This document shows, piece by piece, positions 1 to 64,000 of a stretch of 64,000 nucleotides of DNA. This DNA is from Novosphingobium barchaimii LL02 (lineage in GTDB: Bacteria; Pseudomonadota; Alphaproteobacteria; Sphingomonadales; Sphingomonadaceae): positions 627,501 to 691,500 of the forward strand of contig NZ_KQ130454.1 in NCBI RefSeq assembly GCF_001046635.1, in the 5' to 3' direction. Under the pieces are notes generated by a model. It ran no database searches and was not told the origin of the DNA. It saw nothing but the letters and a program-made list of their open reading frames with translations. The position numbers were made by a program, and so were the translations under genes. Within the stretch, counting starts at the first letter, position 1. The number at the start of each line of letters is the position of its first letter.

Positions 1-173
1 GCGGGAACGCGCTTGGGCGCCGAAGTGGGCGCGGCGGGCGTGGCCGTGCTCTTGGGCAGCAGGTCCTCGGGCATTTCCGTCTTGATCTTCTGCGCCTGCG
101 CCGTCTGCGCACCGAGAGCCAGGATCGTGAGCGCCGAGACGACGCCGGGACCATACCGCTTGAAACTCACCAT
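1..173 (-). CDS. Secreted protein, N-terminal fragment (runs off window)
   Basis: Only the first 57 codons lie in the window. The ATG at 173 has a good ribosome binding site (AAGGA) about six bases upstream. The product begins with a basic stretch (MVSFKRYG), a hydrophobic core and an AQAQ cleavage region near residue 28, so a Sec signal peptide is likely. After it comes a Pro/Ala/Thr-rich low-complexity segment. The rest of the gene is outside the window and no family can be assigned. It diverges from the DMT transporter gene. Confidence 0.6.
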   Translation of the reverse strand, partial: MVSFKRYGPGVVSALTILALGAQTAQAQKIKTEMPEDLLPKSTATPAAPTSAPKRVP

Positions 174-336
174 ATTTCCTTGAAACCTGCCCGATTGAAT
201 ATCCTCAGGATGACGCATGAAGTCACCCGAAGGTTGCCACGATGTGGCCTTTTACGCGTTTCTCTTCAAGGATGCGACATGTCGCAGGCATGAATTGCTT
301 GCGCACAACATTGCGCGGGGCGACAGGCAAGGCGTC

Positions 337-1224
337 ATGCAAACGCCTTCCCGCCCCACTTCCGTCCTGCTGCCTGTGCTGGCCGTTGTTGCCGGGATTG
401 CCTCTTTCAGCGTGATGGACGCCGCGATGAAGGCCGCCTCGCTGGCCGTGGGCGTGCTCACCGCGCTACTCCTGCGCAATGTTTTCGCCGCCGTGATGAC
501 GCTGCCACTATGGCTGGCGGCGGGCCGCCCGGTGCCCAGCCGCAAGGTGGCGAAGCTGCATTTCCAGCGCTCTGCGGTGACGGCCGTGATGGCGGCGCTG
601 TTCTTCCACGGGCTGGTCCGCATTCCGATGGCCGAGGGCATGGCGATCTCGTTCTTCGCGCCGATCATCGCACTCTATTTCGCCGCGCTGCTGCTGGGCG
701 AGACGATCCACCCCCGCGCCATCCTTGCCGCACTGCTGGGCCTTGTCGGCATGGTCGTGATCGGCGCCGACCGCTTTGGCGCTGGAGAATACGGGCCGGA
801 TGCGATTGAGGGCACGATCGCCATCGTCTTCTCGGCCGTGTTCTATGCGCTCAACCTCGTGCTGCAGCGCAAGCAGGCGCTGCTGGCGGGCCCGATCGAG
901 ATCGCGCAATTCCAGAACTTCAACCTCGCACTGATCTTCCTGGTCTTCGCGCCGTTCTACTGGACCATGCCCGACGCAGCCGCCCTGTACTGGACCCTGG
1001 CCGGCGGGGCGCTGGCCACCACCGCGCTGTTGTTCCTGTCGTGGGGCTACGCCCGTGCAGAGGCGCAGGTTCTGGTGCCGGTGGAATATACCGGCTTCCT
1101 CTGGGCGGCGCTGATGGGCTGGCTGATCTTCGGTGAGACGCTTGGCCCCGGCGTGATCGCGGGAACCACCTTGATCGTTCTGGGTTGCTGGGTTGGCACA
1201 ATGCGTGCGCAAAACAACACTTAA
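337..1224 (+). CDS. DMT-family (EamA) inner-membrane transporter
   Basis: A 296-residue protein made almost entirely of hydrophobic helices, with the two tandem EamA repeats typical of ten-helix drug/metabolite exporters. The sequence [13 protein letters not shown] in the first half and the VLVPVEYTG then WGWLIFGE-like end of the second half fit the family. I chose the ATG at 337 because the conserved part begins there (MQTPSRP then the first helix). The in-frame ATG at 217 would add 40 residues of hydrophilic, Cys-rich sequence that does not look coding. Substrate cannot be read from sequence; family members export amino acids, metabolites or drugs. It is followed by acnA on the same strand. 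Confidence 0.85.
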
Positions 1225-1360
1225 GTCTACCCCCGCTACACTTGACCTTCCACCCCTGAGCGCGCATCGGCAAGCCGACGAAACCGCTTGTCGCACTGCA
1301 GCACGGTTCAGGAGCGCCGGAGGCAGCGGGCAGGCCCAGACAAAGGGAACAAAGCCCACC

Positions 1361-4033
<2,673 letters not shown>

Positions 4034-4053
4034 TTCTTTTCAGGCGTTGAAGA

Positions 4054-4087
4054 ACCCCCGTCCGGGCAACCGGGCGGGGTTTTCTTT
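4054..4087 (+). terminator. Rho-independent terminator of acnA
   Basis: About 20 bases after the acnA stop there is a nine-base-pair stem, CCCCGTCCG pairing with CGGGCGGGG through one G-U pair, with a six-base loop GGCAAC. It is followed by a T-rich run TTTTCTTTT. This is the canonical intrinsic-terminator layout. Confidence 0.85.
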
Positions 4088-4233
4088 TGCCCGGCGGGCC
4101 TTCGACCGCACGCAACCTCGCCGCAATCAATACAAGACGCCCACGAAAAAGGGCAGCGCCTGGTGGCGCCGCCCTTCCACATATGGGCACCGTTTGCACG
4201 GCCACCCTCCCCATGTGTTCGTTATATCAGGAC

Positions 4234-5259
4234 TTAGGCCGCCTTGGCACGCGAAAGGCGGCGGCGACCGACGATCGCGGCCGCTGCAGCGCCGAACAGG
4301 ACCAGCATCGGCGGTGCTGGCACGTCGGTGCCGCCCGACGTGGTCGAAGTCGAACCGCCCGATGACGACGAACTCGTCGATGACGAGCTGGATGTGCTCG
4401 ACGAGGAACTGGTCGCCCCGCCCGTGGTCGAGGAGCCCGACGAAGACGAGGAACCGCTGCTCGACGATCCGGTCGAAGTCGCGCCGCCGGTGGTATTGTC
4501 GTTTCCGCCCGAAGAACTGGAGGACGAACTCGACGAAGACGAGGAGCTGGACGACGAGGAAGACGACGACGAAGTGGTGCTCGTCACGTTCCCGGAAGTG
4601 CTGCTGGTGACATTACCCGAAGTCGTGCTGGTGACGTTGCCCGAAGTGGACGAGGTCGTCGATGTGATGCCGCCGGTGGTGGAAGTCGATCCGCCGGTGG
4701 TCGAGGATATCCCGCCGGTCGTCGTCGAAGTCGACCCGCCCGTGGTAGAGGTGACACCGCCGGTCGTGGTCGACGAGGAAGTCGAGGTAACGCCGCCCGT
4801 TGTGGTGACCCCGCCGGTTGTCGTGACACCGCTGGTGGTGGAGCTGATGACGACATTGCCGCCGCCGCTGCTTCCGCCGCCACCGCCAAAGAACCCGCCG
4901 AAGAACCCGCCGCCGAAACCGCCCATAGGACCGCCGCCGATCACCACCGGGGTGCCTCCGCCGCCGCCCGAATAGGACGCGGGCGGAGCCGGGGGAATGT
5001 ATGGTGCGGGCAGCGGAACCATCGCGGCCTGCTGCTGGTCGCAACAGGTTCGCTTGATGATCTTGCGCACGCGCCTGGTGGTGCGCGGATCATCCTTCCG
5101 GACGATGCGCTTAACCGGTTTTGCCGGGATGGCCGTCTTGACCTTGCGGTACTCGGTCTTCGCCGATTGCGTTTCGGCCACGTGGACGGCGCCGCCACCG
5201 ATAATAGCGCAGCCTGCCGCACAGGCAGACAGTTTCGCAAGGGCCATCCGAACGGACAT
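4234..5259 (-). CDS. Ser/Thr/Gly-rich secreted protein with PEP-CTERM sorting tail
   Basis: A 341-residue protein. The N-terminus (MSVRMALAKLSACAAGCAI) looks like a signal peptide. A basic segment rich in Arg/Lys follows (KRIVRKDDPR and TRRVRKIIKR), then a proline patch and glycine runs (GGFGGGFFGGFFGGGGG). The middle, about residues 140-300, is low complexity, built from TTGGVT, STTSG and poly-Ser repeats. The C-terminus has VPAPPMLVLFG, a hydrophobic helix and the basic end GRRRLSRAK, the PEP-CTERM signal recognised by exosortase/archaeosortase. I chose the ATG at 5259 because it has an AGAGAG site and precedes the signal peptide. The product is probably surface-exposed or exopolysaccharide-associated; specific function unknown. 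Confidence 0.8.
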   Translation of the reverse strand: MSVRMALAKLSACAAGCAIIGGGAVHVAETQSAKTEYRKVKTAIPAKPVKRIVRKDDPRTTRRVRKIIKRTCCDQQQAAMVPLPAPYIPPAPPASYSGGGGGTPVVIGGGPMGGFGGGFFGGFFGGGGGSSGGGNVVISSTTSGVTTTGGVTTTGGVTSTSSSTTTGGVTSTTGGSTSTTTGGISSTTGGSTSTTGGITSTTSSTSGNVTSTTSGNVTSSTSGNVTSTTSSSSSSSSSSSSSSSSSSSSSGGNDNTTGGATSTGSSSSGSSSSSGSSTTGGATSSSSSTSSSSSTSSSSSGGSTSTTSGGTDVPAPPMLVLFGAAAAAIVGRRRLSRAKAA

Positions 5260-5508
5260 ACTGGTTGCTCTCTTTATTTTGCCTGGATCGCGGCGGTGTC
5301 TTGAACCGACACTTGCGATCCATCTGCCAGAAACAACGCAGAGTCCGGTTAACGGGACAACGGCGTTAACCGCTATTCTCACGTCCCAAGGCGGGAAAAC
5401 TGGTTAATTTATTCTTCTAACCATGAGGTTGTGCCGAAACGGGACTGTCCGGACGGAGAGATGTAAATTTCCCCGACGGTTTTGCCTGACGAATCAAACC
5501 GCTGGCGT

Positions 5509-6537
5509 TTACCCTTCCGAATCGAAAAGCCCGTTCTGAGGGGCCGTCGGGGGACTCATTCCAAGGTGCGTCCAGCCCCGGTCGTTAAGGCAGCGGCCGC
5601 GCGCCGTGCGTGCCACCAGACCAAGCTGAATGAGATATGGCTCGATCACTTCCTCGATCGTGTCGCGCGGTTCCGAAAGGCCCGCTGCCAGCGTTTCCAC
5701 GCCGACGGGGCCGCCCTTGTAGATGTCCGCGATCATCCGCAGATAACGCCGATCCTGCGAATCGAGGCCGATCGAATCGACCTCCAGCCGGGTCAGCGAA
5801 TCGTCCGCGATCTCCCGCGTGATGACGGTTTCCCCGGCTACATGCGCGAAATCGCGCACCCGCCGCATCAGCCGCCCCGCCACGCGCGGCGTACCGCGCG
5901 CGCGCCGGGCGATCTCGGTCGCGCCGCCCTTGTCCATGCCGATGCCCAGCAGCCCGGCGCCGCGTGTGACGACCTTCTCCAGTTCCTCCACCGAATAGAA
6001 CTGCAGCCGCACCGGAATGCCGAAACGGTCGCGTAGTGGGGTTTGGAGCAAGCCTTGCCGCGTCGTGGCGCCAACCAGCGTGAAAGGCGGCAAGTCGATC
6101 CGCACCGAACGAGCAGATGGCCCTTCGCCGATGATGAGGTCCAGCGCGCGGTCCTCCATCGCCGGGTAGAGCACTTCCTCAACCACGGGATTGAGGCGGT
6201 GGATCTCGTCGATGAACAGGACGTCGCCCTGTTCGAGATTGGTCAGCAGCGCCGCCAGATCGCCTGCCTTGGCAATCACCGGCCCGCTGGTGGCGCGAAA
6301 ACCCACGCCCAGTTCGCGGGCAACGATCTGCGCCAGCGTGGTCTTGCCCAGCCCCGGCGGCCCAAAGAAAAGCACATGATCCATCGCCTCGCGCCGCGAC
6401 TTGGCGCTTTCGATGAACACCCGCAGGTTGTCCTTCGCCCCGGCCTGACCGACGAATTCTTCCAGGGTCTTGGGCCGCAGCGCTGCGTCGACGTCTTCGG
6501 GCTGGCGCATCGGGGTGAGAATGGGATTGTCGGTCAT
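5509..6537 (-). CDS. ruvB: Holliday junction branch-migration helicase RuvB
   Basis: The hexameric AAA+ motor that drives branch migration of Holliday junctions with RuvA. It is 342 residues, normal for the family. Walker A GPPGLGKT is at residues 59-66 and Walker [10 protein letters not shown] at about 107-115. The C-terminal winged helix follows, with RTARGR and the typical [15 protein letters not shown] end. It lies three bases downstream of ruvA and is translated in the same operon. Unlike many alphaproteobacteria, ruvC is not adjacent; it is about 10 kb away next to yebC. Confidence 0.98.
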
Positions 6538-6540
6538 GTC

Positions 6541-7146
6541 TTAGCCCGCCGCCCGCCTCAGCGCCACGCGCACAAGGTCGTTCAGGCCTGCAACCTCGCC
6601 CAGTTCCTCCACCGCCTTGCCTACCGCCATGGCGGCCACCGCAGGCTTGAAGCCCAGATTCTGCAAGGCCGAAACGGCATCCGCGCTGGCCGAGCCCGGC
6701 GGTACGAAAGCAATCGTTCCGGCAAGCCCCGGCGCGGTGGGCAAGGCGCCCGCTTTATCCTTCAATTCATTGACGATCCGGCTGGCCAACTTCGGGCCCA
6801 CGCCGTTGGCCCGCGCCACCATTGCCGAATCGCCGCCGGCACAGGCACGCTGAATTTCCTCGGTCGTCAACGCCGACAGAATCGCCAGCGCCACCTTCGA
6901 GCCCACACCCTGCACCGCCGTCAGCAGGCGGAACCAGTTACGCTCCGCCGCGCTGGCAAAGCCGATCAGGCGCTGGTCAGTTTCCGAAACCTGCATCTCG
7001 GTGTGGATCACCACCCGGTCGCCGCGGATGCCGAGATGATCGAGCGTTCGCGCCGAGCACTGGACGAGATAGCCCACGCCGTTCACGTCGATGATCGCCC
7101 AATCGGGGCCGGTGTCGTCGAGAAGACCTGTTAGTTTGGCGATCAT
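6541..7146 (-). CDS. ruvA: Holliday junction DNA-binding protein RuvA
   Basis: 201 residues. It binds four-way junctions as a tetramer and loads RuvB. The N-terminal OB-fold ([26 protein letters not shown], given here as residues 1-26 in outline) is followed by two helix-hairpin-helix motifs, [13 protein letters not shown] and [13 protein letters not shown]-like ([13 protein letters not shown]). The flexible acidic/Ala-Pro linker and C-terminal domain III that contacts RuvB follow. It is the first gene of the ruvAB pair. No recognisable SOS box was seen upstream. Confidence 0.97.
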
Positions 7147-7211
7147 GGTTTGTTCCTATGGCAGGAAGCGATTCGCTGCGCCAGTCCCTATCGGGAAGGT
7201 TGGAAGAGTTG

Positions 7212-7330
7212 GAAGGGAAAGACCTTGGGCCATTGCCCCGGACCCCGGGACCGTCGACGTAGCGCACGCAGCGACGTTGGGCGCGTGACCTCAGGTAAAG
7301 GGGTCTGGGGCGATGGCCCCAGGTCTTCCC
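7212..7330. repeat. Inverted pair of GGGGTCTGGGGC repeats
   Basis: Two copies of a roughly 37-base sequence face each other in the ruvA upstream region. The copy at 7294-7330 reads AAAGGGGTCTGGGGC, GATGGCCCCAGG, then TCTTCCC. The copy at 7212-7252 is its diverged reverse complement. Within each copy TGGGGC pairs with GCCCCA. Further single copies lie at 11762-11800 and 17336-17376. It carries no gene. Confidence 0.7.
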
Positions 7331-7349
7331 TTAGCGCCCGCCCTCCCCC

Positions 7350-7787
7350 TCAGCGCGGCCGCACCCCCATGCAGATGTACTTCAAAACCTTGCCGTCCTC
7401 GGAATTCCAGTCGAAGCGGGTCACTTGGCCCGCCACCGTCGAAGCGCCGATCTGGCCGCCGGTTGGGCCGATCAGGCGCCACTGCGTCGTCACCACGCGG
7501 CCGCCCGCGCAATCCACGCTGCGCACCGAAAAGGCCGTGCTGCCGCGCGCAAGCTGCGAGGTCGGATTGAGAATGACCACGGCTTCTCGGAAGGTCCGGC
7601 CAAGCCCTCCGGGCACAACGCTTGCAGCATCGATGCGGATGCTGCGGCCAAGCAGGCGTTCCACATCGACGGCGAAGACCTTCACCCACTTGCCGGTCAG
7701 GACCTTCAGCGTCGTGTCCGCAACCGCCGGAGTGGCGACAAGAGCGACCAGCGCCAGTGCCGCCCATTTCAGGCCGCATGGCTTCAT
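7350..7787 (-). CDS. Secreted protein of unknown function, coupled to ftsK
   Basis: 145 residues with a clear Sec signal peptide (basic MKPCGLK, hydrophobic AALALVALVAT, cleavage after PAVA near residue 23). The mature part has two cysteines, one in VDCAGGR and one in KYICMG, plausibly a disulfide, and a mixed beta pattern. The shape and the CAGG...W...G...FDW...CMG pattern recall surface-adhesin-E-like domains, but I cannot confirm this. Its ATG overlaps the ftsK stop in an ATGA junction, so it is translationally coupled to ftsK. Many alphaproteobacteria instead have lolA or other periplasmic genes here. Confidence 0.75.
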   Translation of the reverse strand: MKPCGLKWAALALVALVATPAVADTTLKVLTGKWVKVFAVDVERLLGRSIRIDAASVVPGGLGRTFREAVVILNPTSQLARGSTAFSVRSVDCAGGRVVTTQWRLIGPTGGQIGASTVAGQVTRFDWNSEDGKVLKYICMGVRPR

Positions 7788-10183
7788 AGCGGGTTGCCGT
7801 TCTCGTCGCGGTAGATGTCGCGGCGGCCGACGTGGTTGGCGGGGCCGACGAAGCCATCATTTTCCATGCGCTCCACCCATTTGGCGGCGGTGTTGTAGCC
7901 CACGCCCATCTGGCGCTGCAGCCACGAGACCGAAACTTTCTGGTTCTCGAACACGAGGTGGCAGACCTGGCGGTACTTGCGCTCGTCCGGGGCGTCCGAC
8001 GCGGTGGCGTCGAGGTCGTCGAAGCCGAAGCTGCCTTCTTCCGGTTCCTCGGTGACGGCATCGATGTAATCGGGCTTGCCCTGGGTGCGCCAGTAGGTAG
8101 CCACCTGTTCCACCTCCTCGTCCGAAACGAACGGGCCGTGGACGCGCTTGATCGGGTCGGAGCTGGGTTTGTACAGCATGTCGCCCTTGCCCAGCAGCTG
8201 TTCGGCGCCCTGTTCGCCCAGGATCGTGCGGCTGTCGATGCGGCTGGTGACGGCGAAGGAGACGCGGGTCGGCAGGTTGGCCTTGATGACGCCGGTGATG
8301 ACGTCGACCGAGGGGCGCTGCGTCGCCATGATGAGGTGGATGCCGGCCGCGCGGCTCTTTTGCGAGAGGCGCTGGATCAGCACTTCGATTTCCTTGCCCA
8401 CGGTGACCATGAGATCGGCCAGCTCGTCGACGATGAGGACGATCTGGGGCAGCGTCTCATAATCCAGCTGGCGGTCCTCGTAGAGTTCCTCGCCGGTGTC
8501 GGGGTCGAAGCCGATCTGGATACGGCGGCCCAGCGGCTTGCCCTTGGCAGCGGCGGTACGCACCTTTTCGTTGAAGCTGGCGAGGTTGCGGACGCTGATC
8601 TCGCTCATCATCCGGTAGCGGCGCTCCATCTCCTCAACCGCCCATTTCAGGGCGCGGATGGCCTTGGGCGGTTCGGTGACGACGGGGGAGAGCAGGTGCG
8701 GGATATCGTCATAGCTCTTGAGTTCCAGCACCTTGGGATCGACAAGGATCAGCCGGCACTGCGCCGGGGTGAGGCGGTACAGCAGCGAGAGCAGGATCGC
8801 GTTGAGCCCCACCGACTTACCCGAACCGGTCGTACCGGCGACCAGCAGGTGAGGCATGGTGGCAAGATCCGCGACCACCGGCTCACCGGCGATGTCCTTG
8901 CCAAGGATGATCGGCAACATGCCCTTGTGGTTGGCGAAGGCCTCGGACGCGACCATTTCCTTGAACGAAACCATCTGGCGGTCCGCGTTCGGCAGTTCGA
9001 TGCCCATGACGGTGCGGCCCGGGATCGAGGATACGCGGGCCGAGATCGCCGACATGTTGCGGGCGATGTCGTCGGCCAGGCCGATCACGCGGCTGGCCTT
9101 GATGCCCGGCGCCGGTTCCAGTTCGTACATGGTGACGACCGGGCCGGTGCGCACGGCGGTGATCTCGCCCTTGACGTTGAAGTCGTCGAGCACGGTTTCC
9201 AGCAGACGCGCGTTGCGCTCCAGGCTGAGCTTGTCGATCTTGGGCTGCGAATTGGGCTGCGGGTCTTCCAGCAGGTCGAGGCTGGGCAGCGTGTACTTGT
9301 CGAACATGTCCTTCTGGCGGTCGCCGAAGCCAACCTGTGCTGGCGTCGCGGATACCTTGGGGTCGGCGATCTCCGGCGGTTTGCGCGGCTTGTCGGCGGC
9401 GGGCGCGGCGATGCCGACGTTGCCGGCGGCAGCTTCGGCCACGCGCGGGGCGGCTTCGGCGCGGGCCGTTTCCTTCTTTTCCCTGCCGGCCTTGAAGGGC
9501 ATTTCCTCAGGCACGGACAAACCGCGCGGCAGGCGGCCGATACGGCCCGGCAGCGTCAGCAGGCGTACCCAGTCGAGCGCGAAGACGCGCCCTGCCAGCA
9601 TCACGCCCACGCCCAGGCATACCAGCGCGAGGGCCAGCTTGATCCAGTTCTGCGCCGGCTCGGGCGAAAGGCCGGCGATCGCGGTGACCGCCTTAGCGCC
9701 CAGCAGCCCGGAAATACCGCCCATCGAGGCAGGCAGGGTGCCGCCCGGCTGGGTAAACCACAGCGACAGCACCGTCGCGATCAGCAGCATTGCCAGCGCC
9801 AGGACGCCGAAGGGCATCCACCAGCGCTGGTCGCTATGCTCGATCTCGCCGTCGTCCTCTTCGACCAGCAGCCACAGCTTGCGCGCGAAAACGTAAAGCA
9901 GCGGGACCAGCAGGGCGGAGACCGGGCCGAACAGGAACAGCGCGCGCTCCGCCGTCCAGGCGCCGGTTGAGCCCATCCAGTTCTGCACATCGCCGCCGGC
10001 GGCGGTGGAGGTGGACGGGTCGGTCTGCTGGTAGCTTACCAGCGCCAGCGCCAGAAACACCATCGCCGCAAACAGCGCAATCGAGCCGGACAGCTCTCCG
10101 GCACGGCGCAGCGAGCGCTTCAGGACGGCGCGCCAATCCGGCTTGGCGATACGCCGACCGGGCGCGATGGGCCGAGTAGCCAT
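7784..10183 (-). CDS. ftsK: DNA translocase FtsK
   Basis: 799 residues. It pumps chromosome dimers toward dif and links chromosome segregation to division at the septum. The N-terminal about 200 residues contain four membrane helices (first near ALFAAMVFLALALVSY). A Pro/Ala/Lys linker follows, then the RecA-like motor with Walker A GTTGSGKS at about 449-456 and Walker B LIVDELADLM. The C-terminal gamma winged helix that reads KOPS is visible (VSWLQRQMGVGYNTAAKWVERME). Length is normal for alphaproteobacteria with a short linker. The start at 10183 precedes a basic cytoplasmic segment. Confidence 0.98.
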   Translation of the reverse strand: MATRPIAPGRRIAKPDWRAVLKRSLRRAGELSGSIALFAAMVFLALALVSYQQTDPSTSTAAGGDVQNWMGSTGAWTAERALFLFGPVSALLVPLLYVFARKLWLLVEEDDGEIEHSDQRWWMPFGVLALAMLLIATVLSLWFTQPGGTLPASMGGISGLLGAKAVTAIAGLSPEPAQNWIKLALALVCLGVGVMLAGRVFALDWVRLLTLPGRIGRLPRGLSVPEEMPFKAGREKKETARAEAAPRVAEAAAGNVGIAAPAADKPRKPPEIADPKVSATPAQVGFGDRQKDMFDKYTLPSLDLLEDPQPNSQPKIDKLSLERNARLLETVLDDFNVKGEITAVRTGPVVTMYELEPAPGIKASRVIGLADDIARNMSAISARVSSIPGRTVMGIELPNADRQMVSFKEMVASEAFANHKGMLPIILGKDIAGEPVVADLATMPHLLVAGTTGSGKSVGLNAILLSLLYRLTPAQCRLILVDPKVLELKSYDDIPHLLSPVVTEPPKAIRALKWAVEEMERRYRMMSEISVRNLASFNEKVRTAAAKGKPLGRRIQIGFDPDTGEELYEDRQLDYETLPQIVLIVDELADLMVTVGKEIEVLIQRLSQKSRAAGIHLIMATQRPSVDVITGVIKANLPTRVSFAVTSRIDSRTILGEQGAEQLLGKGDMLYKPSSDPIKRVHGPFVSDEEVEQVATYWRTQGKPDYIDAVTEEPEEGSFGFDDLDATASDAPDERKYRQVCHLVFENQKVSVSWLQRQMGVGYNTAAKWVERMENDGFVGPANHVGRRDIYRDENGNPL

Positions 10184-10274
10184 GTAAAATTCCCTTGGGG
10201 TTCGAACCCGGATTATGCGGCGGAGGGGGACTCCGCGTCAAGAATGGATGGGGAACGCGGCTGTGGAGGGGGAA

Positions 10275-10847
10275 CTACCGCGCGCCGCCGGTCAGCCCGT
10301 CGATCGCGGCCCAGCGCTCCAGTCGGAAGGCCAGCGCCCGGTGCGCCGTCATGCCGCCCAACGCAATCACCGGCACCCGGGAGCGCGCCGCGAGCAGGCG
10401 GAAGCGCACAGGGCCGAGCGTGTGTCCGCCGGGGTGCGAGGCCGTGGCGAAAACCGGCGAGATCAGCACCGCATCGGCCCTTGCGCGGTGGGCCTGCGCC
10501 AGTTCGCGCAAGTCGTGCGCGGTAACCAGCCGTAGCACGCCGGGGCCTTGCGCAAGACGGTCCGCCGCGCCGTAGGCGCCATGCGCTTTCCATGCCCGCG
10601 CCTGCCGTGCCTCCCCCGCCAGCACCATGACATGCCCGAATCGCCGCGTCGCCCGGGCGAGCACGTTGAAACGCGCGCGCCGTTCCCGCGAAGGCAGGTG
10701 ATAATGCCGGAACACCAGCCCCGATCCGCGAGGCAGACGTGCCAGCACGGCCTCGATCCGGTCATCGTTGCGGGCATCGCTGATAAGCCATAAGGCAGGA
10801 AGGGACGGCTGGCGGTTCGGCACAGGGACGCTATAGCAGCGCGCCAT
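10275..10847 (-). CDS. Thiamine phosphate synthase-like (ThiE/TenI) protein
   Basis: 190 residues with a TIM-barrel ThiE/TenI pattern: VLISPVFATASHPGG followed by PVIALGGM near the C-terminus. These are the phosphate-binding loops of thiamine phosphate synthase and of the aromatase TenI. There is no thiazole or HMP gene nearby, and the N-terminal half is divergent, so the true substrate is uncertain. The ATG at 10847 overlaps, on the opposite strand, the ATG of the next gene. A GTG at 10823 is an alternative that would leave some room between the divergent starts. Confidence 0.75.
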   Translation of the reverse strand: MARCYSVPVPNRQPSLPALWLISDARNDDRIEAVLARLPRGSGLVFRHYHLPSRERRARFNVLARATRRFGHVMVLAGEARQARAWKAHGAYGAADRLAQGPGVLRLVTAHDLRELAQAHRARADAVLISPVFATASHPGGHTLGPVRFRLLAARSRVPVIALGGMTAHRALAFRLERWAAIDGLTGGAR

Positions 10848-11502
10848 GGATCAGCTAGAAGACATCCGCGCCCGCATCGCCCAGTCCGCGCGCATTGCGG
10901 GACGCCAGCCCGGCGCCGTAGAACTCGTCGCCATTTCCAAGACCCACGCCGCCGAAGCGATCGAGCCTCTGCTCGCCGCCGGCCAGCGCGTTTTCGGCGA
11001 AAACCGCGTGCAGGAAGCGCAGGAAAAATGGCTGCCCTTGCGCGAGGCCTATCCCGACGTGAAACTGCACCTCGTCGGCCAGCTTCAGTCGAACAAGGCC
11101 GAGGATGCCGTCGCCCTGTTCGACTGCATCCACTCGGTGGACCGCCCCTCGCTGGTCACAGCGCTGGGCAAGGCGATGGAAAAGGCCGGGCGGCAGGTGC
11201 CCTGCTTTATCCAGGTCAACATCGGCGCGGAAGAGCAGAAGGGCGGCTGCGCGATTGCCGAAGTGCCCGCGTTGTTGGCGTCGGCGCGTGAAGCTGGGTT
11301 GCCCGTGATCGGCCTGATGTGCGTGCCGCCCTTCGATATCGAGGCAGCGCCGTTCTTCGCTTTGCTGGCGAAGATTGCTGCCGATAACGGCCTGGAGCAG
11401 CTTTCCATGGGAATGAGCGACGACTTCGAAACCGCCGTGCTGCTGGGCGCTACGCATGTTCGGGTGGGCAGCGCCTTGTTTGGGTCGCGGCAGAAGAAGT
11501 AG
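10846..11502 (+). CDS. yggS: YggS-family PLP homeostasis protein
   Basis: 218 residues, single-domain alanine-racemase-like TIM barrel that binds pyridoxal phosphate and buffers cellular PLP. The PLP lysine is Lys32 in AISKTHAAEAI. FGENRVQEAQEKW and LHLVGQLQSNKA are family hallmarks, as is the C-terminal GMSDDFETAVLLGATHVRVGS (residues about 188-208). No enzymatic activity is firmly known for the family. The gene is divergent from the ThiE-like gene with effectively no intergenic space if both ATGs are used. Confidence 0.93.
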   Translation: MDQLEDIRARIAQSARIAGRQPGAVELVAISKTHAAEAIEPLLAAGQRVFGENRVQEAQEKWLPLREAYPDVKLHLVGQLQSNKAEDAVALFDCIHSVDRPSLVTALGKAMEKAGRQVPCFIQVNIGAEEQKGGCAIAEVPALLASAREAGLPVIGLMCVPPFDIEAAPFFALLAKIAADNGLEQLSMGMSDDFETAVLLGATHVRVGSALFGSRQKK

Positions 11503-11638
11503 AGGGTAGAGCAGGGGCCACCGCCACTGCACCCCGGTTTCGTCGAGGTCACGCGCGTGGCCACGTTTTGCGCCCACGGGGGAGCAGGCAGACATTCGTG
11601 GCCTTCGGCGCGGGCAGGACGTGAATGGTCCCGACCTC

Positions 11639-11716
11639 GTCATTCCCGCGTAGGCGGGAATCCATCCGGGTTCAGCGCCGTGCCGTGAGATGGATCCCCG
11701 CCTGCGCGGGGATGAC
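11639..11716. repeat. Inverted pair of CATTCCCGCG hairpin repeats
   Basis: The left copy (11639-11666) has the form GTCA, a TTCCCGC stem, a short loop, GCGGGAA, then TCCATC. The right copy (11689-11716) is the inverted version GATGGA, TCCCCGC, GCGGGGA, TGAC. The A-to-C type changes in the right copy keep the stem paired (TCCCCGC with GCGGGGA). The frame GTCA ... TCCATC is the same one that encloses the unrelated hairpin of the CCCTGAA family elsewhere in the window. The gap 11503-11809 contains only this pair and the next repeat. Confidence 0.8.
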
Positions 11717-11761
11717 GAAGAGCTAGTTGGCCGGCCGAATAGCTGCACGCGCAGCGCCGAC

Positions 11762-11800
11762 AATAAAGGGGTCTGGGGCAATGGCCCCAGAACTTCCCCT
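11762..11800 (+). repeat. Single copy of the GGGGTCTGGGGC repeat
   Basis: Reads AATAAAGGGGTCTGGGGC then AATGGCCCCAGAACTTCCCC. It is nearly identical to the copy at 7294-7330. It ends about ten bases before the pyruvate kinase stop codon. It contains a TGGGGC/GCCCCA hairpin that could help end transcription coming from either side. Confidence 0.65.
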
Positions 11801-11809
11801 CCATTCATC

Positions 11810-13303
11810 TTACTTCGGCGTATCCAATTCGTTCCCGGTCAGCGTCACGATGTGCAGCAGGTTCGTCGACCCCGGCACCCCGAACGGTACGCCGGCCAGC
11901 GTCACCAACCGCGATCCCGCTGCGCCGAAACCGTGGCGCAGGGCCATGCGCTTGCCCTTGGCGATCATCTCCTCGAAGCTGCCGATGTCGCGGGTGATGA
12001 CGCAGTGCGTCCCCCACAGCATCGCCAGACGGCGCGCCGTTTTCTGCGCGGGGGTCAGGACCAGCATCGCCGCTGCCGGGCGTTCGCGTGCCACGCGGCG
12101 GGCCGAGCCGCCCGAGCCGGTGAAGACGATGATGCCTTCGATGGTCAGGGTATCGGCGATCTGGGCGCAGGATTCGGACAGGGCATCGGCGCTGGTGGCG
12201 TCGGGCGGGGTCTGGGCGATGTGGATGCGCGCCCGGTAGGTCGGATCGCTTTCGACGCGCACGGCGATGCGGTCCATGATCGTCACCGCCTCGACCGGCC
12301 ACTGGCCTGCCGCCGTCTCGGCCGAGAGCATCACCGCGTCGGCGCCGTCGTAGACCGCGTTGGCGACGTCGGAAACTTCGGCGCGGGTCGGCGAAGGGCT
12401 GGTGATCATCGATTCCAGCATCTGCGTCGCCACAACCACCGGCTTGCCCTGAGCGCGGGTCTTTTCGATGATGTGCTTCTGGATCGGCGGCACTTCCTCG
12501 GGCAGCAGTTCGACGCCGAGGTCGCCGCGCGCCACCATGATGCCGTCCGACAGCTCGATGATCTCGTCGAGGCTTTCGACGGCTGCGGGCTTTTCGATCT
12601 TGGACATGATCGCCGCATAGCCACCCGACAGGCGGCGGGCTTCGGCGACGTCTTCGGGGCGCTGGACGAAGGACAGGCCGATCCAGTCCGCCTTCTGCTC
12701 CACCGCGAAGGCGAGGTCGCGCCGGTCCTTTTCGGTCAGCGCGGGGATCGGGATCAGGGCATCCGGGATGTTCACGCCCTTGCGGTCCGAGATCGGCCCG
12801 CCGACTTCCGCGCTGCACAGGATCGCGTCGGGTTCGGCGCGGATGACCATGAGGCGCAGCTTGCCGTCGTCGATCAGCAGGCGCTGGCCCTTCTGGAGAA
12901 TGCCGAACAGTTCGGGGTGGGGCAGGCAGACCCGCTCGTCGTTGCCGGGAGTGGGATCGCGGTCGAGCGTGAAGTGGGCGCTGTGGCGGATGAAGGCCTT
13001 GCCGCCTTCGAACGTGCCGACGCGCAGCTTGGGGCCCTGCAGGTCGCACAGGATGGCGACGGGGCGCTCGAGGTCCTTTTCCACCGCGCGAATGTTGGCG
13101 ATGGTTTCGCGGTGGGTGTCGTGGTCGCCGTGGCTCATGTTGACGCGGAAGGCGTCGGCGCCCGCCTTGAGCAGCTTGGCGATGGTCTCCTTGTCGCGGC
13201 TGGCGGGGCCGAGCGTCGCCAGGATCTTCACCTTGCGCTGGCGCTTGATGCCCCGGTGGTGCGGGGAGCGGCGGTAGGGAACGACGGGGGGAGTATGAGC
13301 CAA
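11810..13303 (-). CDS. pyk: Pyruvate kinase
   Basis: Converts phosphoenolpyruvate and ADP to pyruvate and ATP in glycolysis. The conserved N-terminal KVKILATLGPAS, the substrate loop VNMSHGDHDTH, the catalytic IEKPAAVE with its lysine, VARGDLGVEL and the ATQMLESM signature are all present. I propose the TTG at 13303 (product LAHTPPVV..., 497 residues) because it has an AGAGGCAG site. An ATG at 13354 in the same frame would add 17 unconserved residues and overlap the upstream promoter region. The remaining family regions, including the C-terminal effector domain, are complete. Confidence 0.95.
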   Translation of the reverse strand: MAHTPPVVPYRRSPHHRGIKRQRKVKILATLGPASRDKETIAKLLKAGADAFRVNMSHGDHDTHRETIANIRAVEKDLERPVAILCDLQGPKLRVGTFEGGKAFIRHSAHFTLDRDPTPGNDERVCLPHPELFGILQKGQRLLIDDGKLRLMVIRAEPDAILCSAEVGGPISDRKGVNIPDALIPIPALTEKDRRDLAFAVEQKADWIGLSFVQRPEDVAEARRLSGGYAAIMSKIEKPAAVESLDEIIELSDGIMVARGDLGVELLPEEVPPIQKHIIEKTRAQGKPVVVATQMLESMITSPSPTRAEVSDVANAVYDGADAVMLSAETAAGQWPVEAVTIMDRIAVRVESDPTYRARIHIAQTPPDATSADALSESCAQIADTLTIEGIIVFTGSGGSARRVARERPAAAMLVLTPAQKTARRLAMLWGTHCVITRDIGSFEEMIAKGKRMALRHGFGAAGSRLVTLAGVPFGVPGSTNLLHIVTLTGNELDTPK

Positions 13304-13380
13304 GGTTCTGTCTGCCTCTTTCAGGAACGGGGGTTCATATGGCAAAGGCAGCATTACAAACCAAGGACGATTGGCGGATT

Positions 13381-13692
13381 ATGAACGATAGTGACCGTAT
13401 AGATGCGTTGGACGACGCCGTGGCTGCCGCGGCATTCCGCCGATTGGTACGCCATCTGCGGCAGCGCCACGATGCGCAGAACATCGAGCTGATGGGCCTG
13501 GCGGGTTTCTGCCGCAACTGCCTGGCAGACTGGATCCGCGATGCCGGTTTCGAGGGCGACAAGGCGGAGGCGCGCACGGTGATCCACGGAATGCCGGCCG
13601 GCGAGTGGAAGGACAAGTACCAGACCGAAGCTACGCCCGAGCAACTGGCGCGCATGGACGAGAGCATGAAGAAAAACGCTCCCGGCCACTGA
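13381..13692 (+). CDS. DUF1244 family protein
   Basis: A 103-residue cytoplasmic protein matching DUF1244 by the core AAFRRLVRHLRQRH, NIELMGLAGFCRNCLADW with its paired cysteines, and GMPAGEWKDKYQ. The function of the family is unknown. The FCRNC motif could bind a metal, which is an inference. The ATG at 13381 follows AAGGACG and gives the usual family length. An upstream in-frame ATG at 13339 is also preceded by a purine-rich stretch and cannot be excluded. It is divergent from pyk. Confidence 0.85.
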   Translation: MNDSDRIDALDDAVAAAAFRRLVRHLRQRHDAQNIELMGLAGFCRNCLADWIRDAGFEGDKAEARTVIHGMPAGEWKDKYQTEATPEQLARMDESMKKNAPGH

Positions 13693-13699
13693 GTGGCCA

Positions 13700-14017
13700 T
13701 CAGGGCGTCGCCACCTTCATGAGCACGATGCCCGAGAGGATCAGCCCGGCGGCGAGCAGCCGCAGCGGGCTGGCCGCCTCGCCCAGCAAGACTATGCCGA
13801 CGGCGAAGGCGCCCAGCGCGCCGATCCCGGTCCACACCGCATAAGCGGTGCCCAGCGGCAATGCCCGCATCGCGCTCGCCAGCAGGGCGAAGCTGGCGAT
13901 CATCGCGACGATGGTCACCACGGTGGGCCAGGGCCGGGAAAAACCCTCCGACTGCTTCATCGCGGATGCCCAGACCACTTCCAGCAGACCGGCGATGAAA
14001 AGAAATATCCAGGACAT
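13700..14017 (-). CDS. sugE: Guanidinium exporter, SMR family (Gdx/SugE)
   Basis: 105 residues with four membrane helices. The SugE/Gdx subtype is recognised by [17 protein letters not shown] (the essential Glu near residue 13 and the Trp-Ala that follow), [15 protein letters not shown] and [10 protein letters not shown]. Members of this subtype export guanidinium in exchange for protons and work as antiparallel dimers; they are not general multidrug pumps. It is a single gene. Its 5' leader holds a possible guanidine-II riboswitch, listed separately, which agrees with this assignment. Confidence 0.93.
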
Positions 14018-14376
14018 GGCGCGGGCATTTTTCCAACAAGGGTTGAGTGCCGGGCCGTCCCGGTCTTGAAGCTCCGCTGGAGGCGCGAACGTGGTCGGCG
14101 CGGGGCCGAAATAGCGCCGCGACCGGGCGCGGGCAAGTCAGGTGCCAGCTAGGGCGCAAGTTGATGAAACACATGCGCGGCGCGCGCGTGAACAAGCGAG
14201 GGAAAACGACGGTGCAAAGATCGGCCGCGATGCTAGCAGGCCGGGGCGGTGTAGGAAAATCGTGAAGGGCCCCTTCCCTCCACACGATTTCCACAGACCG
14301 GTGCTTTGCCCGAATCCCTTCGCCTCGCTATCAGCGCGCCAACCGATTCACGCTTTATACCGGAGCACGTACCCCA
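14018..14376. other. Divergent intergenic region between sugE and gapR
   Basis: A 359-base gap holding the candidate riboswitch near its left end. The right end carries the gapR leader, with a CCGGAGCAC ribosome binding site about ten bases before the ATG. The middle is G+C-rich and has no convincing open frame or repeat. Confidence 0.5.
14046..14086 (-). promoter_or_regulatory. Candidate guanidine-II (mini-ykkC) riboswitch
   Basis: In the sugE leader, about 30 bases before the start, the minus strand carries CCGGG-ACGG-CCCGG (14050-14063). This is a five-base-pair stem closed by an ACGG tetraloop, the exact hairpin form of mini-ykkC. Eight bases upstream is a second small hairpin, CTCC-AGC-GGAG (14072-14082). 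Its loop does not fit the ACGR consensus, so the motif is imperfect. The position in front of a Gdx gene strongly supports it. Confidence 0.45.
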
Positions 14377-14613
14377 ATGGCCGAAACCACCGACGATCGC
14401 CTGCGCCTGCTGATCGAGCGCGTCGAGCGCCTCGAAGAGGAAAAGAAGGGCATCTCGGACGACATCCGCGACGTCTACAACGAGGCCAAGGCGGTCGGCT
14501 ACGACGTCAAGATCATGCGCCAGATCGTCCGCATCCGTAAGATGAAGCCCGACGATCGCCGCGAACAGGACATGCTGCTCGACACCTACAAGTCGGCACT
14601 CGGCATCGACTGA
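14377..14613 (+). CDS. gapR: Nucleoid-associated protein GapR (DUF2312)
   Basis: 78 residues. GapR is an alphaproteobacterial chromosome-structuring protein that binds overtwisted, AT-rich DNA ahead of replication forks and helps topoisomerases. The N-terminal coiled coil (LRLLIERVERLEEEKKGI) and DVYNEAKAVGYDVKIMRQIV then RIRKMKPDDRREQD are diagnostic. It is a stand-alone gene with its own leader. A short inverted repeat follows the stop. Confidence 0.93.
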   Translation: MAETTDDRLRLLIERVERLEEEKKGISDDIRDVYNEAKAVGYDVKIMRQIVRIRKMKPDDRREQDMLLDTYKSALGID

Positions 14614-14619
14614 AGGACC

Positions 14620-14649
14620 CCGCTTCGCCCGCGATCATGAGCGAAGCGG
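14620..14649. terminator. Possible bidirectional terminator after gapR
   Basis: A perfect nine-base stem, CCGCTTCGC pairing with GCGAAGCGG, with a 12-base loop. It sits between the convergent gapR and CPBP genes. There is no T-tract, so it may be a weak or Rho-assisted terminator. Confidence 0.4.
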
Positions 14650-14655
14650 CAGCGA

Positions 14656-15369
14656 TCAACTGCCCGCCATCACCAGTGCCATGCTTGAAGCATTGGCGAT
14701 GGCGTGCTGGAGAATCGCCGCAGGAAGACCAATGCGCTGGCGGGTGAAACCCAGCAGCAGCGCAGCCCAGAACTGGGGCAGGACCATCGGCAGCGATGCG
14801 ATCGACGCACTTGGGTAGTTCATCAGGTGAACGCCCGCGAACAGCGCCGCCACTGCCCAGAACACACCCGGATAGGCCGCCGCGAAGGCAGCCGAAGGCC
14901 CCCGGCGCCGCAGCCACCACCATCCGCCCGCCGCCGCCAGGACGGTAGCCAGCAGCAGCCCCGCCAGGACCAGCGGCGCGATCGCCTGCGCCGTCATCGT
15001 CAAAACCACGAACAGCGCGAAGCAGCCCAGCAGCCACAGCGCGCGGGGCCTGCCGGTATGCCAGCCGCGAAAGATGATTTCCTCCAGCAGCGGCGCGATC
15101 AGGATCGTGATCGGCAGCAACCAGCCGCCCGGCAGCTTGCCGAAAGCATCCGGCAGCGGCAGGTCGAACGCCTTTTGCCACATGCCCAGCAGCGGCAGCA
15201 GCACCAGCAGCAACCCGCCGACATGCACCGCCGCCAGCACACCCAGCGCGCGCCAGGCCTCGCCCCGGCGCAGCCCCCAGGGCACCAGCACTGCCGGCCG
15301 TTTGAGAAAACCGGCCAGTTCGCGCAGGATCTGCGGGCCGGGAATGCGGGTCTCGATCTGTGTCGCCAT
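14656..15369 (-). CDS. CPBP family intramembrane glutamic endopeptidase
   Basis: 237 residues with about six to eight membrane helices. The CPBP/Abi (CaaX protease 2, Rce1-like) motifs are present: motif 1 LLEEIIFRG with Glu96-Glu97, motif 2 around FAGVHLMNY, and motif 3 around ILQHAIANASS. In other bacteria members process peptides or confer self-immunity to bacteriocins. No bacteriocin gene is nearby, so the substrate is unknown. It converges with gapR. Confidence 0.85.
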   Translation of the reverse strand: MATQIETRIPGPQILRELAGFLKRPAVLVPWGLRRGEAWRALGVLAAVHVGGLLLVLLPLLGMWQKAFDLPLPDAFGKLPGGWLLPITILIAPLLEEIIFRGWHTGRPRALWLLGCFALFVVLTMTAQAIAPLVLAGLLLATVLAAAGGWWWLRRRGPSAAFAAAYPGVFWAVAALFAGVHLMNYPSASIASLPMVLPQFWAALLLGFTRQRIGLPAAILQHAIANASSMALVMAGS

Positions 15370-15464
15370 AGGCCCTGCTAGCCGCTTTCCCTTGCCAATT
15401 CGCTACCTTGCGAGAACCCCTGCGCCGGTGCAAGCATCGCCCTTCGCATCGAGGGAGAGCATTC

Positions 15465-15782
15465 GTGATCGTCACCACCACCCCCACCGTCGAAGGCCGC
15501 CCGGTCCGCGACTACCTTGGCATCGTCACCGGCGAGGTCATCGTGGGGGCCAACCTGTTTCGCGATATCTTCGCCGCCGTCACCGATCTGGTCGGCGGGC
15601 GTTCGGGCAAGTACGAGCAGGTCCTGCAGCGTGCCCGCCGCGAGGCACTGGCCGAAATGGAGGCCGAAGCCGCAAGGCTGGGCGGCAACGCGGTGGTCGG
15701 CGTGGATATCGATTACGAGGTGATCGGCTCGAAAGGCTCCATGCTGATGGTAAGCTGTTCCGGCACGGCGGTGGCGCTCTAG
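15465..15782 (+). CDS. YbjQ family (DUF74) protein
   Basis: 105 residues. It matches the pentameric YbjQ/UPF0145 family throughout: TTTPTVEG at the start, [28 protein letters not shown], and [16 protein letters not shown] then [12 protein letters not shown] at the end. The family has been called heavy-metal-binding by annotation but its role is unproven. I chose the GTG at 15465, which has a GAGGGAGAG site and gives the family length. The ATG at 15408 would add 19 basic residues not seen in homologues. Confidence 0.85.
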
Positions 15783-15921
15783 CGCGTCAAGAACGGCCCG
15801 GGGGGCCCTGCGCGGTTGCCCTTGCCCCCCGGCGTGTTGTAAGGGCCGCGCCACCTTATTCATCGACACCCGCCGCGTCCTTACCGGACCTTCAGGCGGC
15901 GGGCAGACAGCGAGCGGACCC

Positions 15922-16686
15922 ATGGCAGGCCATTCCAAATTCAAGAACATCATGCACCGCAAGGGTGCGCAGGATAAGAAGCGCTCGGCGCAGTTCAGCA
16001 AGCTGAGCCGCGAAATCACCGTCGCGGCCAAGATGGGCCTGCCCGACCCGGACATGAACCCGCGCCTGCGCGCGGCGGTCAACGCCGCCAAGGTCCAGTC
16101 CATGCCCAAGGACAACATCCAGCGCGCCATCGACAAGGCGAGCAAGGGCGACGCCGAAAACTACGAGGAAGTGCGCTACGAAGGCTACGGCCCCAGCGGC
16201 ATCGCCATCATCGTCGAGGCCCTGACCGACAACCGCAACCGCACCGCCACCAACGTACGCACCGCCTTCGCCAAGAACGGCGGCAACCTTGGCGCCACCG
16301 GCGCGGTCTCGCACGGGTTCGAACGCCTTGGCCTGATCGAATATCCCAGCAAGGTGGGCGATGAGGACAAGGTCCTTGAAGCCGCGATCGAAGCCGGCGC
16401 CGACGACGTGCAGAGCGACATGGGCGACGGCGACGAGAATCCCGGCGGCCACCAGATCTGGGTCTCGGTCGATTCGCTGCACGAAGTCGCGCGTGAACTG
16501 GAAAAGGTCCTTGGCGAAGCCGACGGCGTGAAGCTGGCGTGGAAGCCCACCCTCACCGTCGACGTCGACGCCGACACCGTGGGCACGCTGATGAAGCTGG
16601 TCGACACCCTGGAAGAAGACGACGACGTCCAGAGCGTCTGGGGCAACTACGAAATCTCCGACGAAGTGATGGAAACGCTGGGTTGA
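15922..16686 (+). CDS. yebC: YebC/PmpR family regulator or translation factor
   Basis: 254 residues, a three-domain YebC protein starting with the invariant [32 protein letters not shown], the loop [12 protein letters not shown] and GASHGFE-like [11 protein letters not shown] fit well. The family has been described as DNA-binding transcriptional regulators and, more recently, as factors that relieve ribosome stalling; which applies here is not known. It sits upstream of ruvC as in many proteobacteria, although 166 bases containing an inverted repeat separate them. Confidence 0.95.
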
Positions 16687-16713
16687 TCCAGACCGGTGGG
16701 GCGTGCGCGGGGG

Positions 16714-16812
16714 GCTTCGACAGGCTCAGCCTGAGCGGGATCGAGATGATACCTCTCACCCCCCTCAGGCAAACATATCCCCTCCCCCCGCTCAGGCTGA
16801 GCCTGTCGAAGC
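16714..16812. repeat. Inverted pair of GCTTCGACAGGCTCAG repeats
   Basis: The 25-base sequence at 16714-16738 (GCTTCGACAGGCTCAGCC then TGAGCGG) and that at 16788-16812 are perfect reverse complements, 49 bases apart, between yebC and ruvC. Each arm also has internal dyad symmetry (CTCAGCCTGAG). Degenerate relatives occur at 49178-49200 and as a pair at 52011-52075, so this is a dispersed REP-like family. Confidence 0.85.
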
Positions 16813-16852
16813 CCCCGCGCCCCGGCACCAGCCCCGCCCTGAGCGTTGCCGC

Positions 16853-17329
16853 ATGATAATCATCGGCATCGACCCCGGCCTCACCTGCACCGGCTGGGGC
16901 ATCGTCGCCAAAAGCGGCAGCCGGCTGTCCCATGTCGCCAATGGCCAGATCCGCACGGACGCCAAGGCGGGCATGGCCGAACGTCTGGTCGAACTGGACG
17001 CCGGGCTCACCGATGTGATCCTCCACCACCGGCCCGATACGGGCGCGGTGGAGGAAGTCTTCGTCAACGTGAACCCGCAGTCTACCCTCAAGCTGGGACA
17101 GGCGCGCGGCGTCGCGATGCTCAGCCTTGCCCGCGCGGGAATGCCGGTGGCGGAATATTCGACCAAGGTCATCAAGAAGGCGCTGGTCGGCACTGGCGGC
17201 GCGGACAAGAAACAGATCCAGGCAATGCTCAAGGTGTTGCTGCCGGGCGTGAAGCTGGCGGGGGAAGACGCCTCGGATGCGCTGGCGGTGGCGATCACCC
17301 ATGCCAACATGCTGGGCAGTCACAGGTAG
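16853..17329 (+). CDS. ruvC: Holliday junction resolvase RuvC
   Basis: 158 residues. It is the dimeric endonuclease that nicks Holliday junctions symmetrically during recombination. [15 protein letters not shown] holds the first catalytic Asp (residue 6). [10 protein letters not shown] holds the Glu near residue 66, and the C-terminal [16 protein letters not shown] holds the last acidic pair. The ATG at 16853 immediately precedes the conserved beta strand; an upstream in-frame start lies inside the repeat. It is separated from ruvAB, which is on the other strand at 5.5-7.1 kb. Confidence 0.97.
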
Positions 17330-17335
17330 AGGCTA

Positions 17336-17376
17336 GGGGGAAGACCCGGCGCCATCGCCCCAGACCCCTTTACTGT
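17336..17376 (-). repeat. Single copy of the GGGGTCTGGGGC repeat
   Basis: Just after the ruvC stop, the minus strand reads AGTAAAGGGGTCTGGGGC then GATGGCGCCGGGTCTTCCCC, matching the copies at 7294 and 11762. Together with those copies it defines a family of about 40 bases that sits directly behind or between genes. Confidence 0.65.
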
Positions 17377-17516
17377 CGTTGCCGCGCATGCAGCAGCCTC
17401 GTTCGCTCCCTGCTCCAATCCTTTTGTCCCAACCAACGTATGGTTGGAAAGCAGCCTCGCCGCCCCTAAGATGGCGGCGCGCAAATGCTCCCCGAATGCA
17501 TTCTCGAAGGGTTTTG

Positions 17517-19277
17517 ATGGAAGAACATGCACAGGATTTCCTGCTGCGGGACGGGTTCCTGCTGCTGGGCACCGCGCTTATTTTCGTGCTGCTGTTCCGG
17601 CGGCTCGGGCTGGGTGCGACGCTGGGATTCCTGCTTTCGGGCGCGGTCCTGGGGCCTTATGTCCTCGACCTGATCGGCGATCCCGAAAGCAAGCTGGGCA
17701 TAGCAGAGCTGGGCATCACCCTGCTGCTGTTCATCGTCGGCCTTGAACTCGCCCCGCCGCGCCTGTGGCGGATGCGGCACGAGATTTTCGGGCTGGGGCT
17801 GCTGCAGGTGGCGCTGTGCGGCATGGCGGTGACGGCGGTGATCTACTTCTTCACCGGGTTCAGCCTGCAGGCCTCGCTGGCGCTGGGGCTGCCGCTGGGG
17901 CTGTCCTCCACCGCGCAGGTCCTGCCGATGCTGCAAAGCGCCGGCCGCCTGCACACCCCGTTCGGCGAGCGGTCGTTCGCGATCCTGCTGTTCCAGGACC
18001 TCTCGATCATCCCGCTCATCACGATCATCGCCGCGATGAACCGCAACCCCGCCCTGCCCGCCGGGCCTCCGGGCTGGGTGCTGGCGCTGGAGACCGGCGC
18101 GGCCATCGCCGGGCTGATCCTGGCCGGGCGCTTCGCCATCCGCCCGCTGTTCCGCCTGATCGGCAATCTGGGCGAGCGCGAGATGTTCGTCTTTGCCGCC
18201 CTGTTCACGGTGATCGCCAGCGCCGCGCTGATGCAGGCGCTGGGGCTGTCGACCGCGCTGGGCGCCTTCATCGCCGGGGTCATGCTGGCCGATTCGCCCT
18301 ACCGGCATGAACTGGAAGCCGATGTCGAGCCGTTCCGCTCGATCCTGCTGGGCCTGTTCTTCATGTCGGTGGGCATGATGCTGGACCTTTCCGCCATCGC
18401 CGAGCGGCCGCTGTTCGTGATCGCGATGGCGCTGGCGCTGATCGCGGTGAAGTCCACGATCATCTTCCTGCTCGGCCTGGCCTTCCGCATGGAGTGGCGC
18501 AGCGCCCTGGCGCTCGGCCTGCTGCTCAGCCAGGGCGGCGAATTCGCCTTCGTGCTGTTTGCGCAAGGCGCCAATGCGATGCTGGTGGACGGCGGCGCCA
18601 CCAGCCTGTTCAGCGCCATCGTCACGCTGTCGATGGTCACCACTCCGTTCCTGATGATGGCCACCCGCCGCATCCGCGAACGTCCTGTCAGCACCGAGGA
18701 GCGCGAGGCCCCGCAGGATGACGGCGCCAATGCGCTGGTCGTCGGCTACGGCCGCTTCGGGCAGACGGTGGCGCAGATGCTGATCGCCGCCGACATCGAG
18801 GTGACGCTGATCGACACCGACATCGAGATGATCGACGTGGCCAGCGGCTTCGGCGCCAAGGTCTACTTCGGCGACGGCACCCGCATCGACCTGCTGCGCC
18901 AGGCCGGCGCCGCCGAGGCCGAACTGATCGTGTTCTGCATTGACGGCGACCAGTTGAGCGAGGCGTTCCTCCACGCCGTCCACCAGGCCTTCCCCCGCGC
19001 CGAGATTCACGCCCGCGTATTCGACCGCCGCGCATTGCTGCGCCTGAAGGACGCGCCGCTCAAATCCATGGCGCGCGAGGTGAAGGAATCCGCCGCGCTC
19101 CTCGCCCGAAACGCGTTGGAGGGGCTGGGCCTCTCGCTGGAGGAGATCGAGCGGGCCGAAAACGCCTATCTGGCAAGCGACAGGGAACGGCTATCGCTGC
19201 AGAAGGAATCGGGCGATCTGCGCACCGCGCGAGATCACATCATCACGCAAAGAACGCGGGAGCCGAGGGGGACCTGA
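17517..19277 (+). CDS. CPA2 cation:proton antiporter (KefB/KefC type)
   Basis: 586 residues. The N-terminal about 380 residues form the Na/H exchanger membrane domain with a dozen helices (VLLFRRLGLGATLGFLLSG, GLSSTAQVLPML, LLLSQGGEFAFVLF). The C-terminal half starts with a TrkA-N nucleotide-binding Rossmann fold at about residue 404 (VVGYGRFGQTVAQML). This is the layout of glutathione-gated potassium efflux systems. No KefF/KefG partner is adjacent, so gating is unknown. I chose the ATG at 17517 after CGAAGGG; the longer open frame upstream contains repeat sequence. Confidence 0.9.
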   Translation: MEEHAQDFLLRDGFLLLGTALIFVLLFRRLGLGATLGFLLSGAVLGPYVLDLIGDPESKLGIAELGITLLLFIVGLELAPPRLWRMRHEIFGLGLLQVALCGMAVTAVIYFFTGFSLQASLALGLPLGLSSTAQVLPMLQSAGRLHTPFGERSFAILLFQDLSIIPLITIIAAMNRNPALPAGPPGWVLALETGAAIAGLILAGRFAIRPLFRLIGNLGEREMFVFAALFTVIASAALMQALGLSTALGAFIAGVMLADSPYRHELEADVEPFRSILLGLFFMSVGMMLDLSAIAERPLFVIAMALALIAVKSTIIFLLGLAFRMEWRSALALGLLLSQGGEFAFVLFAQGANAMLVDGGATSLFSAIVTLSMVTTPFLMMATRRIRERPVSTEEREAPQDDGANALVVGYGRFGQTVAQMLIAADIEVTLIDTDIEMIDVASGFGAKVYFGDGTRIDLLRQAGAAEAELIVFCIDGDQLSEAFLHAVHQAFPRAEIHARVFDRRALLRLKDAPLKSMAREVKESAALLARNALEGLGLSLEEIERAENAYLASDRERLSLQKESGDLRTARDHIITQRTREPRGT

Positions 19278-19323
19278 GGGGCGCTGCTGGGGGAGACGGC
19301 GCAAGGTTGCTTTTGGGCATGTC

Positions 19324-19725
19324 GTCATCCTGAACTTGTTTCAGGGTCCATCCCTCGTTTTACCCGAAGCGAGGGGCGAAAAACCCAGCGCCACGGCCAG
19401 ATCCCTCCACTCAGGATTCTCGGCGTTGATAAGGTTGATCTTCCACTGCCGGTGCCACCGCTTGAGCTGCTTTTCCCGCGTGATGGCCGGGATCATCTCA
19501 CCGAACATCTCGAAGTGAACCAGGCGATGCACATCGTAGCGGGAGGTGAAGCCCGGCAGCACATCGCTGCGATGCTGCCAGATCCGGCGGATCAGGTTCG
19601 AGGTGACGCCGATGTAGAGCGTGCCATAGCGTCCGCTTGCAAGGATGTAGACGCAAGGCTGGCGCTCGTTCTGCATGGCTCCGGAATGTGCGGCGCGATG
19701 GATGCTGAAACAAGTTCAGCATGAC
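19324..19725. mobile_element. GIY-YIG gene framed by inverted CCCTGAA hairpin repeats
   Basis: The left repeat (19324-19352) is GTCA, a TCCTGAA stem, CTTGT loop, TTCAGGG, TCCATC. The right repeat (19697-19725) is the inverted form with a TGCTGAA/TTCAGCA stem; both stem sides changed together, so pairing is kept. The GIY-YIG gene fills the space between them and takes its stop codon (TGA of CCCTGA) from the left repeat. Three shorter pairs without a gene occur at 22354, 29848 and 33121. This looks like one autonomous and three non-autonomous elements. Confidence 0.6.
19341..19676 (-). CDS. GIY-YIG family endonuclease domain protein
   Basis: 111 residues, essentially one GIY-YIG domain of the short UPF0213/YhbQ-like class. 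The signature strands are VYILASGRYGTLYIGVT, with Tyr10 and Tyr21-Ile-Gly23 forming the GIY/YIG pair. The catalytic Arg is probably within LIRRIWQHR, and the metal-binding Glu in ITREKQLKRW. The ATG at 19676 lies 20 bases inside the right-hand repeat. The last residues (DGP, stop) are encoded by the left-hand repeat. The gene thus seems to be part of a repeat-bounded element and not a housekeeping gene. Confidence 0.85.
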   Translation of the reverse strand: MQNERQPCVYILASGRYGTLYIGVTSNLIRRIWQHRSDVLPGFTSRYDVHRLVHFEMFGEMIPAITREKQLKRWHRQWKINLINAENPEWRDLAVALGFSPLASGKTRDGP

Positions 19726-19740
19726 AAGATTGCCAGAAGT

Positions 19741-20139
19741 TCACCCTGCCACGAACGGCGCCGCCACTTCGGGCGGTACGCGCATCAGCCGGCCCGAGGC
19801 GATGTCGATCATCGCCCAGGTGGTGCGGGCCGAGACGATCACCTTGCCCGCCGCGTTGCGGAATTCCACGCGGCGGTCGAACCGGGCGCCGCTGGGGCCA
19901 TCCGGGATGAAGGTTTCGCCCGTCACGCTCTCGCCCTCGCGGATGTTGCCCCGGTAGTCGATCTCGTGACGGGTCACGAGCCAGGCGTATTTCGCCTGAT
20001 GCTCCGCCGGGGCGAGCGCGGCCCAGTGCGCGCCCGCCATCGCTTCCATCCACTGCACCCAGACCGCATTGTTGACGTGGCCCATGATGTCGATGTGCTC
20101 AGGGGACGCCGTGAAGGTCAGGGTGAAGTGCTCACTCAC
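19741..20139 (-). CDS. Acyl-CoA thioesterase (hotdog fold)
   Basis: 132 residues with the 4HBT/FatB-like hotdog pattern: DIMGHVNNAVWVQWMEAM, the helix-start motif with the HxNN active-site loop, then VTRHEIDYRGNIREGE. It should hydrolyse an acyl-CoA or acyl-ACP thioester; the acyl group is unknown. The GTG at 20139 overlaps the stop of the upstream oligopeptidase (GTGA), so the pair is co-translated. The longer open frame upstream of the GTG reads through the oligopeptidase in another frame and is not real coding sequence. Confidence 0.85.
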   Translation of the reverse strand: MSEHFTLTFTASPEHIDIMGHVNNAVWVQWMEAMAGAHWAALAPAEHQAKYAWLVTRHEIDYRGNIREGESVTGETFIPDGPSGARFDRRVEFRNAAGKVIVSARTTWAMIDIASGRLMRVPPEVAAPFVAG

Positions 20140-22214
20140 CCCTCGATACCCAGCTGCCACAGGATGAAGGCGAATTCCTCCGCCGTTTCCTTCAGGCTTT
20201 CGAACCGGCCCGACTTGCCGCCGTGGCCCGCGCCCATGTTGGTCTTGAGGATCAGTTCGTTGTCGTCGGTCTTGAGTTCGCGCAGGCGCGCCACCCACTT
20301 GGCCGGCTCCCAATAGGTCACGCGCGGGTCATTGAGGCCGGCGGTCACCATCAGCGGCGGATAGGCTTGCGCGGCTACCTGATCGTAGGGGCTGTAGCTG
20401 GCGATCAGTTCGAACGCGGCCTTGTCCTCGATCGGGTTGCCCCATTCCGGCCATTCTCCCGGGGTCAGCGGCAGGGTGTCGTCGAGCATCGTGTGCAAGA
20501 CGTCGACGAAGGGCACATGCGCCACCACCGCGCCGAACAGGTCCGGGTCGGAGTTGATGACCGCGCCCATCAGTTCCCCGCCGGCAGAGCCGCCCGAGAT
20601 GCTGATCTTGCCGGCCGAAGTGAAACCGCGCTCCACCAGCCCCTTCGCCACGTCGACGAAGTCGGTGAAGGTGTTGGTGCGCCGCTCCAGCTTGCCGGCC
20701 TTGTACCAGGCGCGGCCCATGTCGTCGCCGCCGCGGATGTGAGCGATGGCATAGGCGAACCCGCGGTCGACGAGGCTGAGACGCGTCGTCGAGAAACCGG
20801 GGTCGATGCTGATGCCGTAAGCGCCGTAGCCGTAGAGATGCAGCGGGCCGGCGCCGGTTCGGTCACGCCGGTAGACGATCGAGACCGGGATCGCGGTACC
20901 GTCTCGCGCGGTGATCTCCAGACGCTCGGTGGCATAGAGCGAGGCGTCGTAGCCCGAGGGGATTTCCTGGACCTTGAGCGTCTCCAGCGTGCGCGCGGCC
21001 ACATCGTAATCCAGCACCGAGGCGGGCGCGACCATCGACTCGTAGCTGAGCCGCAGGGTCGTCATGTGCCATTCGGGGTTGTTCGACAATCCGGCCGAAT
21101 AGCTGGCCTCGGGGAAAGCGATCGCCTCCACGCGGGAAGGGTCGTCGTAGTAACGGACCTGGATCTGGTCGAGACCGGCAAGGCGGCCCTCGATCACGTA
21201 GAAATCGCGGAACAGGTCCGCGCCCAAGAGGTAGAACGCGTCCGAACCCTCGATCAGGGTGGTCCACGTACCGGGATCGGCCAGCGGCGCGGTGGCGAGG
21301 CGGAAGTTCTCGTGCGTGTCGTTGGTGTGGATGTAGAGCACGTCCTCGCGCTCGTCGACGTCGTACTCCACGCCCTTCACGCGCGCCTTCACCAGGATCT
21401 GCGGGCCCAGCGGATCGGCGGCGAGGACCATGCGGCACTCGCTGGTTTCATGATCGCTGGAGCCGATCAGCAGCCACTTTTCGTTAGCGGTCAGCGAGGA
21501 GCCGACGCGGAAACCCTCGTCGTCCTCGTGGTACAGCTCGACATCGCTTTCCAGCGGCTGGCCCAGCCAGTGCAGGCGGGCGTTGTCGGTGCGCCACTGC
21601 TCGTTGGCGAGCGAGTAGACCAGCGCCTTGTCATTCGCCACCCAGACCAGCGAGGACAGCGTGCCGGGGATTTCGTCAGCCAGCAGTTCGCCGGTTTCGA
21701 GGTCCTTGATACGGGCGGTGAAGCGCTCCGAACCGTTGTCGTCATAGGCGTAGGCGAGCAGCTTGCCGTCGGCGCTGGTCGAAATCGCGCCGAGGTTGAA
21801 GTATTCCTTGCCCGCAGCCAGCGCCACTTCGTCGAGCATAAGCTCGTCCGGGCCGCCTGCGACGGGCTTGCGCCACCACTTCTTGTACTCTGCGCCTTCC
21901 TCGAACTCGATCCAGTAGAGCCAGTCGCCATCCTTCTGCGGGACCGAGGTATCGGCCTCCTTGATGCGCCCGCGCATTTCCGTGAACAGGGCATCGATGC
22001 GGCCCTGATGCGCACCCATGCGCGCCTTGAACCAGTCGTTCTCCGCCTCGAGGTGGGCGAGCACTTCCTTGTCGGTCACTTCGGGATAACCGGCGTCGCG
22101 CAGCCATGCGTAATCGTCGGTCACGGTCACGCCGTGGTGGGTGATCGAATGCGGCTTTTTTGCCGCCAGCGGGGGACCGATCAGGGTCGGGGTGGAATCT
22201 GCCATGGTCCCCAT
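20136..22214 (-). CDS. Prolyl oligopeptidase family serine peptidase (oligopeptidase B type)
   Basis: 692 residues. An N-terminal seven-bladed beta-propeller is followed by an alpha/beta hydrolase domain. The nucleophile is in ISGGSAGGELMGA (Ser near residue 540), the Asp in GLNDPRVTYWEP and the His in MGAGHGGKSGR. GGSAGG and the RRGxGYG-like GAYGISIDPGFS region point to the S9A oligopeptidase B group, which cuts short peptides after basic residues. No signal peptide, so cytoplasmic. A second in-frame ATG at 22205 is an equally good start. Confidence 0.92.
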   Translation of the reverse strand: MGTMADSTPTLIGPPLAAKKPHSITHHGVTVTDDYAWLRDAGYPEVTDKEVLAHLEAENDWFKARMGAHQGRIDALFTEMRGRIKEADTSVPQKDGDWLYWIEFEEGAEYKKWWRKPVAGGPDELMLDEVALAAGKEYFNLGAISTSADGKLLAYAYDDNGSERFTARIKDLETGELLADEIPGTLSSLVWVANDKALVYSLANEQWRTDNARLHWLGQPLESDVELYHEDDEGFRVGSSLTANEKWLLIGSSDHETSECRMVLAADPLGPQILVKARVKGVEYDVDEREDVLYIHTNDTHENFRLATAPLADPGTWTTLIEGSDAFYLLGADLFRDFYVIEGRLAGLDQIQVRYYDDPSRVEAIAFPEASYSAGLSNNPEWHMTTLRLSYESMVAPASVLDYDVAARTLETLKVQEIPSGYDASLYATERLEITARDGTAIPVSIVYRRDRTGAGPLHLYGYGAYGISIDPGFSTTRLSLVDRGFAYAIAHIRGGDDMGRAWYKAGKLERRTNTFTDFVDVAKGLVERGFTSAGKISISGGSAGGELMGAVINSDPDLFGAVVAHVPFVDVLHTMLDDTLPLTPGEWPEWGNPIEDKAAFELIASYSPYDQVAAQAYPPLMVTAGLNDPRVTYWEPAKWVARLRELKTDDNELILKTNMGAGHGGKSGRFESLKETAEEFAFILWQLGIEG

Positions 22215-22275
22215 CTAGGGGCTGGGCGGGTCAAGGTGAAGCGGTCTTGCGCAAAACTGCGGTGCGTTCCCCAAT

Positions 22276-22359
22276 CGCGTCACCACGCGCTTCGGTCACT
22301 CCGCGTTCCGGTCAATCGCTTCCGGTCACCCACGCTCCCGGTCACCCGCTTCCGTCACC
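22276..22359 (+). repeat. Degenerate tandem GTCAC repeats
   Basis: About six imperfect units of 13-16 bases, each beginning GTCAC and ending TTCCG or close to it (for example GTCACTCCGCGTTCCG, then GTCAATCGCTTCCG, then GTCACCCACGCTCCCG). The last GTCAC merges into the GTCA of the hairpin repeat at 22354. The units are too short and irregular for CRISPR. Confidence 0.55.
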
Positions 22360-22486
22360 CTGAACTTGTTTCAGGGTCCATCTGCCGGTTTACGCCGAGC
22401 CGTTACCCCGCCAACCGCCTTTTCAGCTTACTGTTCCAACCTCGGGACCGGCGGCGCGATGGACCCTGAAACAAGTTCAGGGTGAC
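22354..22486. repeat. Inverted pair of CCCTGAA hairpin repeats, no gene inside
   Basis: Left copy 22354-22382 (GTCA, CCCTGAA stem, CTTGT, TTCAGGG, TCCATC). Right copy 22458-22486 is its exact reverse complement. The 75 bases between hold no open frame. The right arm is preceded by CGGCGC, as in the other pairs. The rest of the 449-base gap (22215-22663) shows only the tandem GTCAC units to the left and the aminopeptidase leader to the right. Confidence 0.85.
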
Positions 22487-22663
22487 GAGGGCTTTTTATG
22501 GCGGCCGCTCGGCTGGCCGCCTCCCGGCCAACGGTTCTGAACACTTGCGCCCGGCGCCGCACTTCGGGGGCGAGCGAGGAAACCAACCTCCGCCGCCGCT
22601 TCCCCTTCCGCCCTACAAACCCTATGTTCGCCGCATGACACCCGCAAGCCGGATACCTTACCC

Positions 22664-24484
22664 ATGCTGATGAATACCCATGAAGCCCGCCTCGATGCTC
22701 TCCGCAAGGAGTTGAAGGCGCGCGGCCTCGACGGCTTCGTGATCCCGATTTCCGACGAACACATGAGCGAATATGTCGGCGGCTATGCCCAGCGCCTCGA
22801 ATGGCTGACCGGCTTCGGCGGATCGGCGGGTACGGCGGCGGTACTGACGGACCCCGCGCTGACCCCGGCGGCGGCGATGTTCGTCGACGGGCGCTACACC
22901 CTGCAGGTGCGCGATCAGGTCGACGGGCGGCTTTACGCCTACGAAAGCGTGCCGCAGACGACCATCGCCGCATGGCTGGCCGTCCACGCCCCGGCAGGCG
23001 CGAAGATCGGCTACGATGCATGGCTGCACGGGTCGAAGTGGGCGCAGGCCGCCGAGGCGGCGCTGGCGGCCAAAGGCGGCACCCTCGTCGCGGTGGACGG
23101 CAACCCGGTCGACACCGTGTGGCAGGACCGCCCGGCCCCGTCGCCCGCCCCTGCCCTCGTCCATCCCGACCGGTTCACCGGCGAGGTCAGCGAGGCCAAG
23201 CGCGCCGCCGTTTCCGAATGGCTGGCAGGGCGAAACCTGGACGCCGCCGTCATCACCGCGCTCGATTCGATCGCCTGGCTGCTCAACATTCGCGGCACCG
23301 ACGTGGAACGCACGCCGGTCGCCCTGTCCTATGTCATCGCGCGCGCCGATGGCACCGCCGACCTGTTCATCGCGCCCGAGAAGGTGACAGACGACCTGCG
23401 CCGCCACCTCGGCAATGCGGTCAGCATCAAGCCGCGTGACGGGTTCGTGGCGGCCTTGCGCGATCTTTCGGGCAAGCGCGTCTCCGTCGACCCTGAACGG
23501 GCGGTCAGCGCGATCTTCGAGGAGCTTCGCAAGGCGGGCGCCGCCGTGGTCGAGGACCGCGATCCCACCGTGCTGCCCAAGGCGATCAAGAACCCGGTCG
23601 AGCAGGCCGGCCACCGCGCCGCGCAGGCCCGCGACGGCGCCGCAGTATCGCGCTTCCTGCACTGGCTCGCGGTGGAAGCGCCCAAGGGCGAAGTCACCGA
23701 GATGTCCGCCGCCGACAAGCTGCAGGCCTGCCGCCAGGAAGCGGGCGACCTGCGCGACCTGTCGTTCGACACGATTTCCGGCGCGGGGCCGAACGGCGCG
23801 GTCGTCCATTACCGCGTTTCGGAGGAGACCAACCGCACGCTGGAGGCCAATTCGGTCTACCTCGTCGATTCGGGCGGCCAGTATCCCGACGGCACCACCG
23901 ACATCACCCGCACCGTCTGGGTCGGCCCCGGTGCTCCGGGTCCCGAAGTGAAGGACCGCTTCACCCGCGTGCTCAAGGGCCATATCGCCCTGGCCTCGGC
24001 GGTGTTTCCCAAGGGCACGGCGGGCAGCCAGCTGGACGTTCTGGCGCGGATGCCGCTGTGGCAGGCCGGGCTGGACTATGCCCACGGCACCGGCCACGGC
24101 GTGGGCAGCTTCCTCTCGGTCCACGAAGGCCCGCAGCGCATCGCCAAGTCGGCGGGCGGCCAGCCCGGCGGCGACCAGCCGCTGCTGGCCGGCATGTTCC
24201 TCTCCAACGAACCCGGCTACTACAAGGCCGGCGAATACGGCATCCGCATCGAGAACCTCGTCCTTGTCGAACCGCGCACGATCGCCGGCGGCGAAGGCGA
24301 CTTCCTCGGCTTCGAGACGTTGACTCATGTGCCGATCGAGCGGCATCTGGTCGACACCGGCCTGCTGACCGAAACGGAGATCGCATGGTGGAACACCTAT
24401 CACGCCCGTGTCCTGGAGATCATCGGCCCGCAGCTGGAAGGCGCCGCCAAGGCCTGGCTCGAAGCGCAGTGCGCGGCGCTGTGA
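22664..24484 (+). CDS. Xaa-Pro aminopeptidase P family protein
   Basis: 606 residues, the long three-domain form of aminopeptidase P (two creatinase-like N-terminal domains plus an M24 metallopeptidase domain). The dinuclear metal ligands are visible: DSGGQYPDGTTDITRT (two Asp), GTGHGVGSFLSVHEGP (His), SNEPGYY (Glu) and IRIENLVL (Glu). It removes N-terminal residues ahead of proline. No signal peptide. A second ATG six bases on (22670) could also be the start. The cupin gene follows after one base. Confidence 0.93.
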   Translation: MLMNTHEARLDALRKELKARGLDGFVIPISDEHMSEYVGGYAQRLEWLTGFGGSAGTAAVLTDPALTPAAAMFVDGRYTLQVRDQVDGRLYAYESVPQTTIAAWLAVHAPAGAKIGYDAWLHGSKWAQAAEAALAAKGGTLVAVDGNPVDTVWQDRPAPSPAPALVHPDRFTGEVSEAKRAAVSEWLAGRNLDAAVITALDSIAWLLNIRGTDVERTPVALSYVIARADGTADLFIAPEKVTDDLRRHLGNAVSIKPRDGFVAALRDLSGKRVSVDPERAVSAIFEELRKAGAAVVEDRDPTVLPKAIKNPVEQAGHRAAQARDGAAVSRFLHWLAVEAPKGEVTEMSAADKLQACRQEAGDLRDLSFDTISGAGPNGAVVHYRVSEETNRTLEANSVYLVDSGGQYPDGTTDITRTVWVGPGAPGPEVKDRFTRVLKGHIALASAVFPKGTAGSQLDVLARMPLWQAGLDYAHGTGHGVGSFLSVHEGPQRIAKSAGGQPGGDQPLLAGMFLSNEPGYYKAGEYGIRIENLVLVEPRTIAGGEGDFLGFETLTHVPIERHLVDTGLLTETEIAWWNTYHARVLEIIGPQLEGAAKAWLEAQCAAL

Positions 24485-24485
24485 C

Positions 24486-24887
24486 ATGACCGCCCGGGCG
24501 CATGACCTTCGCACCCACCCCGTCCACCTCGGGCTGGGCGCGAAGGCGGCGGCCCAGCCGGCCTTCACCGGTATGGAGTGGTACGCCGCCTATGCGCAGC
24601 GTAACGCGGCGGACGGCCGCGAAGGCCGCCTCGTCTCCATGTACGATTTCACCTCGGACTGGGACGTCTGGGAAATGCACCCTCTCGGCGACGAACTGGT
24701 GGTGTGCCTGTCGGGCGAACTGACGCTGATTCAGGAAGGGCCGGACGGCGGCCTCCATTCCGAGACGATCACGGCGGGCCAGTACATCATCAACCCGGCG
24801 GGCGTCTGGCACACCGCGAATGTGGCGGCGGCGGCCAGCGTATTGTTCGTCACCGCCGGGGAAGGCACCGAAGGGCGCCCGCGCTGA
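24486..24887 (+). CDS. Cupin-domain protein
   Basis: 133 residues with a single cupin barrel. The first motif region is WDVWEMHPLGDELVVCLSGE and the second is GQYIINPAGVWHTANV, with His at the usual metal-binding positions (MHP, VWHT) and Glu/Asp near them. Function is unknown; small cupins can be isomerases, dioxygenases or binding proteins. The ATG lies one base after the pepP-like stop, so the two are in one transcription unit. Confidence 0.82.
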   Translation: MTARAHDLRTHPVHLGLGAKAAAQPAFTGMEWYAAYAQRNAADGREGRLVSMYDFTSDWDVWEMHPLGDELVVCLSGELTLIQEGPDGGLHSETITAGQYIINPAGVWHTANVAAAASVLFVTAGEGTEGRPR

Positions 24888-24989
24888 ACCGCCGTTCATC
24901 GGCTTTGCGGTCAGCTGAACAGCCCAGGGCGAATGTGACAATTGGCGACAATAATCGCCTGACCCGGCATAACTGCGCGACAAAACGCG

Positions 24990-25007
24990 TCTAGAACAGT
25001 TCTTAGA
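24990..25007. promoter_or_regulatory. Palindrome in EF-hand operon leader
   Basis: TCTAGAACAGTTCTTAGA has a perfect 11-base core, AGAAC-A-GTTCT, 78 bases before the EF-hand start codon. It looks like a dimeric repressor or activator site. The protein that binds is unknown. Confidence 0.4.
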
Positions 25008-25084
25008 GAGCCGCGGGGCAGTTCTTCCCCCTCCCCTACTCGTCTCGCGGTTCTCATCCATTTTTCTGTTCGGGACACACGCTC

Positions 25085-25789
25085 ATGACAATCTCCATCA
25101 AGAAACTGGCGCTGGGGCTTTCGGTCGCAGCTCTCTCCATCGGCGGCGTTGCCTGCGCGCAGGCGCCTGCCGCACCGGCCCGCCCCGGCCACGAACGGCC
25201 GAAGATCGACGCCAACGGCGACGGCACCATCACCCGCGCCGAAGCCCAGGCCGCCGCCGCCGCGATGTTCACGAAGGTGGACGTCAACAAGGATGGCAAG
25301 ATCGACCAGGCCGACCGCGAAATGGCTCGCCAGCAAAAGCGCGAAGGCCATTTCGCCAAGCTCGATGCCAACAGCGACGGCTCCGTCTCGAAGGCCGAAT
25401 TCATGGCCGACAGGGGCCCCGAAGGTCGCGGCCGTGGCCCCGGCATGGATGGCCCCCCGCCGCCTCCGGGTGAAATGGCCAAGGATGGCCCCGGCAAGGA
25501 TGGCCCGCGCGGCGATCACGGCAAGCGCGGTCGTCACGGCCACGGCTTTGGCGGCGGCCGGATGGGCGGCGGCATGATGGGCATGGCCCGCGATGCCGAC
25601 GCCAACAAGGACGGCGCCATCAGCAAGGACGAGTTCATGGCCGCCGCCACGAAGCGCTTCGACGCCGCCGACACCAACCACGACGGCAAGGTGACCAAGG
25701 AAGAAAAGCAGGCCGCCCGCGCCGCCATGAAGGCCCAGTGGGATGCAAAGCGGGAAGCAAAGCGGGCTGACAAGACGGCCGGAAACTGA
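25085..25789 (+). CDS. Secreted EF-hand calcium-binding protein
   Basis: 234 residues with a Sec signal peptide (TISIKKLALGLSVAALSI, cleavage near AQAPA about residue 24-28). Five EF-hand loops are visible: DANGDGTITRAE, DVNKDGKIDQAD, DANSDGSVSKAE, DANKDGAISKDE and DTNHDGKVTKEE. All keep Asp at 1, Asp/Asn at 3 and Asp at 5. A Gly/Pro/His/Arg-rich linker (PGMDGPPPPPGEM and GKRGRHGHGFGGGRMGGG) separates the third and fourth loops. It is probably periplasmic. The two-component genes begin 29 bases downstream, suggesting a functional link. Confidence 0.88.
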   Translation: MTISIKKLALGLSVAALSIGGVACAQAPAAPARPGHERPKIDANGDGTITRAEAQAAAAAMFTKVDVNKDGKIDQADREMARQQKREGHFAKLDANSDGSVSKAEFMADRGPEGRGRGPGMDGPPPPPGEMAKDGPGKDGPRGDHGKRGRHGHGFGGGRMGGGMMGMARDADANKDGAISKDEFMAAATKRFDAADTNHDGKVTKEEKQAARAAMKAQWDAKREAKRADKTAGN

Positions 25790-25818
25790 CAGGACGGCGC
25801 GGTAATCAAGGATTTGCA

Positions 25819-26574
25819 ATGAACGATACCGCGCCCTCCCCCGCACCGGCCAAGCTGCTCCTCGTCGACGACGAAGCGGCGCTGCGCGAACCCCTGGGCG
25901 ACTATCTGTCGCGGCAGGGGTTTGCCGTCGTCCAGTGCTCTAGCGCGGCCGAGGCCCGCTCGCGCCTGCGCGACGCCCCGCACGAAGGCCCGTTCGACCT
26001 CGTCCTGCTCGACATCATGATGCCGGGCGAGGACGGCCTTTCGCTGTGCCGCCATCTTGTCGAGACGCAGGACCTGCCGGTGATCTTCCTCACCGCGCGC
26101 GGCGAGGCGACGGACCGCATCGTCGGCCTCGAAATCGGCGCCGACGATTACGTGGTGAAGCCGTTCGAGCCGCGCGAACTGGTCGCCCGCATCCGCAGCG
26201 TACTGCGCCGCGCCTCGCGCAGCGCTCCTGCGGCGACCGAAAACGAGGCTTTCGAATTCGAAGGCTGGCGCCTCGATCCGCTCAAGCGCCGCCTGATCGA
26301 CCAGGAAGGCGCGATCGTCGCGATCTCCTCGGTGGAATTCCGCCTGCTGCTGGCGTTCCTCGAACACCCCCGGCAGGTGCTCAACCGCGACCGCCTGCTC
26401 GACATGGTGCAGGGCCGCGAGGCGCACCTGTTCGACCGCGCGGTGGACAACCAGGTCAGCCGCCTGCGCCGCAAGGTGGAAGTCGACAGCCGCAACCCGC
26501 AGCTGATCCAGACCGTGTGGGGCGGCGGCTACATGCTGGCCACCGATGTGCGCCGCGTGGTGCTGGACAACTGA
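25819..26574 (+). CDS. OmpR-family response regulator
   Basis: 251 residues. Receiver domain about 12-125 with phosphorylated Asp65 (LVLLDIMMPGEDG), the acidic pair in LLVDDEAALRE, and Lys114 in DDYVVKPFEP. The C-terminal winged helix contains LNRDRLLDMVQGRE, DNQVSRLRRKVE and VWGGGYML. It should bind DNA upstream of its targets after phosphorylation by the kinase encoded next. The stop overlaps the kinase start by one base (TGATG). Confidence 0.95.
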   Translation: MNDTAPSPAPAKLLLVDDEAALREPLGDYLSRQGFAVVQCSSAAEARSRLRDAPHEGPFDLVLLDIMMPGEDGLSLCRHLVETQDLPVIFLTARGEATDRIVGLEIGADDYVVKPFEPRELVARIRSVLRRASRSAPAATENEAFEFEGWRLDPLKRRLIDQEGAIVAISSVEFRLLLAFLEHPRQVLNRDRLLDMVQGREAHLFDRAVDNQVSRLRRKVEVDSRNPQLIQTVWGGGYMLATDVRRVVLDN

Positions 26575-28010
26575 TGCGGATGCCGCGCCTTTCCTTCCTG
26601 CGGCCCAAGAGCCTGATGGGCCAGATGCTGCTGGCGGTCGCCGCCGCGCTGCTGCTGGTGCAGGGCATCGGCGCCATCCTCGTCTACCGCGCCCAGCGCG
26701 AAAGCTACGAAGTGGGCATGGTCAATGCCGCTGCCTTCCGCCTCATCGCCGAGACACGCGGCCGGGGCGGCGTCGGCCATATCGGCCGTCACGACCGCTC
26801 GCCCTTCGCGGGCCCGCCCCTGCGCGGTTTTCCGCTGCAAACCAGCAATGCATCGCCCGCCAACCCCGGCGAGCCGCGCGACACCCGGGCGGAAGCACGC
26901 CTCCAGCGCATTCTGACCGAACAGGAATTCCCTTCGTCCGGCATCGTCGTGGTCCACCGCACGGTCCAGGGCGATCCCGTGGGCCACGACAACACCATGA
27001 AGTGGGCCGCGCACAGGGGGAAGGATGAACGGCAGATCGCCGACCGGATGGACGACCACCTGCTCGTCGTCGGCGTAAAGCAGCCTGCCGGCGGCGGCTG
27101 GACGATCGTGCGGGTCCGCTCGCCGCGCGACGCGAACATGCTGGTCCAGCCGCTGATCGTCCAGACGCTCATCATCTATCTGGTGCTGGTAGGCGCGGTG
27201 GCGCTGATCCTGCGGCGCATCACCCGCCCGCTGGCGGCGCTGACCCGCCGGGTCGAACAGTTCGCCGTCGCCCCCGGCTCGGTCGGCCAGCTCGAACCGA
27301 GCGGGCCTGAGGACATGCGCCACCTGATCGTCGCGCACAATGCGATGGAGGCACGCATCGTCGCCATGCTGGATGAAAAGGACGTGATGCTCGGCGCCAT
27401 CGGCCACGATCTCAAGACCCCGCTGGCGGCGCTGCGCGTGCGCATCGAATCGGTCGAGGACGATAACGAGCGCGGCCGCATGGCCCGCACGATCGAGGAT
27501 ATCGTGCGTACCCTCGACGACATCCTCTCGCTGGCCCGGGTAGGCCGCCCGAGCGACCCGCGCGAACGCACCGAACTGTCCGCCCTCGTCGCCTCGGTGG
27601 TCGAGGAATACGAGGACATGGGAGAGCCGGTGGAACTGGGCGATACCCAGCGCATCGTCCTGGAACTGCGCTCCACCTGGATGCGGCGCGCCCTGCGCAA
27701 CCTGATCGGCAACGCCCTGCGTTACGGCCAGCGCGCCCGCGTGACGCTGGTGCGCGAGGGCGGCAGCGCCGTTATCCTGATCGAAGACGATGGCCCCGGC
27801 ATCCCGGACGACACCATTGAGGACATGATGAACCCCTTCGTGCGCGGCGATCCTTCGCGCAATTCCACCACCGGCGGCGCGGGCCTCGGCCTTGCCCTGG
27901 CCCGCGCGATCGCCGACCAGCACGGCGGCGCGCTGATCCTGGCGAACCGCCTGTCGGCTGCGGGCACGGTAGAGGGCCTTACCGCCAGGCTGGAAATCCC
28001 CGTCGGCTAA
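26574..28010 (+). CDS. Membrane sensor histidine kinase
   Basis: 478 residues. One N-terminal helix (MLLAVAAALLLVQGIGAIL) and a second near 195 (TLIIYLVLVGAVALIL) bracket a periplasmic region of about 140 residues rich in His, Arg and Pro. HAMP follows, then a HisKA domain with His278 in GAIGHDLKTPLAAL. The HATPase domain shows the N box NLIGNALRYG, the G1 box EDDGPGIPD and the G2 box GGAGLGLALARA. The partner regulator is directly upstream. The signal is unknown; the neighbouring EF-hand protein hints at calcium or envelope status (inference). Confidence 0.94.
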   Translation: MRMPRLSFLRPKSLMGQMLLAVAAALLLVQGIGAILVYRAQRESYEVGMVNAAAFRLIAETRGRGGVGHIGRHDRSPFAGPPLRGFPLQTSNASPANPGEPRDTRAEARLQRILTEQEFPSSGIVVVHRTVQGDPVGHDNTMKWAAHRGKDERQIADRMDDHLLVVGVKQPAGGGWTIVRVRSPRDANMLVQPLIVQTLIIYLVLVGAVALILRRITRPLAALTRRVEQFAVAPGSVGQLEPSGPEDMRHLIVAHNAMEARIVAMLDEKDVMLGAIGHDLKTPLAALRVRIESVEDDNERGRMARTIEDIVRTLDDILSLARVGRPSDPRERTELSALVASVVEEYEDMGEPVELGDTQRIVLELRSTWMRRALRNLIGNALRYGQRARVTLVREGGSAVILIEDDGPGIPDDTIEDMMNPFVRGDPSRNSTTGGAGLGLALARAIADQHGGALILANRLSAAGTVEGLTARLEIPVG

Positions 28011-28025
28011 GGCTGGTGCGCCTTA

Positions 28026-28181
28026 GAGACCGTTTGGAAATTCGCGGACGCGAATTTCGCGGCACCGGCCCTGTCCCCCACCCGACCGCCCATCGGCAGT
28101 ATCATGTGGGTGGTCGGGTGGGGGAGAGGGCCGGTGCCGCTTCGAAAATGCCGCTTTCGGCATTTTTGCAAACAGACTCTC
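28026..28181. repeat. Composite palindromic element between convergent genes
   Basis: A 34-base near-perfect inverted repeat (28059-28092 against 28107-28140; two mismatches) with a 14-base loop forms the centre. It is flanked on the left by the small palindrome AAATTCGCGGACGCGAATTT and on the right by the hairpin AAATGCCG-CTTT-CGGCATTT. Outer ends GAGACCGTTTG and CAAACAGACTCTC are also roughly inverted. It fills the space between the kinase and DUF853 genes; its right end contains the DUF853 stop codon. Confidence 0.75.
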
Positions 28182-29778
28182 AGCGCATCAGCCCGCCGAT
28201 GAGGTTACGCGCGAAGCGGCCCAGCCCAGGAAAACCGATCGCCCGGCCCAGCGTATCGCCCACGGTGCCCGCAACCGCGCTCGCGGCGGACGCCTTGGGG
28301 CTGGCACGGCTGGTCTTGCCCTGCATCGTCTGCGCCAGGATCGACCCGGCGCTGGCCGCAGCCGCCCCTGCCGCCGCCTTTGCCACCTTGCCGCCGATGC
28401 CGTCCCACAGGCCGGGGCTCTTGCGTTCCTGCTTGCCGACTTCCTCCTTGCCCTTCACCGCCACTTCCTGCGCGGTGGCGGCAGCGTCGGCGGCCTTGGC
28501 GGCCAGCACTTCCTCGGCGCTCTCGCGGTCGATGCGGGTATCGTACTTGCCCTCTGCCGGGCTGATCGACTGGACGATGGCGCGCTCCTTGGCGTCGATG
28601 GGTCCCAGCCGCGAGCGCGGCGGCGCCACCAGCGTGCGCTGCACCACGCCCGGCGAACCATCATCGGCAAGGGTGGAAACCAGCGCCTCGCCCACCTTGA
28701 GTTCAGTGATCGCGGTCTCGACGTCGAGGTCGGGGTTGATGCGGAACGTGTCCGCCGCCGCCTTTATCGCCTTCTTGTCGCGCGGGGTGAAGGCGCGCAG
28801 CGCGTGCTGCACGCGGTTGCCCAGCTGGCCGGCGATGTCCTCGGGGATGTCGATCGGGTTCTGCGTCACGAAATACACGCCCACGCCCTTGGAACGGACC
28901 AGACGCACCACCTGCTCCACCTTGTCCGTCAACGCCTTGGGGGCATCGTCGAACAGCAGGTGCGCCTCGTCGAAGAAGAACACCAGCTTGGGCTTGTCGG
29001 GATCGCCCACTTCGGGGAGCACCTCGAACAGTTCGGACAGCAGCCACAGCAGGAAAGTGGCGTAGAGCTTGGGGCTGCGCATCAGCTTGTCGGCGGCAAG
29101 GACGTTGATGTAGCCGCGCCCCTTCTCGTCGCAGCGGATGAAGTCGGCGATCTCCAGCGCCGGTTCGCCGAAGAACTGCGCCGCGCCCTGGCTGTCGAGC
29201 GACAGGAGCTGGCGCTGGATCGTGCCGACGCTGGCCTTGGTGACATTGCCGTACTTGGCCGAAAGCTCGGAGGCATGTTCGGCGGTATAGGCCAGCATCG
29301 CCTGGAGATCCTCCAGGTCCAGCAGCAGCAGCCCCTGCTCGTCGGCATAGCGAAAGACGATGTTGAGCACGCCTTCCTGCGTGTCGTTCAGGTCCATCAG
29401 CCGGGCCAGCAGCAGCGGCCCCATTTCCGAGATGGTGGTGCGAACCGGATGCCCCTGCTCGCCGTAGATGTCCCAGAACACCGCCGGATTATCGGCGTAT
29501 CCGTAATCCGCGATGCCGATTTCCTTGGCGCGCGCTTCCAGGATCGCGGCGTTCTTGAACTGCGGGCTGCCTGCCATGCAGATGCCGGAAAGATCGCCCT
29601 TCACGTCGGCCATGAACACCGGCACCCCGGCGGCGGAGAACTGTTCGGCGATGGTCTGCAGGGTGACGGTCTTGCCGGTGCCGGTGGCGCCCGCGATCAG
29701 CCCGTGACGATTGGCGCGGCTGAGGCGAAGGACCTGCCGTTCGCCGTTACCGCCCAGTCCGAGAAAGATTTCGCTCAT
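28180..29778 (-). CDS. DUF853 (HerA-like) ATPase
   Basis: 532 residues. Walker A GATGTGKT at residues 30-37 after ANRHGLIA, Walker B in [13 protein letters not shown]. The family (YjgR in E. coli) is related to HerA/FtsK-type DNA translocases but its role is not established. The C-terminal 120 residues are Ala/Lys-rich with glycine-like membrane-prone stretches, as usual for the family. I chose the ATG at 29778 ([12 protein letters not shown]) because homologues begin there; the open frame 20 codons longer reads into non-conserved sequence. Confidence 0.9.
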
Positions 29779-29847
29779 CCGGCCGTCTCCAAGTTTCCCA
29801 CCGGGTGTAGCGCGATCGCGGTTGATGTCCCATGCCAAAAACGGCCC

Positions 29848-29983
29848 GTCACCCTGAACTTGTTTCAGGGTCCATCGTGCGGCTTTTCGCGGTCAGTCGG
29901 CTTTACCGAACTCCCCGCGCGGTTTGCATTCTCACCGTGCGGAATACGCGGCGCGATGGACCCTGAAACAAGTTCAGGGCGAC
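29848..29983. repeat. Inverted pair of CCCTGAA hairpin repeats, no gene inside
   Basis: Left copy 29848-29876 and right copy 29955-29983 are inverted copies of the family, with one change in the right copy (GGCGAC instead of GGTGAC). The 78 bases between contain no open frame. The boundaries TCCATCGTGCGGCTTTT and GCGGCGCGATGGA match the corresponding inner ends of the other pairs. Located between divergent DUF853 and pabBC genes. Confidence 0.85.
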
Positions 29984-30076
29984 GGGGACAAACGGACATG
30001 CCCTGATCCATGCGAACGTAAAGCCCCCCGGCACTTTGCCACCGGCCCGCAGTGCCGCTAAAGGCCGGGACAGCCT

Positions 30077-31906
30077 ATGCCAGAACCCTTCATCCTCATC
30101 GATGACGCCCGCTCCGAGGGCGCCGCCGACGCCCGGCTCTACCGCGCGCCGCTGGAAACCGTCGTCGCGGTGCGGGGGGACGAGGTCGCCGCCGCGCTGG
30201 AGCGTATCGAAACGCTGGTCCGCGCGGGCCGCCATGTGGCAGGCTACATCGCCTACGAAGCAGGGCTGGCGCTGGAGCCGCGCCTTGCGCACCTGCTCCC
30301 CACGCGCACCGGCGCGGGCGGGCCGCTGCTGTGGTTCGGGGCGTTTGACGGCTACGAGACGATCCCCGCCGCAGCAATGCCGCAGTGGCTGGCTGACAAC
30401 GCCGGTTCCGCCGCCCCGGCGATCGGCCCGCTGGAACCCCAGGTCGAATTCGCCGCTTACCGGCGGGCCTTCGATACCCTCCACGCCGCGATCGAGGCGG
30501 GGGACATCTACCAGGCGAACCTTACCTTCCCGCTGGCCGGACCGTGGCGCGGCGATCCGCTGGCGCTTTACGCCGCGATCCGGCCCAATGCGGCGGCGGG
30601 CTATGGCGGGGTGATCCACGACGGCGCCCATTGGCACCTCAGCTTCTCGCCCGAGCTGTTCTTTTCCGCGCGCGCCGGCACGATCCGGGTCAAGCCGATG
30701 AAGGGCACCCGCCCGCGCGGCCGCACCCCGCAGGAAGACGCGGCCCTGCGCGCCGATCTTGCCGCCAGCCCCAAGGACCGGGCCGAAAACCTGATGATCC
30801 TCGACCTGATGCGCAACGACCTGTCGCGCGTGGCGCAGGCGGGCAGCGTTCAGGCCCTCAGCCCTTTCAGCGTCGAAACCTATCCCACCGTCCACCAGAT
30901 GGTCTCCACCGTCGAGGCGCGGCTTGCCCCTCAAACCGGCGCGGTGGACGTCCTGCGCGCGCTGTTCCCCTGCGGTTCGATCACCGGCGCGCCCAAGATC
31001 CGGGCGATGGAACTGATCGCCGAAGTGGAAGGCTTCCCGCGCGGTGTCTATTGCGGTTCCATCGGCTACATCGAACCCTCTGGCGATGCGGCGTTCAATG
31101 TGGCAATCCGCACCTTGCGCCTCTCGTCCGACAGGAATGGCGGCGCAGGCGGCGGTAGAGCGGTCCTCGGGGTAGGATCGGCGATCGTCGCGGATTCTGA
31201 GGCGCTTCCCGAGTGGCGGGAGTGCCTGGTCAAAGGGGGTTTCGTGCGAGAGTCGGCAGTTCGAGCGTCTGGAGGGGCCATCTCGCCCGCCAGCTTCGAC
31301 CTCATCGAGACGATGTGCTTCACGCCCGAGGCTGGCATCGCCCTTCTCGAACTTCACCTTGAAAGGATCAGCGCGAGCGCGGTCACGCTGGGCTTCGGGT
31401 TCGACCGCCACGGCGTGCGCAATGCGATCCAGGCCCTGTGCTTCGACGCTGAAAAGCCTTCCAAGCTGCGTCTGGTGGTGGGCCGTACCGGCGCGTTTTC
31501 GCTGGAACTGGCGCAGGTGCCGCCGGCTTTGTCCGAACCAGCCAGCGCCGCCGTACTGCGCCTGCCGGTGGACAGCGGTGACTGGCGACTGGCCCACAAG
31601 ACCAGCGACCGCGGTTTTTACGACAAGGGCCTCACCCTTGCCAAAGCCGCCGGCGCCGACGAGGCGATCCTGCTGCGCGACGACGGGCTGGTCACCGAAG
31701 GGTGCTTCACCAACATCTTCGTGGAGCGCGATGGCACTCTGCTGACCCCGCCCGCAAGCCTCGGCCTTTTGCCCGGCGTACTGCGCCGCTCGCTGCTGGA
31801 TTCCGGCCGGGCAAGCGAGGCGGAGCTGACGCTGGACGATCTGGCAGGGGGCTTCCTGATCGGCAACGCCCTGCGCGGCTTGATGCCCGCCCGGCTGCTC
31901 GCCTGA
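30077..31906 (+). CDS. pabB: Fused aminodeoxychorismate synthase (PabB) and aminodeoxychorismate lyase (PabC)
   Basis: 609 residues joining two steps of p-aminobenzoate synthesis for folate. Residues about 1-390 are the chorismate-binding PabB part, with SFSPELFF, MKGTRPRGRT, ENLMILDLMRNDLSRVA and the substrate motif GSITGAPKIRAMELI. Residues about 400-609 are a class IV aminotransferase fold (PabC) with ELHLERISASA and the PLP lysine Lys508 in LAHKTSDRG, ending GVLRRSLL. The glutaminase subunit PabA is not in the window. The fusion is known in several proteobacteria. The aminotransferase gene follows with a one-base overlap. Confidence 0.93.
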   Translation: MPEPFILIDDARSEGAADARLYRAPLETVVAVRGDEVAAALERIETLVRAGRHVAGYIAYEAGLALEPRLAHLLPTRTGAGGPLLWFGAFDGYETIPAAAMPQWLADNAGSAAPAIGPLEPQVEFAAYRRAFDTLHAAIEAGDIYQANLTFPLAGPWRGDPLALYAAIRPNAAAGYGGVIHDGAHWHLSFSPELFFSARAGTIRVKPMKGTRPRGRTPQEDAALRADLAASPKDRAENLMILDLMRNDLSRVAQAGSVQALSPFSVETYPTVHQMVSTVEARLAPQTGAVDVLRALFPCGSITGAPKIRAMELIAEVEGFPRGVYCGSIGYIEPSGDAAFNVAIRTLRLSSDRNGGAGGGRAVLGVGSAIVADSEALPEWRECLVKGGFVRESAVRASGGAISPASFDLIETMCFTPEAGIALLELHLERISASAVTLGFGFDRHGVRNAIQALCFDAEKPSKLRLVVGRTGAFSLELAQVPPALSEPASAAVLRLPVDSGDWRLAHKTSDRGFYDKGLTLAKAAGADEAILLRDDGLVTEGCFTNIFVERDGTLLTPPASLGLLPGVLRRSLLDSGRASEAELTLDDLAGGFLIGNALRGLMPARLLA

Positions 31907-33072
31907 TGCATATCTCCGCCGCCCTCTCCCGCATTGCCCCGTCGCAGACGACCGCGATGACCGACCGCGCCACCCAGCTGCGCGAGGCAGGCCGCGACAT
32001 CATCTCGCTTTCGGTGGGCGAGCCGGATTTCGCCACCCCGCCCCATGTGCTGGACGCCGCCAAGGCCGCGCTCGACGGGGGTGACACCAAATACACACCC
32101 GTCGGCGGCACCTCGCGCCTCAAGCAGGCCGCCGCGCTGCACTTCGCCCGCGACCTCGGGATCGAGGTTCCCACCTCGCAGGTAACCGTCAGCGCGGGCG
32201 GCAAGCAGGCGATCTTCCACGCCATGCTCGCCACCGTAAGTGAAGGCGACGAAGCCATCGTCCCCGCGCCGTGGTGGGTCAGCTATCCGGAAATCATCCG
32301 CTTCGCCGGCGGCAAGGTCGTGCCGCTGCACACCCACGCCAAGGACAACTTCCGCTTCACCGCCGCCGACCTCGAAGCCCAGATCGGCCCGCGCACGCAG
32401 TGGCTGCTGCTCAACAGCCCCGGCAATCCGACCGGCGCCTGCTACCCGGCCGAGATGCTGCTGGGCATCGGCGAAGTGCTGCGCCATCACCCGCGCATCC
32501 TGATCCTGTCGGACGATATCTACGCGCCGATCAACTACACCGGCGCGCGCCACGCCACGCTGGCGAACCTGTGCCCCGACCTTGCCGACCGCATCCTGAC
32601 GATCTCCGGCGTTTCCAAAAGCCACGCGATGACCGGCTTTCGTATCGGCGTGGCCGCCGGGCCGGAATGGCTCATCAAGGCGATGGAGCGGCTGCAGTCG
32701 CATTCCTCGGGCAATCCCTGTTCGATCAGCCAAGCCGCAGCCGTCGCCGCGTTCGAGGGACCGCAGGAATTCCTGGCCGAGTGGTGCGAGCGCTTCCGCG
32801 CCCGGCGCGATCTGGTGGTCGGCGCGATCAACGCGATTCCCGGCCTCTCGACCCCGACGCCCGACGGTGCGTTCTACTGCATGGTCGATGCCGCCCCGCT
32901 TATGGAGCGTTTCGGCGACGACGCGAAACTGGCGCTGCACCTGCTCGACCACGGCGTCGCCATCGTTCCGGCTTCCGCCTTCGGCCACCGCGACGGCTTC
33001 CGCATCAGCTTCGCTGCCGACGAGGCCAAGCTGGTCGAAGCCTGCAGGCGCATCGCGCAGGCCGTGGCTTAA
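31906..33072 (+). CDS. Class I PLP-dependent aminotransferase (aspartate aminotransferase-like)
   Basis: 388 residues. Fold-type I aminotransferase with SVGEPDFATP near the N-terminus, NSPGNPTGACY, the PLP lysine Lys238 in ISGVSKSHAMTGFRIG, and the substrate-binding Arg in GFRISFA near the end. The subgroup resembles aspartate/aromatic aminotransferases (AspC/AatA group Ib); substrate not certain. ATG overlaps the stop of pabBC in TGATG, so it is in the same operon. Confidence 0.92.
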   Translation: MHISAALSRIAPSQTTAMTDRATQLREAGRDIISLSVGEPDFATPPHVLDAAKAALDGGDTKYTPVGGTSRLKQAAALHFARDLGIEVPTSQVTVSAGGKQAIFHAMLATVSEGDEAIVPAPWWVSYPEIIRFAGGKVVPLHTHAKDNFRFTAADLEAQIGPRTQWLLLNSPGNPTGACYPAEMLLGIGEVLRHHPRILILSDDIYAPINYTGARHATLANLCPDLADRILTISGVSKSHAMTGFRIGVAAGPEWLIKAMERLQSHSSGNPCSISQAAAVAAFEGPQEFLAEWCERFRARRDLVVGAINAIPGLSTPTPDGAFYCMVDAAPLMERFGDDAKLALHLLDHGVAIVPASAFGHRDGFRISFAADEAKLVEACRRIAQAVA

Positions 33073-33120
33073 AGCTGAGGTGGCAGGCCCGGCACCCCTC
33101 TCCTTGCCCCCCAACACCCC

Positions 33121-33208
33121 GTCACCCTGAACTCGTTTCAGGGTCCATCGTGCCGATCAAATGGGGGAGTGAACCGTGAGATGGACCCTGAAACAAGTTC
33201 AGGGTGAC
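33121..33208. repeat. Inverted pair of CCCTGAA hairpin repeats, shortest spacing
   Basis: Left copy 33121-33149 (loop CTCGT in place of CTTGT) and right copy 33180-33208. Only 30 bases lie between them. They occupy most of the gap between the aminotransferase and pseudouridine synthase genes; the remainder of 33073-33347 is the leader of the latter. Confidence 0.85.
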
Positions 33209-33347
33209 GACTGCGGGTGACGATTGCGGACGGTAATTGTCGATGTCGGTCCGCTCTTCGATCCGCCCCCAATTTGAACGGGGGCAGACTTTCGGAAAGG
33301 TCGCGCCTAAAGAAGCGCCATCAACGCATTTGGAAAAAAGACGTACA

Positions 33348-34043
33348 ATGGAACTGGACATCCTCTTCGAGGACGGCGAGGCGCTCGTCATCGACAAGCC
33401 CGGCGGCCTGCCGCTCGACCAGCCGCGCGCAGGCGGGCCCTGCCTCGAAGACCGGCTGGACGAGCTGAAGCTGGGCTTCCAGCGCCAGCCCTTCCCCGTC
33501 CACCGGCTGGACCGCGACACTTCTGGCTGCCTGCTGCTGGCCCGCAATCCCAAGGCGCTCAAGCGCTACTCCGCCGCCTTCGAGGAACGCACGGTGGAAA
33601 AGCGCTACCTCGGCGTGGTCGCGGGCGAAGTCGCGGATGAGGAGGGCACGATCGACCTCGCACTGTCCAAGATCAGTTCCATCACCGATGGCTGGCGCAT
33701 GATCCCGGCGCGCAAGGGCAAGCCCTCGGTCACGCACTGGCGCAAGCTGGAAGTGCAAGGTGGCCTGACGCTGGTGGAGTTCCGCCCGGAAACCGGCCGT
33801 ACCCACCAGATCCGCGTCCACGCGGCATCGGGCCTGGGCTTCGCGCTGCTGGGCGATCCGATCTACGGCGACGGCGCCGACACCCCGCACGGCGCGCGCC
33901 GCACGATGCTCCACGCCGCCGGTCTCACCGTCCCGCGCACGGGCGACAAGGCGCCGATCGTGGCGGTCGCTCCGATGCCCGCGGATTTCGTCGCACTGGG
34001 CTTCACGCCCGAAGCGGCGCCGGACCACGAGCCGGATGAATGA
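33348..34043 (+). CDS. RluA-family RNA pseudouridine synthase
   Basis: 231 residues. Catalytic Asp55 lies in VHRLDRDTSG, followed by LLLARNPKALK, and FRPETGRTHQIRVH towards the C-terminus. It lacks an S4 domain and is of the short RluA/TruC-like kind, so the RNA target (23S rRNA or tRNA) cannot be named. I chose the ATG at 33348 after GGAAAAAAG; it gives the family's usual start (ILFEDGEALVIDKPGG). The next gene overlaps its end by eight bases. Confidence 0.92.
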   Translation: MELDILFEDGEALVIDKPGGLPLDQPRAGGPCLEDRLDELKLGFQRQPFPVHRLDRDTSGCLLLARNPKALKRYSAAFEERTVEKRYLGVVAGEVADEEGTIDLALSKISSITDGWRMIPARKGKPSVTHWRKLEVQGGLTLVEFRPETGRTHQIRVHAASGLGFALLGDPIYGDGADTPHGARRTMLHAAGLTVPRTGDKAPIVAVAPMPADFVALGFTPEAAPDHEPDE

Positions 34044-34443
34044 GGTCATAGACCGCGCGCAGGCGCTCGCGACCGAGAGCTTCATCGCCTCGACCGGGCC
34101 GGGCGGGCAGAACGTCAACAAAGTGGCGACCGCCTGCCAGCTCAGGCTGGACTGCTATGCCCTGCGCCTCAGCCCCGAGGTGTTCGCGCGGCTCAAGGAA
34201 CTGGCCGGCAGCCGCATGACCCTGCGCGGCGAACTGGTGTTTACCGCACGCCGCTTCCGCACCCAGGAAGCCAACCGCGCCGATGCCCGCGAACGCATGG
34301 TGGAGCTTCTGACAGAAGCGCACAAATTCCCGGAAAAGCGCGCCAAAAGCCGCCTCAACCGGATCGGCAAGGAACAGCGGATCAAGGGCAAGAAGCTGCG
34401 CGGCTCGGTCAAGGCCGGGCGCGGCAAGGTCAGCTTCGACTGA
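34036..34443 (+). CDS. arfB: Alternative ribosome-rescue factor ArfB (YaeJ-like)
   Basis: 135 residues. The release-factor-like peptidyl-tRNA hydrolase domain carries the catalytic GGQ at 23-25 in STGPGGQNVNKVAT. The C-terminus is basic (GKEQRIKGKKLRGSVKAGRGK), the tail that reads an empty mRNA channel on stalled ribosomes. It frees nonstop ribosomes without tmRNA. It overlaps the pseudouridine synthase gene by eight bases and is probably co-translated. Confidence 0.94.
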   Translation: MNEVIDRAQALATESFIASTGPGGQNVNKVATACQLRLDCYALRLSPEVFARLKELAGSRMTLRGELVFTARRFRTQEANRADARERMVELLTEAHKFPEKRAKSRLNRIGKEQRIKGKKLRGSVKAGRGKVSFD

Positions 34444-34454
34444 TCTTGAGGGCT

Positions 34455-34664
34455 TCAGGGCGCCTTCGCGTCTTTCGGAGCCGAGGGCTGGAGCGCTGCG
34501 GCCGGGGGCCTGCGCTCATCCAGCATGGCAGCGGCTTCGTCGAGCGCGCGTGCCTCGCCCATGGTGACGCCGCCCGGGCCCGGCGCGGTATCGGGCTTGG
34601 AACAGCCGCCCAGCGCCAGCATGGCCGGAATCAGGCTGAGGAAGATCAGGCGGGCCTTTTTCAT
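34455..34664 (-). CDS. Small predicted lipoprotein
   Basis: 69 residues starting KKARLIFLSLIPAML then ALGGC, a lipobox with Cys near residue 21. The mature part is short, Ala/Pro-rich and contains GEARALDEAAAMLDERR. It is likely an outer- or inner-membrane lipoprotein of unknown function. The start at 34664 is preceded by the purine-rich GGATGGGGG. It is on the minus strand, convergent with arfB. Confidence 0.7.
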   Translation of the reverse strand: MKKARLIFLSLIPAMLALGGCSKPDTAPGPGGVTMGEARALDEAAAMLDERRPPAAALQPSAPKDAKAP

Positions 34665-34702
34665 CCCCCATCCATAGCCCGGAGCGCGCCCGCGCGAAAG
34701 CG

Positions 34703-35149
34703 TCAGGCGTCGATCACCCGGGTATGCGGGTGATGCTTGTCGAGATGCTTGCGGATGATCTTGAGATTGCGGCTGTTCGACCGGAACAGGAAGTCGAACA
34801 GGTCGCCCGCCACGGGGATCGCGCCCAGCACAGTGTCGAACCCGACATTGGCGGTCATGCGCGCCAGCTGCCACTTCGACATGCCCAGATTGCGCGCCTC
34901 CCACACCAGGTAAAGGCCCATTGCTCCCGAGATCAGGTCACCGGCGATCGGCACCAGCCCGACAACGGCATCCAGGCCGAGCTTGCGGTTGATGCCCGGC
35001 ACCGTAAAGGCACGCTCCAGCACATGTTCCAGCGCCTCCACCCGGCGGCGGATGGCCACGGGGTCAGTGCCGAGCGGAAAGTCCAATTCCATCCGCTTGG
35101 CGGACCGGGGAGTGGATTGAGGTCCTGTGACCAAAGCCTTGCCTCTCAT
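34703..35149 (-). CDS. DUF4112 membrane protein
   Basis: 148 residues with two hydrophobic repeats that each contain IPVAGD or IAGD (VGLVPIAGDLISGAMGLYLV and LGAIPVAGDLFDFLF), which mark the DUF4112 family. The C-terminus KIIRKHLDKHHP is basic. Function unknown. An internal ATG at 35092 (MELDFPLGTD) would remove 19 unconserved residues and may be the real start. Lies 28 bases after the solute-binding protein gene on the same strand. Confidence 0.82.
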   Translation of the reverse strand: MRGKALVTGPQSTPRSAKRMELDFPLGTDPVAIRRRVEALEHVLERAFTVPGINRKLGLDAVVGLVPIAGDLISGAMGLYLVWEARNLGMSKWQLARMTANVGFDTVLGAIPVAGDLFDFLFRSNSRNLKIIRKHLDKHHPHTRVIDA

Positions 35150-35177
35150 CGAGCCGCGGCCACCAGAGCCGCTAAGC

Positions 35178-36674
35178 CTATTTGGGGAGCCAGGACAGGG
35201 GCATCAAGGGATGCCATCCCCACGCATTCGCCGCGAAGCCGTCGACACTGCCGCGCACCAGCGACCAGCGGATCGGTGTGCCGAAGGGAATGAAGACATT
35301 GCTGGCGGTCAGTTCGGCCTCTGCCTCGGTCAGCAGCGCTGCCCGCTCTACCGGTGTCGCGGCATTCGCCGCCTCGGCAATGCGGGAATCCGCATCCTGA
35401 GAGCACAGTCCCCGCCCGTCCCGGCACGAGAGCCGGTTGAGATACCAGGCCGCACGGGGATAGCGCGCCACATCGTCCACCAGTGCAAGGTCAGCGCCGT
35501 CCGCCTCGGGTGCTCGCTCCAGTTTAACCCCGATGGCAGCGAAATCGGCAAGGAGGCGGTTGAACAGCAGCTGCGATCCCCCGCCCTGCGGCAACCAGAC
35601 ATGCAGGCGCACAGGCCCCTCATCCGCCGGAACCGTCGCGCCCGGAGGCGGACGCCAGGCCCGAACGCGGGCCGCGGCCACCGCGCGGCGGTCTTCCAGC
35701 GACTGTTCTGCCCAGCGCTCGCCGATGGTGCCCAGATCGCCGTCGAGGCTGGGCGTGACGATCCGCGTCGTCGCAGACCAGCCACCCACACCGAAAGGTG
35801 CGATCAGGGCGGGCCGGTCGATCGCCATGGCCAGCGCCTCGCGGTTGGCCGGTTCGGCCAGGAAACCCTTGTCGGTCATCACCTGAAGGCCGAACAGTCC
35901 GACCACGGGGTCAAGCTGGATGGTGCCGCGCAGGATGCCCACCGAGCGGGTCAGCATGAAGTCCTGGATGCGCCCGCCAAGCACCAGGTCAACCTCACCG
36001 TCGTTGAACGCGGCAACGGCAGCGGGCCCCGGCAGCGCGCGAAGCTGAATCTTGCGGGTGCGTTCGGCCCAGTCCTCGATCCCCGGCAGGCCCAGCCGCG
36101 AAGGCTCGATGGGGGTGAGCGCGGCCAGCTTGCCGTTCCGCGCCAACGTCATCGAACCGCCGCCCTTGTTGCCATGCTCCAGACCCAGTTCGGGCTGGGC
36201 GAGCAGTTGCAGCAGGTAGGGCATCGGGCGGTTCAGACGGATTTCGATCACGCGCCCCGCCATGGCCCGGATTTCGTCGATGCCGCCCAGGTCGAGCGCC
36301 AGCGGCGTATTGTCCATCGTCTTGAGCGCGGCACGGATCGCCTTGCGTGCCGATTCGGCGGTCAGCGGGTCGCCATTTTCCCAATTCCCCTCTCGCAGGC
36401 GGAAAATGTAGCTCTGCCCATCGTCGGTGACGATCCAGCGGTCGGCCAGAGCCGGGATGACCCGTCCCGCCTCATCAAAGGCGACAAGGCCCTCCACCGT
36501 CGCCGCTCGCACCAGTTGGCCGGCGGCAGCCCGGGGAGTGTCGTCCGCGAACGGATCCTCCGCGCTGCCCACAACGGCGACACCGAAGGCCGAATTGTCA
36601 TAGGAACTGCAGGATACGAGCGAGAGCCCGGCCAGAACGGCCATAAGCCTCACTGGAGGGCGCTTGGTGAGCAT
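35178..36674 (-). CDS. Family 5 extracellular solute-binding lipoprotein
   Basis: 498 residues. A lipoprotein signal (RLMAVLAGLSLVSC, Cys near 22) precedes a DppA/OppA-like peptide-binding fold: LVRAATVEGLVAFDE, IPALADRWIVTDDGQSYIF and FRLREGNWENGDPLTAE. Normally such proteins deliver peptides or other solutes to an ABC permease. No permease or ATPase gene is nearby, so it is an orphan receptor or uses a distant transporter. It heads a minus-strand cluster with DUF4112 and the small lipoprotein. Confidence 0.86.
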   Translation of the reverse strand: MLTKRPPVRLMAVLAGLSLVSCSSYDNSAFGVAVVGSAEDPFADDTPRAAAGQLVRAATVEGLVAFDEAGRVIPALADRWIVTDDGQSYIFRLREGNWENGDPLTAESARKAIRAALKTMDNTPLALDLGGIDEIRAMAGRVIEIRLNRPMPYLLQLLAQPELGLEHGNKGGGSMTLARNGKLAALTPIEPSRLGLPGIEDWAERTRKIQLRALPGPAAVAAFNDGEVDLVLGGRIQDFMLTRSVGILRGTIQLDPVVGLFGLQVMTDKGFLAEPANREALAMAIDRPALIAPFGVGGWSATTRIVTPSLDGDLGTIGERWAEQSLEDRRAVAAARVRAWRPPPGATVPADEGPVRLHVWLPQGGGSQLLFNRLLADFAAIGVKLERAPEADGADLALVDDVARYPRAAWYLNRLSCRDGRGLCSQDADSRIAEAANAATPVERAALLTEAEAELTASNVFIPFGTPIRWSLVRGSVDGFAANAWGWHPLMPLSWLPK

Positions 36675-36740
36675 GTCGCACCGAGTAATCCATTTCGCCC
36701 GCCCCGCAAATGGCGGATCGGGAAATTTCGCGTGGCAGGA

Positions 36741-37106
36741 TCAGATCTTGCGCAGAACCGCGCTGCTGGCCATCCGCGCTTCATGGTTGCGCATGAACTC
36801 GGGGGTCGGGTCCTCGGCCTTGCCGACAGGCGCGCGGGCGAGGCGCGGATCGATATCTTTGGCGAAGGCGACGCCGAACCGGCTATCCTGCACCCAGGCG
36901 ACCGATCCCTCGATCCAGCCAATATTACGGATGCTCACCTGAACGACGGTGCCGCGCACGACGCGCACGGCTCCTTCGCCCATCATGCCCCCGGCGGACA
37001 GGTTGCGGACCTTGATGCGGAATTCTCCGTCAAGTCCGTCGACGCGCAAGTCAGCCATGAGGAACAGGCTGTCGCGCGCGATCTGCCGATTTTCACCTTC
37101 GTTCAT
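36741..37106 (-). CDS. PilZ-domain protein
   Basis: 121 residues, a lone PilZ domain. The c-di-GMP-binding pattern is visible: RQIAR near residues 7-11 and VRNLSAGGM near 34-42. It probably binds c-di-GMP and acts on motility, secretion or envelope synthesis. No adjacent diguanylate cyclase. The ATG at 37106 follows CGGACGGAG. Confidence 0.85.
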   Translation of the reverse strand: MNEGENRQIARDSLFLMADLRVDGLDGEFRIKVRNLSAGGMMGEGAVRVVRGTVVQVSIRNIGWIEGSVAWVQDSRFGVAFAKDIDPRLARAPVGKAEDPTPEFMRNHEARMASSAVLRKI

Positions 37107-37269
37107 GCGCTCCGTCCGGCTTCGATTGCGCTTTGTTTGCGGCCAGGTCGTTTGCGACCGGCGCCCGCAAAATAGCGCGCCTCAGCCTCGATTCCTAGCC
37201 GACAATGGCAAACAAAGGCTTAATGACCCGGCCGAGGCTAACCCTGCGGCCGGGTCCAAAACCGAAATG

Positions 37270-37728
37270 TCAGTCGTCCCGCGAGACTTTCTCGCGGCGC
37301 TCGTGCGCTTCCTGCGCTTCTACCGTCATCGTCGCGATGGGGCGTGCTTCCAGTCGCCCAAGGCCGATCGGCTCGCCAGTGACTTCGCAATAGCCGTATT
37401 CGCCTTCTTCGATGCGGCGCATGGCCGAATCGATCTTGGCGATCAGCTTGCGCTGACGGTCGCGGGTACGCAGTTCGATCCCCCAGTCGGTCTCGCTTGA
37501 CGCACGGTCGTTGAGATCGGCATCGCGGATCGGACCATCCTGCAACTGTTGCAAGGTGCCTGCAGACGCTTCGAGGATCGAGCGCTTCCAGGCCATAAGC
37601 AGCTTGCGGAAATAATCCTGCTGCGCATCGTTCATGTATTCTTCGTCGGCGGTGGCAATATAAGCCCCGCCTATGGCACGCTTTGCTTTTGCCAGTACAT
37701 CGATTTCGTCAATTAGGGCCGTTGCCAT
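37270..37728 (-). CDS. dksA: DksA-type RNA polymerase-binding regulator lacking the zinc cysteines
   Basis: 152 residues. DksA modulates transcription of stable RNA genes with ppGpp from the secondary channel of RNA polymerase. The coiled coil with AEEYMN-like DEEYMNDAQQDYFRKLL and DLNDRASSETDWGIELRTRDR matches alphaproteobacterial DksA. The zinc finger of the E. coli protein has four Cys; here only one remains, in EYGYCEVTGEPIGLGRLEARP. This is the usual alphaproteobacterial variant. I chose the ATG at 37728 (ATALIDEIDVL), where homologues start. Confidence 0.93.
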   Translation of the reverse strand: MATALIDEIDVLAKAKRAIGGAYIATADEEYMNDAQQDYFRKLLMAWKRSILEASAGTLQQLQDGPIRDADLNDRASSETDWGIELRTRDRQRKLIAKIDSAMRRIEEGEYGYCEVTGEPIGLGRLEARPIATMTVEAQEAHERREKVSRDD

Positions 37729-38025
37729 CCAGAGAAACTCCGCAGGTGTCTCCATCGGATCGCTAACGCCCTGCAGCCCCGGGTTTTTCCCGGTAACCCA
37801 ACAACGATCCGCGGTTCCGGGGCCTATAGTTCCGCAAGAATCCCTGCACAAGCGGATATAAGCGATCCTCCACAAAATTCTTAACGAAGTTCCGGGGTGG
37901 GACAGGTGCCATGCCCGTAAAGGACAGTTTCCCAACTCTTGTTAACTATATCTTCGGGAGAATCATCCAGTTTCAGGTCATCGATCGCAGGGGAATGCAT
38001 CGATCGAACGAATCAGGGGCCTACA

Positions 38026-38364
38026 ATGGAAACTGTCTGGATTAATCAAACCACTGCCGCTCCGCTGTCCGCCAAGGACTTTACGGCGGGCGACATGACA
38101 ATCGCACAGGCGCTGGCCGCAGCGGCTCAGGGCGACAGCTCGGCGTACTTCGACCTCGGCGTGGCCTACTCGACCGGAAGTCACGGCGCGGAGTGCGATC
38201 TGATCGAAGCGCACAAGTGGTTCAACCTCGCCGCCGTCGGCGGCCATGAAGATGCAGCCGCCTGCCGCGCCGAAGTTTCCGACGACATGACCGCCCGCGA
38301 AATCGCCGAAGCCCAGCGCCGCGCCCGCCAGTGGCTGTCCGCGTCGATGCGCAAGGCCGCCTGA
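38026..38364 (+). CDS. Sel1-repeat-like small protein
   Basis: 112 residues containing one clear Sel1-like repeat: AYFDLGVAYSTGSHG followed by DLIEAHKWFNLAAVGG, then a partial second one ending RARQWLSAS. Sel1 repeats are helical scaffolds for protein contact. Function is unknown. The ATG at 38026 follows AGGGGC, and the A+T-rich stretch about 60-100 bases upstream (GTTAACTATATC) could hold its promoter. Confidence 0.8.
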   Translation: METVWINQTTAAPLSAKDFTAGDMTIAQALAAAAQGDSSAYFDLGVAYSTGSHGAECDLIEAHKWFNLAAVGGHEDAAACRAEVSDDMTAREIAEAQRRARQWLSASMRKAA

Positions 38365-38382
38365 GCCGCCGGTTCTCCCGCG

Positions 38383-39540
38383 TCAGTCCTCGCCCTTGCG
38401 AAAGGGTGAGTGCGCCCCGAGGGACATCTGATCCAGCGCGATGCCGGCCCGTTCCTGCTCGAGGTAATCGGCGATCGCGGCGCGAAGGCCGTCGTGAACG
38501 ATGTAGTGCGCGGAAACCGTGCGTACCGGTTCATAGCCGCGCGCCAGCTTGTGCCCGCCCTGTGCCCCCGCTTCGACACGGGCCAGGCCCAGCGCGATGG
38601 CGGCGTCGATGGCCTGATAGTAGCACAGTTCGAAGTGCAGGAACGGCTTATCAATCCGCGCGCCCCAGTACCGGCCGTAGAGCGCCTCGCCGCCGATGAA
38701 GTTGAGCGCGCCTGCCACCGCCTCCCCTTCGATGAAGGCCATGACCAGCAGCACCTTGTCGGCCATCGTCTCGCCCAGCAGGCTGAACGCTTCCCGGGTC
38801 AGATAGGGGCGGCCCCATTTGCGCGCGCCGGTATCCTGGTAGAACTCCCAGAACGCGTCCCAGTGCGCTTCTTCGATCTCAGCGCCGGTGAAGCTGCGAA
38901 TCTCCACGCCTTCCTGCGCCTTTGCCCGTTCCTTGCGAAGATCCTTGCGCTTGCGCGACGACAACGCTTCCAGAAAATCGTCGAAGCTGGCGTAGCCCCG
39001 GTTCTCCCAGTGGAACTGGATGTCCTCGCGCATCAGCCAGCCCGCGTCCTCGAACACCGATACCTGCCCCGGCTCGATGAAGGTGGCGTGGGCGGAGGAC
39101 AGGCCGTTCTCGCGGCACAGCGTTTCCGCCGCGCGCAGCAGCGCCGGCGCGAGTTCGGGATGCGGGGTCAGCAGGCGCGGGCCGGTCGCGGGCGTGAAGG
39201 GCACCGCGATCTGCAGCTTGGGATAGTACGCCCCGCCCGCCCGGTGCCAGGCATCGGCCCAGGTATGGTCGAACACGTATTCGCCTTGTGAATGGTCCTT
39301 GAGATAAGCGGGGAGCGCGGCGGCAAGGCGGCCGTCGGGCCCGTCGATCACGATCGGCACCGGGGTCCAGCCGCTGCGGGCGCCGACGCTGCGCGATTGC
39401 TCCATTGCGGTGAGGAAGGCGTGGGATACGAAGGGGTTGGTCCCGTCCGTCAGCGCGTCCCACTCGCCCGCGGGCAATTCGCCGACCGAGCCGAGCAGCC
39501 TTGCCGTGAAGCTGCCGTGCGAGGCGCGGTCATCGCTCAC
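38383..39540 (-). CDS. FemAB/GNAT-like N-acyltransferase family protein (DUF482)
   Basis: 385 residues resembling the peptidogalycan-biosynthesis/GNAT-like DUF482 family: NPFVSHAFLTAMEQSRSVG, GEYVFDHTWADAW, FLEALSSRKRKDLRKER, and DKPFLHFELCYYQAI. Members are thought to transfer acyl or aminoacyl groups, perhaps to the cell wall, but the substrate is unknown. The GTG at 39540 overlaps the stop of the upstream gene (GTGA). It is the last gene of a five-gene operon. Confidence 0.85.
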   Translation of the reverse strand: MSDDRASHGSFTARLLGSVGELPAGEWDALTDGTNPFVSHAFLTAMEQSRSVGARSGWTPVPIVIDGPDGRLAAALPAYLKDHSQGEYVFDHTWADAWHRAGGAYYPKLQIAVPFTPATGPRLLTPHPELAPALLRAAETLCRENGLSSAHATFIEPGQVSVFEDAGWLMREDIQFHWENRGYASFDDFLEALSSRKRKDLRKERAKAQEGVEIRSFTGAEIEEAHWDAFWEFYQDTGARKWGRPYLTREAFSLLGETMADKVLLVMAFIEGEAVAGALNFIGGEALYGRYWGARIDKPFLHFELCYYQAIDAAIALGLARVEAGAQGGHKLARGYEPVRTVSAHYIVHDGLRAAIADYLEQERAGIALDQMSLGAHSPFRKGED

Positions 39541-40331
39541 GCCTGCGCCCCGCTCCTGAAAGGCGCATTCTCGGCCCCGCCCGTCTCGAAGATCGCGGCA
39601 TCGGCATAAGCCTCGGCGCGCTCGTCGTGTTCGGCCTCGCGCACGGTCCAGGTCGCCACGGGAAGTCCCCGGCGGCGCTGGGCGGCGGCAAAGCTGCTGG
39701 GCAGGTCGCGCACGTCGTAGGCGAGGAAATCGGGCCGCGCATGCCACAGCGACAGGCGGCGGCGCAGCTTGCCGGGAAGCGCGCGGTCCTCCCCCTCGGA
39801 AACGATAAGGCCGCGCACGGTATGCGGCGAATTGCGCCAGTACCAGCGCGCCACGCGCGGATCGAAGCTCATCACCGCATGTTGGCCGGTGTAGCCCTCC
39901 AGCACCCGGCGCACGCTGAGGCACAGCGCGGCGATGCGGGCGTGGCGGTCTGACTTCACCTCGATCAAGACCGGCACCTGGCCGGCGATCTGGGCCAATA
40001 CCTGCCGCAATGTAGGAATGGTTTCGGCGGTTCCGCCAAGTGCGATGGCGCCAAGCTGGGCGGCGCTGCGCCGGACAACCGGGCCGGCCTCTGCCGTCAG
40101 CCGGTCAAGCGCATCGTCATGGAAGACCACCGCCTGCCCGTCGCTGGAACGCTGCACGTCCAGTTCGATGCCGTGGCCCTGCGCGATGGCCTTTGCAAAG
40201 GCCGCGCGCGAGTTTTCCGGCACGCCGCTTCCATGCAGTCCGCGATGGGCATAGTCCTGCGCGCCGATCCACGCGACCTTGCGCGGATCGGGTACAGGCG
40301 AAACCCAGCGGTCAAGCAGGGCGAACGGCAA
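39537..40331 (-). CDS. Glycerophosphodiester phosphodiesterase
   Basis: 264 residues if begun at the TTG at 40331, which gives the family length. The TIM-barrel catalytic residues are visible: YAHRGLHG (His, Arg), GIELDVQRSSDG (Glu, Asp) and VVFHDDALDRLT (His). It hydrolyses glycerophosphodiesters to glycerol-3-phosphate and an alcohol. No signal peptide. The longer open frame upstream overlaps ridA in a different frame and is not conserved. No ATG is available near the expected start, so this start is a judgement. Confidence 0.85.
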   Translation of the reverse strand: MPFALLDRWVSPVPDPRKVAWIGAQDYAHRGLHGSGVPENSRAAFAKAIAQGHGIELDVQRSSDGQAVVFHDDALDRLTAEAGPVVRRSAAQLGAIALGGTAETIPTLRQVLAQIAGQVPVLIEVKSDRHARIAALCLSVRRVLEGYTGQHAVMSFDPRVARWYWRNSPHTVRGLIVSEGEDRALPGKLRRRLSLWHARPDFLAYDVRDLPSSFAAAQRRRGLPVATWTVREAEHDERAEAYADAAIFETGGAENAPFRSGAQA

Positions 40332-40776
40332 CGATGGCGTCCACTTCGACAGCGGCGCCCAGAGGCAGGACGGGGACGCCCACGGCGCTGCGCGCATGCT
40401 TGCCCGCCTCGCCAAAGACCGCCACCATCAGTTCCGAGGCGCCATTGGCGACCTTGGGCTGATCGGTGAAATCGCCGGTGGAATTGATGAACACGCCCAG
40501 CTTCACGATCCGCTCCACCCGGTCGAGCGAACCGAGGGCGGCTTTCAGCTGCGCCAGGATCATCACCGCGCAGGCCTGCGCCGCTTCGGTGCCGGCTTCG
40601 ATCGAGACGCCCTCGCCCAGACGGCCGGTCACCAGCTTGCCTTCCACGAAGGGCAGCTGCCCGGAAACGTGGGCGATCCCGCCCGCGACGACGACCGGCA
40701 CGTAAGCCGCGACCGGAGCCGCCGCTGCGGGCAGGGTCAGGCCAAGGTCGGTCAGGCGGGTGTCGATGTCACTCAT
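40312..40776 (-). CDS. RidA-family enamine/imine deaminase
   Basis: 154 residues, slightly longer than E. coli RidA (about 128). GIAHVSGQLPFVEGK, the region RVERIVKLGVFINSTGDF and RSAVGVPVLPLGAAVEVDAI match the family; the substrate Arg and Glu are in the last two. This longer type belongs to the YjgF/Rid group often found with amino-acid metabolism genes. It overlaps the HAD gene upstream (ATGA). Confidence 0.9.
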   Translation of the reverse strand: MSDIDTRLTDLGLTLPAAAAPVAAYVPVVVAGGIAHVSGQLPFVEGKLVTGRLGEGVSIEAGTEAAQACAVMILAQLKAALGSLDRVERIVKLGVFINSTGDFTDQPKVANGASELMVAVFGEAGKHARSAVGVPVLPLGAAVEVDAIVAVRPA

Positions 40777-41441
40777 GGAATTACAGATCCTTTGGTTTCG
40801 GGTTCGATCGGGCCGGTCAGGCTGTCAAGCAGCCAGGGGAGCGCGCTGCCCCAGTCGTCGATCCGCGCATGGGCATGGCCAAGCTGGAGCGCGCACTTGA
40901 TGTTGGGGGCGATCTGCGGCTCGCCGCAAAGATGCAGGCGGCGCACCGAGGGCGACGTTTCGAAAACCGAGCCGTGGTGCTGCGAAAGATCGTCGATGAA
41001 AACGGCGCGGCTGGGCTTGTACTCGTCCAGGATGGCTTGCAGCGCCGGGCCTTTCGGACCCTGGTTGGTGAATACCCGCAGGTCCAGGCCATGCTCCAGG
41101 AGCTGCGCCACGCGCGCCTCGCGCCGGAAGTCCTGAAGGTTGGTGAGGACCACCACGTCGGCATGTTCGCGAATCGCGGCGATGGCGTCCACCGCGCCTT
41201 CGATCGCGGTCTGACGGTACATCTGGGTGTCGAAGAAGCGGCCCAGCAGCTCCCACATCTCCGCATGTTCCATCGGCGCCTCCGCCCCGATCCGGCGCAT
41301 AGACTTGTAGAACTCGCCGCCGGTGAGGTCGAATTCGACGCCTTCTTCCTCGGCCAGCCAGTCGCGGAAGTGCTTGATCATGTGCAGCAGCACTTCATCG
41401 CAGTCGGTGATGAGCAGCGGCCTGCCCGTGTTTACGCTCAT
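40773..41441 (-). CDS. HAD superfamily hydrolase
   Basis: 222 residues. Motif I LLITDCDEVLL contains the DxD nucleophile pair, VVVLTNLQDF fits motif II (Thr), and AVFIDDLSQHHG fits motif IV. A small cap region lies between. Substrate unknown. The start at 41441 overlaps the DUF3572 stop (ATGA), and its own stop overlaps the ridA start. Confidence 0.87.
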   Translation of the reverse strand: MSVNTGRPLLITDCDEVLLHMIKHFRDWLAEEEGVEFDLTGGEFYKSMRRIGAEAPMEHAEMWELLGRFFDTQMYRQTAIEGAVDAIAAIREHADVVVLTNLQDFRREARVAQLLEHGLDLRVFTNQGPKGPALQAILDEYKPSRAVFIDDLSQHHGSVFETSPSVRRLHLCGEPQIAPNIKCALQLGHAHARIDDWGSALPWLLDSLTGPIEPETKGSVIP

Positions 41442-41719
41442 GCGCCCAGCCTTTCGCGTGCTGCCACCAGCGTCTGCGGAGAAACGCTCAGCGCGTCGGC
41501 GGCGCCGAGGAGGTCCGGCTCGTGCTGGCACAGGAATTCCAGCACCGCCGCCAGAGTGGCAGGCTCGCCCAGCGAAGCGCGCAGTTCCTCGGGCGTCAGC
41601 CCGGTCAGCGACAGGAACCGCTCGGCGCGCGAATCGTCACCCAGCACCCAGCCCAGTGCGTTGAGGGCCAGGGCCTGAGGGTCACTTGCGGGGGATGGCG
41701 GTTCTCGAAGAATTGTCAG
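41438..41719 (-). CDS. DUF3572 family protein
   Basis: About 93 residues. The body LALNALGWVLGDDSRAERFL, LTGLTPEELRASL and LEFLCQHEPDLL agrees with DUF3572, a small alphaproteobacterial helical family of unknown function. The start is uncertain: no ATG, GTG or TTG lies near the expected position. A CTG at 41719 or ATT at 41713 would give the family length, while the nearest ATG (41848) overlaps the start of the divergent divK gene. It is the first gene of the minus-strand operon. Confidence 0.7.
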   Translation of the reverse strand: MTILREPPSPASDPQALALNALGWVLGDDSRAERFLSLTGLTPEELRASLGEPATLAAVLEFLCQHEPDLLGAADALSVSPQTLVAARERLGA

Positions 41720-41807
41720 TCTCGCTTGCTTGGAATAGACGGGAGGCGAACTCTGGCATGGCCCATGACAGGGATATGTTACCTCCAGATGGTTATCAGG
41801 GCGTCGA

Positions 41808-42170
41808 ATGGCAAAGCGAATCCTCGTTGTCGAGGACAACGATCTCAACCGGAAGCTCTTTTGCGACGTGCTTCGCAGCCAGGGCTACGCCGTGGAGCCG
41901 GTCGGCGACGGGCTGGACGCGCTCGACCGCGCGCGCCAGTTCGTGCCCAATCTGGTCATCATGGACATCCAGCTTCCCAACGTCTCGGGGCTGGACCTGA
42001 TCGAGGCGGCCAAGAAAGATCCGGTCCTGCGCTCGATCCCGATCCTGGCCGTCACCGCCTATGCCGGCAAGGGCGACGAGGAACGCATCCGCGAGGCCGG
42101 GGCCGAAGGATACCTCGCCAAGCCGGTTTCGATCGGGCCGTTCATGCAGGCGGTTCGGGCGCTTCTCTGA
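41808..42170 (+). CDS. divK: Single-domain response regulator DivK
   Basis: 120 residues, receiver domain only. Phosphorylation site Asp53 in LVIMDIQLPNVSGLDL, the acidic pair in LVVEDNDLNRKLF, and Lys in YLAKPVS. AVTAYAGKGDEERIREAG is typical of DivK, the cell-cycle regulator that controls the DivJ/PleC/CckA pathway in alphaproteobacteria. Asp53 has the same number as in Caulobacter DivK. No output domain. In many alphaproteobacteria pleD follows; here acyl carrier protein does. Confidence 0.9.
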   Translation: MAKRILVVEDNDLNRKLFCDVLRSQGYAVEPVGDGLDALDRARQFVPNLVIMDIQLPNVSGLDLIEAAKKDPVLRSIPILAVTAYAGKGDEERIREAGAEGYLAKPVSIGPFMQAVRALL

Positions 42171-42259
42171 TACACACCGCTTGACATGACACACCCGCGC
42201 CGCTTTTGCGCCGCAATTCGCGGCCAAAGCGCCGCCAGGACCCTTTCGGAGATACCCCC

Positions 42260-42499
42260 ATGGACCGCGCAGAGACCTCGGCCCGCATCGCCGCGCTGAT
42301 CGAGCCCTTCAACAAGAAGGGCGTCGCCATCACCGACGCCACCCGCTTCACCGACGATCTGGAGTTCGACAGCCTGACGGTGATGGATTTCGTCGCCGCC
42401 ATCGAGGACGAATTCGACATCATCATCTCGATGAACGCCCAGGCCGAGATCGAAACCTACGGCCAGCTCGTCGACGCCGTCGTCAAGATCAAGGGCTGA
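42260..42499 (+). CDS. Acyl carrier protein for sphingolipid synthesis
   Basis: 79 residues. The phosphopantetheine serine is Ser38 in LEFDSLTVMDFVAAIE (variant of the usual DSL motif). It lies eight bases upstream of serine palmitoyltransferase. By context it should carry the acyl chain that SPT condenses with serine, as established for the Caulobacter sphingolipid pathway; that role is inferred here. The ATG at 42260 follows a GGAGATACC site. Confidence 0.92.
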   Translation: MDRAETSARIAALIEPFNKKGVAITDATRFTDDLEFDSLTVMDFVAAIEDEFDIIISMNAQAEIETYGQLVDAVVKIKG

Positions 42500-42506
42500 G
42501 CGCCAG

Positions 42507-43775
42507 ATGACCGATGCCGTGAACCAGCCCGACCAGCCCGAAACCATCGTCGGCGGAAACGCTCCTGCAAACGGGGGCGACCTGTTCAGCAAGTTCGACC
42601 CGCTGATCCAGATGCGCGAGAACCTGCTTGCCACCGGCGTGACCGATCCGTTCGGCCTCGTGATGGAAAAGGTGATCTCGCCCACCGTTGCCCTGTGCAA
42701 CGGCCGCGAGACGATCCTGCTCGGCACCTACAACTACATGGGCATGACCTTCGACCCCGACGTGATCGCGGCGGGCAAGCAGGCGCTCGACGATTTCGGC
42801 GCCGGCACCACCGGCAGCCGGGTTCTCAACGGAACCTATGCCGGCCACCGCGCGGTCGAAGAAGCGCTCTGCGACTTCTACGCCATGGACCACGCCATGG
42901 TGTTCTCGACCGGCTATCAGGCAAACCTGGGGATCATCTCCACCATCGCCGGCAAGGGCGACTACATCATCCTCGACATCGACAGCCACGCTTCCATCTG
43001 GGACGGCTGCAAGATGGGCGACGCCGAAGTGGTGCCCTTCAAGCACAACGACATCGAAGCCATGGAAAAGCGCCTCAAGCGCATTCCCGAAGGCGCGGGC
43101 AAGCTGGTCATCCTCGAAGGCGTCTACTCGATGCTGGGCGATATCGCCCCGCTCAGGGAAATGATCGCCATCGCCAAGAAGTACGGCGCCATGGTGCTGG
43201 TGGACGAGGCGCACTCGATGGGCTTCATCGGTCCCAACGGGCGCGGCGTGGCCGAGGACCAGGGCTGCCTGGACGACGTCGATTTCGTGATCGGCACCTT
43301 CTCCAAGTCGGTCGGCACCGTGGGCGGCTTCTGCGTCTCGAACCATCCCAAGTTCGAGATCATGCGCCTGGTCTGCCGCCCTTACGTGTTCACCGCCAGC
43401 CTGCCGCCCAGCGTGGTCGCCACTGCCGCCACCTCGATCCGCAAGCTGATGAACGCCGCCGACAAGCGCGCCCACCTGTGGGAAAGCTCACGCACCCTGC
43501 ACAAGGGCCTGACGGACGCCGGCTTCCAGCTCGGCACCGACAGCCCGCAGAGCGCGATCATCGCGGTTATCATGCCCGATCTGGAACGCGGCGCGATGAT
43601 GTGGGAGGCCCTGCTGCACGAGGGTCTCTACGTGAACCTCGCCCGCCCGCCGGCAACGCCCGCGAACATGACCCTGCTGCGCTGCTCGCTTTGCGCCGAA
43701 CATTCGGCCGAGCAGGTGCAGCAGATCATCGGCATGTTCATCCGCGCCGGCAAGACCGCGGGCATTCTGGGCTGA
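42507..43775 (+). CDS. spt: Serine palmitoyltransferase
   Basis: 422 residues. It condenses serine with a fatty acyl thioester to 3-ketosphinganine, the first step of sphingolipid synthesis, in soluble bacterial form. The length and the sequence match sphingomonad SPT: GTYNYMGMTFDPDV, GTTGSRVLNGTYAGHR, DSHASIWDG with the cofactor-stacking His, VDEAHSMGFIG, and the PLP lysine Lys267 in GTFSKSVGTVGG. It follows the ACP gene by seven bases. It marks the organism as a sphingolipid producer. Confidence 0.96.
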   Translation: MTDAVNQPDQPETIVGGNAPANGGDLFSKFDPLIQMRENLLATGVTDPFGLVMEKVISPTVALCNGRETILLGTYNYMGMTFDPDVIAAGKQALDDFGAGTTGSRVLNGTYAGHRAVEEALCDFYAMDHAMVFSTGYQANLGIISTIAGKGDYIILDIDSHASIWDGCKMGDAEVVPFKHNDIEAMEKRLKRIPEGAGKLVILEGVYSMLGDIAPLREMIAIAKKYGAMVLVDEAHSMGFIGPNGRGVAEDQGCLDDVDFVIGTFSKSVGTVGGFCVSNHPKFEIMRLVCRPYVFTASLPPSVVATAATSIRKLMNAADKRAHLWESSRTLHKGLTDAGFQLGTDSPQSAIIAVIMPDLERGAMMWEALLHEGLYVNLARPPATPANMTLLRCSLCAEHSAEQVQQIIGMFIRAGKTAGILG

Positions 43776-43781
43776 TTTCCC

Positions 43782-43811
43782 ATTCCTCCCCGAGCAAGTT
43801 CGGGGAGGAAT
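43782..43811. terminator. Bidirectional hairpin between spt and FMN reductase
   Basis: ATTCCTCCCCGA pairs perfectly with TCGGGGAGGAAT (12 base pairs) around the loop GCAAGT. It sits between two convergent stop codons. There is no long T-tract on either side, so it may also belong to a REP-like family; either way it should insulate the convergent genes. Confidence 0.65.
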
Positions 43812-43813
43812 TC

Positions 43814-44362
43814 TCAACCCGCGTGCGTCTCTACCAGCTTCAGGAACGCTTCCAGCCAGCCGCCCAGGAACTTCGCCGAAGCCTCGCCCACGGTGCCGTC
43901 GGGGTTCAGCAGCCCGTCCTTCCACTGCAGGAACGCTTCGGGCTGCGTCAGCGTCGGCATGTCGAGATACGCGAGCACGTTGCGCAGGTGCTGCTGCGAC
44001 AGCGCGGTGCCGATCGCCCCCACCGAAACACCGATGACCCCGGCCGGCTTGCCGGCCCAGGCGCTTTGCCCGTAAGGCCGCGAGGCGTGGTCGATGGCGT
44101 TCTTGAGCACGCCGGGGATCGAGCGGTTGTACTCCGCCGTCACGAACAGCACGCCGTCCGAACCGGACACCAGCGCCTTTAGCGCCTTCACGCTGTCCGC
44201 CTGATCCGCGTCGTCATCCTGATCGTACAGCGGCAGTGACCCGATATCGGCGAAAGTGAACGCATGGCCTTGCGCGGCGGGCAACCGGGTCAGCGCTTCG
44301 GCGACCTGACGGTTGAACGATTCGGCGCGAAGGCTGCCGACGACGATGACGATCTTGGACAT
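43814..44362 (-). CDS. NADPH-dependent FMN reductase
   Basis: 182 residues, flavodoxin-like fold. The phosphate loop IVVGSLRAESFNR at 5-17 binds FMN, and VTAEYNRSIPGVLKNAIDH is the family signature. Similar proteins (ChrR, YieF, SsuE-like) reduce quinones, chromate or flavins. No partner monooxygenase is adjacent. Ends next to the spt hairpin. Confidence 0.9.
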   Translation of the reverse strand: MSKIVIVVGSLRAESFNRQVAEALTRLPAAQGHAFTFADIGSLPLYDQDDDADQADSVKALKALVSGSDGVLFVTAEYNRSIPGVLKNAIDHASRPYGQSAWAGKPAGVIGVSVGAIGTALSQQHLRNVLAYLDMPTLTQPEAFLQWKDGLLNPDGTVGEASAKFLGGWLEAFLKLVETHAG

Positions 44363-44477
44363 GGTGCGGTTTCCTTAGATGGCGACTGCGATCGGCGCCC
44401 AGCATCGCCCCGATCGATGTCAGGGGAAAGACCGCATCGCCACTGCCAGTTCCAGCCCGGCGCGCTCAGCCGTGTCT

Positions 44478-44798
44478 TCAGTGGATCGAGATGATCCCGT
44501 CGACCGCGCGCCATTCCTGCGGTCCGATCAGGTGATTGTGGGCGATCCGCACCGAATGGAGCGGTCCCTCGATCTCGCGTCCCCAGAAGTCGAGGAAATC
44601 GCGCAGCACCGGGAAGCGCGGGGCGACGTCGTATTGCTGGAACGCGAAAAGCTGCAGAAGCCGGGGATGGTCGGGCAGGAAGTAGTGCACCTCGATCGTG
44701 GTCAGGCCGTAACCCGCAAGCTGTCTGAGGAAATCCGGGGAGCTTTGCAAACCCCGCGCCGCGTCCTGGATCGATGATGCTTCCGGTCGACCAGCCAT
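44478..44798 (-). CDS. usg: Usg family protein
   Basis: 106 residues. LAGYGLTTIEVHYFLPDHPRLLQLF and FLDFWGREIEGPLHSVRIAHN (shown as consecutive conserved pieces near 30-55 and 73-93) match the Usg family. Members occur near trp genes or alone; function unknown. The ATG at 44798 has an excellent GGAAGGAGGA ribosome binding site, which rules out the longer open frame. Confidence 0.85.
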   Translation of the reverse strand: MAGRPEASSIQDAARGLQSSPDFLRQLAGYGLTTIEVHYFLPDHPRLLQLFAFQQYDVAPRFPVLRDFLDFWGREIEGPLHSVRIAHNHLIGPQEWRAVDGIISIH

Positions 44799-44948
44799 AG
44801 TCCTCCTTCCGGCGCCGCAGGGCCGGATGGCGGATGGAGCAATATGCCCCATGGTGCGGCGCATCCCGAGGAGGATGACATATCGATGACGGCAGTCAAG
44901 CGCCTGTGCAGGCAACCGGATTCCGTCACCCCGCCGGGGCCAGGCCGC

Positions 44949-45587
44949 TCAGGCGGCTGTCGTCGCTGCGACCGAGGCGCACTTCTCGCTGGTCTTGCCG
45001 CCGCCGCCGCCCAGCATCGTCACCGCGAGGAAACCAGCGACGATCAGCACCACGAAGGCGATGGTCACCTTGCCCAGATGCTTGTCGATCACCGCCTTGA
45101 TCGGTGCGCCGAACAGGCGGAACAGCACGCCCACGATCATGAAGCTGATCGAGCGCGACACGATCGAGGCGCCGATGAAGACCCACAGGTTCATGCCGAT
45201 GAACCCTGCCGTGATCGTCAGCAGCTTGAAGGGGATCGGCGTCGCGCCCTTCACGATGATGATCTCGGCGCCGTAATCGCGCAGATAGCACGCGGCCTTG
45301 GGGAAGCTCTCCGCCAGCCCCAGCGCCTGCAGCATCGCCTCGCCGAATGCGGCATAGGCAAAGTGCCCGATCGCATAGCCGAGCAACCCGCCCGCGACCG
45401 ACCCGAGCGTGGCGAAAGCGGCAAAGCGAATCGCCTTCTTCGGTTCGGCCAGGCACATCAGGCCCAGCAGGGGGTGCGGCGGCACCGGGAAGAAACTTGC
45501 CTCCATGAAGGCGAAGGCGGCCAGCCACCACTCGGCATGGCGGTGCGCCGCCTTGGCCATGGTCCAGTCGTAGAGGCGGCGCAGCAT
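44949..45587 (-). CDS. YqaA-like DedA/VTT membrane protein
   Basis: 212 residues with about five hydrophobic segments. AFAFMEASFFPVPPHPLL and ATPIPFKLLTITAGFIGM are typical of YqaA-type SNARE-associated (VTT) proteins. VTT proteins include lipid scramblases and transporters; no specific substrate known. I chose the ATG at 45587 (LRRLYDWTMAKA), which follows GGGGGAA. It is the last cellular gene before the gene transfer agent cluster and is divergent from it. Confidence 0.87.
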   Translation of the reverse strand: MLRRLYDWTMAKAAHRHAEWWLAAFAFMEASFFPVPPHPLLGLMCLAEPKKAIRFAAFATLGSVAGGLLGYAIGHFAYAAFGEAMLQALGLAESFPKAACYLRDYGAEIIIVKGATPIPFKLLTITAGFIGMNLWVFIGASIVSRSISFMIVGVLFRLFGAPIKAVIDKHLGKVTIAFVVLIVAGFLAVTMLGGGGGKTSEKCASVAATTAA

Positions 45588-45718
45588 AAGTTTCCCCCAA
45601 GGCATCACACCCCAACGCGGCTCCGTTTAAGGCCCGCGCTGCATCGCGGCAAGGGGCAGGCAAGGAGACGGCGAGGGGACGGCGGCGTCATTTGAAAAAC
45701 CTATTTGGTTCTTTCTAG

Positions 45719-45755
45719 TTGACATCATCATGCTGATTGGGTACATATCAGGAAC
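45719..45755 (+). promoter_or_regulatory. Promoter of GTA cluster with LexA-like direct repeat
   Basis: TTGACA (45719-45724), a 17-base spacer and TACATA (45742-45747) make a near-consensus housekeeping promoter. Overlapping the -10 is GTAC-ATATCAG-GAAC (45741-45755), one base away from the alphaproteobacterial LexA direct repeat GAAC-N7-GAAC. Repression by LexA would tie the cluster to DNA damage. The site is an inference. Confidence 0.6.
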
Positions 45756-45876
45756 ATTGCAAAACACCGAACGCTCCGGCGGCTTCGGCGTAGTGCCCCC
45801 CTCCAGCAATCGAAACGGACAGCAAGATGGCGGACCAGAGTTCGATCGTCGGCGCGCGCCTGCCGCCGAGAAAGCC

Positions 45877-46335
45877 GTGCCTGCGCGCGTCTGGCGCGGG
45901 CCATTCCTCGCCGAACTCGCCGCTACCTCGAACGTGGCGGCCTCGGCCCGCAAGGCCGGGACCAACACCGCGCGCGTCTACGAACTGCGCCGCGCCGATC
46001 CGCTGTTCTACCGCGAATGGCAGGAAGCCCTGTGCGAGGGATATGACCTGCTGGAGCTGAACCTGCTTCACCGCCTGCGCGAAGGCGAAGTGAAACCCGC
46101 CCCCGGCTCCAAACGCGGCACCCGCGTGTTCGACAACGCCACCGCCCTGCGTCTGCTTGTCGCCCACCGCGAAACGGCGGCCCGCCAGCGCGCGGTCATT
46201 GAAAACCGCAACTCCGACGCGATTCTCGACGCCATCAACGCCAAGATCGAAAAGATGCGCGAACGCCGCCTCGCCGCGCCCCGGCCGCAGCTGCCGTCCC
46301 TGGAAGAAGGAGCGCCGGCGACCGATGATAAGTGA
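45877..46335 (+). CDS. GTA gp1-like small terminase/packaging accessory protein
   Basis: 152 residues from the GTG at 45877. It contains WRGPFLAELAATSNVAASARKAG, a helix-turn-helix-like segment, TARVYELRRADPLFYREW and a C-terminal basic helix (INAKIEKMRERR). The layout suits a small terminase subunit that recognises DNA. The start is unsure: an ATG at 45827 has a better site and good codons (MADQSSIVGARLPPRK) but is in another frame, and an ATG at 45730 lies inside the promoter. Overlaps the large terminase gene by 11 bases. Confidence 0.7.
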   Translation: MPARVWRGPFLAELAATSNVAASARKAGTNTARVYELRRADPLFYREWQEALCEGYDLLELNLLHRLREGEVKPAPGSKRGTRVFDNATALRLLVAHRETAARQRAVIENRNSDAILDAINAKIEKMRERRLAAPRPQLPSLEEGAPATDDK

Positions 46336-47650
46336 ACACCTGGCGATCCTCGAATCGCTGCCCCCCGCCGAACGGCGCCGCAAGATGAACACCTTCAACG
46401 ACAAGGAACGCGACGAACTGCTCACCCACTGGCAGCTCTGGGCACGCCCGCAGCAGCTGCCCCCGCCCGGAGACTGGCGCACCTGGCTTATCATGGCGGG
46501 CCGCGGCTTCGGCAAGACCCGCGCGGGCGCCGAATGGGTGCGCGCGCTCGCCAAGGCCGATCCCGATGCCCGCATCGCCCTCGTCGGCGCCACCCTGCCC
46601 GAAGTGCGCGCGGTGATGGTCGAAGGCGAAAGCGGCCTGCTCTCGGTCGGGCCGGAACGCCAAAGGCCGCGCTTCGAACCCTCGCTGCGCCGGATCTCAT
46701 GGGCAAACGGCGCGCAGGCCACGATCTACTCGGCGCTCGAACCCGAAACCCTGCGCGGCCCCCAGCACAGCCATGCGTGGTGCGATGAAGTCGCCAAGTG
46801 GGACAACGCCTCCGCCCGCGCGACGCGGGCCTGGGACAACCTCCTGCTTGGCCTGCGCCTGGGCGAAAGGCCGCGCGCGCTTGCCACCACCACCCCGCGC
46901 GCCGTGCCCCTGGTCACACGCCTCATGGCCGAACCGGCGGAGGATATCGTCATCACCCGAGGCAGCACCGAAGACAACCGCGACAATCTGCCCGCCCGCT
47001 TCGTGAACGACATCCGCCGCAGCTTCGGCCGGTCGCTGCTGGGCCGGCAGGAACTGGACGGAGAACTCGTCGCCGACATCGAAGGCGCCCTGTGGACCCG
47101 CGCCCTGCTGGAAACCTGCCGCGAGGACACAGCGCCGCCGGAACTGACCCGCGTGGTCGTGGCGGTGGACCCCCCGGCCTCCGCCTCAGGCGATGCCTGC
47201 GGGATCGTGGTCGCCGGTCTCACCGCCGAAGGCTCGGCCCATGTGCTGGCCGACGCCTCGGTGGAAAAGGCCAGCCCCGAACGCTGGGCCCGCGCAGTGG
47301 CGAACGCCGCGCAGGTCTGGAACGCCGACCGCGTCGTTGCCGAAGCCAACCAGGGCGGCGCGATGGTCGGCTCGGTTCTGCGGGCGGCGCAGTTGTCGCT
47401 GCCGCTGAAACTGGTCCACGCCAGCCGAGGCAAGGTCGCCCGCGCAGAGCCGGTCGCCGCGCTCTACGAAGCAGGCCGGGTACACCATGCCGGGACGTTT
47501 CCCGCGCTGGAGGACGAACTGTGCGGGCTGGTCGCGGGCGGGGCCTATCAAGGTCCGGGCCGGTCGCCGGACCGGGCGGACGCTCTGGTCTGGGCTTTGA
47601 CCGAGCTGATGCTCGGGAAGGCTTTGGAGCCGCGCGTAAGGATAGCCTGA
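46325..47650 (+). CDS. GTA terminase large subunit (gp2)
   Basis: 441 residues. The packaging ATPase has Walker A MAGRGFGKTRAG (59-65 the P-loop core) and Walker B around HAWCDEVAKW. The nuclease half contains VVAVDPPASASGDACGIVV with the metal-binding Asp and ends GPGRSPDRADALVWALTE, whose Asp residues complete the RNaseH-like site. It cuts and pumps DNA into the preformed head. In GTAs packaging is headful and non-specific. Confidence 0.93.
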   Translation: MISEHLAILESLPPAERRRKMNTFNDKERDELLTHWQLWARPQQLPPPGDWRTWLIMAGRGFGKTRAGAEWVRALAKADPDARIALVGATLPEVRAVMVEGESGLLSVGPERQRPRFEPSLRRISWANGAQATIYSALEPETLRGPQHSHAWCDEVAKWDNASARATRAWDNLLLGLRLGERPRALATTTPRAVPLVTRLMAEPAEDIVITRGSTEDNRDNLPARFVNDIRRSFGRSLLGRQELDGELVADIEGALWTRALLETCREDTAPPELTRVVVAVDPPASASGDACGIVVAGLTAEGSAHVLADASVEKASPERWARAVANAAQVWNADRVVAEANQGGAMVGSVLRAAQLSLPLKLVHASRGKVARAEPVAALYEAGRVHHAGTFPALEDELCGLVAGGAYQGPGRSPDRADALVWALTELMLGKALEPRVRIA

Positions 47651-47705
47651 AGGGAAGATCTGGGTCTTCCCTCTTCCTCCGATCCCCTCCCCCGAAAGGA
47701 ATCCC

Positions 47706-48869
47706 ATGTCCTTCCTCGAAACCCTCATCGCCGCCTTCAAGGGCGAGAGCACCCGCGTGCCACTCGCGCGCGGCAGCGCCTCGCCCTGGTTCTTCGCCGA
47801 AACCGCAGCCGGGCGTGCTCCGTTCGAGTACAACCACGCCGTCCGCCGCGCCTATCTTGAAAACCCGGTTGCCCAGCGTGCCGTGCGTCTTGTCGCCGAG
47901 GGTATCGGCGGCGCGCCGCTGAAGCCTGCGGACCCGGCGCTTGCCGCGCTCGTCACCGATACCAGCGCCGGGCAGTCGCTGCTGGAGACGCTGGCCTCGC
48001 ACCTGCTGCTTCATGGCAACGCCTATGTGCAGGTGCTGAAGGACGCGCGGGGACGGCCGGTCGAACTCTATGCCCTGCGGCCCGAGCGGATCAGCGTCAT
48101 CGCCGGGGACGACGGCTGGCCCGCCGCCTTCGCCTATGAGGTTGCAGGCAAGCGCCTGTCGATCCCGCTGCTGGACGAGGACGCCTCGCCCAATGTGATC
48201 CACATACGCCACTTCCATCCGGGCGACGATCACTACGGCGCGGGCTGCCTTTGCGCTGCCGACGAGGCGATCGCCACGCACAATGCCGCGTCGATCTGGA
48301 ACCGTCAGCTGCTGGAGAACGCGGCGCGGCCTTCGGGCGCGCTGGTCTACGAAGGGGGCGACGGCGCGGGGCTGACCGCCGACCAGTTCGACCGCCTGAA
48401 AGCCGAGCTGACCACCGCCTATTCGGGCATGGCCAATGCGGGCCGCCCGATGCTGCTGGAAGGCGGGCTGACGTGGCAGGCGATGGCGATGACCCCCGCC
48501 GACATGGACTTCGCCACGCTGAAGGCCGCCGCCGCGCGCGACATCGCGCTGGCTTTCGGGGTGCCGCCGATGCTGCTGGGGCTGCCCGGCGATGCGACCT
48601 ACAACAATTACCGCGAGGCCAACCGCGCGCTGTGGCGGCTGACCCTGCTGCCGCTCGCCGCCAAGCTGCTCGCCGCGATCGGCGAAGGTCTGGCGCCGTG
48701 GTTCCCGGATGCCGCGCTGGCCGTCGACCTCGACCGTGTCCCCGCGCTGGCGGAGGACCGCGAGCGGCTGTGGTCGCAGGTCAACGCCGCCGATTTTCTC
48801 GACGATACGGAAAAGCGCGGCCTGTTGGGCCTGCCTCCGCGCGCAATCAATCAGGAGAACAAATCATGA
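47706..48869 (+). CDS. GTA portal protein (gp3)
   Basis: 387 residues of the HK97-type portal family: AVRRAYLENPVAQRAVRLVAEG (in two pieces, 41-62), HLLLHGNAYVQVLKD, VIHIRHFHPGDD, and AARDIALAFGVPPMLLG. The portal forms the dodecameric ring for DNA entry and tail attachment. The ATG follows AAAGGAATCCC. Its stop overlaps the next gene start (ATGA). Confidence 0.94.
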   Translation: MSFLETLIAAFKGESTRVPLARGSASPWFFAETAAGRAPFEYNHAVRRAYLENPVAQRAVRLVAEGIGGAPLKPADPALAALVTDTSAGQSLLETLASHLLLHGNAYVQVLKDARGRPVELYALRPERISVIAGDDGWPAAFAYEVAGKRLSIPLLDEDASPNVIHIRHFHPGDDHYGAGCLCAADEAIATHNAASIWNRQLLENAARPSGALVYEGGDGAGLTADQFDRLKAELTTAYSGMANAGRPMLLEGGLTWQAMAMTPADMDFATLKAAAARDIALAFGVPPMLLGLPGDATYNNYREANRALWRLTLLPLAAKLLAAIGEGLAPWFPDAALAVDLDRVPALAEDRERLWSQVNAADFLDDTEKRGLLGLPPRAINQENKS

Positions 48870-49174
48870 ACTCCAATGACATGCTGGCGGGTCTGCTCGC
48901 CCAGGCGAGCGCGCAGGGCGGTGATCTCGTCACCTTGCGCGCGGTGGTGGAGGAGGCCAGCGAACTGGGCGCGCAGCGGATGCTCGCCCGCATCGGTCTG
49001 GACGACGAGACCGCGCTGCAGGACATGGGCGAACTGCGCGAACTGCTCCGCGCCTGGCGCGATGCGAAGTCGAGCGCGCGCAGGGCGGTGGTAAGCTGGA
49101 TCGTGCGCGGCGCGCTGGCGCTGCTGCTGCTTGGCCTGACGGTGCGCCTCGGCGCCACGGAACTGCTGCGATGA
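48866..49174 (+). CDS. Small membrane-anchored protein in GTA cluster (DUF6127-like)
   Basis: 102 residues. The first 70 are helical and polar, including DLVTLRAVVEEASELGAQR and QDMGELRELLRAWRDAK. One membrane helix lies near the C-terminus (IVRGALALLLLGLTVRLG). A gene of this type is regularly found between portal and protease in sphingomonad and rhodobacter GTAs (gp3.5 position). Role unknown. Has an AGGAGAAC site and overlaps both neighbours by four bases. Confidence 0.78.
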   Translation: MNSNDMLAGLLAQASAQGGDLVTLRAVVEEASELGAQRMLARIGLDDETALQDMGELRELLRAWRDAKSSARRAVVSWIVRGALALLLLGLTVRLGATELLR

Positions 49175-49593
49175 TCCTCGGGCAAGCTCAGGATGAGCGG
49201 ACGCTGAGGTTCGCCGGCTACGCCGCCCTGTTCGGCAAGCCCGATGCGGCGCGAGACACGATCCGCCCCGGCGCCTTCGCCCGCACCCTTGCCGAGCGCT
49301 GCGATCCGCTGCCGCTGCTCTGGCAGCACCGCGCGGACCTGCGCATCGGCTGGATCGAAACCGTGGCCGAGGATGCGCGCGGCCTGCGCATCCTTGGCAT
49401 CATCGACAACCCCCTCGGCGCGGCCGGGCTGGCGCTGAAGCGGGGGACCGTCACCGGCCTTTCGTTCGGCTACCGCGCCCGCGCCAGCCGCCGCACGCAG
49501 CAGGGCCGCGAACTGCTCGACATCGAACTGTTCGAGGTGAGCCTCGTCACTCACCCGATGCAGCACGAAGCGCGCGTCCACCTGACCGCGTGA
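49171..49593 (+). CDS. GTA prohead protease, HK97 family (gp4)
   Basis: 140 residues, U35 serine protease that trims the capsid protein during maturation. LRFAGYAALFGKPDAARDTI, LLWQHRADLRIGW with the catalytic His, and TVTGLSFGYR with the catalytic Ser are clear. The first ten residues (MILGQAQDER) are encoded by a half-copy of the dispersed GCTCAGGATGAGCGG repeat and precede the conserved fold. Confidence 0.92.
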   Translation: MILGQAQDERTLRFAGYAALFGKPDAARDTIRPGAFARTLAERCDPLPLLWQHRADLRIGWIETVAEDARGLRILGIIDNPLGAAGLALKRGTVTGLSFGYRARASRRTQQGRELLDIELFEVSLVTHPMQHEARVHLTA

Positions 49594-49640
49594 CTTTGCC
49601 GCCTCCCCCGTTTCCCACGCCAACGAAAGGTGAATACCCC

Positions 49641-50780
49641 ATGGAAGCCACTCCCCCCGTCGAGGCGCTGGACGCCTCGTTCGACCTGGTTACCCGCCAG
49701 GACGCCACCGAAGCCGCCGTCGAGGCACTGCGCGGCGATGTCGACGACGTGAAGACCCGGCTCGACCGCGTCTCGCGCGCCGCCTCCCGCCCGCTGATCG
49801 AAGCCTCGGGTGCAGCCCCCAGCCTCGAAGTGAAAAGTTTCGTGCAGGGCTACCTGCGCTCGGGCCGCGAGACGGAACTGAAGTCGCTTTCGGGCGCGGC
49901 ACTCGCGGATGGCGGCTATGCCGTCCCGCGGGAGATCGACGCGCTTATCTCGGCCCGGCTCAAAAACATCAACCCGATCCGCGCCATCGCGCAGGTCGTC
50001 CAGACCGGCAGCGCGGGGTATCGCAAGCTGGTCACCACCAGCGGCACCGCCTCGGGCTGGGTCAGCGAAACCGCGCTGCGCCCCGAAACCGCCACCCCCG
50101 CCTTCGCCGAGATCGCCCCGCCCTCGGGCGAACTCTACGCCAACCCGGCGGCCAGCCAGGCCATGCTCGACGATGCCGCCTTCGACATCCAGACCTGGCT
50201 GGCGGACGAGATCGCGATGGAATTCGCCCGCGCGGAAGGCGCCGCTTTCGTGGGCGGTTCGGGCACCAACCAGCCACGCGGCTTCCTCAATGCCGCGACC
50301 AGCACCGCAGGCGATGCGACGCGCACTTTCGGCACGCTGCAGCACCTCGTCTCGGGCAATGCCACCGGTTTCGACACCTCGCCGGAACTCAAGCTGATCG
50401 ACCTTGTCCACTCGCTAAAGGCAGGCCATCGCCAGGGCGCGAGCTGGGTGATGAACTCCAAGACGCTTGCCCAGGTGCGCAAGCTCAAGGCGGCGGACGG
50501 CTCGTTCCTGTGGCAGCCGGGCCTGATGGAAGGCCAGCCCAACCGCCTGCTGGGCTACCCTGTGGTCGAGGCCGAGGACATGCCGGATGTCGGCGCCGGC
50601 GTGTGCCCGATCGCCTTCGGCAACTTCCGCGCCGGCTACCTGATCGCCGAACGCTCGGCGACCTCGATCCTGCGCGATCCGTTCACCAACAAGCCCTTCG
50701 TCCACTTCTACGCGACGAAGCGGATCGGCGGGCAGGTGCTGGATTCCGACGCGATCAAGCTCCTGCGCATCCAGGCCTGA
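49641..50780 (+). CDS. GTA major capsid protein, HK97 fold (gp5)
   Basis: 379 residues. The first about 60-90 residues are a charged coiled coil (VTRQDATEAAVEALRGDV), the scaffold-like delta domain removed by gp4. After it comes the HK97 core: LSGAALADGGYAVPREI, TSGTASGWVSET, GELYANPAASQAMLDDA, and the C-terminal GYPVVEAEDMPDVG. The ATG at 49641 follows CGAAAGGTGA. It forms the icosahedral head. Confidence 0.95.
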   Translation: MEATPPVEALDASFDLVTRQDATEAAVEALRGDVDDVKTRLDRVSRAASRPLIEASGAAPSLEVKSFVQGYLRSGRETELKSLSGAALADGGYAVPREIDALISARLKNINPIRAIAQVVQTGSAGYRKLVTTSGTASGWVSETALRPETATPAFAEIAPPSGELYANPAASQAMLDDAAFDIQTWLADEIAMEFARAEGAAFVGGSGTNQPRGFLNAATSTAGDATRTFGTLQHLVSGNATGFDTSPELKLIDLVHSLKAGHRQGASWVMNSKTLAQVRKLKAADGSFLWQPGLMEGQPNRLLGYPVVEAEDMPDVGAGVCPIAFGNFRAGYLIAERSATSILRDPFTNKPFVHFYATKRIGGQVLDSDAIKLLRIQA

Positions 50781-50905
50781 TCCCAGCAGGATAACGCGGG
50801 CGGGGGTGATCCCCAGCGCCTCCCCCGCGTCAGCCCGCGCCGCCGTTACCCTCCGGCGGCGCGGGCACCTCATTCCTTCCCGTCCATTCCTGATCGGAGA
50901 TACCC

Positions 50906-51454
50906 ATGAACCGGGTCATCCTTACGCCGGCCGCGCTGCCGTCATCGGCGCTTGCCGAGCTCAAGCAGTGGCTCGGCATCACCGCCGGCGGCGATGACGC
51001 GCTGCTGACCGCACTCCTCGCCGCCGCGCTGGAAACCTGCGAGGCCTTCACAGGCGCCCTTCCGCTGGAAGCGACGTGCGAGGAGCGGCTCCCCGCCCGC
51101 GCCGGCTGGCACACCCTTGCGACCCGCCCGGTCCAGGCCATCGCCGCGATCGAGAGCCTGAGCGCAGACGGCGCCCGCATCCCCCTCGACCACGCCAGCT
51201 GGGAGGCAGACCTCGACGCGGGCGGCGCCGGCCGCGTTCTCCTGCCCCTACCGGGTGAGGCAAAGCGGGTCGTTGTGCGCTTCACCGCCGGTCTCGCCGC
51301 CGACTGGGACGCCCTGCCCGAAACGCTGCGTCACGGCGTGGTCCGCCTTGCCGCCCACCAGCACCGCGAGCGTGACACCGCCGGCGCCGCACCGCTGCCG
51401 CCCGCCTCGGTCGCCGCGCTGTGGCGCCCCTGGCGGCGGATGCGGCTGGCATGA
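50906..51454 (+). CDS. GTA head-tail connector (gp6, phage gp6-like)
   Basis: 182 residues. The N-terminal half LAELKQWLGI, DDALLTALLAAALETCEAFTG and the later WDALPETLRHGVVRLAAHQ are typical of gp6-type connectors that dock beneath the portal. ATG after GGAGATACCC. A 125-base gap separates it from the capsid gene; no feature was found in it. Ends with a four-base overlap. Confidence 0.85.
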   Translation: MNRVILTPAALPSSALAELKQWLGITAGGDDALLTALLAAALETCEAFTGALPLEATCEERLPARAGWHTLATRPVQAIAAIESLSADGARIPLDHASWEADLDAGGAGRVLLPLPGEAKRVVVRFTAGLAADWDALPETLRHGVVRLAAHQHRERDTAGAAPLPPASVAALWRPWRRMRLA

Positions 51455-51615
51455 TCGAGGCCGACGCCCCGTTCGAGGCCCTCGCCAAACGGCTCGCCGC
51501 CCGCGCTGCCACACTCGCCGCCGCCCATGCCACCGCCCGCCTTCTTCGCACGCGCGGGGATGAACGCCGCTGGCGCCGCGCCGGGCTGGTCTGGCCGCTT
51601 TTCGCGAAAGGATAA
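51451..51615 (+). CDS. Very small GTA protein in the gp7 position
   Basis: 54 residues: an Ala/Arg-rich helix (FEALAKRLAARAATLAAAHA) and a basic end (RTRGDERRWRRAG). In the Rhodobacter GTA the gene here encodes a head closure/adaptor protein of about 105 residues. This product is half that length and shows none of its beta-barrel pattern, so it is either a strongly reduced version or an unrelated protein. Start overlaps gp6 stop (ATGA). Confidence 0.6.
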   Translation: MIEADAPFEALAKRLAARAATLAAAHATARLLRTRGDERRWRRAGLVWPLFAKG

Positions 51616-51618
51616 GTG

Positions 51619-52008
51619 ATGGAAATGCCCCTGCGCGCCGCCCTGATCAGCTGGCTCCGCGCCGATCCGGTGCTGGTCTCCAGCCTGAACGCGGTGACGG
51701 AGGAAGCCCCCTCGCGCACCAGCCTGCCGTGGCTCGCCATCGCCGCCAGCGCCAGCACCGACTGGAGCTGCAAGACCGCGCCGGGCCGCGAGGTGCGTGT
51801 AGCTCTCGAACTGCACTGCCGGGGCGACGCGCCGGATACGGCCGCCGATCTCGTCGCCGCGATCGAGGCGCGCATCGAAACCCTGCCGCGCACGCAGCCG
51901 AAGTTTCAGATCGCCGCGATCCAGTTCCTGCGCGCCCGCGCCGAGCAGCGCGGCGAAAGCCGCCGCGCGGTCCTGCTCGAATACCGCTTCCGCCTGCTGG
52001 CGGCCTGA
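51619..52008 (+). CDS. GTA tail terminator-like protein (DUF3168, gp8)
   Basis: 129 residues of the DUF3168 family: PLRAALISWLRADPVLVSSL, CKTAPGREVRVALELHCRGD and AIQFLRARAEQRGESRRAV. DUF3168 proteins cap the tail tube at the head-proximal end. Starts at ATG 51619 (AAAGGATAAGTG before it); a GTG three bases earlier is possible. A REP-like pair follows before gp9. Confidence 0.87.
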   Translation: MEMPLRAALISWLRADPVLVSSLNAVTEEAPSRTSLPWLAIAASASTDWSCKTAPGREVRVALELHCRGDAPDTAADLVAAIEARIETLPRTQPKFQIAAIQFLRARAEQRGESRRAVLLEYRFRLLAA

Positions 52009-52010
52009 TC

Positions 52011-52075
52011 CTTCGCCAAGCTCAGGATGAGCGGAACGCGTGCCCCTCACCCCGCTCAGACTGAGCCTGTCGAAG
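52011..52075. repeat. REP-like inverted pair inside the GTA cluster
   Basis: CTTCGCCAAGCTCAGGATGAGCGG (in two parts, 52011-52034) faces CCGCTCAGACTGAGCC then TGTCGAAG (52052-52075). Same family as the yebC-ruvC pair. It lies between gp8 and gp9, one of the few non-coding gaps in the cluster, and could attenuate or stabilise the operon transcript at this point. Confidence 0.75.
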
Positions 52076-52107
52076 CCCCCTCGCCCCTCACACAAAGGAA
52101 CCACGCC

Positions 52108-52515
52108 ATGACCGCCCAGAAAGGCAGCGCCTTCCTCCTCAAGATCTCCAACGGCGGCGCGCCCGCCAGCTACCAGACCGTCGCGGGCCTGCGCACCACG
52201 CAGATGTCGGTGACGGGCGACGCGGTCGTCGTCACCTCCAAGGACAGCGGCGGCTGGCGCGAACTGCTCTCGGGCGCGGGGGTGCGCTCTGTCTCCGTCA
52301 GCGCGGCGGGCATCTTCCTGGGCAGCGCCGCCGAGGCGCAGGTGCGCGCAAACGCCCTGTCCGGCACGTTGGACGACTACGAACTCAGCTTCGAGGACGG
52401 CGAGCGGCTGCGCGGCAGGTTTCTCGTCCAGCGGCTGGACTATGCCGGCGATTTCAACGGGGAGCGCAATTATACGCTCCAGCTGGAAAGCTCGGGCCAG
52501 GTCTCCCCGGCATGA
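52108..52515 (+). CDS. GTA major tail tube protein (gp9)
   Basis: 135 residues: GSAFLLKISNGGAPASYQTV, GLRTTQMSVTGDAVVVTSKD and GGWRELLSGAGVRSVSVSA match the major tail protein family of siphovirus-like GTAs. It polymerises to the tail tube. ATG after CAAAGGAACC. Overlaps the next gene by four bases (ATGA). Confidence 0.9.
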   Translation: MTAQKGSAFLLKISNGGAPASYQTVAGLRTTQMSVTGDAVVVTSKDSGGWRELLSGAGVRSVSVSAAGIFLGSAAEAQVRANALSGTLDDYELSFEDGERLRGRFLVQRLDYAGDFNGERNYTLQLESSGQVSPA

Positions 52516-52838
52516 CGAGCCAAGATTTCGGGGGAGCCAATCCCCTGCGCGGCGAGGCCAGCCTTGCCATCGCCGGCACGCCGCGCCGCCTGCGCCCCAC
52601 CTTCACCGCGCTCGTGGCCGCCGAGGAGGAACTCGGCCCGCTCTTCGCGCTGGTCGAACGCGCGGGAGCGGGTGAGCTGCGCCTTGGCGAAATGGCGGCG
52701 CTGTTCTGGCACTGCCTGGCTGACCGCGAAGCCCTCCCCCGCGAGGCCGTGGGCGAGGCGGTGATGGCGCAGGGCCTTGCCGCCTGCGCCGCACCCTTGC
52801 GCACCCTGCTCGCCCAGATTCTGAAAGGCGCGCCGTGA
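52512..52838 (+). CDS. GTA gp10, tail assembly chaperone
   Basis: 108 residues matching the GTA gp10 family: NPLRGEASLAIAGTPRRLRP, FTALVAAEEELGPLFALVER. Tail-chaperone-like proteins escort the tape measure during tail assembly. Overlaps both neighbours by four bases; ends in a GTGA junction. Confidence 0.88.
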   Translation: MTSQDFGGANPLRGEASLAIAGTPRRLRPTFTALVAAEEELGPLFALVERAGAGELRLGEMAALFWHCLADREALPREAVGEAVMAQGLAACAAPLRTLLAQILKGAP

Positions 52839-53035
52839 ACCACACCTTTGCCGCCGCCGCGCTGGCGCTGTGCGGCCTTTGCGCCCGCACGCTGGGTTGG
52901 CGGCCGCCCGAATTCTGGGATGCGACCCCCGCCGAACTCGCCGCCTCGCTCGGCCTGCTTGGCCCTGATGCAACCGCTGCCGGGTTCGACCGGCAGACGC
53001 TGCAACGCCTGATGGAGCACGATCATGGACGATGA
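52835..53035 (+). CDS. GTA gp10.1, small tail assembly chaperone
   Basis: 66 residues from a GTG that overlaps gp10. LALCGLCARTLGWRPPEFWD and LQRLMEH fit the small rcc01693-like (DUF2376) tail chaperone found just before the tape measure gene. In lambda-like phages the two chaperones come from one gene by frameshift; here they are separate overlapping genes. Overlaps the tape measure gene by 11 bases. Confidence 0.83.
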   Translation: MNHTFAAAALALCGLCARTLGWRPPEFWDATPAELAASLGLLGPDATAAGFDRQTLQRLMEHDHGR

Positions 53036-53597
53036 AATCGACAGCCTGCTGGTGGAAGTGCGCGCCAGCACCGCCGGCTTCACCCGCGACATCGCGCAGA
53101 TGCGCGGCGCCGTCGACGGCGATCTGGTGTCGGGCTTCACGCGGGCGGGCGACGCGCTCGAACGCGGGCTTTCCGGCGCGATCCGCAAGGGCAGCCTCGG
53201 GTTCGACGACCTGAAGCGCACTGCCTCCTCCGCGCTGGACGCCATCGCCGGACAGGCCGCGCAAACACTGGCCTCGGCCATCCTCGGCGGCGGTTCCGGC
53301 GGAGGCGGCAGCGGGCTGCTCGACCTGTCGGGCCTGCTTTCGGGCGCGCTGGGCCTGCCGGGCCGGGCGACGGGCGGCAACGTCTCGCCGGGGCGGGGCT
53401 ACATGGTGGGTGAGCGCGGGCCGGAAGTCTTCGTGCCCACCTCCGCCGGGCGCATCGAGACGGGCGGCAGCGGCGCGGGCCGCGACGTGCGCGTGGCGAT
53501 CAACCTCCATGCGCCGCGCGGTGCCGGCACGCCGCAGTCGCTCCAGCGCTCCTCGCGCCAGGTGGCCAGCGCCGTGCGCCGCGCCCTCACGTACTGA
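53025..53597 (+). CDS. GTA tape measure protein (gp11), short
   Basis: 190 residues. VEVRASTAGFTRDIAQMRGAV at the start, a glycine-rich middle (LGGGSGGGGSGLLDL), and RGYMVGERGPEVFVPTSAGR near the C-terminus, the classical end of phage tape measures. Its length sets the tail length; such a short helix implies a very short tail. Begins inside gp10.1 with an 11-base overlap. Confidence 0.9.
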   Translation: MDDEIDSLLVEVRASTAGFTRDIAQMRGAVDGDLVSGFTRAGDALERGLSGAIRKGSLGFDDLKRTASSALDAIAGQAAQTLASAILGGGSGGGGSGLLDLSGLLSGALGLPGRATGGNVSPGRGYMVGERGPEVFVPTSAGRIETGGSGAGRDVRVAINLHAPRGAGTPQSLQRSSRQVASAVRRALTY

Positions 53598-53610
53598 TAG
53601 GAGAAACCCC

Positions 53611-55953
53611 ATGGCATTCTGGCTCGCCGCAAAACGCGAAGGTCAGGCCAGCGACTGGATCATGCGTTTCGATCCGCGCTTCTGGACCGTCAACTTCCCG
53701 CGCCCGATGATGGCCAGCGTGGTGTCGACCGCGCCCGATGCGCTGCGCGTCGACGCCGCATTCCTGCGCCGGGCCGACCTTGGCGGCCTGATCTGGGACA
53801 GCGCGGACACGCTTGACCACCCGCTGCTCGCCTACCGCACCGACCGCGATTATGCCCACACGTCGCTGCGGCTGCGCTGGCGCTCGTCCGGGATCGTCCC
53901 GCTGGACGCGGTCAACGGCCCCACGCTGACGATCGAGGGCAAGGACGCCGCCGGCGCCCCGCACACATGGTACGTGCGGCTGTGGAACTATGCCCAAGGG
54001 ACGGGCGAGGATGCCCTGATCTCGCTGAACTTCTCTGCGCTCGACGGCGGTTTCTCGCTGCCTGCTGACGCCGACCGCGTCTGGCCCGGCGCCATCGAGC
54101 GGATGTTCATCTCCTTTGCCCCGCCCGGCTACGACGGCGCCAGCGCCGATCCCCTGCCCGCCGAGGCGGAAGGCTGGATCGAGATGACCGAAATCGCCGC
54201 TGACGGCGCGCGGGCGATGCTGGAAATCGGCGATGTCATGGTCCCCGCCACCGGCCTCGCCATCGCCACCGGCTTCGACGATCAGGGCGTGCAGACGCCC
54301 GCGCGCCTGCTGCGCAGCGTGTGCCAGCTCGGCTATCGCGGATCGGTGGTCCATTACCTGGGCATGAGCCATTACTTCCGGCTCATGGGCGCAGGCGGTG
54401 CATTCCTCGCCGGACAGGGGGGCGATCCGCTCAACGCCCCGACCCGCGCATGGCACCGCGCCTTCTTCGCCGAATGCGTGGGCCAGGGTTTCAGCCCGGT
54501 CGCCTCGCTATCGTACGAACTGCTCGACCAGCACTGCCCCGATGACTGGAAGCAGCGCGATCTGGACGGCAATCCGGCCCTGACCGGCTGGGACCCGCCC
54601 TCGACGCTGCTCTCGCCCGCCAACGAAGCGGCGATGGCGTGGCTCCAGTCCGTCGGCGCCGCATTCGCCGCACTGATGGCCGAGGCCGGTGCCCCGGTCC
54701 GCTTCCAGGTCGGCGAGCCCTGGTGGTGGACCTTGGCCAACGGCCGCATCCACCTTTACGACGACGCCGCGCGCGCCCTTTTCGGCGGATCGCCCCGCGC
54801 CATCCCCGACATGCGCCTGCCGCTGGACGAAGCGCAGACCGCGCTGCTCGATCAAGCGGGCGCGCTGCTGGCCGCATCCACCGCAGGCCTCGTCTCCGCC
54901 GTTCGCGCCGCCGTGGCCCCTGCCCCGGTCGAGGCGCTGGCGCTGGTCTTCACCCCCACCCTGCTCGCGCCCGACATGCCCGAACTCAAACGCGCGAACC
55001 TGCCGCTGGGCTGGGCCGCCCCCGCCTTCGACCGCCTGCAGGTGGAGGACTACGACTGGCTCACCGCCGGCGCCGATGGCCACCGCCGCAAGGCCTATGC
55101 CGAAGTCGACGCCCGGCTGGGCTATCCCCCGCACCAGCAGGACTACCTCGCCGGCTTCGTCCTTTCCCCCGCGCAGAGCGACCAGTGGCGACACATCGAC
55201 GCCGGTATCGACGAGGCCCTCACCCGCGCCCCGCACGAGATCGTGGTCTGGGCGCTGCCGCAAGTCGCGCGCGACGGATACGTCCGCCTGCCGCAATCCC
55301 CGCAATCAGGAGCCGACCCCATGCAGGCCTTCGACGACGTGCTCTACCCCCTCGCGCTCGGCCGCGATGCGACGGTGACACCGGAATTCTCGACCAGCGT
55401 ATCGGTCGCCGCCTCGGGGTTCGAGCGGCGCAACTCTCTGTGGTCGAACGCGCGGCTGCGCTTCGATGTCGGCCCCGGCGTCCGTTCGGAAGCGGAACTG
55501 GGCGAACTCCTCGCCTTCTTCCGCGCCCGCCGAGGCCCCGCGCGCGGGTTTCGCCTGCGCGACCCCAGCGATCACAGCTCCAACGCCATGGTCGGCACGC
55601 CCGGCCCGATGGATCAGGAGATCGGCATCGGTGATGGGCTGGCCTGCGAATTCGCGCTGGTGAAACGCTACGGCAGCGGCGAGGCAGCGCAAGTGCGGCG
55701 GATCACCCGGCCCGATTTCGCGGCGATGTTCGTCTCGGTGAACGGCGCGCTTCAGGTCGGCACCTGGACGCTGGGCGAGCACGGCACCGTCGTGTTCGAC
55801 GAGCCGCCCGCCGCCGGTTCGACCATCTGCGCAGGCTTCCTGTTCGACGTGCCGGTGCGATTCGCCGAGGACAGCCTCGAAGTATCGGGCGCGGCCTTTG
55901 CCGCCGGTGAGGCGCCCAGCGTGCCCATCGTCGAAATCCGGGAGGCATCATGA
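53611..55953 (+). CDS. GTA distal tail protein (gp12, DUF2460) with a large extra N-terminal module
   Basis: 780 residues, against about 210 for the Rhodobacter gp12. Residues about 571-780 are the DUF2460 tail protein (QAFDDVLYPLALGRDAT, SGFERRNSLWSNARLRFD, LLAFFRARRGPARGFRLRD). The first 570 residues are extra: a beta-rich part to about 210, then an alpha/beta region (HYLGMSHYF, FSPVASLSYELLDQ, RFQVGEPWWWTLANGRI) that looks like a glycosidase-type barrel. At 55321 an internal ATG begins exactly at the gp12 part and has an AGGAG site nine bases ahead, so a free gp12 may also be made. Confidence 0.85.
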   Translation: MAFWLAAKREGQASDWIMRFDPRFWTVNFPRPMMASVVSTAPDALRVDAAFLRRADLGGLIWDSADTLDHPLLAYRTDRDYAHTSLRLRWRSSGIVPLDAVNGPTLTIEGKDAAGAPHTWYVRLWNYAQGTGEDALISLNFSALDGGFSLPADADRVWPGAIERMFISFAPPGYDGASADPLPAEAEGWIEMTEIAADGARAMLEIGDVMVPATGLAIATGFDDQGVQTPARLLRSVCQLGYRGSVVHYLGMSHYFRLMGAGGAFLAGQGGDPLNAPTRAWHRAFFAECVGQGFSPVASLSYELLDQHCPDDWKQRDLDGNPALTGWDPPSTLLSPANEAAMAWLQSVGAAFAALMAEAGAPVRFQVGEPWWWTLANGRIHLYDDAARALFGGSPRAIPDMRLPLDEAQTALLDQAGALLAASTAGLVSAVRAAVAPAPVEALALVFTPTLLAPDMPELKRANLPLGWAAPAFDRLQVEDYDWLTAGADGHRRKAYAEVDARLGYPPHQQDYLAGFVLSPAQSDQWRHIDAGIDEALTRAPHEIVVWALPQVARDGYVRLPQSPQSGADPMQAFDDVLYPLALGRDATVTPEFSTSVSVAASGFERRNSLWSNARLRFDVGPGVRSEAELGELLAFFRARRGPARGFRLRDPSDHSSNAMVGTPGPMDQEIGIGDGLACEFALVKRYGSGEAAQVRRITRPDFAAMFVSVNGALQVGTWTLGEHGTVVFDEPPAAGSTICAGFLFDVPVRFAEDSLEVSGAAFAAGEAPSVPIVEIREAS

Positions 55954-56774
55954 GCAGGACGTGGTTCGCCGGTGACCTCGAAACGGTGGCCACCTTCTGG
56001 CGCATCGCGCGCCGCGACGGCGTGACGCTGGGCTTCACCACCCACGACCGCGACTTGTGGCTGGACGGCGTGCTGCACCGCGCCTCGCCCGGCATGGTGC
56101 CCAGCGCCATCCGCAAGTCGGCGGATTTCGAGGCCGACAGCGCCGAAGTGCGCGGCTCCATCACGCATGAGGCAATCGCCAGCGAAGACCTCGCCTCTGG
56201 CCGGTTCGACCGGGCGCAAGTACGCATCGGCCTCGTCGACTGGCAAACCGGGGTGCGGGAGATTCTCTACGCCGGTACCATCGGCGCCATGACCGAGGAG
56301 GACGGCGCATTTGCCGCCGAGCTGATCTCGCGCAAGGCGCAGTTGTGGCGCGATCCCGTGCCTCGCACCAGCCCGGCCTGCCGCGCCGTCTTTTGCGGGC
56401 CGGGCTGCAATCTCAATCCGCAGCATTTCACGCGCAACGTCCGCCTTTCCGCCATTGATGCGCTGGCCAACGCGGCGATATTCGAAGGCGCGCCCGGCGC
56501 CGACCTCCATGCCGGAGGAACGGTACACTGGCTGGACGGGCCGCAGACGGGCGTGGTCACGGGCGTGATGGGACCGGGCGAATCAGGCGGCCTCGTCCTT
56601 GACGTGCCCCTGGACGAGACGATCCCCATCGGCACCCGCGCGCGCCTTCGCGAAGGCTGCGACCATACGCTGGGCACGTGCGCCGACCGATTCGGCAATG
56701 CGGTGAACTTCCGGGGCGAACCCTTCCTGCCCGGCAACGACATGCTCACCCGTTACCCGAGACCCGGCCAATGA
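55950..56774 (+). CDS. GTA hub protein (gp13, DUF2163)
   Basis: 274 residues: WFAGDLETVATFWRIARRDG, LGFTTHDRDLWLDG, and SPACRAVFCGPGCNLNP. The cysteines there and in GCDHTLGTCADRFGN recall the cluster-binding Cys of GTA/lambda-L-type hub proteins; metal or Fe-S binding here is an inference. Overlaps gp12 and gp14 by four bases each. Confidence 0.9.
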   Translation: MSRTWFAGDLETVATFWRIARRDGVTLGFTTHDRDLWLDGVLHRASPGMVPSAIRKSADFEADSAEVRGSITHEAIASEDLASGRFDRAQVRIGLVDWQTGVREILYAGTIGAMTEEDGAFAAELISRKAQLWRDPVPRTSPACRAVFCGPGCNLNPQHFTRNVRLSAIDALANAAIFEGAPGADLHAGGTVHWLDGPQTGVVTGVMGPGESGGLVLDVPLDETIPIGTRARLREGCDHTLGTCADRFGNAVNFRGEPFLPGNDMLTRYPRPGQ

Positions 56775-57193
56775 CCCCGGACACACTGGCAGCGGCCGCA
56801 CTGGAACTGGTGGGCACGCGCTTTCGCCTTCACGGCCGCGATCCGCAGACAGGGCTGGACTGCGTGGGCGTGCTGTCCGCCGCATGCTCGGCGCTGGGTC
56901 GTGATGCGCCCTTGCCGGCCCGCTATGCGCTGCGCAGCCGCGCCATGCCGGATACCGCGCGAATCGTAGCTGACCTTGGCATGACGGCGGCAAACGGTCC
57001 GATCCGCCCCGGCGACGTGCTGATGCTGCGCCCGTCGCCCTGCCAGTTCCACATGGCCATCGCCGCCACCGCGCGGTCGGTGGTTCATGCCCATGCCGGA
57101 CTGCGCAAGGTCGTGCTCGGCCCGCTTCCCGGCGAATGGCCGGTCGCGGGTCACTGGCGCCTGCTCCCCACCTCCGATCTCACAAGGACCTGA
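56771..57193 (+). CDS. GTA NlpC/P60 peptidase (gp14)
   Basis: 140 residues. Catalytic Cys31 in TGLDCVGVLSAAC and His near 98 in CQFHMAIA, as expected for NlpC/P60 cysteine peptidases. As part of the tail tip it should cut peptidoglycan of the recipient during DNA entry. ATG overlaps gp13 stop (ATGA). Confidence 0.92.
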   Translation: MTPDTLAAAALELVGTRFRLHGRDPQTGLDCVGVLSAACSALGRDAPLPARYALRSRAMPDTARIVADLGMTAANGPIRPGDVLMLRPSPCQFHMAIAATARSVVHAHAGLRKVVLGPLPGEWPVAGHWRLLPTSDLTRT

Positions 57194-57194
57194 C

Positions 57195-59390
57195 ATGGCG
57201 ACCCTCGTTTTCAGCAGCCTGGGCACGATGCTGGGCGGCCCCGTCGGCGGAGCCATCGGCTCGCTCGTCGGCCGCCAGTTCGACAGCGCCCTGTTCGGTC
57301 CCTCCGCGCGGCAAGGCCCCCGCCTCAAGGAGCTGGCGGTGACCACCTCCAGCTACGGCCAGATCCTGCCGCGCCATTTCGGCCGGATGCGCGTCGCCGG
57401 CTCGATCATCTGGGCCACCGAACTGGTCGAACACAGCGAACTGCAAGGCACCGGCAAAGGCGCGCCCGCGCTCACCACCTACAGCTACACCGCCAACTTC
57501 GCGGTCGCGCTGGCGAGCCGCCCGATCCTTGGCATCGGCCGCATCTGGGCCGACGGCAAGCTGCTGCGCGGCGCGGAAGGAGACCTCAAGGCAGGCGGCA
57601 CGATGCGCGTCCATACCGGTGCCGGCGACCAGCCTGTCGACCCGCTGATCGCCGCGGCGGAGGGCGAACGATACTGCCCCGCTCACCGCGACCTTGCATA
57701 CGTGGTGTTCGAGGATCTCGACCTTTCCGAATTCTACAACCGCATACCCTCGCTCACCTTCGAGGTGATCGCCGACGAGCGTTTCGACCTTCAGACCGTG
57801 ATCGGCGAAGTGATCGAGGGCATAGATGCGTCCGTCCCGCTTGACGGCATGGCCGGTTACAGCAGCGAAGGATCGCCCGCGACCGACCTTGAGGTGTTCG
57901 AACAGGTCATGCCCCTGGAAATCGACGCAGGCGGCGATACTCTTTTCATCGCGCGGGAACGCCGGCAGGAAGCGGCGATCACGCTGGCCGAACCGGCGGC
58001 AGCTACCGGCGACGACGATTTCGGGGGCGGCGCCGGCTTCACCCGCCGCCGCGCCCCCCAGTCCGACCGCCCTGCGGCAATCCTGCGCTATTATGATGTA
58101 GGGCGCGATTATCAGGCCAGCGTGCAGCGCCCGTCCGGCCAGCCCGCGCCGGGCGAACCGGCCACCCTGGATCTGCCCGCCGCGCTGGATGCCGCGACCG
58201 CACGGATGCTCATCGAACGCACCGCCCGGCGGGTAGACTGGAGCCGCGACCGTATTTCATGGCGCACCAGCGAACTGGACCCCGGCGTAGCGCCCGGCGC
58301 TCTGGTCGCCTTGCCCGGCATCGCCGGCCTGTGGCGCGTGCGCGAATGGGAATGGCGCGAAAGCGGCGTCGAACTGGCCTTGGAAAGAGCGCTTCCCACC
58401 GGCGCCGATGCTGCGCCCCTCCTCGGTTCGGACCCCGGACGCGGCAACCCGCCCCTTGACGTACCGCTGGCCGAAACCCGGCTCATGGCCTTCGAACTGC
58501 CGCTTGATGGACCTTCGGGCGCGCCGGACCGCGCCCGCGCATTCGCCGCCGCTTCCGGCACCAGCGCGAACTGGAACGGCGCAGCGCTTTACGCCGACCG
58601 CGGCGACGGCCAGTTGCTGCCCCTCGGTGCCAGTGGGCGCACACGGGCGACCATCGGCACCGCGCGGTCAGTGCTGCCTGCCGCCAACCCACTTCTGTTC
58701 GACCGCGGCTCCAACCTGCTCGTCTCGCTGGTCGATCCCGATATGCGGCTTGCCGGGGCCGACACGCGCCAACTTGCCGACGGCGCCGATCTTGCTCTCG
58801 TCGGCGAGGAGATCGTGCAGTTCGCCAAGGCAACAGCGCTCGGCAATGGCCTCTGGCGAATCGACGGCCTCCTGCGGGGACGCGGCGGGACGGAGGCCGC
58901 CGTCGACACCCACGGCGAGAACGAAAGTTTCGCACTGCTCGATGCCCGGCTCACCGCGCTCGATTCGGGTACCTTGGGTTCCGACCCCAGCAGGCAGGTA
59001 GTGGCATTGGCGCGCCAAGACACCGAACCTTTCGCTGCCCCGGTGCTTCTCGGCGGCATCACCTTGCGGCCGCTTGCGCCCGTCCATCCGCGCACCGTCA
59101 TGTCGCAGGACGGCGCCCGCACCGTGTCATGGACGCGCCGCGCTCGCGGCGGCTGGCCATGGCAGGACGAAGTCGACGTGCCCCTGGTCGAGCAGGCGGA
59201 GCGCTATCTTATAACCCTGGGCGCATTCGACGCCCCGCTTGCCGCCTGGGCGACCGATACCCCCAGCCTGACGATCGATGCGGTGACGCTAACCCGGCTG
59301 GCCATGCTGGCGCCGGGAAGCGCGCTGCATGTTCGCCAGCAGGGCACTCACGCACTTTCGCATCCGCTGCTGCTCTGCACTCTCCCCTGA
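57195..59390 (+). CDS. GTA baseplate/tail-tip protein (gp15), without the TIM-barrel part
   Basis: 731 residues, clearly shorter than the about 1300-residue Rhodobacter gp15. It starts with a glycine-rich hydrophobic segment (LGTMLGGPVGGAIGSLVG), then TSSYGQILPRHFGRMRVAG, YTANFAVALASRPILGIGRI and the phage-tail-3-like parts ending in FVLSLVD-like LLVSLVDPDMRLAG. The glycoside-hydrolase-like barrel found in larger gp15 proteins was not seen; a similar module appears instead at the N-terminus of gp12 in this cluster. Confidence 0.88.
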   Translation: MATLVFSSLGTMLGGPVGGAIGSLVGRQFDSALFGPSARQGPRLKELAVTTSSYGQILPRHFGRMRVAGSIIWATELVEHSELQGTGKGAPALTTYSYTANFAVALASRPILGIGRIWADGKLLRGAEGDLKAGGTMRVHTGAGDQPVDPLIAAAEGERYCPAHRDLAYVVFEDLDLSEFYNRIPSLTFEVIADERFDLQTVIGEVIEGIDASVPLDGMAGYSSEGSPATDLEVFEQVMPLEIDAGGDTLFIARERRQEAAITLAEPAAATGDDDFGGGAGFTRRRAPQSDRPAAILRYYDVGRDYQASVQRPSGQPAPGEPATLDLPAALDAATARMLIERTARRVDWSRDRISWRTSELDPGVAPGALVALPGIAGLWRVREWEWRESGVELALERALPTGADAAPLLGSDPGRGNPPLDVPLAETRLMAFELPLDGPSGAPDRARAFAAASGTSANWNGAALYADRGDGQLLPLGASGRTRATIGTARSVLPAANPLLFDRGSNLLVSLVDPDMRLAGADTRQLADGADLALVGEEIVQFAKATALGNGLWRIDGLLRGRGGTEAAVDTHGENESFALLDARLTALDSGTLGSDPSRQVVALARQDTEPFAAPVLLGGITLRPLAPVHPRTVMSQDGARTVSWTRRARGGWPWQDEVDVPLVEQAERYLITLGAFDAPLAAWATDTPSLTIDAVTLTRLAMLAPGSALHVRQQGTHALSHPLLLCTLP

Positions 59391-59409
59391 TTTCGACAGG
59401 AATTCCCCG

Positions 59410-59868
59410 ATGACCGATAATCTGATCTTCGCAAATGCCACGCCTCGCTTCGCCCTGCCCCTGCTTCATGCAGGGCAGGCACAAAAAGAAATTTTCGTGA
59501 ACGAGGCACTCACGCAGGCCGACACCCTCCTGCATTGCGCAGTGACGGGTGAAAGTGCCTCACCTCCAGAAAATAGCGTAGGCGATGAAGCGTGGCTCAT
59601 CGGCACCGGCGCATCCGGCGATTGGGAAGGCCACGATGCCGAAATCGCCACGCGCCGGGGCAATGCCTGGGCCTTCGTGTCACCCCGCAATGGCATGCGC
59701 GTGTTCGACATTTCCTCAGGATGCGAGATGCTGTTTTTCGGTTCCTGGAGAAAAGCTTCGCTTCTCGTGGAACCACTTGGAGGATTGATTGTTGATGGGG
59801 AGGCTCGGGCTGCGATCAATGATCTGATCGCTGCTCTTCAAGCCTTGGGTATTCTCCCATCGGCATAA
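59410..59868 (+). CDS. DUF2793 protein at the end of the GTA cluster
   Basis: 152 residues: NATPRFALPLLHAGQAQKEI and NEALTQADTLLHCAV then WAFVSPRNGMRVFDIS. DUF2793 proteins are found at the end of sphingomonad and rhodobacter GTA clusters and in prophages; likely tail-tip or fibre-related. ATG 20 bases after gp15. Last gene of the cluster. Confidence 0.85.
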   Translation: MTDNLIFANATPRFALPLLHAGQAQKEIFVNEALTQADTLLHCAVTGESASPPENSVGDEAWLIGTGASGDWEGHDAEIATRRGNAWAFVSPRNGMRVFDISSGCEMLFFGSWRKASLLVEPLGGLIVDGEARAAINDLIAALQALGILPSA

Positions 59869-59985
59869 CCGGTGCAAAAAACAAAGGTCCTACAGGGTGT
59901 CAGAGGTTTCGAACATTGAGGTCGCAAGTCGCCCCCAAGCCCCCGGAATCGCGACATTCTTGCAACAGTCGGGCTCAATGTGCGC

Positions 59986-60014
59986 TTGCACACGGAATGC
60001 CGAGGGGCTAGACA
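59986..60014 (+). promoter_or_regulatory. Candidate promoter of the OmpA-family gene
   Basis: TTGCAC (59986-59991), a 17-base spacer and TAGACA (60009-60014), 44 bases upstream of the OmpA-family start codon. It fits an abundant outer-membrane protein. The 117 bases between the GTA end and this site show no other feature. Confidence 0.5.
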
Positions 60015-60057
60015 CTCTCGCACTCGGTGGCTCCAAATCTCTCTGTAGGGGAAACGT

Positions 60058-61047
60058 ATGAGGAAACTCGTCCTTGGTCTGGCACTGGCTTCGACAGCCA
60101 TTGCCACGCCCGCGCTCGCGCGCGACAATTCATGGTATCTGCAACTCGACTTCGGCGGCATGATCGTCGAAGACTCCAACGTCGCAATCAACGGTGTCAA
60201 GAACGCCGATTCGATCGACTTCAAGAAGGGCTTCGATGGCGGCGCCGTTCTCGGCTACGACTTCGGTCCCTTCCGTCTTGAAACCGAAGCCAGCTATCGC
60301 CAGGCCAAGATCAAGAATTCCGGTGGCGCTGACGCCAGCAACCTGTCGTTCATGGTCAATGGCCTGCTCGACTTCGGTCCCGACGACGGCCTTCAGGGCT
60401 TTGTCGGCGGTGGTGCCGGTGTTGCCCGCGTTCACGCCGACGTCATCGACGATTCGGACAGCGGCTTCGCATGGCAGGCGATCGCGGGTATCCGCGCTCC
60501 GCTCAGCTCGCACGTTGATGTGGGTCTGAAGTATCGCTTCATGAACGTCGCCAACGTCGACCTGGTCAGCCCTGCTGGCGACAGCATCGGCACTCGCTGG
60601 CGCTCGCACTCGCTGATGGGTACCCTGGCGTACAACTTCGGCGAACCGGCAGCTCCGCCGCCGCCCCCGCCTCCGCCGCCGCCGCCGGTTGTGGAATGCA
60701 ACAAGGGTCCGTACATCGTGTTCTTCGACTGGGATAAGTCGGACATCACGCCGGAAGCCGCGACCATTCTGGACAGCGCAGTCAGCGCCTACGGCAACTG
60801 CGACAGCGTTCCCATCATGCTTGCAGGCTACACCGATCGCTCGGGTACGCCGAAGTACAACCTGGGCCTGTCTGAGCGTCGTAACGGTGCGGTCCGTTCG
60901 TACCTCACCGGTCATGGCATCCCCGATGGCTCGATCTCGAGCCAGGCATTCGGTGAAGCCAACCCGCGCGTTCCCACCGCTGACGGTGTGCGCGAGCTGC
61001 AGAACCGCCGCGTCGAGATCACTTACGGTCCCGGTTCGGGCATGTAA
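60058..61047 (+). CDS. OmpA-family outer-membrane protein
   Basis: 329 residues. Signal peptide (KLVLGLALASTAIATPALA, cleavage near 21). Residues about 22-200 form an eight-stranded beta-barrel like OmpA/Omp25 (NSWYLQLDFGG, FVGGGAGVARVHAD, DVGLKYRFMN). A run of eleven prolines follows near 205-215. The C-terminal OmpA domain (FDWDKSDITPEAATIL, LAGYTDRSGTPKYNLGLSE, RRVEITYG) binds peptidoglycan. Ribosome binding site GTAGGGGAAAC. A strong terminator follows. Its two domains anchor the outer membrane to the wall. Confidence 0.95.
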   Translation: MRKLVLGLALASTAIATPALARDNSWYLQLDFGGMIVEDSNVAINGVKNADSIDFKKGFDGGAVLGYDFGPFRLETEASYRQAKIKNSGGADASNLSFMVNGLLDFGPDDGLQGFVGGGAGVARVHADVIDDSDSGFAWQAIAGIRAPLSSHVDVGLKYRFMNVANVDLVSPAGDSIGTRWRSHSLMGTLAYNFGEPAAPPPPPPPPPPPVVECNKGPYIVFFDWDKSDITPEAATILDSAVSAYGNCDSVPIMLAGYTDRSGTPKYNLGLSERRNGAVRSYLTGHGIPDGSISSQAFGEANPRVPTADGVRELQNRRVEITYGPGSGM

Positions 61048-61070
61048 GCGAACCGGCAACGGTCAAGATT

Positions 61071-61102
61071 GGGGGGTCGGAGCAATCCGGCCCCCTTTTC
61101 TT
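61071..61102 (+). terminator. Rho-independent terminator of the OmpA-family gene
   Basis: GGGGGTCGG pairs with CCGGCCCCC (one G-U pair) around a six-base loop AGCAAT, followed by TTTTCTTTT. It lies 25 bases after the stop. Confidence 0.85.
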
Positions 61103-61147
61103 TTGCCGTTGATCCCCGGTATTGGTCAGTGGGTAAACACCGCAGAC

Positions 61148-61202
61148 GCCAATACAAAAAGCCCCGCAGCGCTCGTCGCGCTGCGGGGCTTTTTGTATTG
61201 GC
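61148..61202. terminator. Perfect 25-bp stem between convergent genes
   Basis: A 25-base arm (61148-61172, beginning GCCAATACAAAAAGCCCC) and its perfect complement (61178-61202) enclose the five-base loop TCGTC. The G+C-rich inner stem is bordered by A-tract and T-tract (AAAAAG / CTTTTT), so it is a bidirectional intrinsic terminator for the OmpA gene and queC. It is unusually long and exact. Confidence 0.85.
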
Positions 61203-61215
61203 TATCCAGAAATTA

Positions 61216-61911
61216 TCAGGCGGAGTACGGCGTGGGATCAATCAGTCCTGCATCGGCAAAACCCGCCTTGCGCAAGCGGCAACTGTCGCACAGGCCGCAG
61301 GCGGTGCCATCCGGCTGCGGATCGTAGCACGACCAGCTCATGCCTGGGTCAAGCCCGAGACGGTCCGCTTCGCGGGCTATATCCGCCTTGCCCATGAACT
61401 GAAGCGGCGCATGGATGCGCAGTACCTGCCCTTCCGCGCCGGCTTTCGTGGCAAGGGCCGCGATGTTCTCGAAAGCGGAGATAAATTCCGGCCGGCAATC
61501 AGGATAGCCCGAATAATCCAGTGCATTAACGCCGATGAAGATGTCGTTCGCGCCGATCGCCTCCGCCCATGCCAGGGTGAGCGACAGGAATACAAGATTG
61601 CGGGCGGGCACGTACGTGACCGGGATATCGGCCCCCACGCCCTCCTTTGGCACCTCGATATCGTCTGTCAGCGCCGACCCGCCAAATTGGCGAAGGTCGA
61701 GCGGCATCACGACATGGCGCCTGGCGCCAATGAAGCGGGCAATATCCGCCGCAGCATCAAGCTCGCGCCGGTGGCGCTGGTTATAGTCGATGGTAAGCGC
61801 GTTGACCGCGAAGCCCTGCTCGCGCGCGATGCCCGCCGAGACCATGGAATCAAGGCCGCCGGAGAGCAGCACAACCGCCTGCTTCGGTTCGGGAGATGTC
61901 GTTTCCTGCAT
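61216..61911 (-). CDS. queC: 7-cyano-7-deazaguanine synthase
   Basis: 231 residues. Converts 7-carboxy-7-deazaguanine to preQ0 in queuosine synthesis, using ATP and ammonia. The PP-loop SGGLDS is at 17-22, and [19 protein letters not shown] is family-specific. The C-terminal zinc cysteines are in [10 protein letters not shown] and ACGLCDSC. I chose the ATG at 61911; a TTG at 61947 would add 12 Gly/Arg-rich residues. No other que gene is adjacent. Confidence 0.95.
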
Positions 61912-61947
61912 ATTCGATCCGCTACCCCTGCCGCCGGGCAACGGCAA

Positions 61948-62352
61948 TCATGAACTGTGACATGCGCCCGTCTTGCGGCCCTCTGCCGAGTACGAGAACG
62001 GCAGTCCATTGACGATGCCCTGGGTATCGATCTGGATCAGCCGATTCGTCTCGCGCCGAATCCGGGTACGGCCGTAGCCCTGGCCACGGCAGGTATACTG
62101 CACCGTGACCTGCACGGCGCTATCCTCCACCACTACGCTGCTGCATGGCACACCGGGGTGGCGCAGCTGAATCAGGCGACGCGCATTGTCGAGGCAGATG
62201 TTGTGCACGGATGCGTCCCCCCCGCGCTCCCGCAGCTCCCAGCCTCCACGATCAAGTTCGTCGAGCATGCCAAGCGACGGCTTCTGGCCATGTGCCGGAA
62301 CCGCAATCGCGGCAAAGACTGCCAGCGTCAGCGCTGAAATAGCGGCTCTCAA
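61948..62352 (-). CDS. Secreted protein, DUF3617-like
   Basis: 134 residues with a signal peptide (RAAISALTLAVFAAIAVPA, cleavage at HGQ near 22). The mature part has LDELDRGGWELRERGG and several cysteines (ICLDNARRL, GVPCSSVVV, VQYTCRGQG, TGACHSS), the spacing seen in DUF3617-type periplasmic proteins. Function unknown. It is on the same strand as queC with a 36-base gap. Confidence 0.78.
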   Translation of the reverse strand: MRAAISALTLAVFAAIAVPAHGQKPSLGMLDELDRGGWELRERGGDASVHNICLDNARRLIQLRHPGVPCSSVVVEDSAVQVTVQYTCRGQGYGRTRIRRETNRLIQIDTQGIVNGLPFSYSAEGRKTGACHSS

Positions 62353-62437
62353 TGTCGTTCCCTTGATTTCGCACCCAACCTGCCGTCATAGTATCGGTAG
62401 ACCAGGCCGCGAATTCAAGCCGCGCGCCTACGGCAAC

Positions 62438-63346
62438 TTAAGCCGAAACGCGCAGTATCTTCGAACAGAATGCGCAATCGACCGGGATCGTCCCATCCTC
62501 ATCGCGCATCTCGGCGCGCTGGTCTTCCGGGAAACTCGACAGGATCGACCGGTAATGCTCCACGCTGCAACGGCATCCCCGCTCGAGCGGCTCAAGCGGG
62601 TCAACCCGTACTTCCTCTTCCTCATGGAACAGCCGCCACAGCAGTTGCTCAAGGTTGAGCACGGGATCGACCAGCTCGGCTTCCTGAACGCTGCCGGCCA
62701 TGACCGAAACGTGCTCCCAGTCCCGGTAGTCTTCCTTTGCGTGAAGCCGTTCCCGGCCTTCTTCACCCTCGGGCAGGTGCTGCACCAGCAGGCCGCCTGC
62801 GGTACAGCGCAGTCCATTGGAGCGGACTGCAACCCGCAGTAGGGTAGGGACCTGCTCGGACTGCGCGAAGTAGTTCTCGCAGGCATGGGCAAGCGAAGTG
62901 CCCTCCAGCGGCACCACGCCCTGATAGCGTTCATTGCTGACGGCGAGGTCGAAGGTGATCGCCAGGTAGCCGGTGCCGAAGATCGCCTCGAGCGAGCAAT
63001 CCTCCTCAAGCGCACCGACCTTGTCGGGATCATGGCGCAGGTAGCCGCGAATTTCTCCGCCGCGATAGTCGCAGACCAGAAGATCCACCGCACCGCCTTC
63101 GGCCTGCGCCTGGAAGGTAAGCTGCGCGCCGTCCTCCTTGAGCAGCGAGCCCATCAGCGCGGTAAGCACCAGCGCCTCCGCCAGCACATGCTTGACCGCC
63201 TTGGGATAGTCATGCGCCGACAGCACCGTCTCCAGCACCGGACCGAGCCGCACAACGCGGCCACGGACGTGACGTGCGGGCACGGTGAAGGCCAGTACCC
63301 GGTCGAAGCCGGTGTCGTCGCGGCGTAGCAGATCGTCCTCGGTCAC
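62438..63346 (-). CDS. hslO: Redox-regulated chaperone Hsp33
   Basis: 302 residues. It holds unfolding proteins during oxidative stress when its zinc is released. The four zinc cysteines are Cys258 and Cys260 ([10 protein letters not shown]) and Cys291 and Cys294 ([10 protein letters not shown]), in the CxC...CxxC pattern. The GTG at 63346 overlaps the argF stop (GTGA), so it is co-translated with argF, an order seen in other alphaproteobacteria. Confidence 0.95.
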
Positions 63347-64000
63347 AGCTTGCCGAGTGCCCAGAGCAGCACCGACTTCTGGGCGTGCAGGCGGTTCTCG
63401 GCCTCGTCCCAGACAGCCGACTGCGGACCGTCCATGACCTCATCGGTCACTTCCTCGTTCCGGTGTGCGGGCAGGCAGTGAAGGAACATCGCAGCGGGAT
63501 CCGCCGCTGCCATCAGAGCACTGTTGACCTGATAGGGCTGCATCGCCGCAACGTGCGCGTCGCCGCCTGCCTGGCCCATGGAAACCCAGGTGTCCGTGAC
63601 GACAACCTGCGCTCCCGCCACTGCTTGGCGTGCATCCTGCGTCAGGATCACCTCGCCGCCGGCTGCGCGTGCACGGGCGACGAAACCAGCATCCGGCTCG
63701 TAACCCGCAGGACCGCCGATGCGGATCGTGAACTTCATCAGGCCGGCCGCCTCGATCAGGGAATTGGCGACGTTGTTGCCATCGCCCAGCCACGCCAGCT
63801 GCAACCCCGGCAACGCGAAACCGCGCTCCACCACGGTCAGCAGGTCGGCCACGATCTGGCACGGGTGCGACAGATCGGTCAGGCCGTTGATCACCGGAAC
63901 CTCGGCATAATGGGCCAGTTCCTCGATCTTGGCGTGATCGTCGGTGCGAATCATGATTGCATCGACCATGCGGCTGAGCACGCGCGCGGTATCGGCGATG
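63343..64000 (-). CDS. argF: Ornithine carbamoyltransferase, C-terminal part (runs off window)
   Basis: About 218 residues of the C-terminal part; the N-terminus with the carbamoyl-phosphate site lies beyond the window edge. [39 protein letters not shown] and [17 protein letters not shown] identify it; the last motif has the ornithine-binding HCLPA. It makes citrulline in arginine synthesis. Its stop overlaps the hslO start. Confidence 0.95.

What the first reader, a model, noticed from the sequence alone, without database searches (positions are those of the whole stretch)
19324..19725. GIY-YIG nuclease gene exactly enclosed by inverted hairpin repeats that supply its stop codon
Seen: the 336-base GIY-YIG gene occupies nearly all the space between two inverted hairpin repeats; its stop TGA is the TGA of the left repeat's CCCTGA, and its start is 20 bases inside the right repeat. 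The right repeat has a stem changed on both sides (TGCTGAA with TTCAGCA), so the fold is under selection or was copied as a fold. Inference: the nuclease may mobilise these repeats, similar to RAYT transposases and REP elements but with a GIY-YIG enzyme. This would be a nuclease-driven short palindromic element.
Basis: partly seen in the sequence, partly recalled or inferred. Interest (0 to 1): 0.78.

Follow-up and report, generated by a model that had tools for sequence, protein, structure and literature searches.

The report
GIY-YIG nuclease paired with DNA hairpins
A tiny DNA-cutting enzyme gene sits exactly between two inverted copies of a short hairpin repeat that is scattered through the genome, and related enzymes in other bacteria sit between their own matching hairpins, which points to the missing partner enzyme of a large family of bacterial repeats.

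Summary
The 111-aa GIY-YIG gene lies between inverted hairpins. Of 80 homologous loci in named sphingomonad genomes, 73 have such hairpins on both sides, 80 on at least one. The unit has sharp YGTC edges and near-fixed length. The hairpins fit the published CGTC-tagged REP superfamily, said in 2013 to lack a dedicated transposase. More distant GIY-YIG homologues are flanked by other CGTC palindromes, and hairpin type follows enzyme relationship: in one genus 11 genes have only type 1 and 9 only type 2, even two genes in one genome. Each gene type predicts genome copies of its own repeat, not the other. No Y1/RAYT gene examined is so flanked (0 of 19). All four hairpin pairs of the window are absent from the two nearest genomes; plasmids show sites with and without the gene. 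UPF0213-like GIY-YIG genes pair with another palindrome. Against: 28 of 69 homologues in a class-wide sample lack clear inverted repeats; no target duplication, clean junction or movement was seen. Best reading: a RAYT/REP-like system run by an unrelated, probably structure-selective nuclease. Cutting and mobilisation are inferred.

The parts
19323..19352 (+). left CGTC REP hairpin (tag CGTC 19323-19326, stem ATCCTGAA/TTCAGGGT, loop CTTGT, tail CCATC)
   Evidence: consensus of 77 loci
19341..19676 (-). GIY-YIG nuclease gene, 111 aa; stop TGA supplied by the left hairpin
   Evidence: PF01541 E 8.3e-13; Y10, Y21, H35, E68, N87 invariant in 59 aligned homologues, R31 at least 90%; AlphaFold2 pLDDT 86.8
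19697..19726 (-). right REP hairpin (tag TGTC 19726-19723, stem ATGCTGAA/TTCAGCAT, loop CTTGT, tail CCATC)
22353..22487 (.). short inverted pair of the same hairpin, no gene inside
   Evidence: absent from G001 and G033
29847..29984 (.). short inverted pair of the same hairpin, no gene inside
   Evidence: absent from G001 and G033
33120..33209 (.). short inverted pair of the same hairpin, no gene inside
   Evidence: absent from G001 and G033

Best explanation
The 404-base stretch 19323-19726 is a self-contained repeat-nuclease unit: a small GIY-YIG nuclease gene bounded by two outward-facing, inverted CGTC-tagged REP hairpins. Shown by sequence: the unit, its sharp ends, the matching dispersed hairpin pairs, the match of hairpin type to enzyme relationship, and presence/absence at orthologous places. 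Inferred: the nuclease recognises its own hairpin when it is extruded on single-stranded or cruciform DNA, cuts at or near the YGTC/stem boundary, and host repair of that break copies or moves the bounded DNA, either the gene unit or, in trans, the short 74-75-base and 119-126-base pairs. It would thus be for CGTC REPs what the HUH transposase RAYT is for GTAG REPs, with unrelated chemistry and no covalent DNA intermediate (the last from general knowledge of GIY-YIG enzymes). An alternative route on the same parts is homing: the enzyme cuts a solo palindrome in its middle and the unit is copied in by matching arms.
For: 73 of 80 close homologues have the hairpin outward on both sides within 200 bp, 80 of 80 on at least one; elsewhere in those loci 19 hits in 461 kb. 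By a stricter test (NGTC, stem 8 or more, loop 4-5, tail CCA) 62 both, 13 one, 5 none of 80, and 0 of 80 when displaced by 400 bp. Motif-blind inverted-repeat score of 15 or more: 77/80, 27/30, 41/69, 17/26 in four samples; displaced 0/80, 0/29, 0/66, 0/24; shuffled 0 of 615. Edges: bases outside the YGTC tag have at most 0.39 bit (10 or more bases out), inside near 2 bits, in 77 rows (three of them duplicates). Compensated stems. Ends of one unit are of one type in 110 of 114 and share stem variants in 40 of 71 against 22.6 shuffled, 0 of 2000 as many. Type against tree: 15 changes, shuffled mean 40.4, 0 of 200 as low, 88 proteins. In one genus no locus mixes types: 11 only type 1, 9 only type 2, including both kinds in genomes G014 and G021; 41 of 42 rows there have inverted repeats. 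Type-1 gene with at least 2 type-1 REPs 10/10 against 10/27 (p 6e-4); type-2 gene with at least 5 type-2 REPs 7/8 against 3/29 (p 8.5e-5); crossed p 0.25-1. Inverted pairs come in discrete sizes: 74-75 in 18 of 29 short pairs, 384-390 in 59 of 72 long ones. Absence at the same places. Protein under purifying selection, crude median dN/dS 0.22 in 425 pairs. Profile and fold neighbours include UPF0213, Slx1 and UvrC.
Against: No binding, cutting or movement was tested. No target-site duplication; at the window's four places 20 to 400 further bases differ, so junctions are not clean and loss in the relatives is not excluded. Many homologues lack clear flanking repeats: 28 of 69 (class) and 9 of 26 (phylum) score under 15; 37 of 70 and 8 of 26 have no strict CGTC hairpin on either side; two Rhizobium plasmid loci score 7.5. 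10 of 27 same-genus genomes without a type-1 gene still have 2 or more type-1 REPs, and with a limit of 5 copies the type-1 link is only p 0.056. Some units keep orthologous flanks in related genera, so they are not jumping often. Foldseek gave no match at E 0.001 or better.
Confidence: 0.72

Rival explanations
1. The repeats are moved by something else (for example a RAYT or another Y1/HUH transposase) and the GIY-YIG gene is a passenger that happened to be caught between two REPs and now rides along.
For: The held library's only detailed paper on CGTC REPs proposes mobilisation by other transposases (PMC3733652). REPs occur in genomes without a matching GIY-YIG gene.
Against: 0 of 19 Y1_Tnp loci examined (of 31 matches; fragments left out) have CGTC hairpins within 350 bp, and 10 of 16 REP-rich genomes have no Y1_Tnp match at all. 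A passenger would not match hairpin type to enzyme branch again and again, nor would a second GIY-YIG family be paired with a second palindrome.
Confidence: 0.1
2. Homing: the nuclease is a selfish gene that inserts itself into pre-existing REP palindromes; the REPs are targets, not dependants, and spread by other means.
For: In Sphingobium plasmids TomTYG74 and TomTYG64 the place of the gene holds one palindrome with a tag at each end, GTCACCCCGGG(TCAAG)CCCGGGGTGAC in TomTYG64 (one stem base differs in TomTYG74), which is what a cut-in-the-middle target would look like. GIY-YIG is a known homing-nuclease domain (general knowledge).
Against: The same solo palindrome is expected from deletion between the direct repeats in the two hairpin arms, so the direction is open. 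The window's place has no palindrome of this kind in G001 and G033. Copy numbers of the repeat follow the gene type.
Confidence: 0.15
3. Domesticated gene with regulatory repeats: the hairpins are terminators or mRNA stabilisers of a resident DNA-repair nuclease and have nothing to do with mobility.
For: The downstream hairpin supplies the stop codon in 62 of 75 loci; some units are orthologous between related genera.
Against: The same hairpins occur dispersed in up to 90 copies per genome, in inverted pairs of set sizes; flanks are unrelated between most loci, with edges at the tag; the gene is absent from the same place in near relatives.
Confidence: 0.06

Closest known systems
CGTC-tagged REP superfamily (Di Nocera et al. 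2013, PMC3733652: abstract and sections on CGTC families, dimers, genome distribution and discussion read)
   Same: Tag CGTC or TGTC, 8-base stem, 5-base loop, tail CCA, inverted dimers, intergenic, tens of copies; N. aromaticivorans CGTC-2 and Neisseria dRS3 (CGTC-1) are named there.
   Different: The paper finds no associated enzyme ('apparently lack a dedicated transposase') and left REPs in hypothetical proteins under 120 aa out of its intragenic count; the genes here are about 95-110 aa.
RAYT / REP / REPIN systems (REPtrons)
   Same: One small nuclease gene flanked by its own inverted palindromes, related to dispersed palindrome pairs; enzyme and repeat diversify together.
   Different: RAYTs are Y1 HUH transposases with GTAG-tagged REPs; this protein is GIY-YIG, with CGTC tags. 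Works like, not a member.
UPF0213/YhbQ-like GIY-YIG proteins
   Same: Nearest solved relatives by profile (1zg2 E 1.8e-9, 1ywl E 1.5e-5) and by fold rank; also flanked by palindromes in alphaproteobacteria.
   Different: A separate subfamily (40-57 bits against the family profile, others over 100) with a different palindrome, CTGAG..TGTCGAAG.
Free-standing GIY-YIG homing endonucleases (I-TevI type)
   Same: Catalytic domain; a gene that may spread through the cuts it makes.
   Different: Only about 111 aa with no separate DNA-binding region; not in an intron or intein; bounded by hairpins.
Slx1 and UvrC N-terminal nuclease
   Same: GIY-YIG fold; Slx1 acts on branched DNA, which fits cutting of a hairpin base.
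   Different: Repair proteins, not tied to repeats; sequence match weak (E 0.04 and above).

Membership tests
CGTC REP superfamily (Di Nocera 2013) | unpaired CGTC (or TGTC/CCTC) tag at one end | tested here: met
   YGTC in nearly all 154 ends of 77 rows: GTC 154 of 154, C or T before it in 152
CGTC REP superfamily (Di Nocera 2013) | stem 8-9, loop 4-5, tail CCA | tested here: met
   stem 8, loop CTTGT/CTCGT, tail CCA
CGTC REP superfamily (Di Nocera 2013) | many dispersed copies, mostly inverted dimers | tested here: met
   up to 90 strict copies per genome, about equal on both strands, many listed as close inverted pairs; 29 short pairs in the loci held
CGTC REP superfamily (Di Nocera 2013) | no associated enzyme gene | tested here: not met
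   GIY-YIG association; this changes the family description rather than the repeat's place in it
RAYT/REPtron | Y1 HUH transposase (PF01797) | tested here: not met
   the protein matches only GIY-YIG in Pfam
RAYT/REPtron | GTAG-tagged REPs | tested here: not met
   tag is YGTC
RAYT/REPtron | gene flanked by its own inverted REPs | tested here: met
   73 of 80
RAYT/REPtron | enzyme cleaves REP hairpin DNA | not testable with these tools
   needs purified protein
GIY-YIG nucleases | catalytic motif residues | tested here: met
   Y10, Y21, H35, E68, N87 invariant and R31 at least 90% in 59 sequences; which residues are catalytic is recalled
GIY-YIG homing endonuclease | intron/intein home or separate DNA-binding domain | tested here: not met
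   111-aa single-domain model; gene between hairpins
Classical IS/MITE | target-site duplication at terminal inverted repeats | tested here: inconclusive
   terminal inverted repeats present; no duplication seen, junctions not clean

The most novel reading that the evidence does not exclude
GIY-YIG nucleases are a second great class of REP-spreading enzymes, unrelated to RAYTs: each branch of the family has co-evolved with its own CGTC palindrome, which would give the orphan CGTC superfamily (including Neisseria dRS3 and, by extension, Rickettsia RPE-4/RPE-6) its enzyme, and UPF0213-like GIY-YIG proteins do the same for the CTGAGCTTGTCGAAG palindromes. Structure-selective cutting of hairpins by a minimal single-domain nuclease would be enough to drive short palindromic elements through bacterial genomes.
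Probability: 0.55. Interest if true: 0.92.

Novelty: new variant of a known kind. Interest (0 to 1): 0.85.

Why it matters
CGTC REPs are among the commonest short repeats of alphaproteobacteria and include Neisseria dRS3; since 2013 the literature seen here says they have no dedicated enzyme. A clade-by-clade match to a small GIY-YIG nuclease makes that question directly testable with one purified protein and one hairpin. It would also mean that RAYT-like upkeep of palindromes arose with an unrelated nuclease, and would give a role to short proteins now annotated as 'GIY-YIG nuclease family protein' or 'excinuclease ABC subunit C'.

Tried and rejected
Rejected: (1) a chance inverted repeat. 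(2) RAYT/Y1 as partner. (3) Confounding by species: two genes in one genome carry different types. (4) The weaker GIY-YIG hits (L181-L200) as a negative control: they have 0 of 20 CGTC hairpins but 13 of 20 have inverted repeats of another palindrome, so they became a second case; the displaced flanks are the control used. (5) A first grouping that put G032 with the type-2 genes was corrected after the tree.

In the paper searches no listed paper joins GIY-YIG genes to REPs; no paper holds both 'GIY-YIG' and 'extragenic palindromic' or 'GIY-YIG' and 'dRS3'. bioRxiv and most subscription papers are not held, so a published or preprinted link cannot be excluded. Papers seen: PMC3733652 abstract and five parts; PMC12306157, PMC6006769 and PMC8049555 by word search only; the rest as listings.

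Rows dropped before counts: one search left out 64 untyped and 4 mixed loci of 220, five chosen rows (four repeated loci and L017), and took every sixth type-1 row of L031-L110; one search used 24 of 29 matches; one search used 19 of 31 matches. The 220 loci hold at least five repeats of one locus under two ids (L002/L040, L005/L051, L008/L060, L009/L099, L011/L111).

Full report
What is there. The window holds a 111-aa GIY-YIG gene (19341-19676, minus strand; PF01541 E 8.3e-13) between two inverted hairpins with outward tags, CGTC.ATCCTGAA(CTTGT)TTCAGGGT.CCATC and TGTC.ATGCTGAA(CTTGT)TTCAGCAT.CCATC. The gene's TGA lies in the left hairpin; its start is 20 bases inside the right one. The core TGAACTTGTTTCA occurs 9 times in 64 kb with up to 2 mismatches (0.29 expected); eight of these form four inverted pairs, one of which holds the gene.

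It is general. A scan of named bacterial and archaeal genomes gave 204 relatives, of which the best 80 were kept. In 73 of 80 the hairpin stands outward on both sides within 200 bp, in the other 7 on one side; elsewhere in those and 30 further loci there are 19 hits in 461 kb. Under a stricter definition 62 are two-sided, 13 one-sided, 5 none; shifted by 400 bp, 0 of 80. Aligned on the hairpin, 77 rows (three duplicates among them) show a sharp border: at most 0.39 bit from 10 bases outside, near 2 bits from the GTC inward. The unit is mostly 387 bases core to core (46 of 72 long pairs; 384-390 in 59 of 72). Stem pairs covary. The downstream hairpin carries the stop codon in 62 of 75 loci.

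What the repeats are. They fit the CGTC-tagged REP superfamily of Di Nocera and colleagues (PMC3733652; abstract and sections on CGTC families, dimers, distribution and discussion read): tag, 8-base stem, 5-base loop, CCA tail, inverted dimers. [quoted passage not shown]

Other branches, other hairpins. In the 30 loci first fetched from relatives, 19 lack the type-1 core, but many of these carry other CGTC palindromes in the same arrangement. Across class and phylum samples the motif-blind inverted-repeat score reaches 15 in 41 of 69 and 17 of 26 loci, against 0 of 66 and 0 of 24 in displaced flanks. So a large minority, 28 of 69 and 9 of 26, have no clear inverted repeat; this is the main result against a universal link. 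Strict CGTC hairpins on at least one side: 33 of 70 and 18 of 26. Where both ends could be typed they agree in 110 of 114. On a tree of 88 proteins the three types need 15 changes against 40.4 on shuffled labels, 0 of 200 as low; few columns are available and deep forks are open.

Within one genus the pattern is clean. Of 42 GIY-YIG rows (the window's included), 11 have type-1 hairpins on both sides and no type-2, 9 have type-2 on both sides and no type-1, none mixes them. Nine of the 11 form one group (support 91); seven of the 9 form one (85) and the other two another (98); two type-1 rows are placed openly. Genomes G014 and G021 hold one gene of each kind. The other 22 rows have neither; 21 of them have an inverted-repeat score of at least 15 from further palindromes, such as CGTCATTGCGAG..GCGAAGCAATCCAG and CGTCGCCCCGTG(CTTGA)CACGGGGC.

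Genome copy numbers agree. In 37 same-genus genomes, a type-1 gene goes with at least 2 type-1 REPs in 10 of 10 against 10 of 27 without (p 6e-4; with a limit of 5 copies 7/10 against 8/27, p 0.056); a type-2 gene goes with at least 5 type-2 REPs in 7 of 8 against 3 of 29 (p 8.5e-5). Crossed comparisons give p 0.25 to 1. These tests do not correct for relatedness among genomes.

Rival enzyme. Y1_Tnp, the RAYT family, matches in 19 of 61 relatives; 0 of 19 loci examined has CGTC hairpins within 350 bp, and 10 of 16 REP-rich genomes have no match.

Presence and absence. The window's own assembly is not held. In its two nearest genomes (G001 at 92-98%, G033 at about 84-93% identity in aligned blocks) the same region has 0 strict type-1 hairpins, where the window has 7. 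The place of the gene is 463 bases wide between the neighbouring genes in the window and about 33 in the relatives. All four places are empty in both, but 20 to 400 bases around them differ, so junctions are not clean and no duplication is seen; the place in G030 holds a different REP dimer. Among plasmid records 33 hold a homologue; 13 loci were read, 9 with an inverted-repeat score of at least 15. In Azospirillum lipoferum the unit lies between sufB and sufC; in Neisseria gonorrhoeae the gene lies in a cluster of dRS3-type (CGTC-1) hairpins. Of 11 Sphingobium plasmids with the same neighbourhood, 7 have the gene and 4 do not; TomTYG74 and TomTYG64 have a single palindrome with both tags at that place, either a deletion scar or a homing target. 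Shinella and pNL2 relatives also lack the gene.

The enzyme. Y10, Y21, H35, E68 and N87 are invariant in 59 homologues; crude median dN/dS is 0.22. The AlphaFold2 model has pLDDT 86.8. Nearest solved proteins are UPF0213 proteins, then UvrC and Slx1 (no Foldseek match at E 0.001 or better). Slx1 cuts branched DNA, which suits a hairpin substrate; this is inference.

A second pairing. UPF0213-like GIY-YIG genes have 0 of 20 CGTC hairpins, but in a partly overlapping sample of 24, 13 have CTGAG..TGTCGAAG palindromes on both sides, 6 on one, 5 on none, with 0 displaced inverted repeats. The main family shows this palindrome in 1 of 220 loci, on one side. Two GIY-YIG families with two palindromes make a passenger explanation unlikely.

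Mechanism. Shown: unit structure, edges, type matching, copy-number matching, absence at orthologous places. Inferred: hairpin recognition, cutting near YGTC, repair-mediated copying of the unit and, in trans, of the short pairs. Homing into solo palindromes is a live alternative route. Novelty: the repeats and the GIY-YIG domain are known, and the arrangement works like RAYT/REP; the pairing with an unrelated enzyme was not found in the searches listed under Tried and rejected.

Noticed in passing
16715-16811 and 52011-52075: Inverted pairs of the other palindrome, CTGAGCCTGTCGAAG (6 matches with up to 2 mismatches in the window, 0.65 expected), the one that flanks UPF0213-like GIY-YIG genes elsewhere.
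   Followed up: partly
L181-L200, L291-L310, L316-L319: UPF0213-like GIY-YIG genes flanked by CTGAG..TGTCGAAG palindromes: 13 of 24 on both sides, 6 on one.
   Followed up: partly
L278, L280 (Sphingobium plasmids TomTYG74, TomTYG64): A single palindrome with a tag at both ends stands where sister plasmids have the whole gene unit: scar or target.
   Followed up: partly
L266:1498-1791: A GIY-YIG unit with CGTC-1 hairpins lies between sufB and sufC of Azospirillum lipoferum.
   Followed up: no
L265:1501-1764: An unannotated GIY-YIG homologue lies within a cluster of dRS3-type repeats in Neisseria gonorrhoeae records labelled as plasmids of about 2.17 Mb.
   Followed up: partly
L230 (G030, same place as 19323-19726): A dimer of a different CGTC palindrome, CGTCATTGC..GAAGCAATCCAG, occupies the place of the unit between the same two neighbouring genes.
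   Followed up: no
20223-22469 (+) and 22428-23021 (-): Listed frames end in peptides such as HPELVSGS that are only read-through of the repeats; such frames are likely spurious.
   Followed up: no
L277:1489-1779: The Sinorhizobium meliloti homologue is flanked by ATTCCTGTGACAGGCACAGGAATGAGGG-type inverted repeats, which do not fit the CGTC pattern.
   Followed up: no
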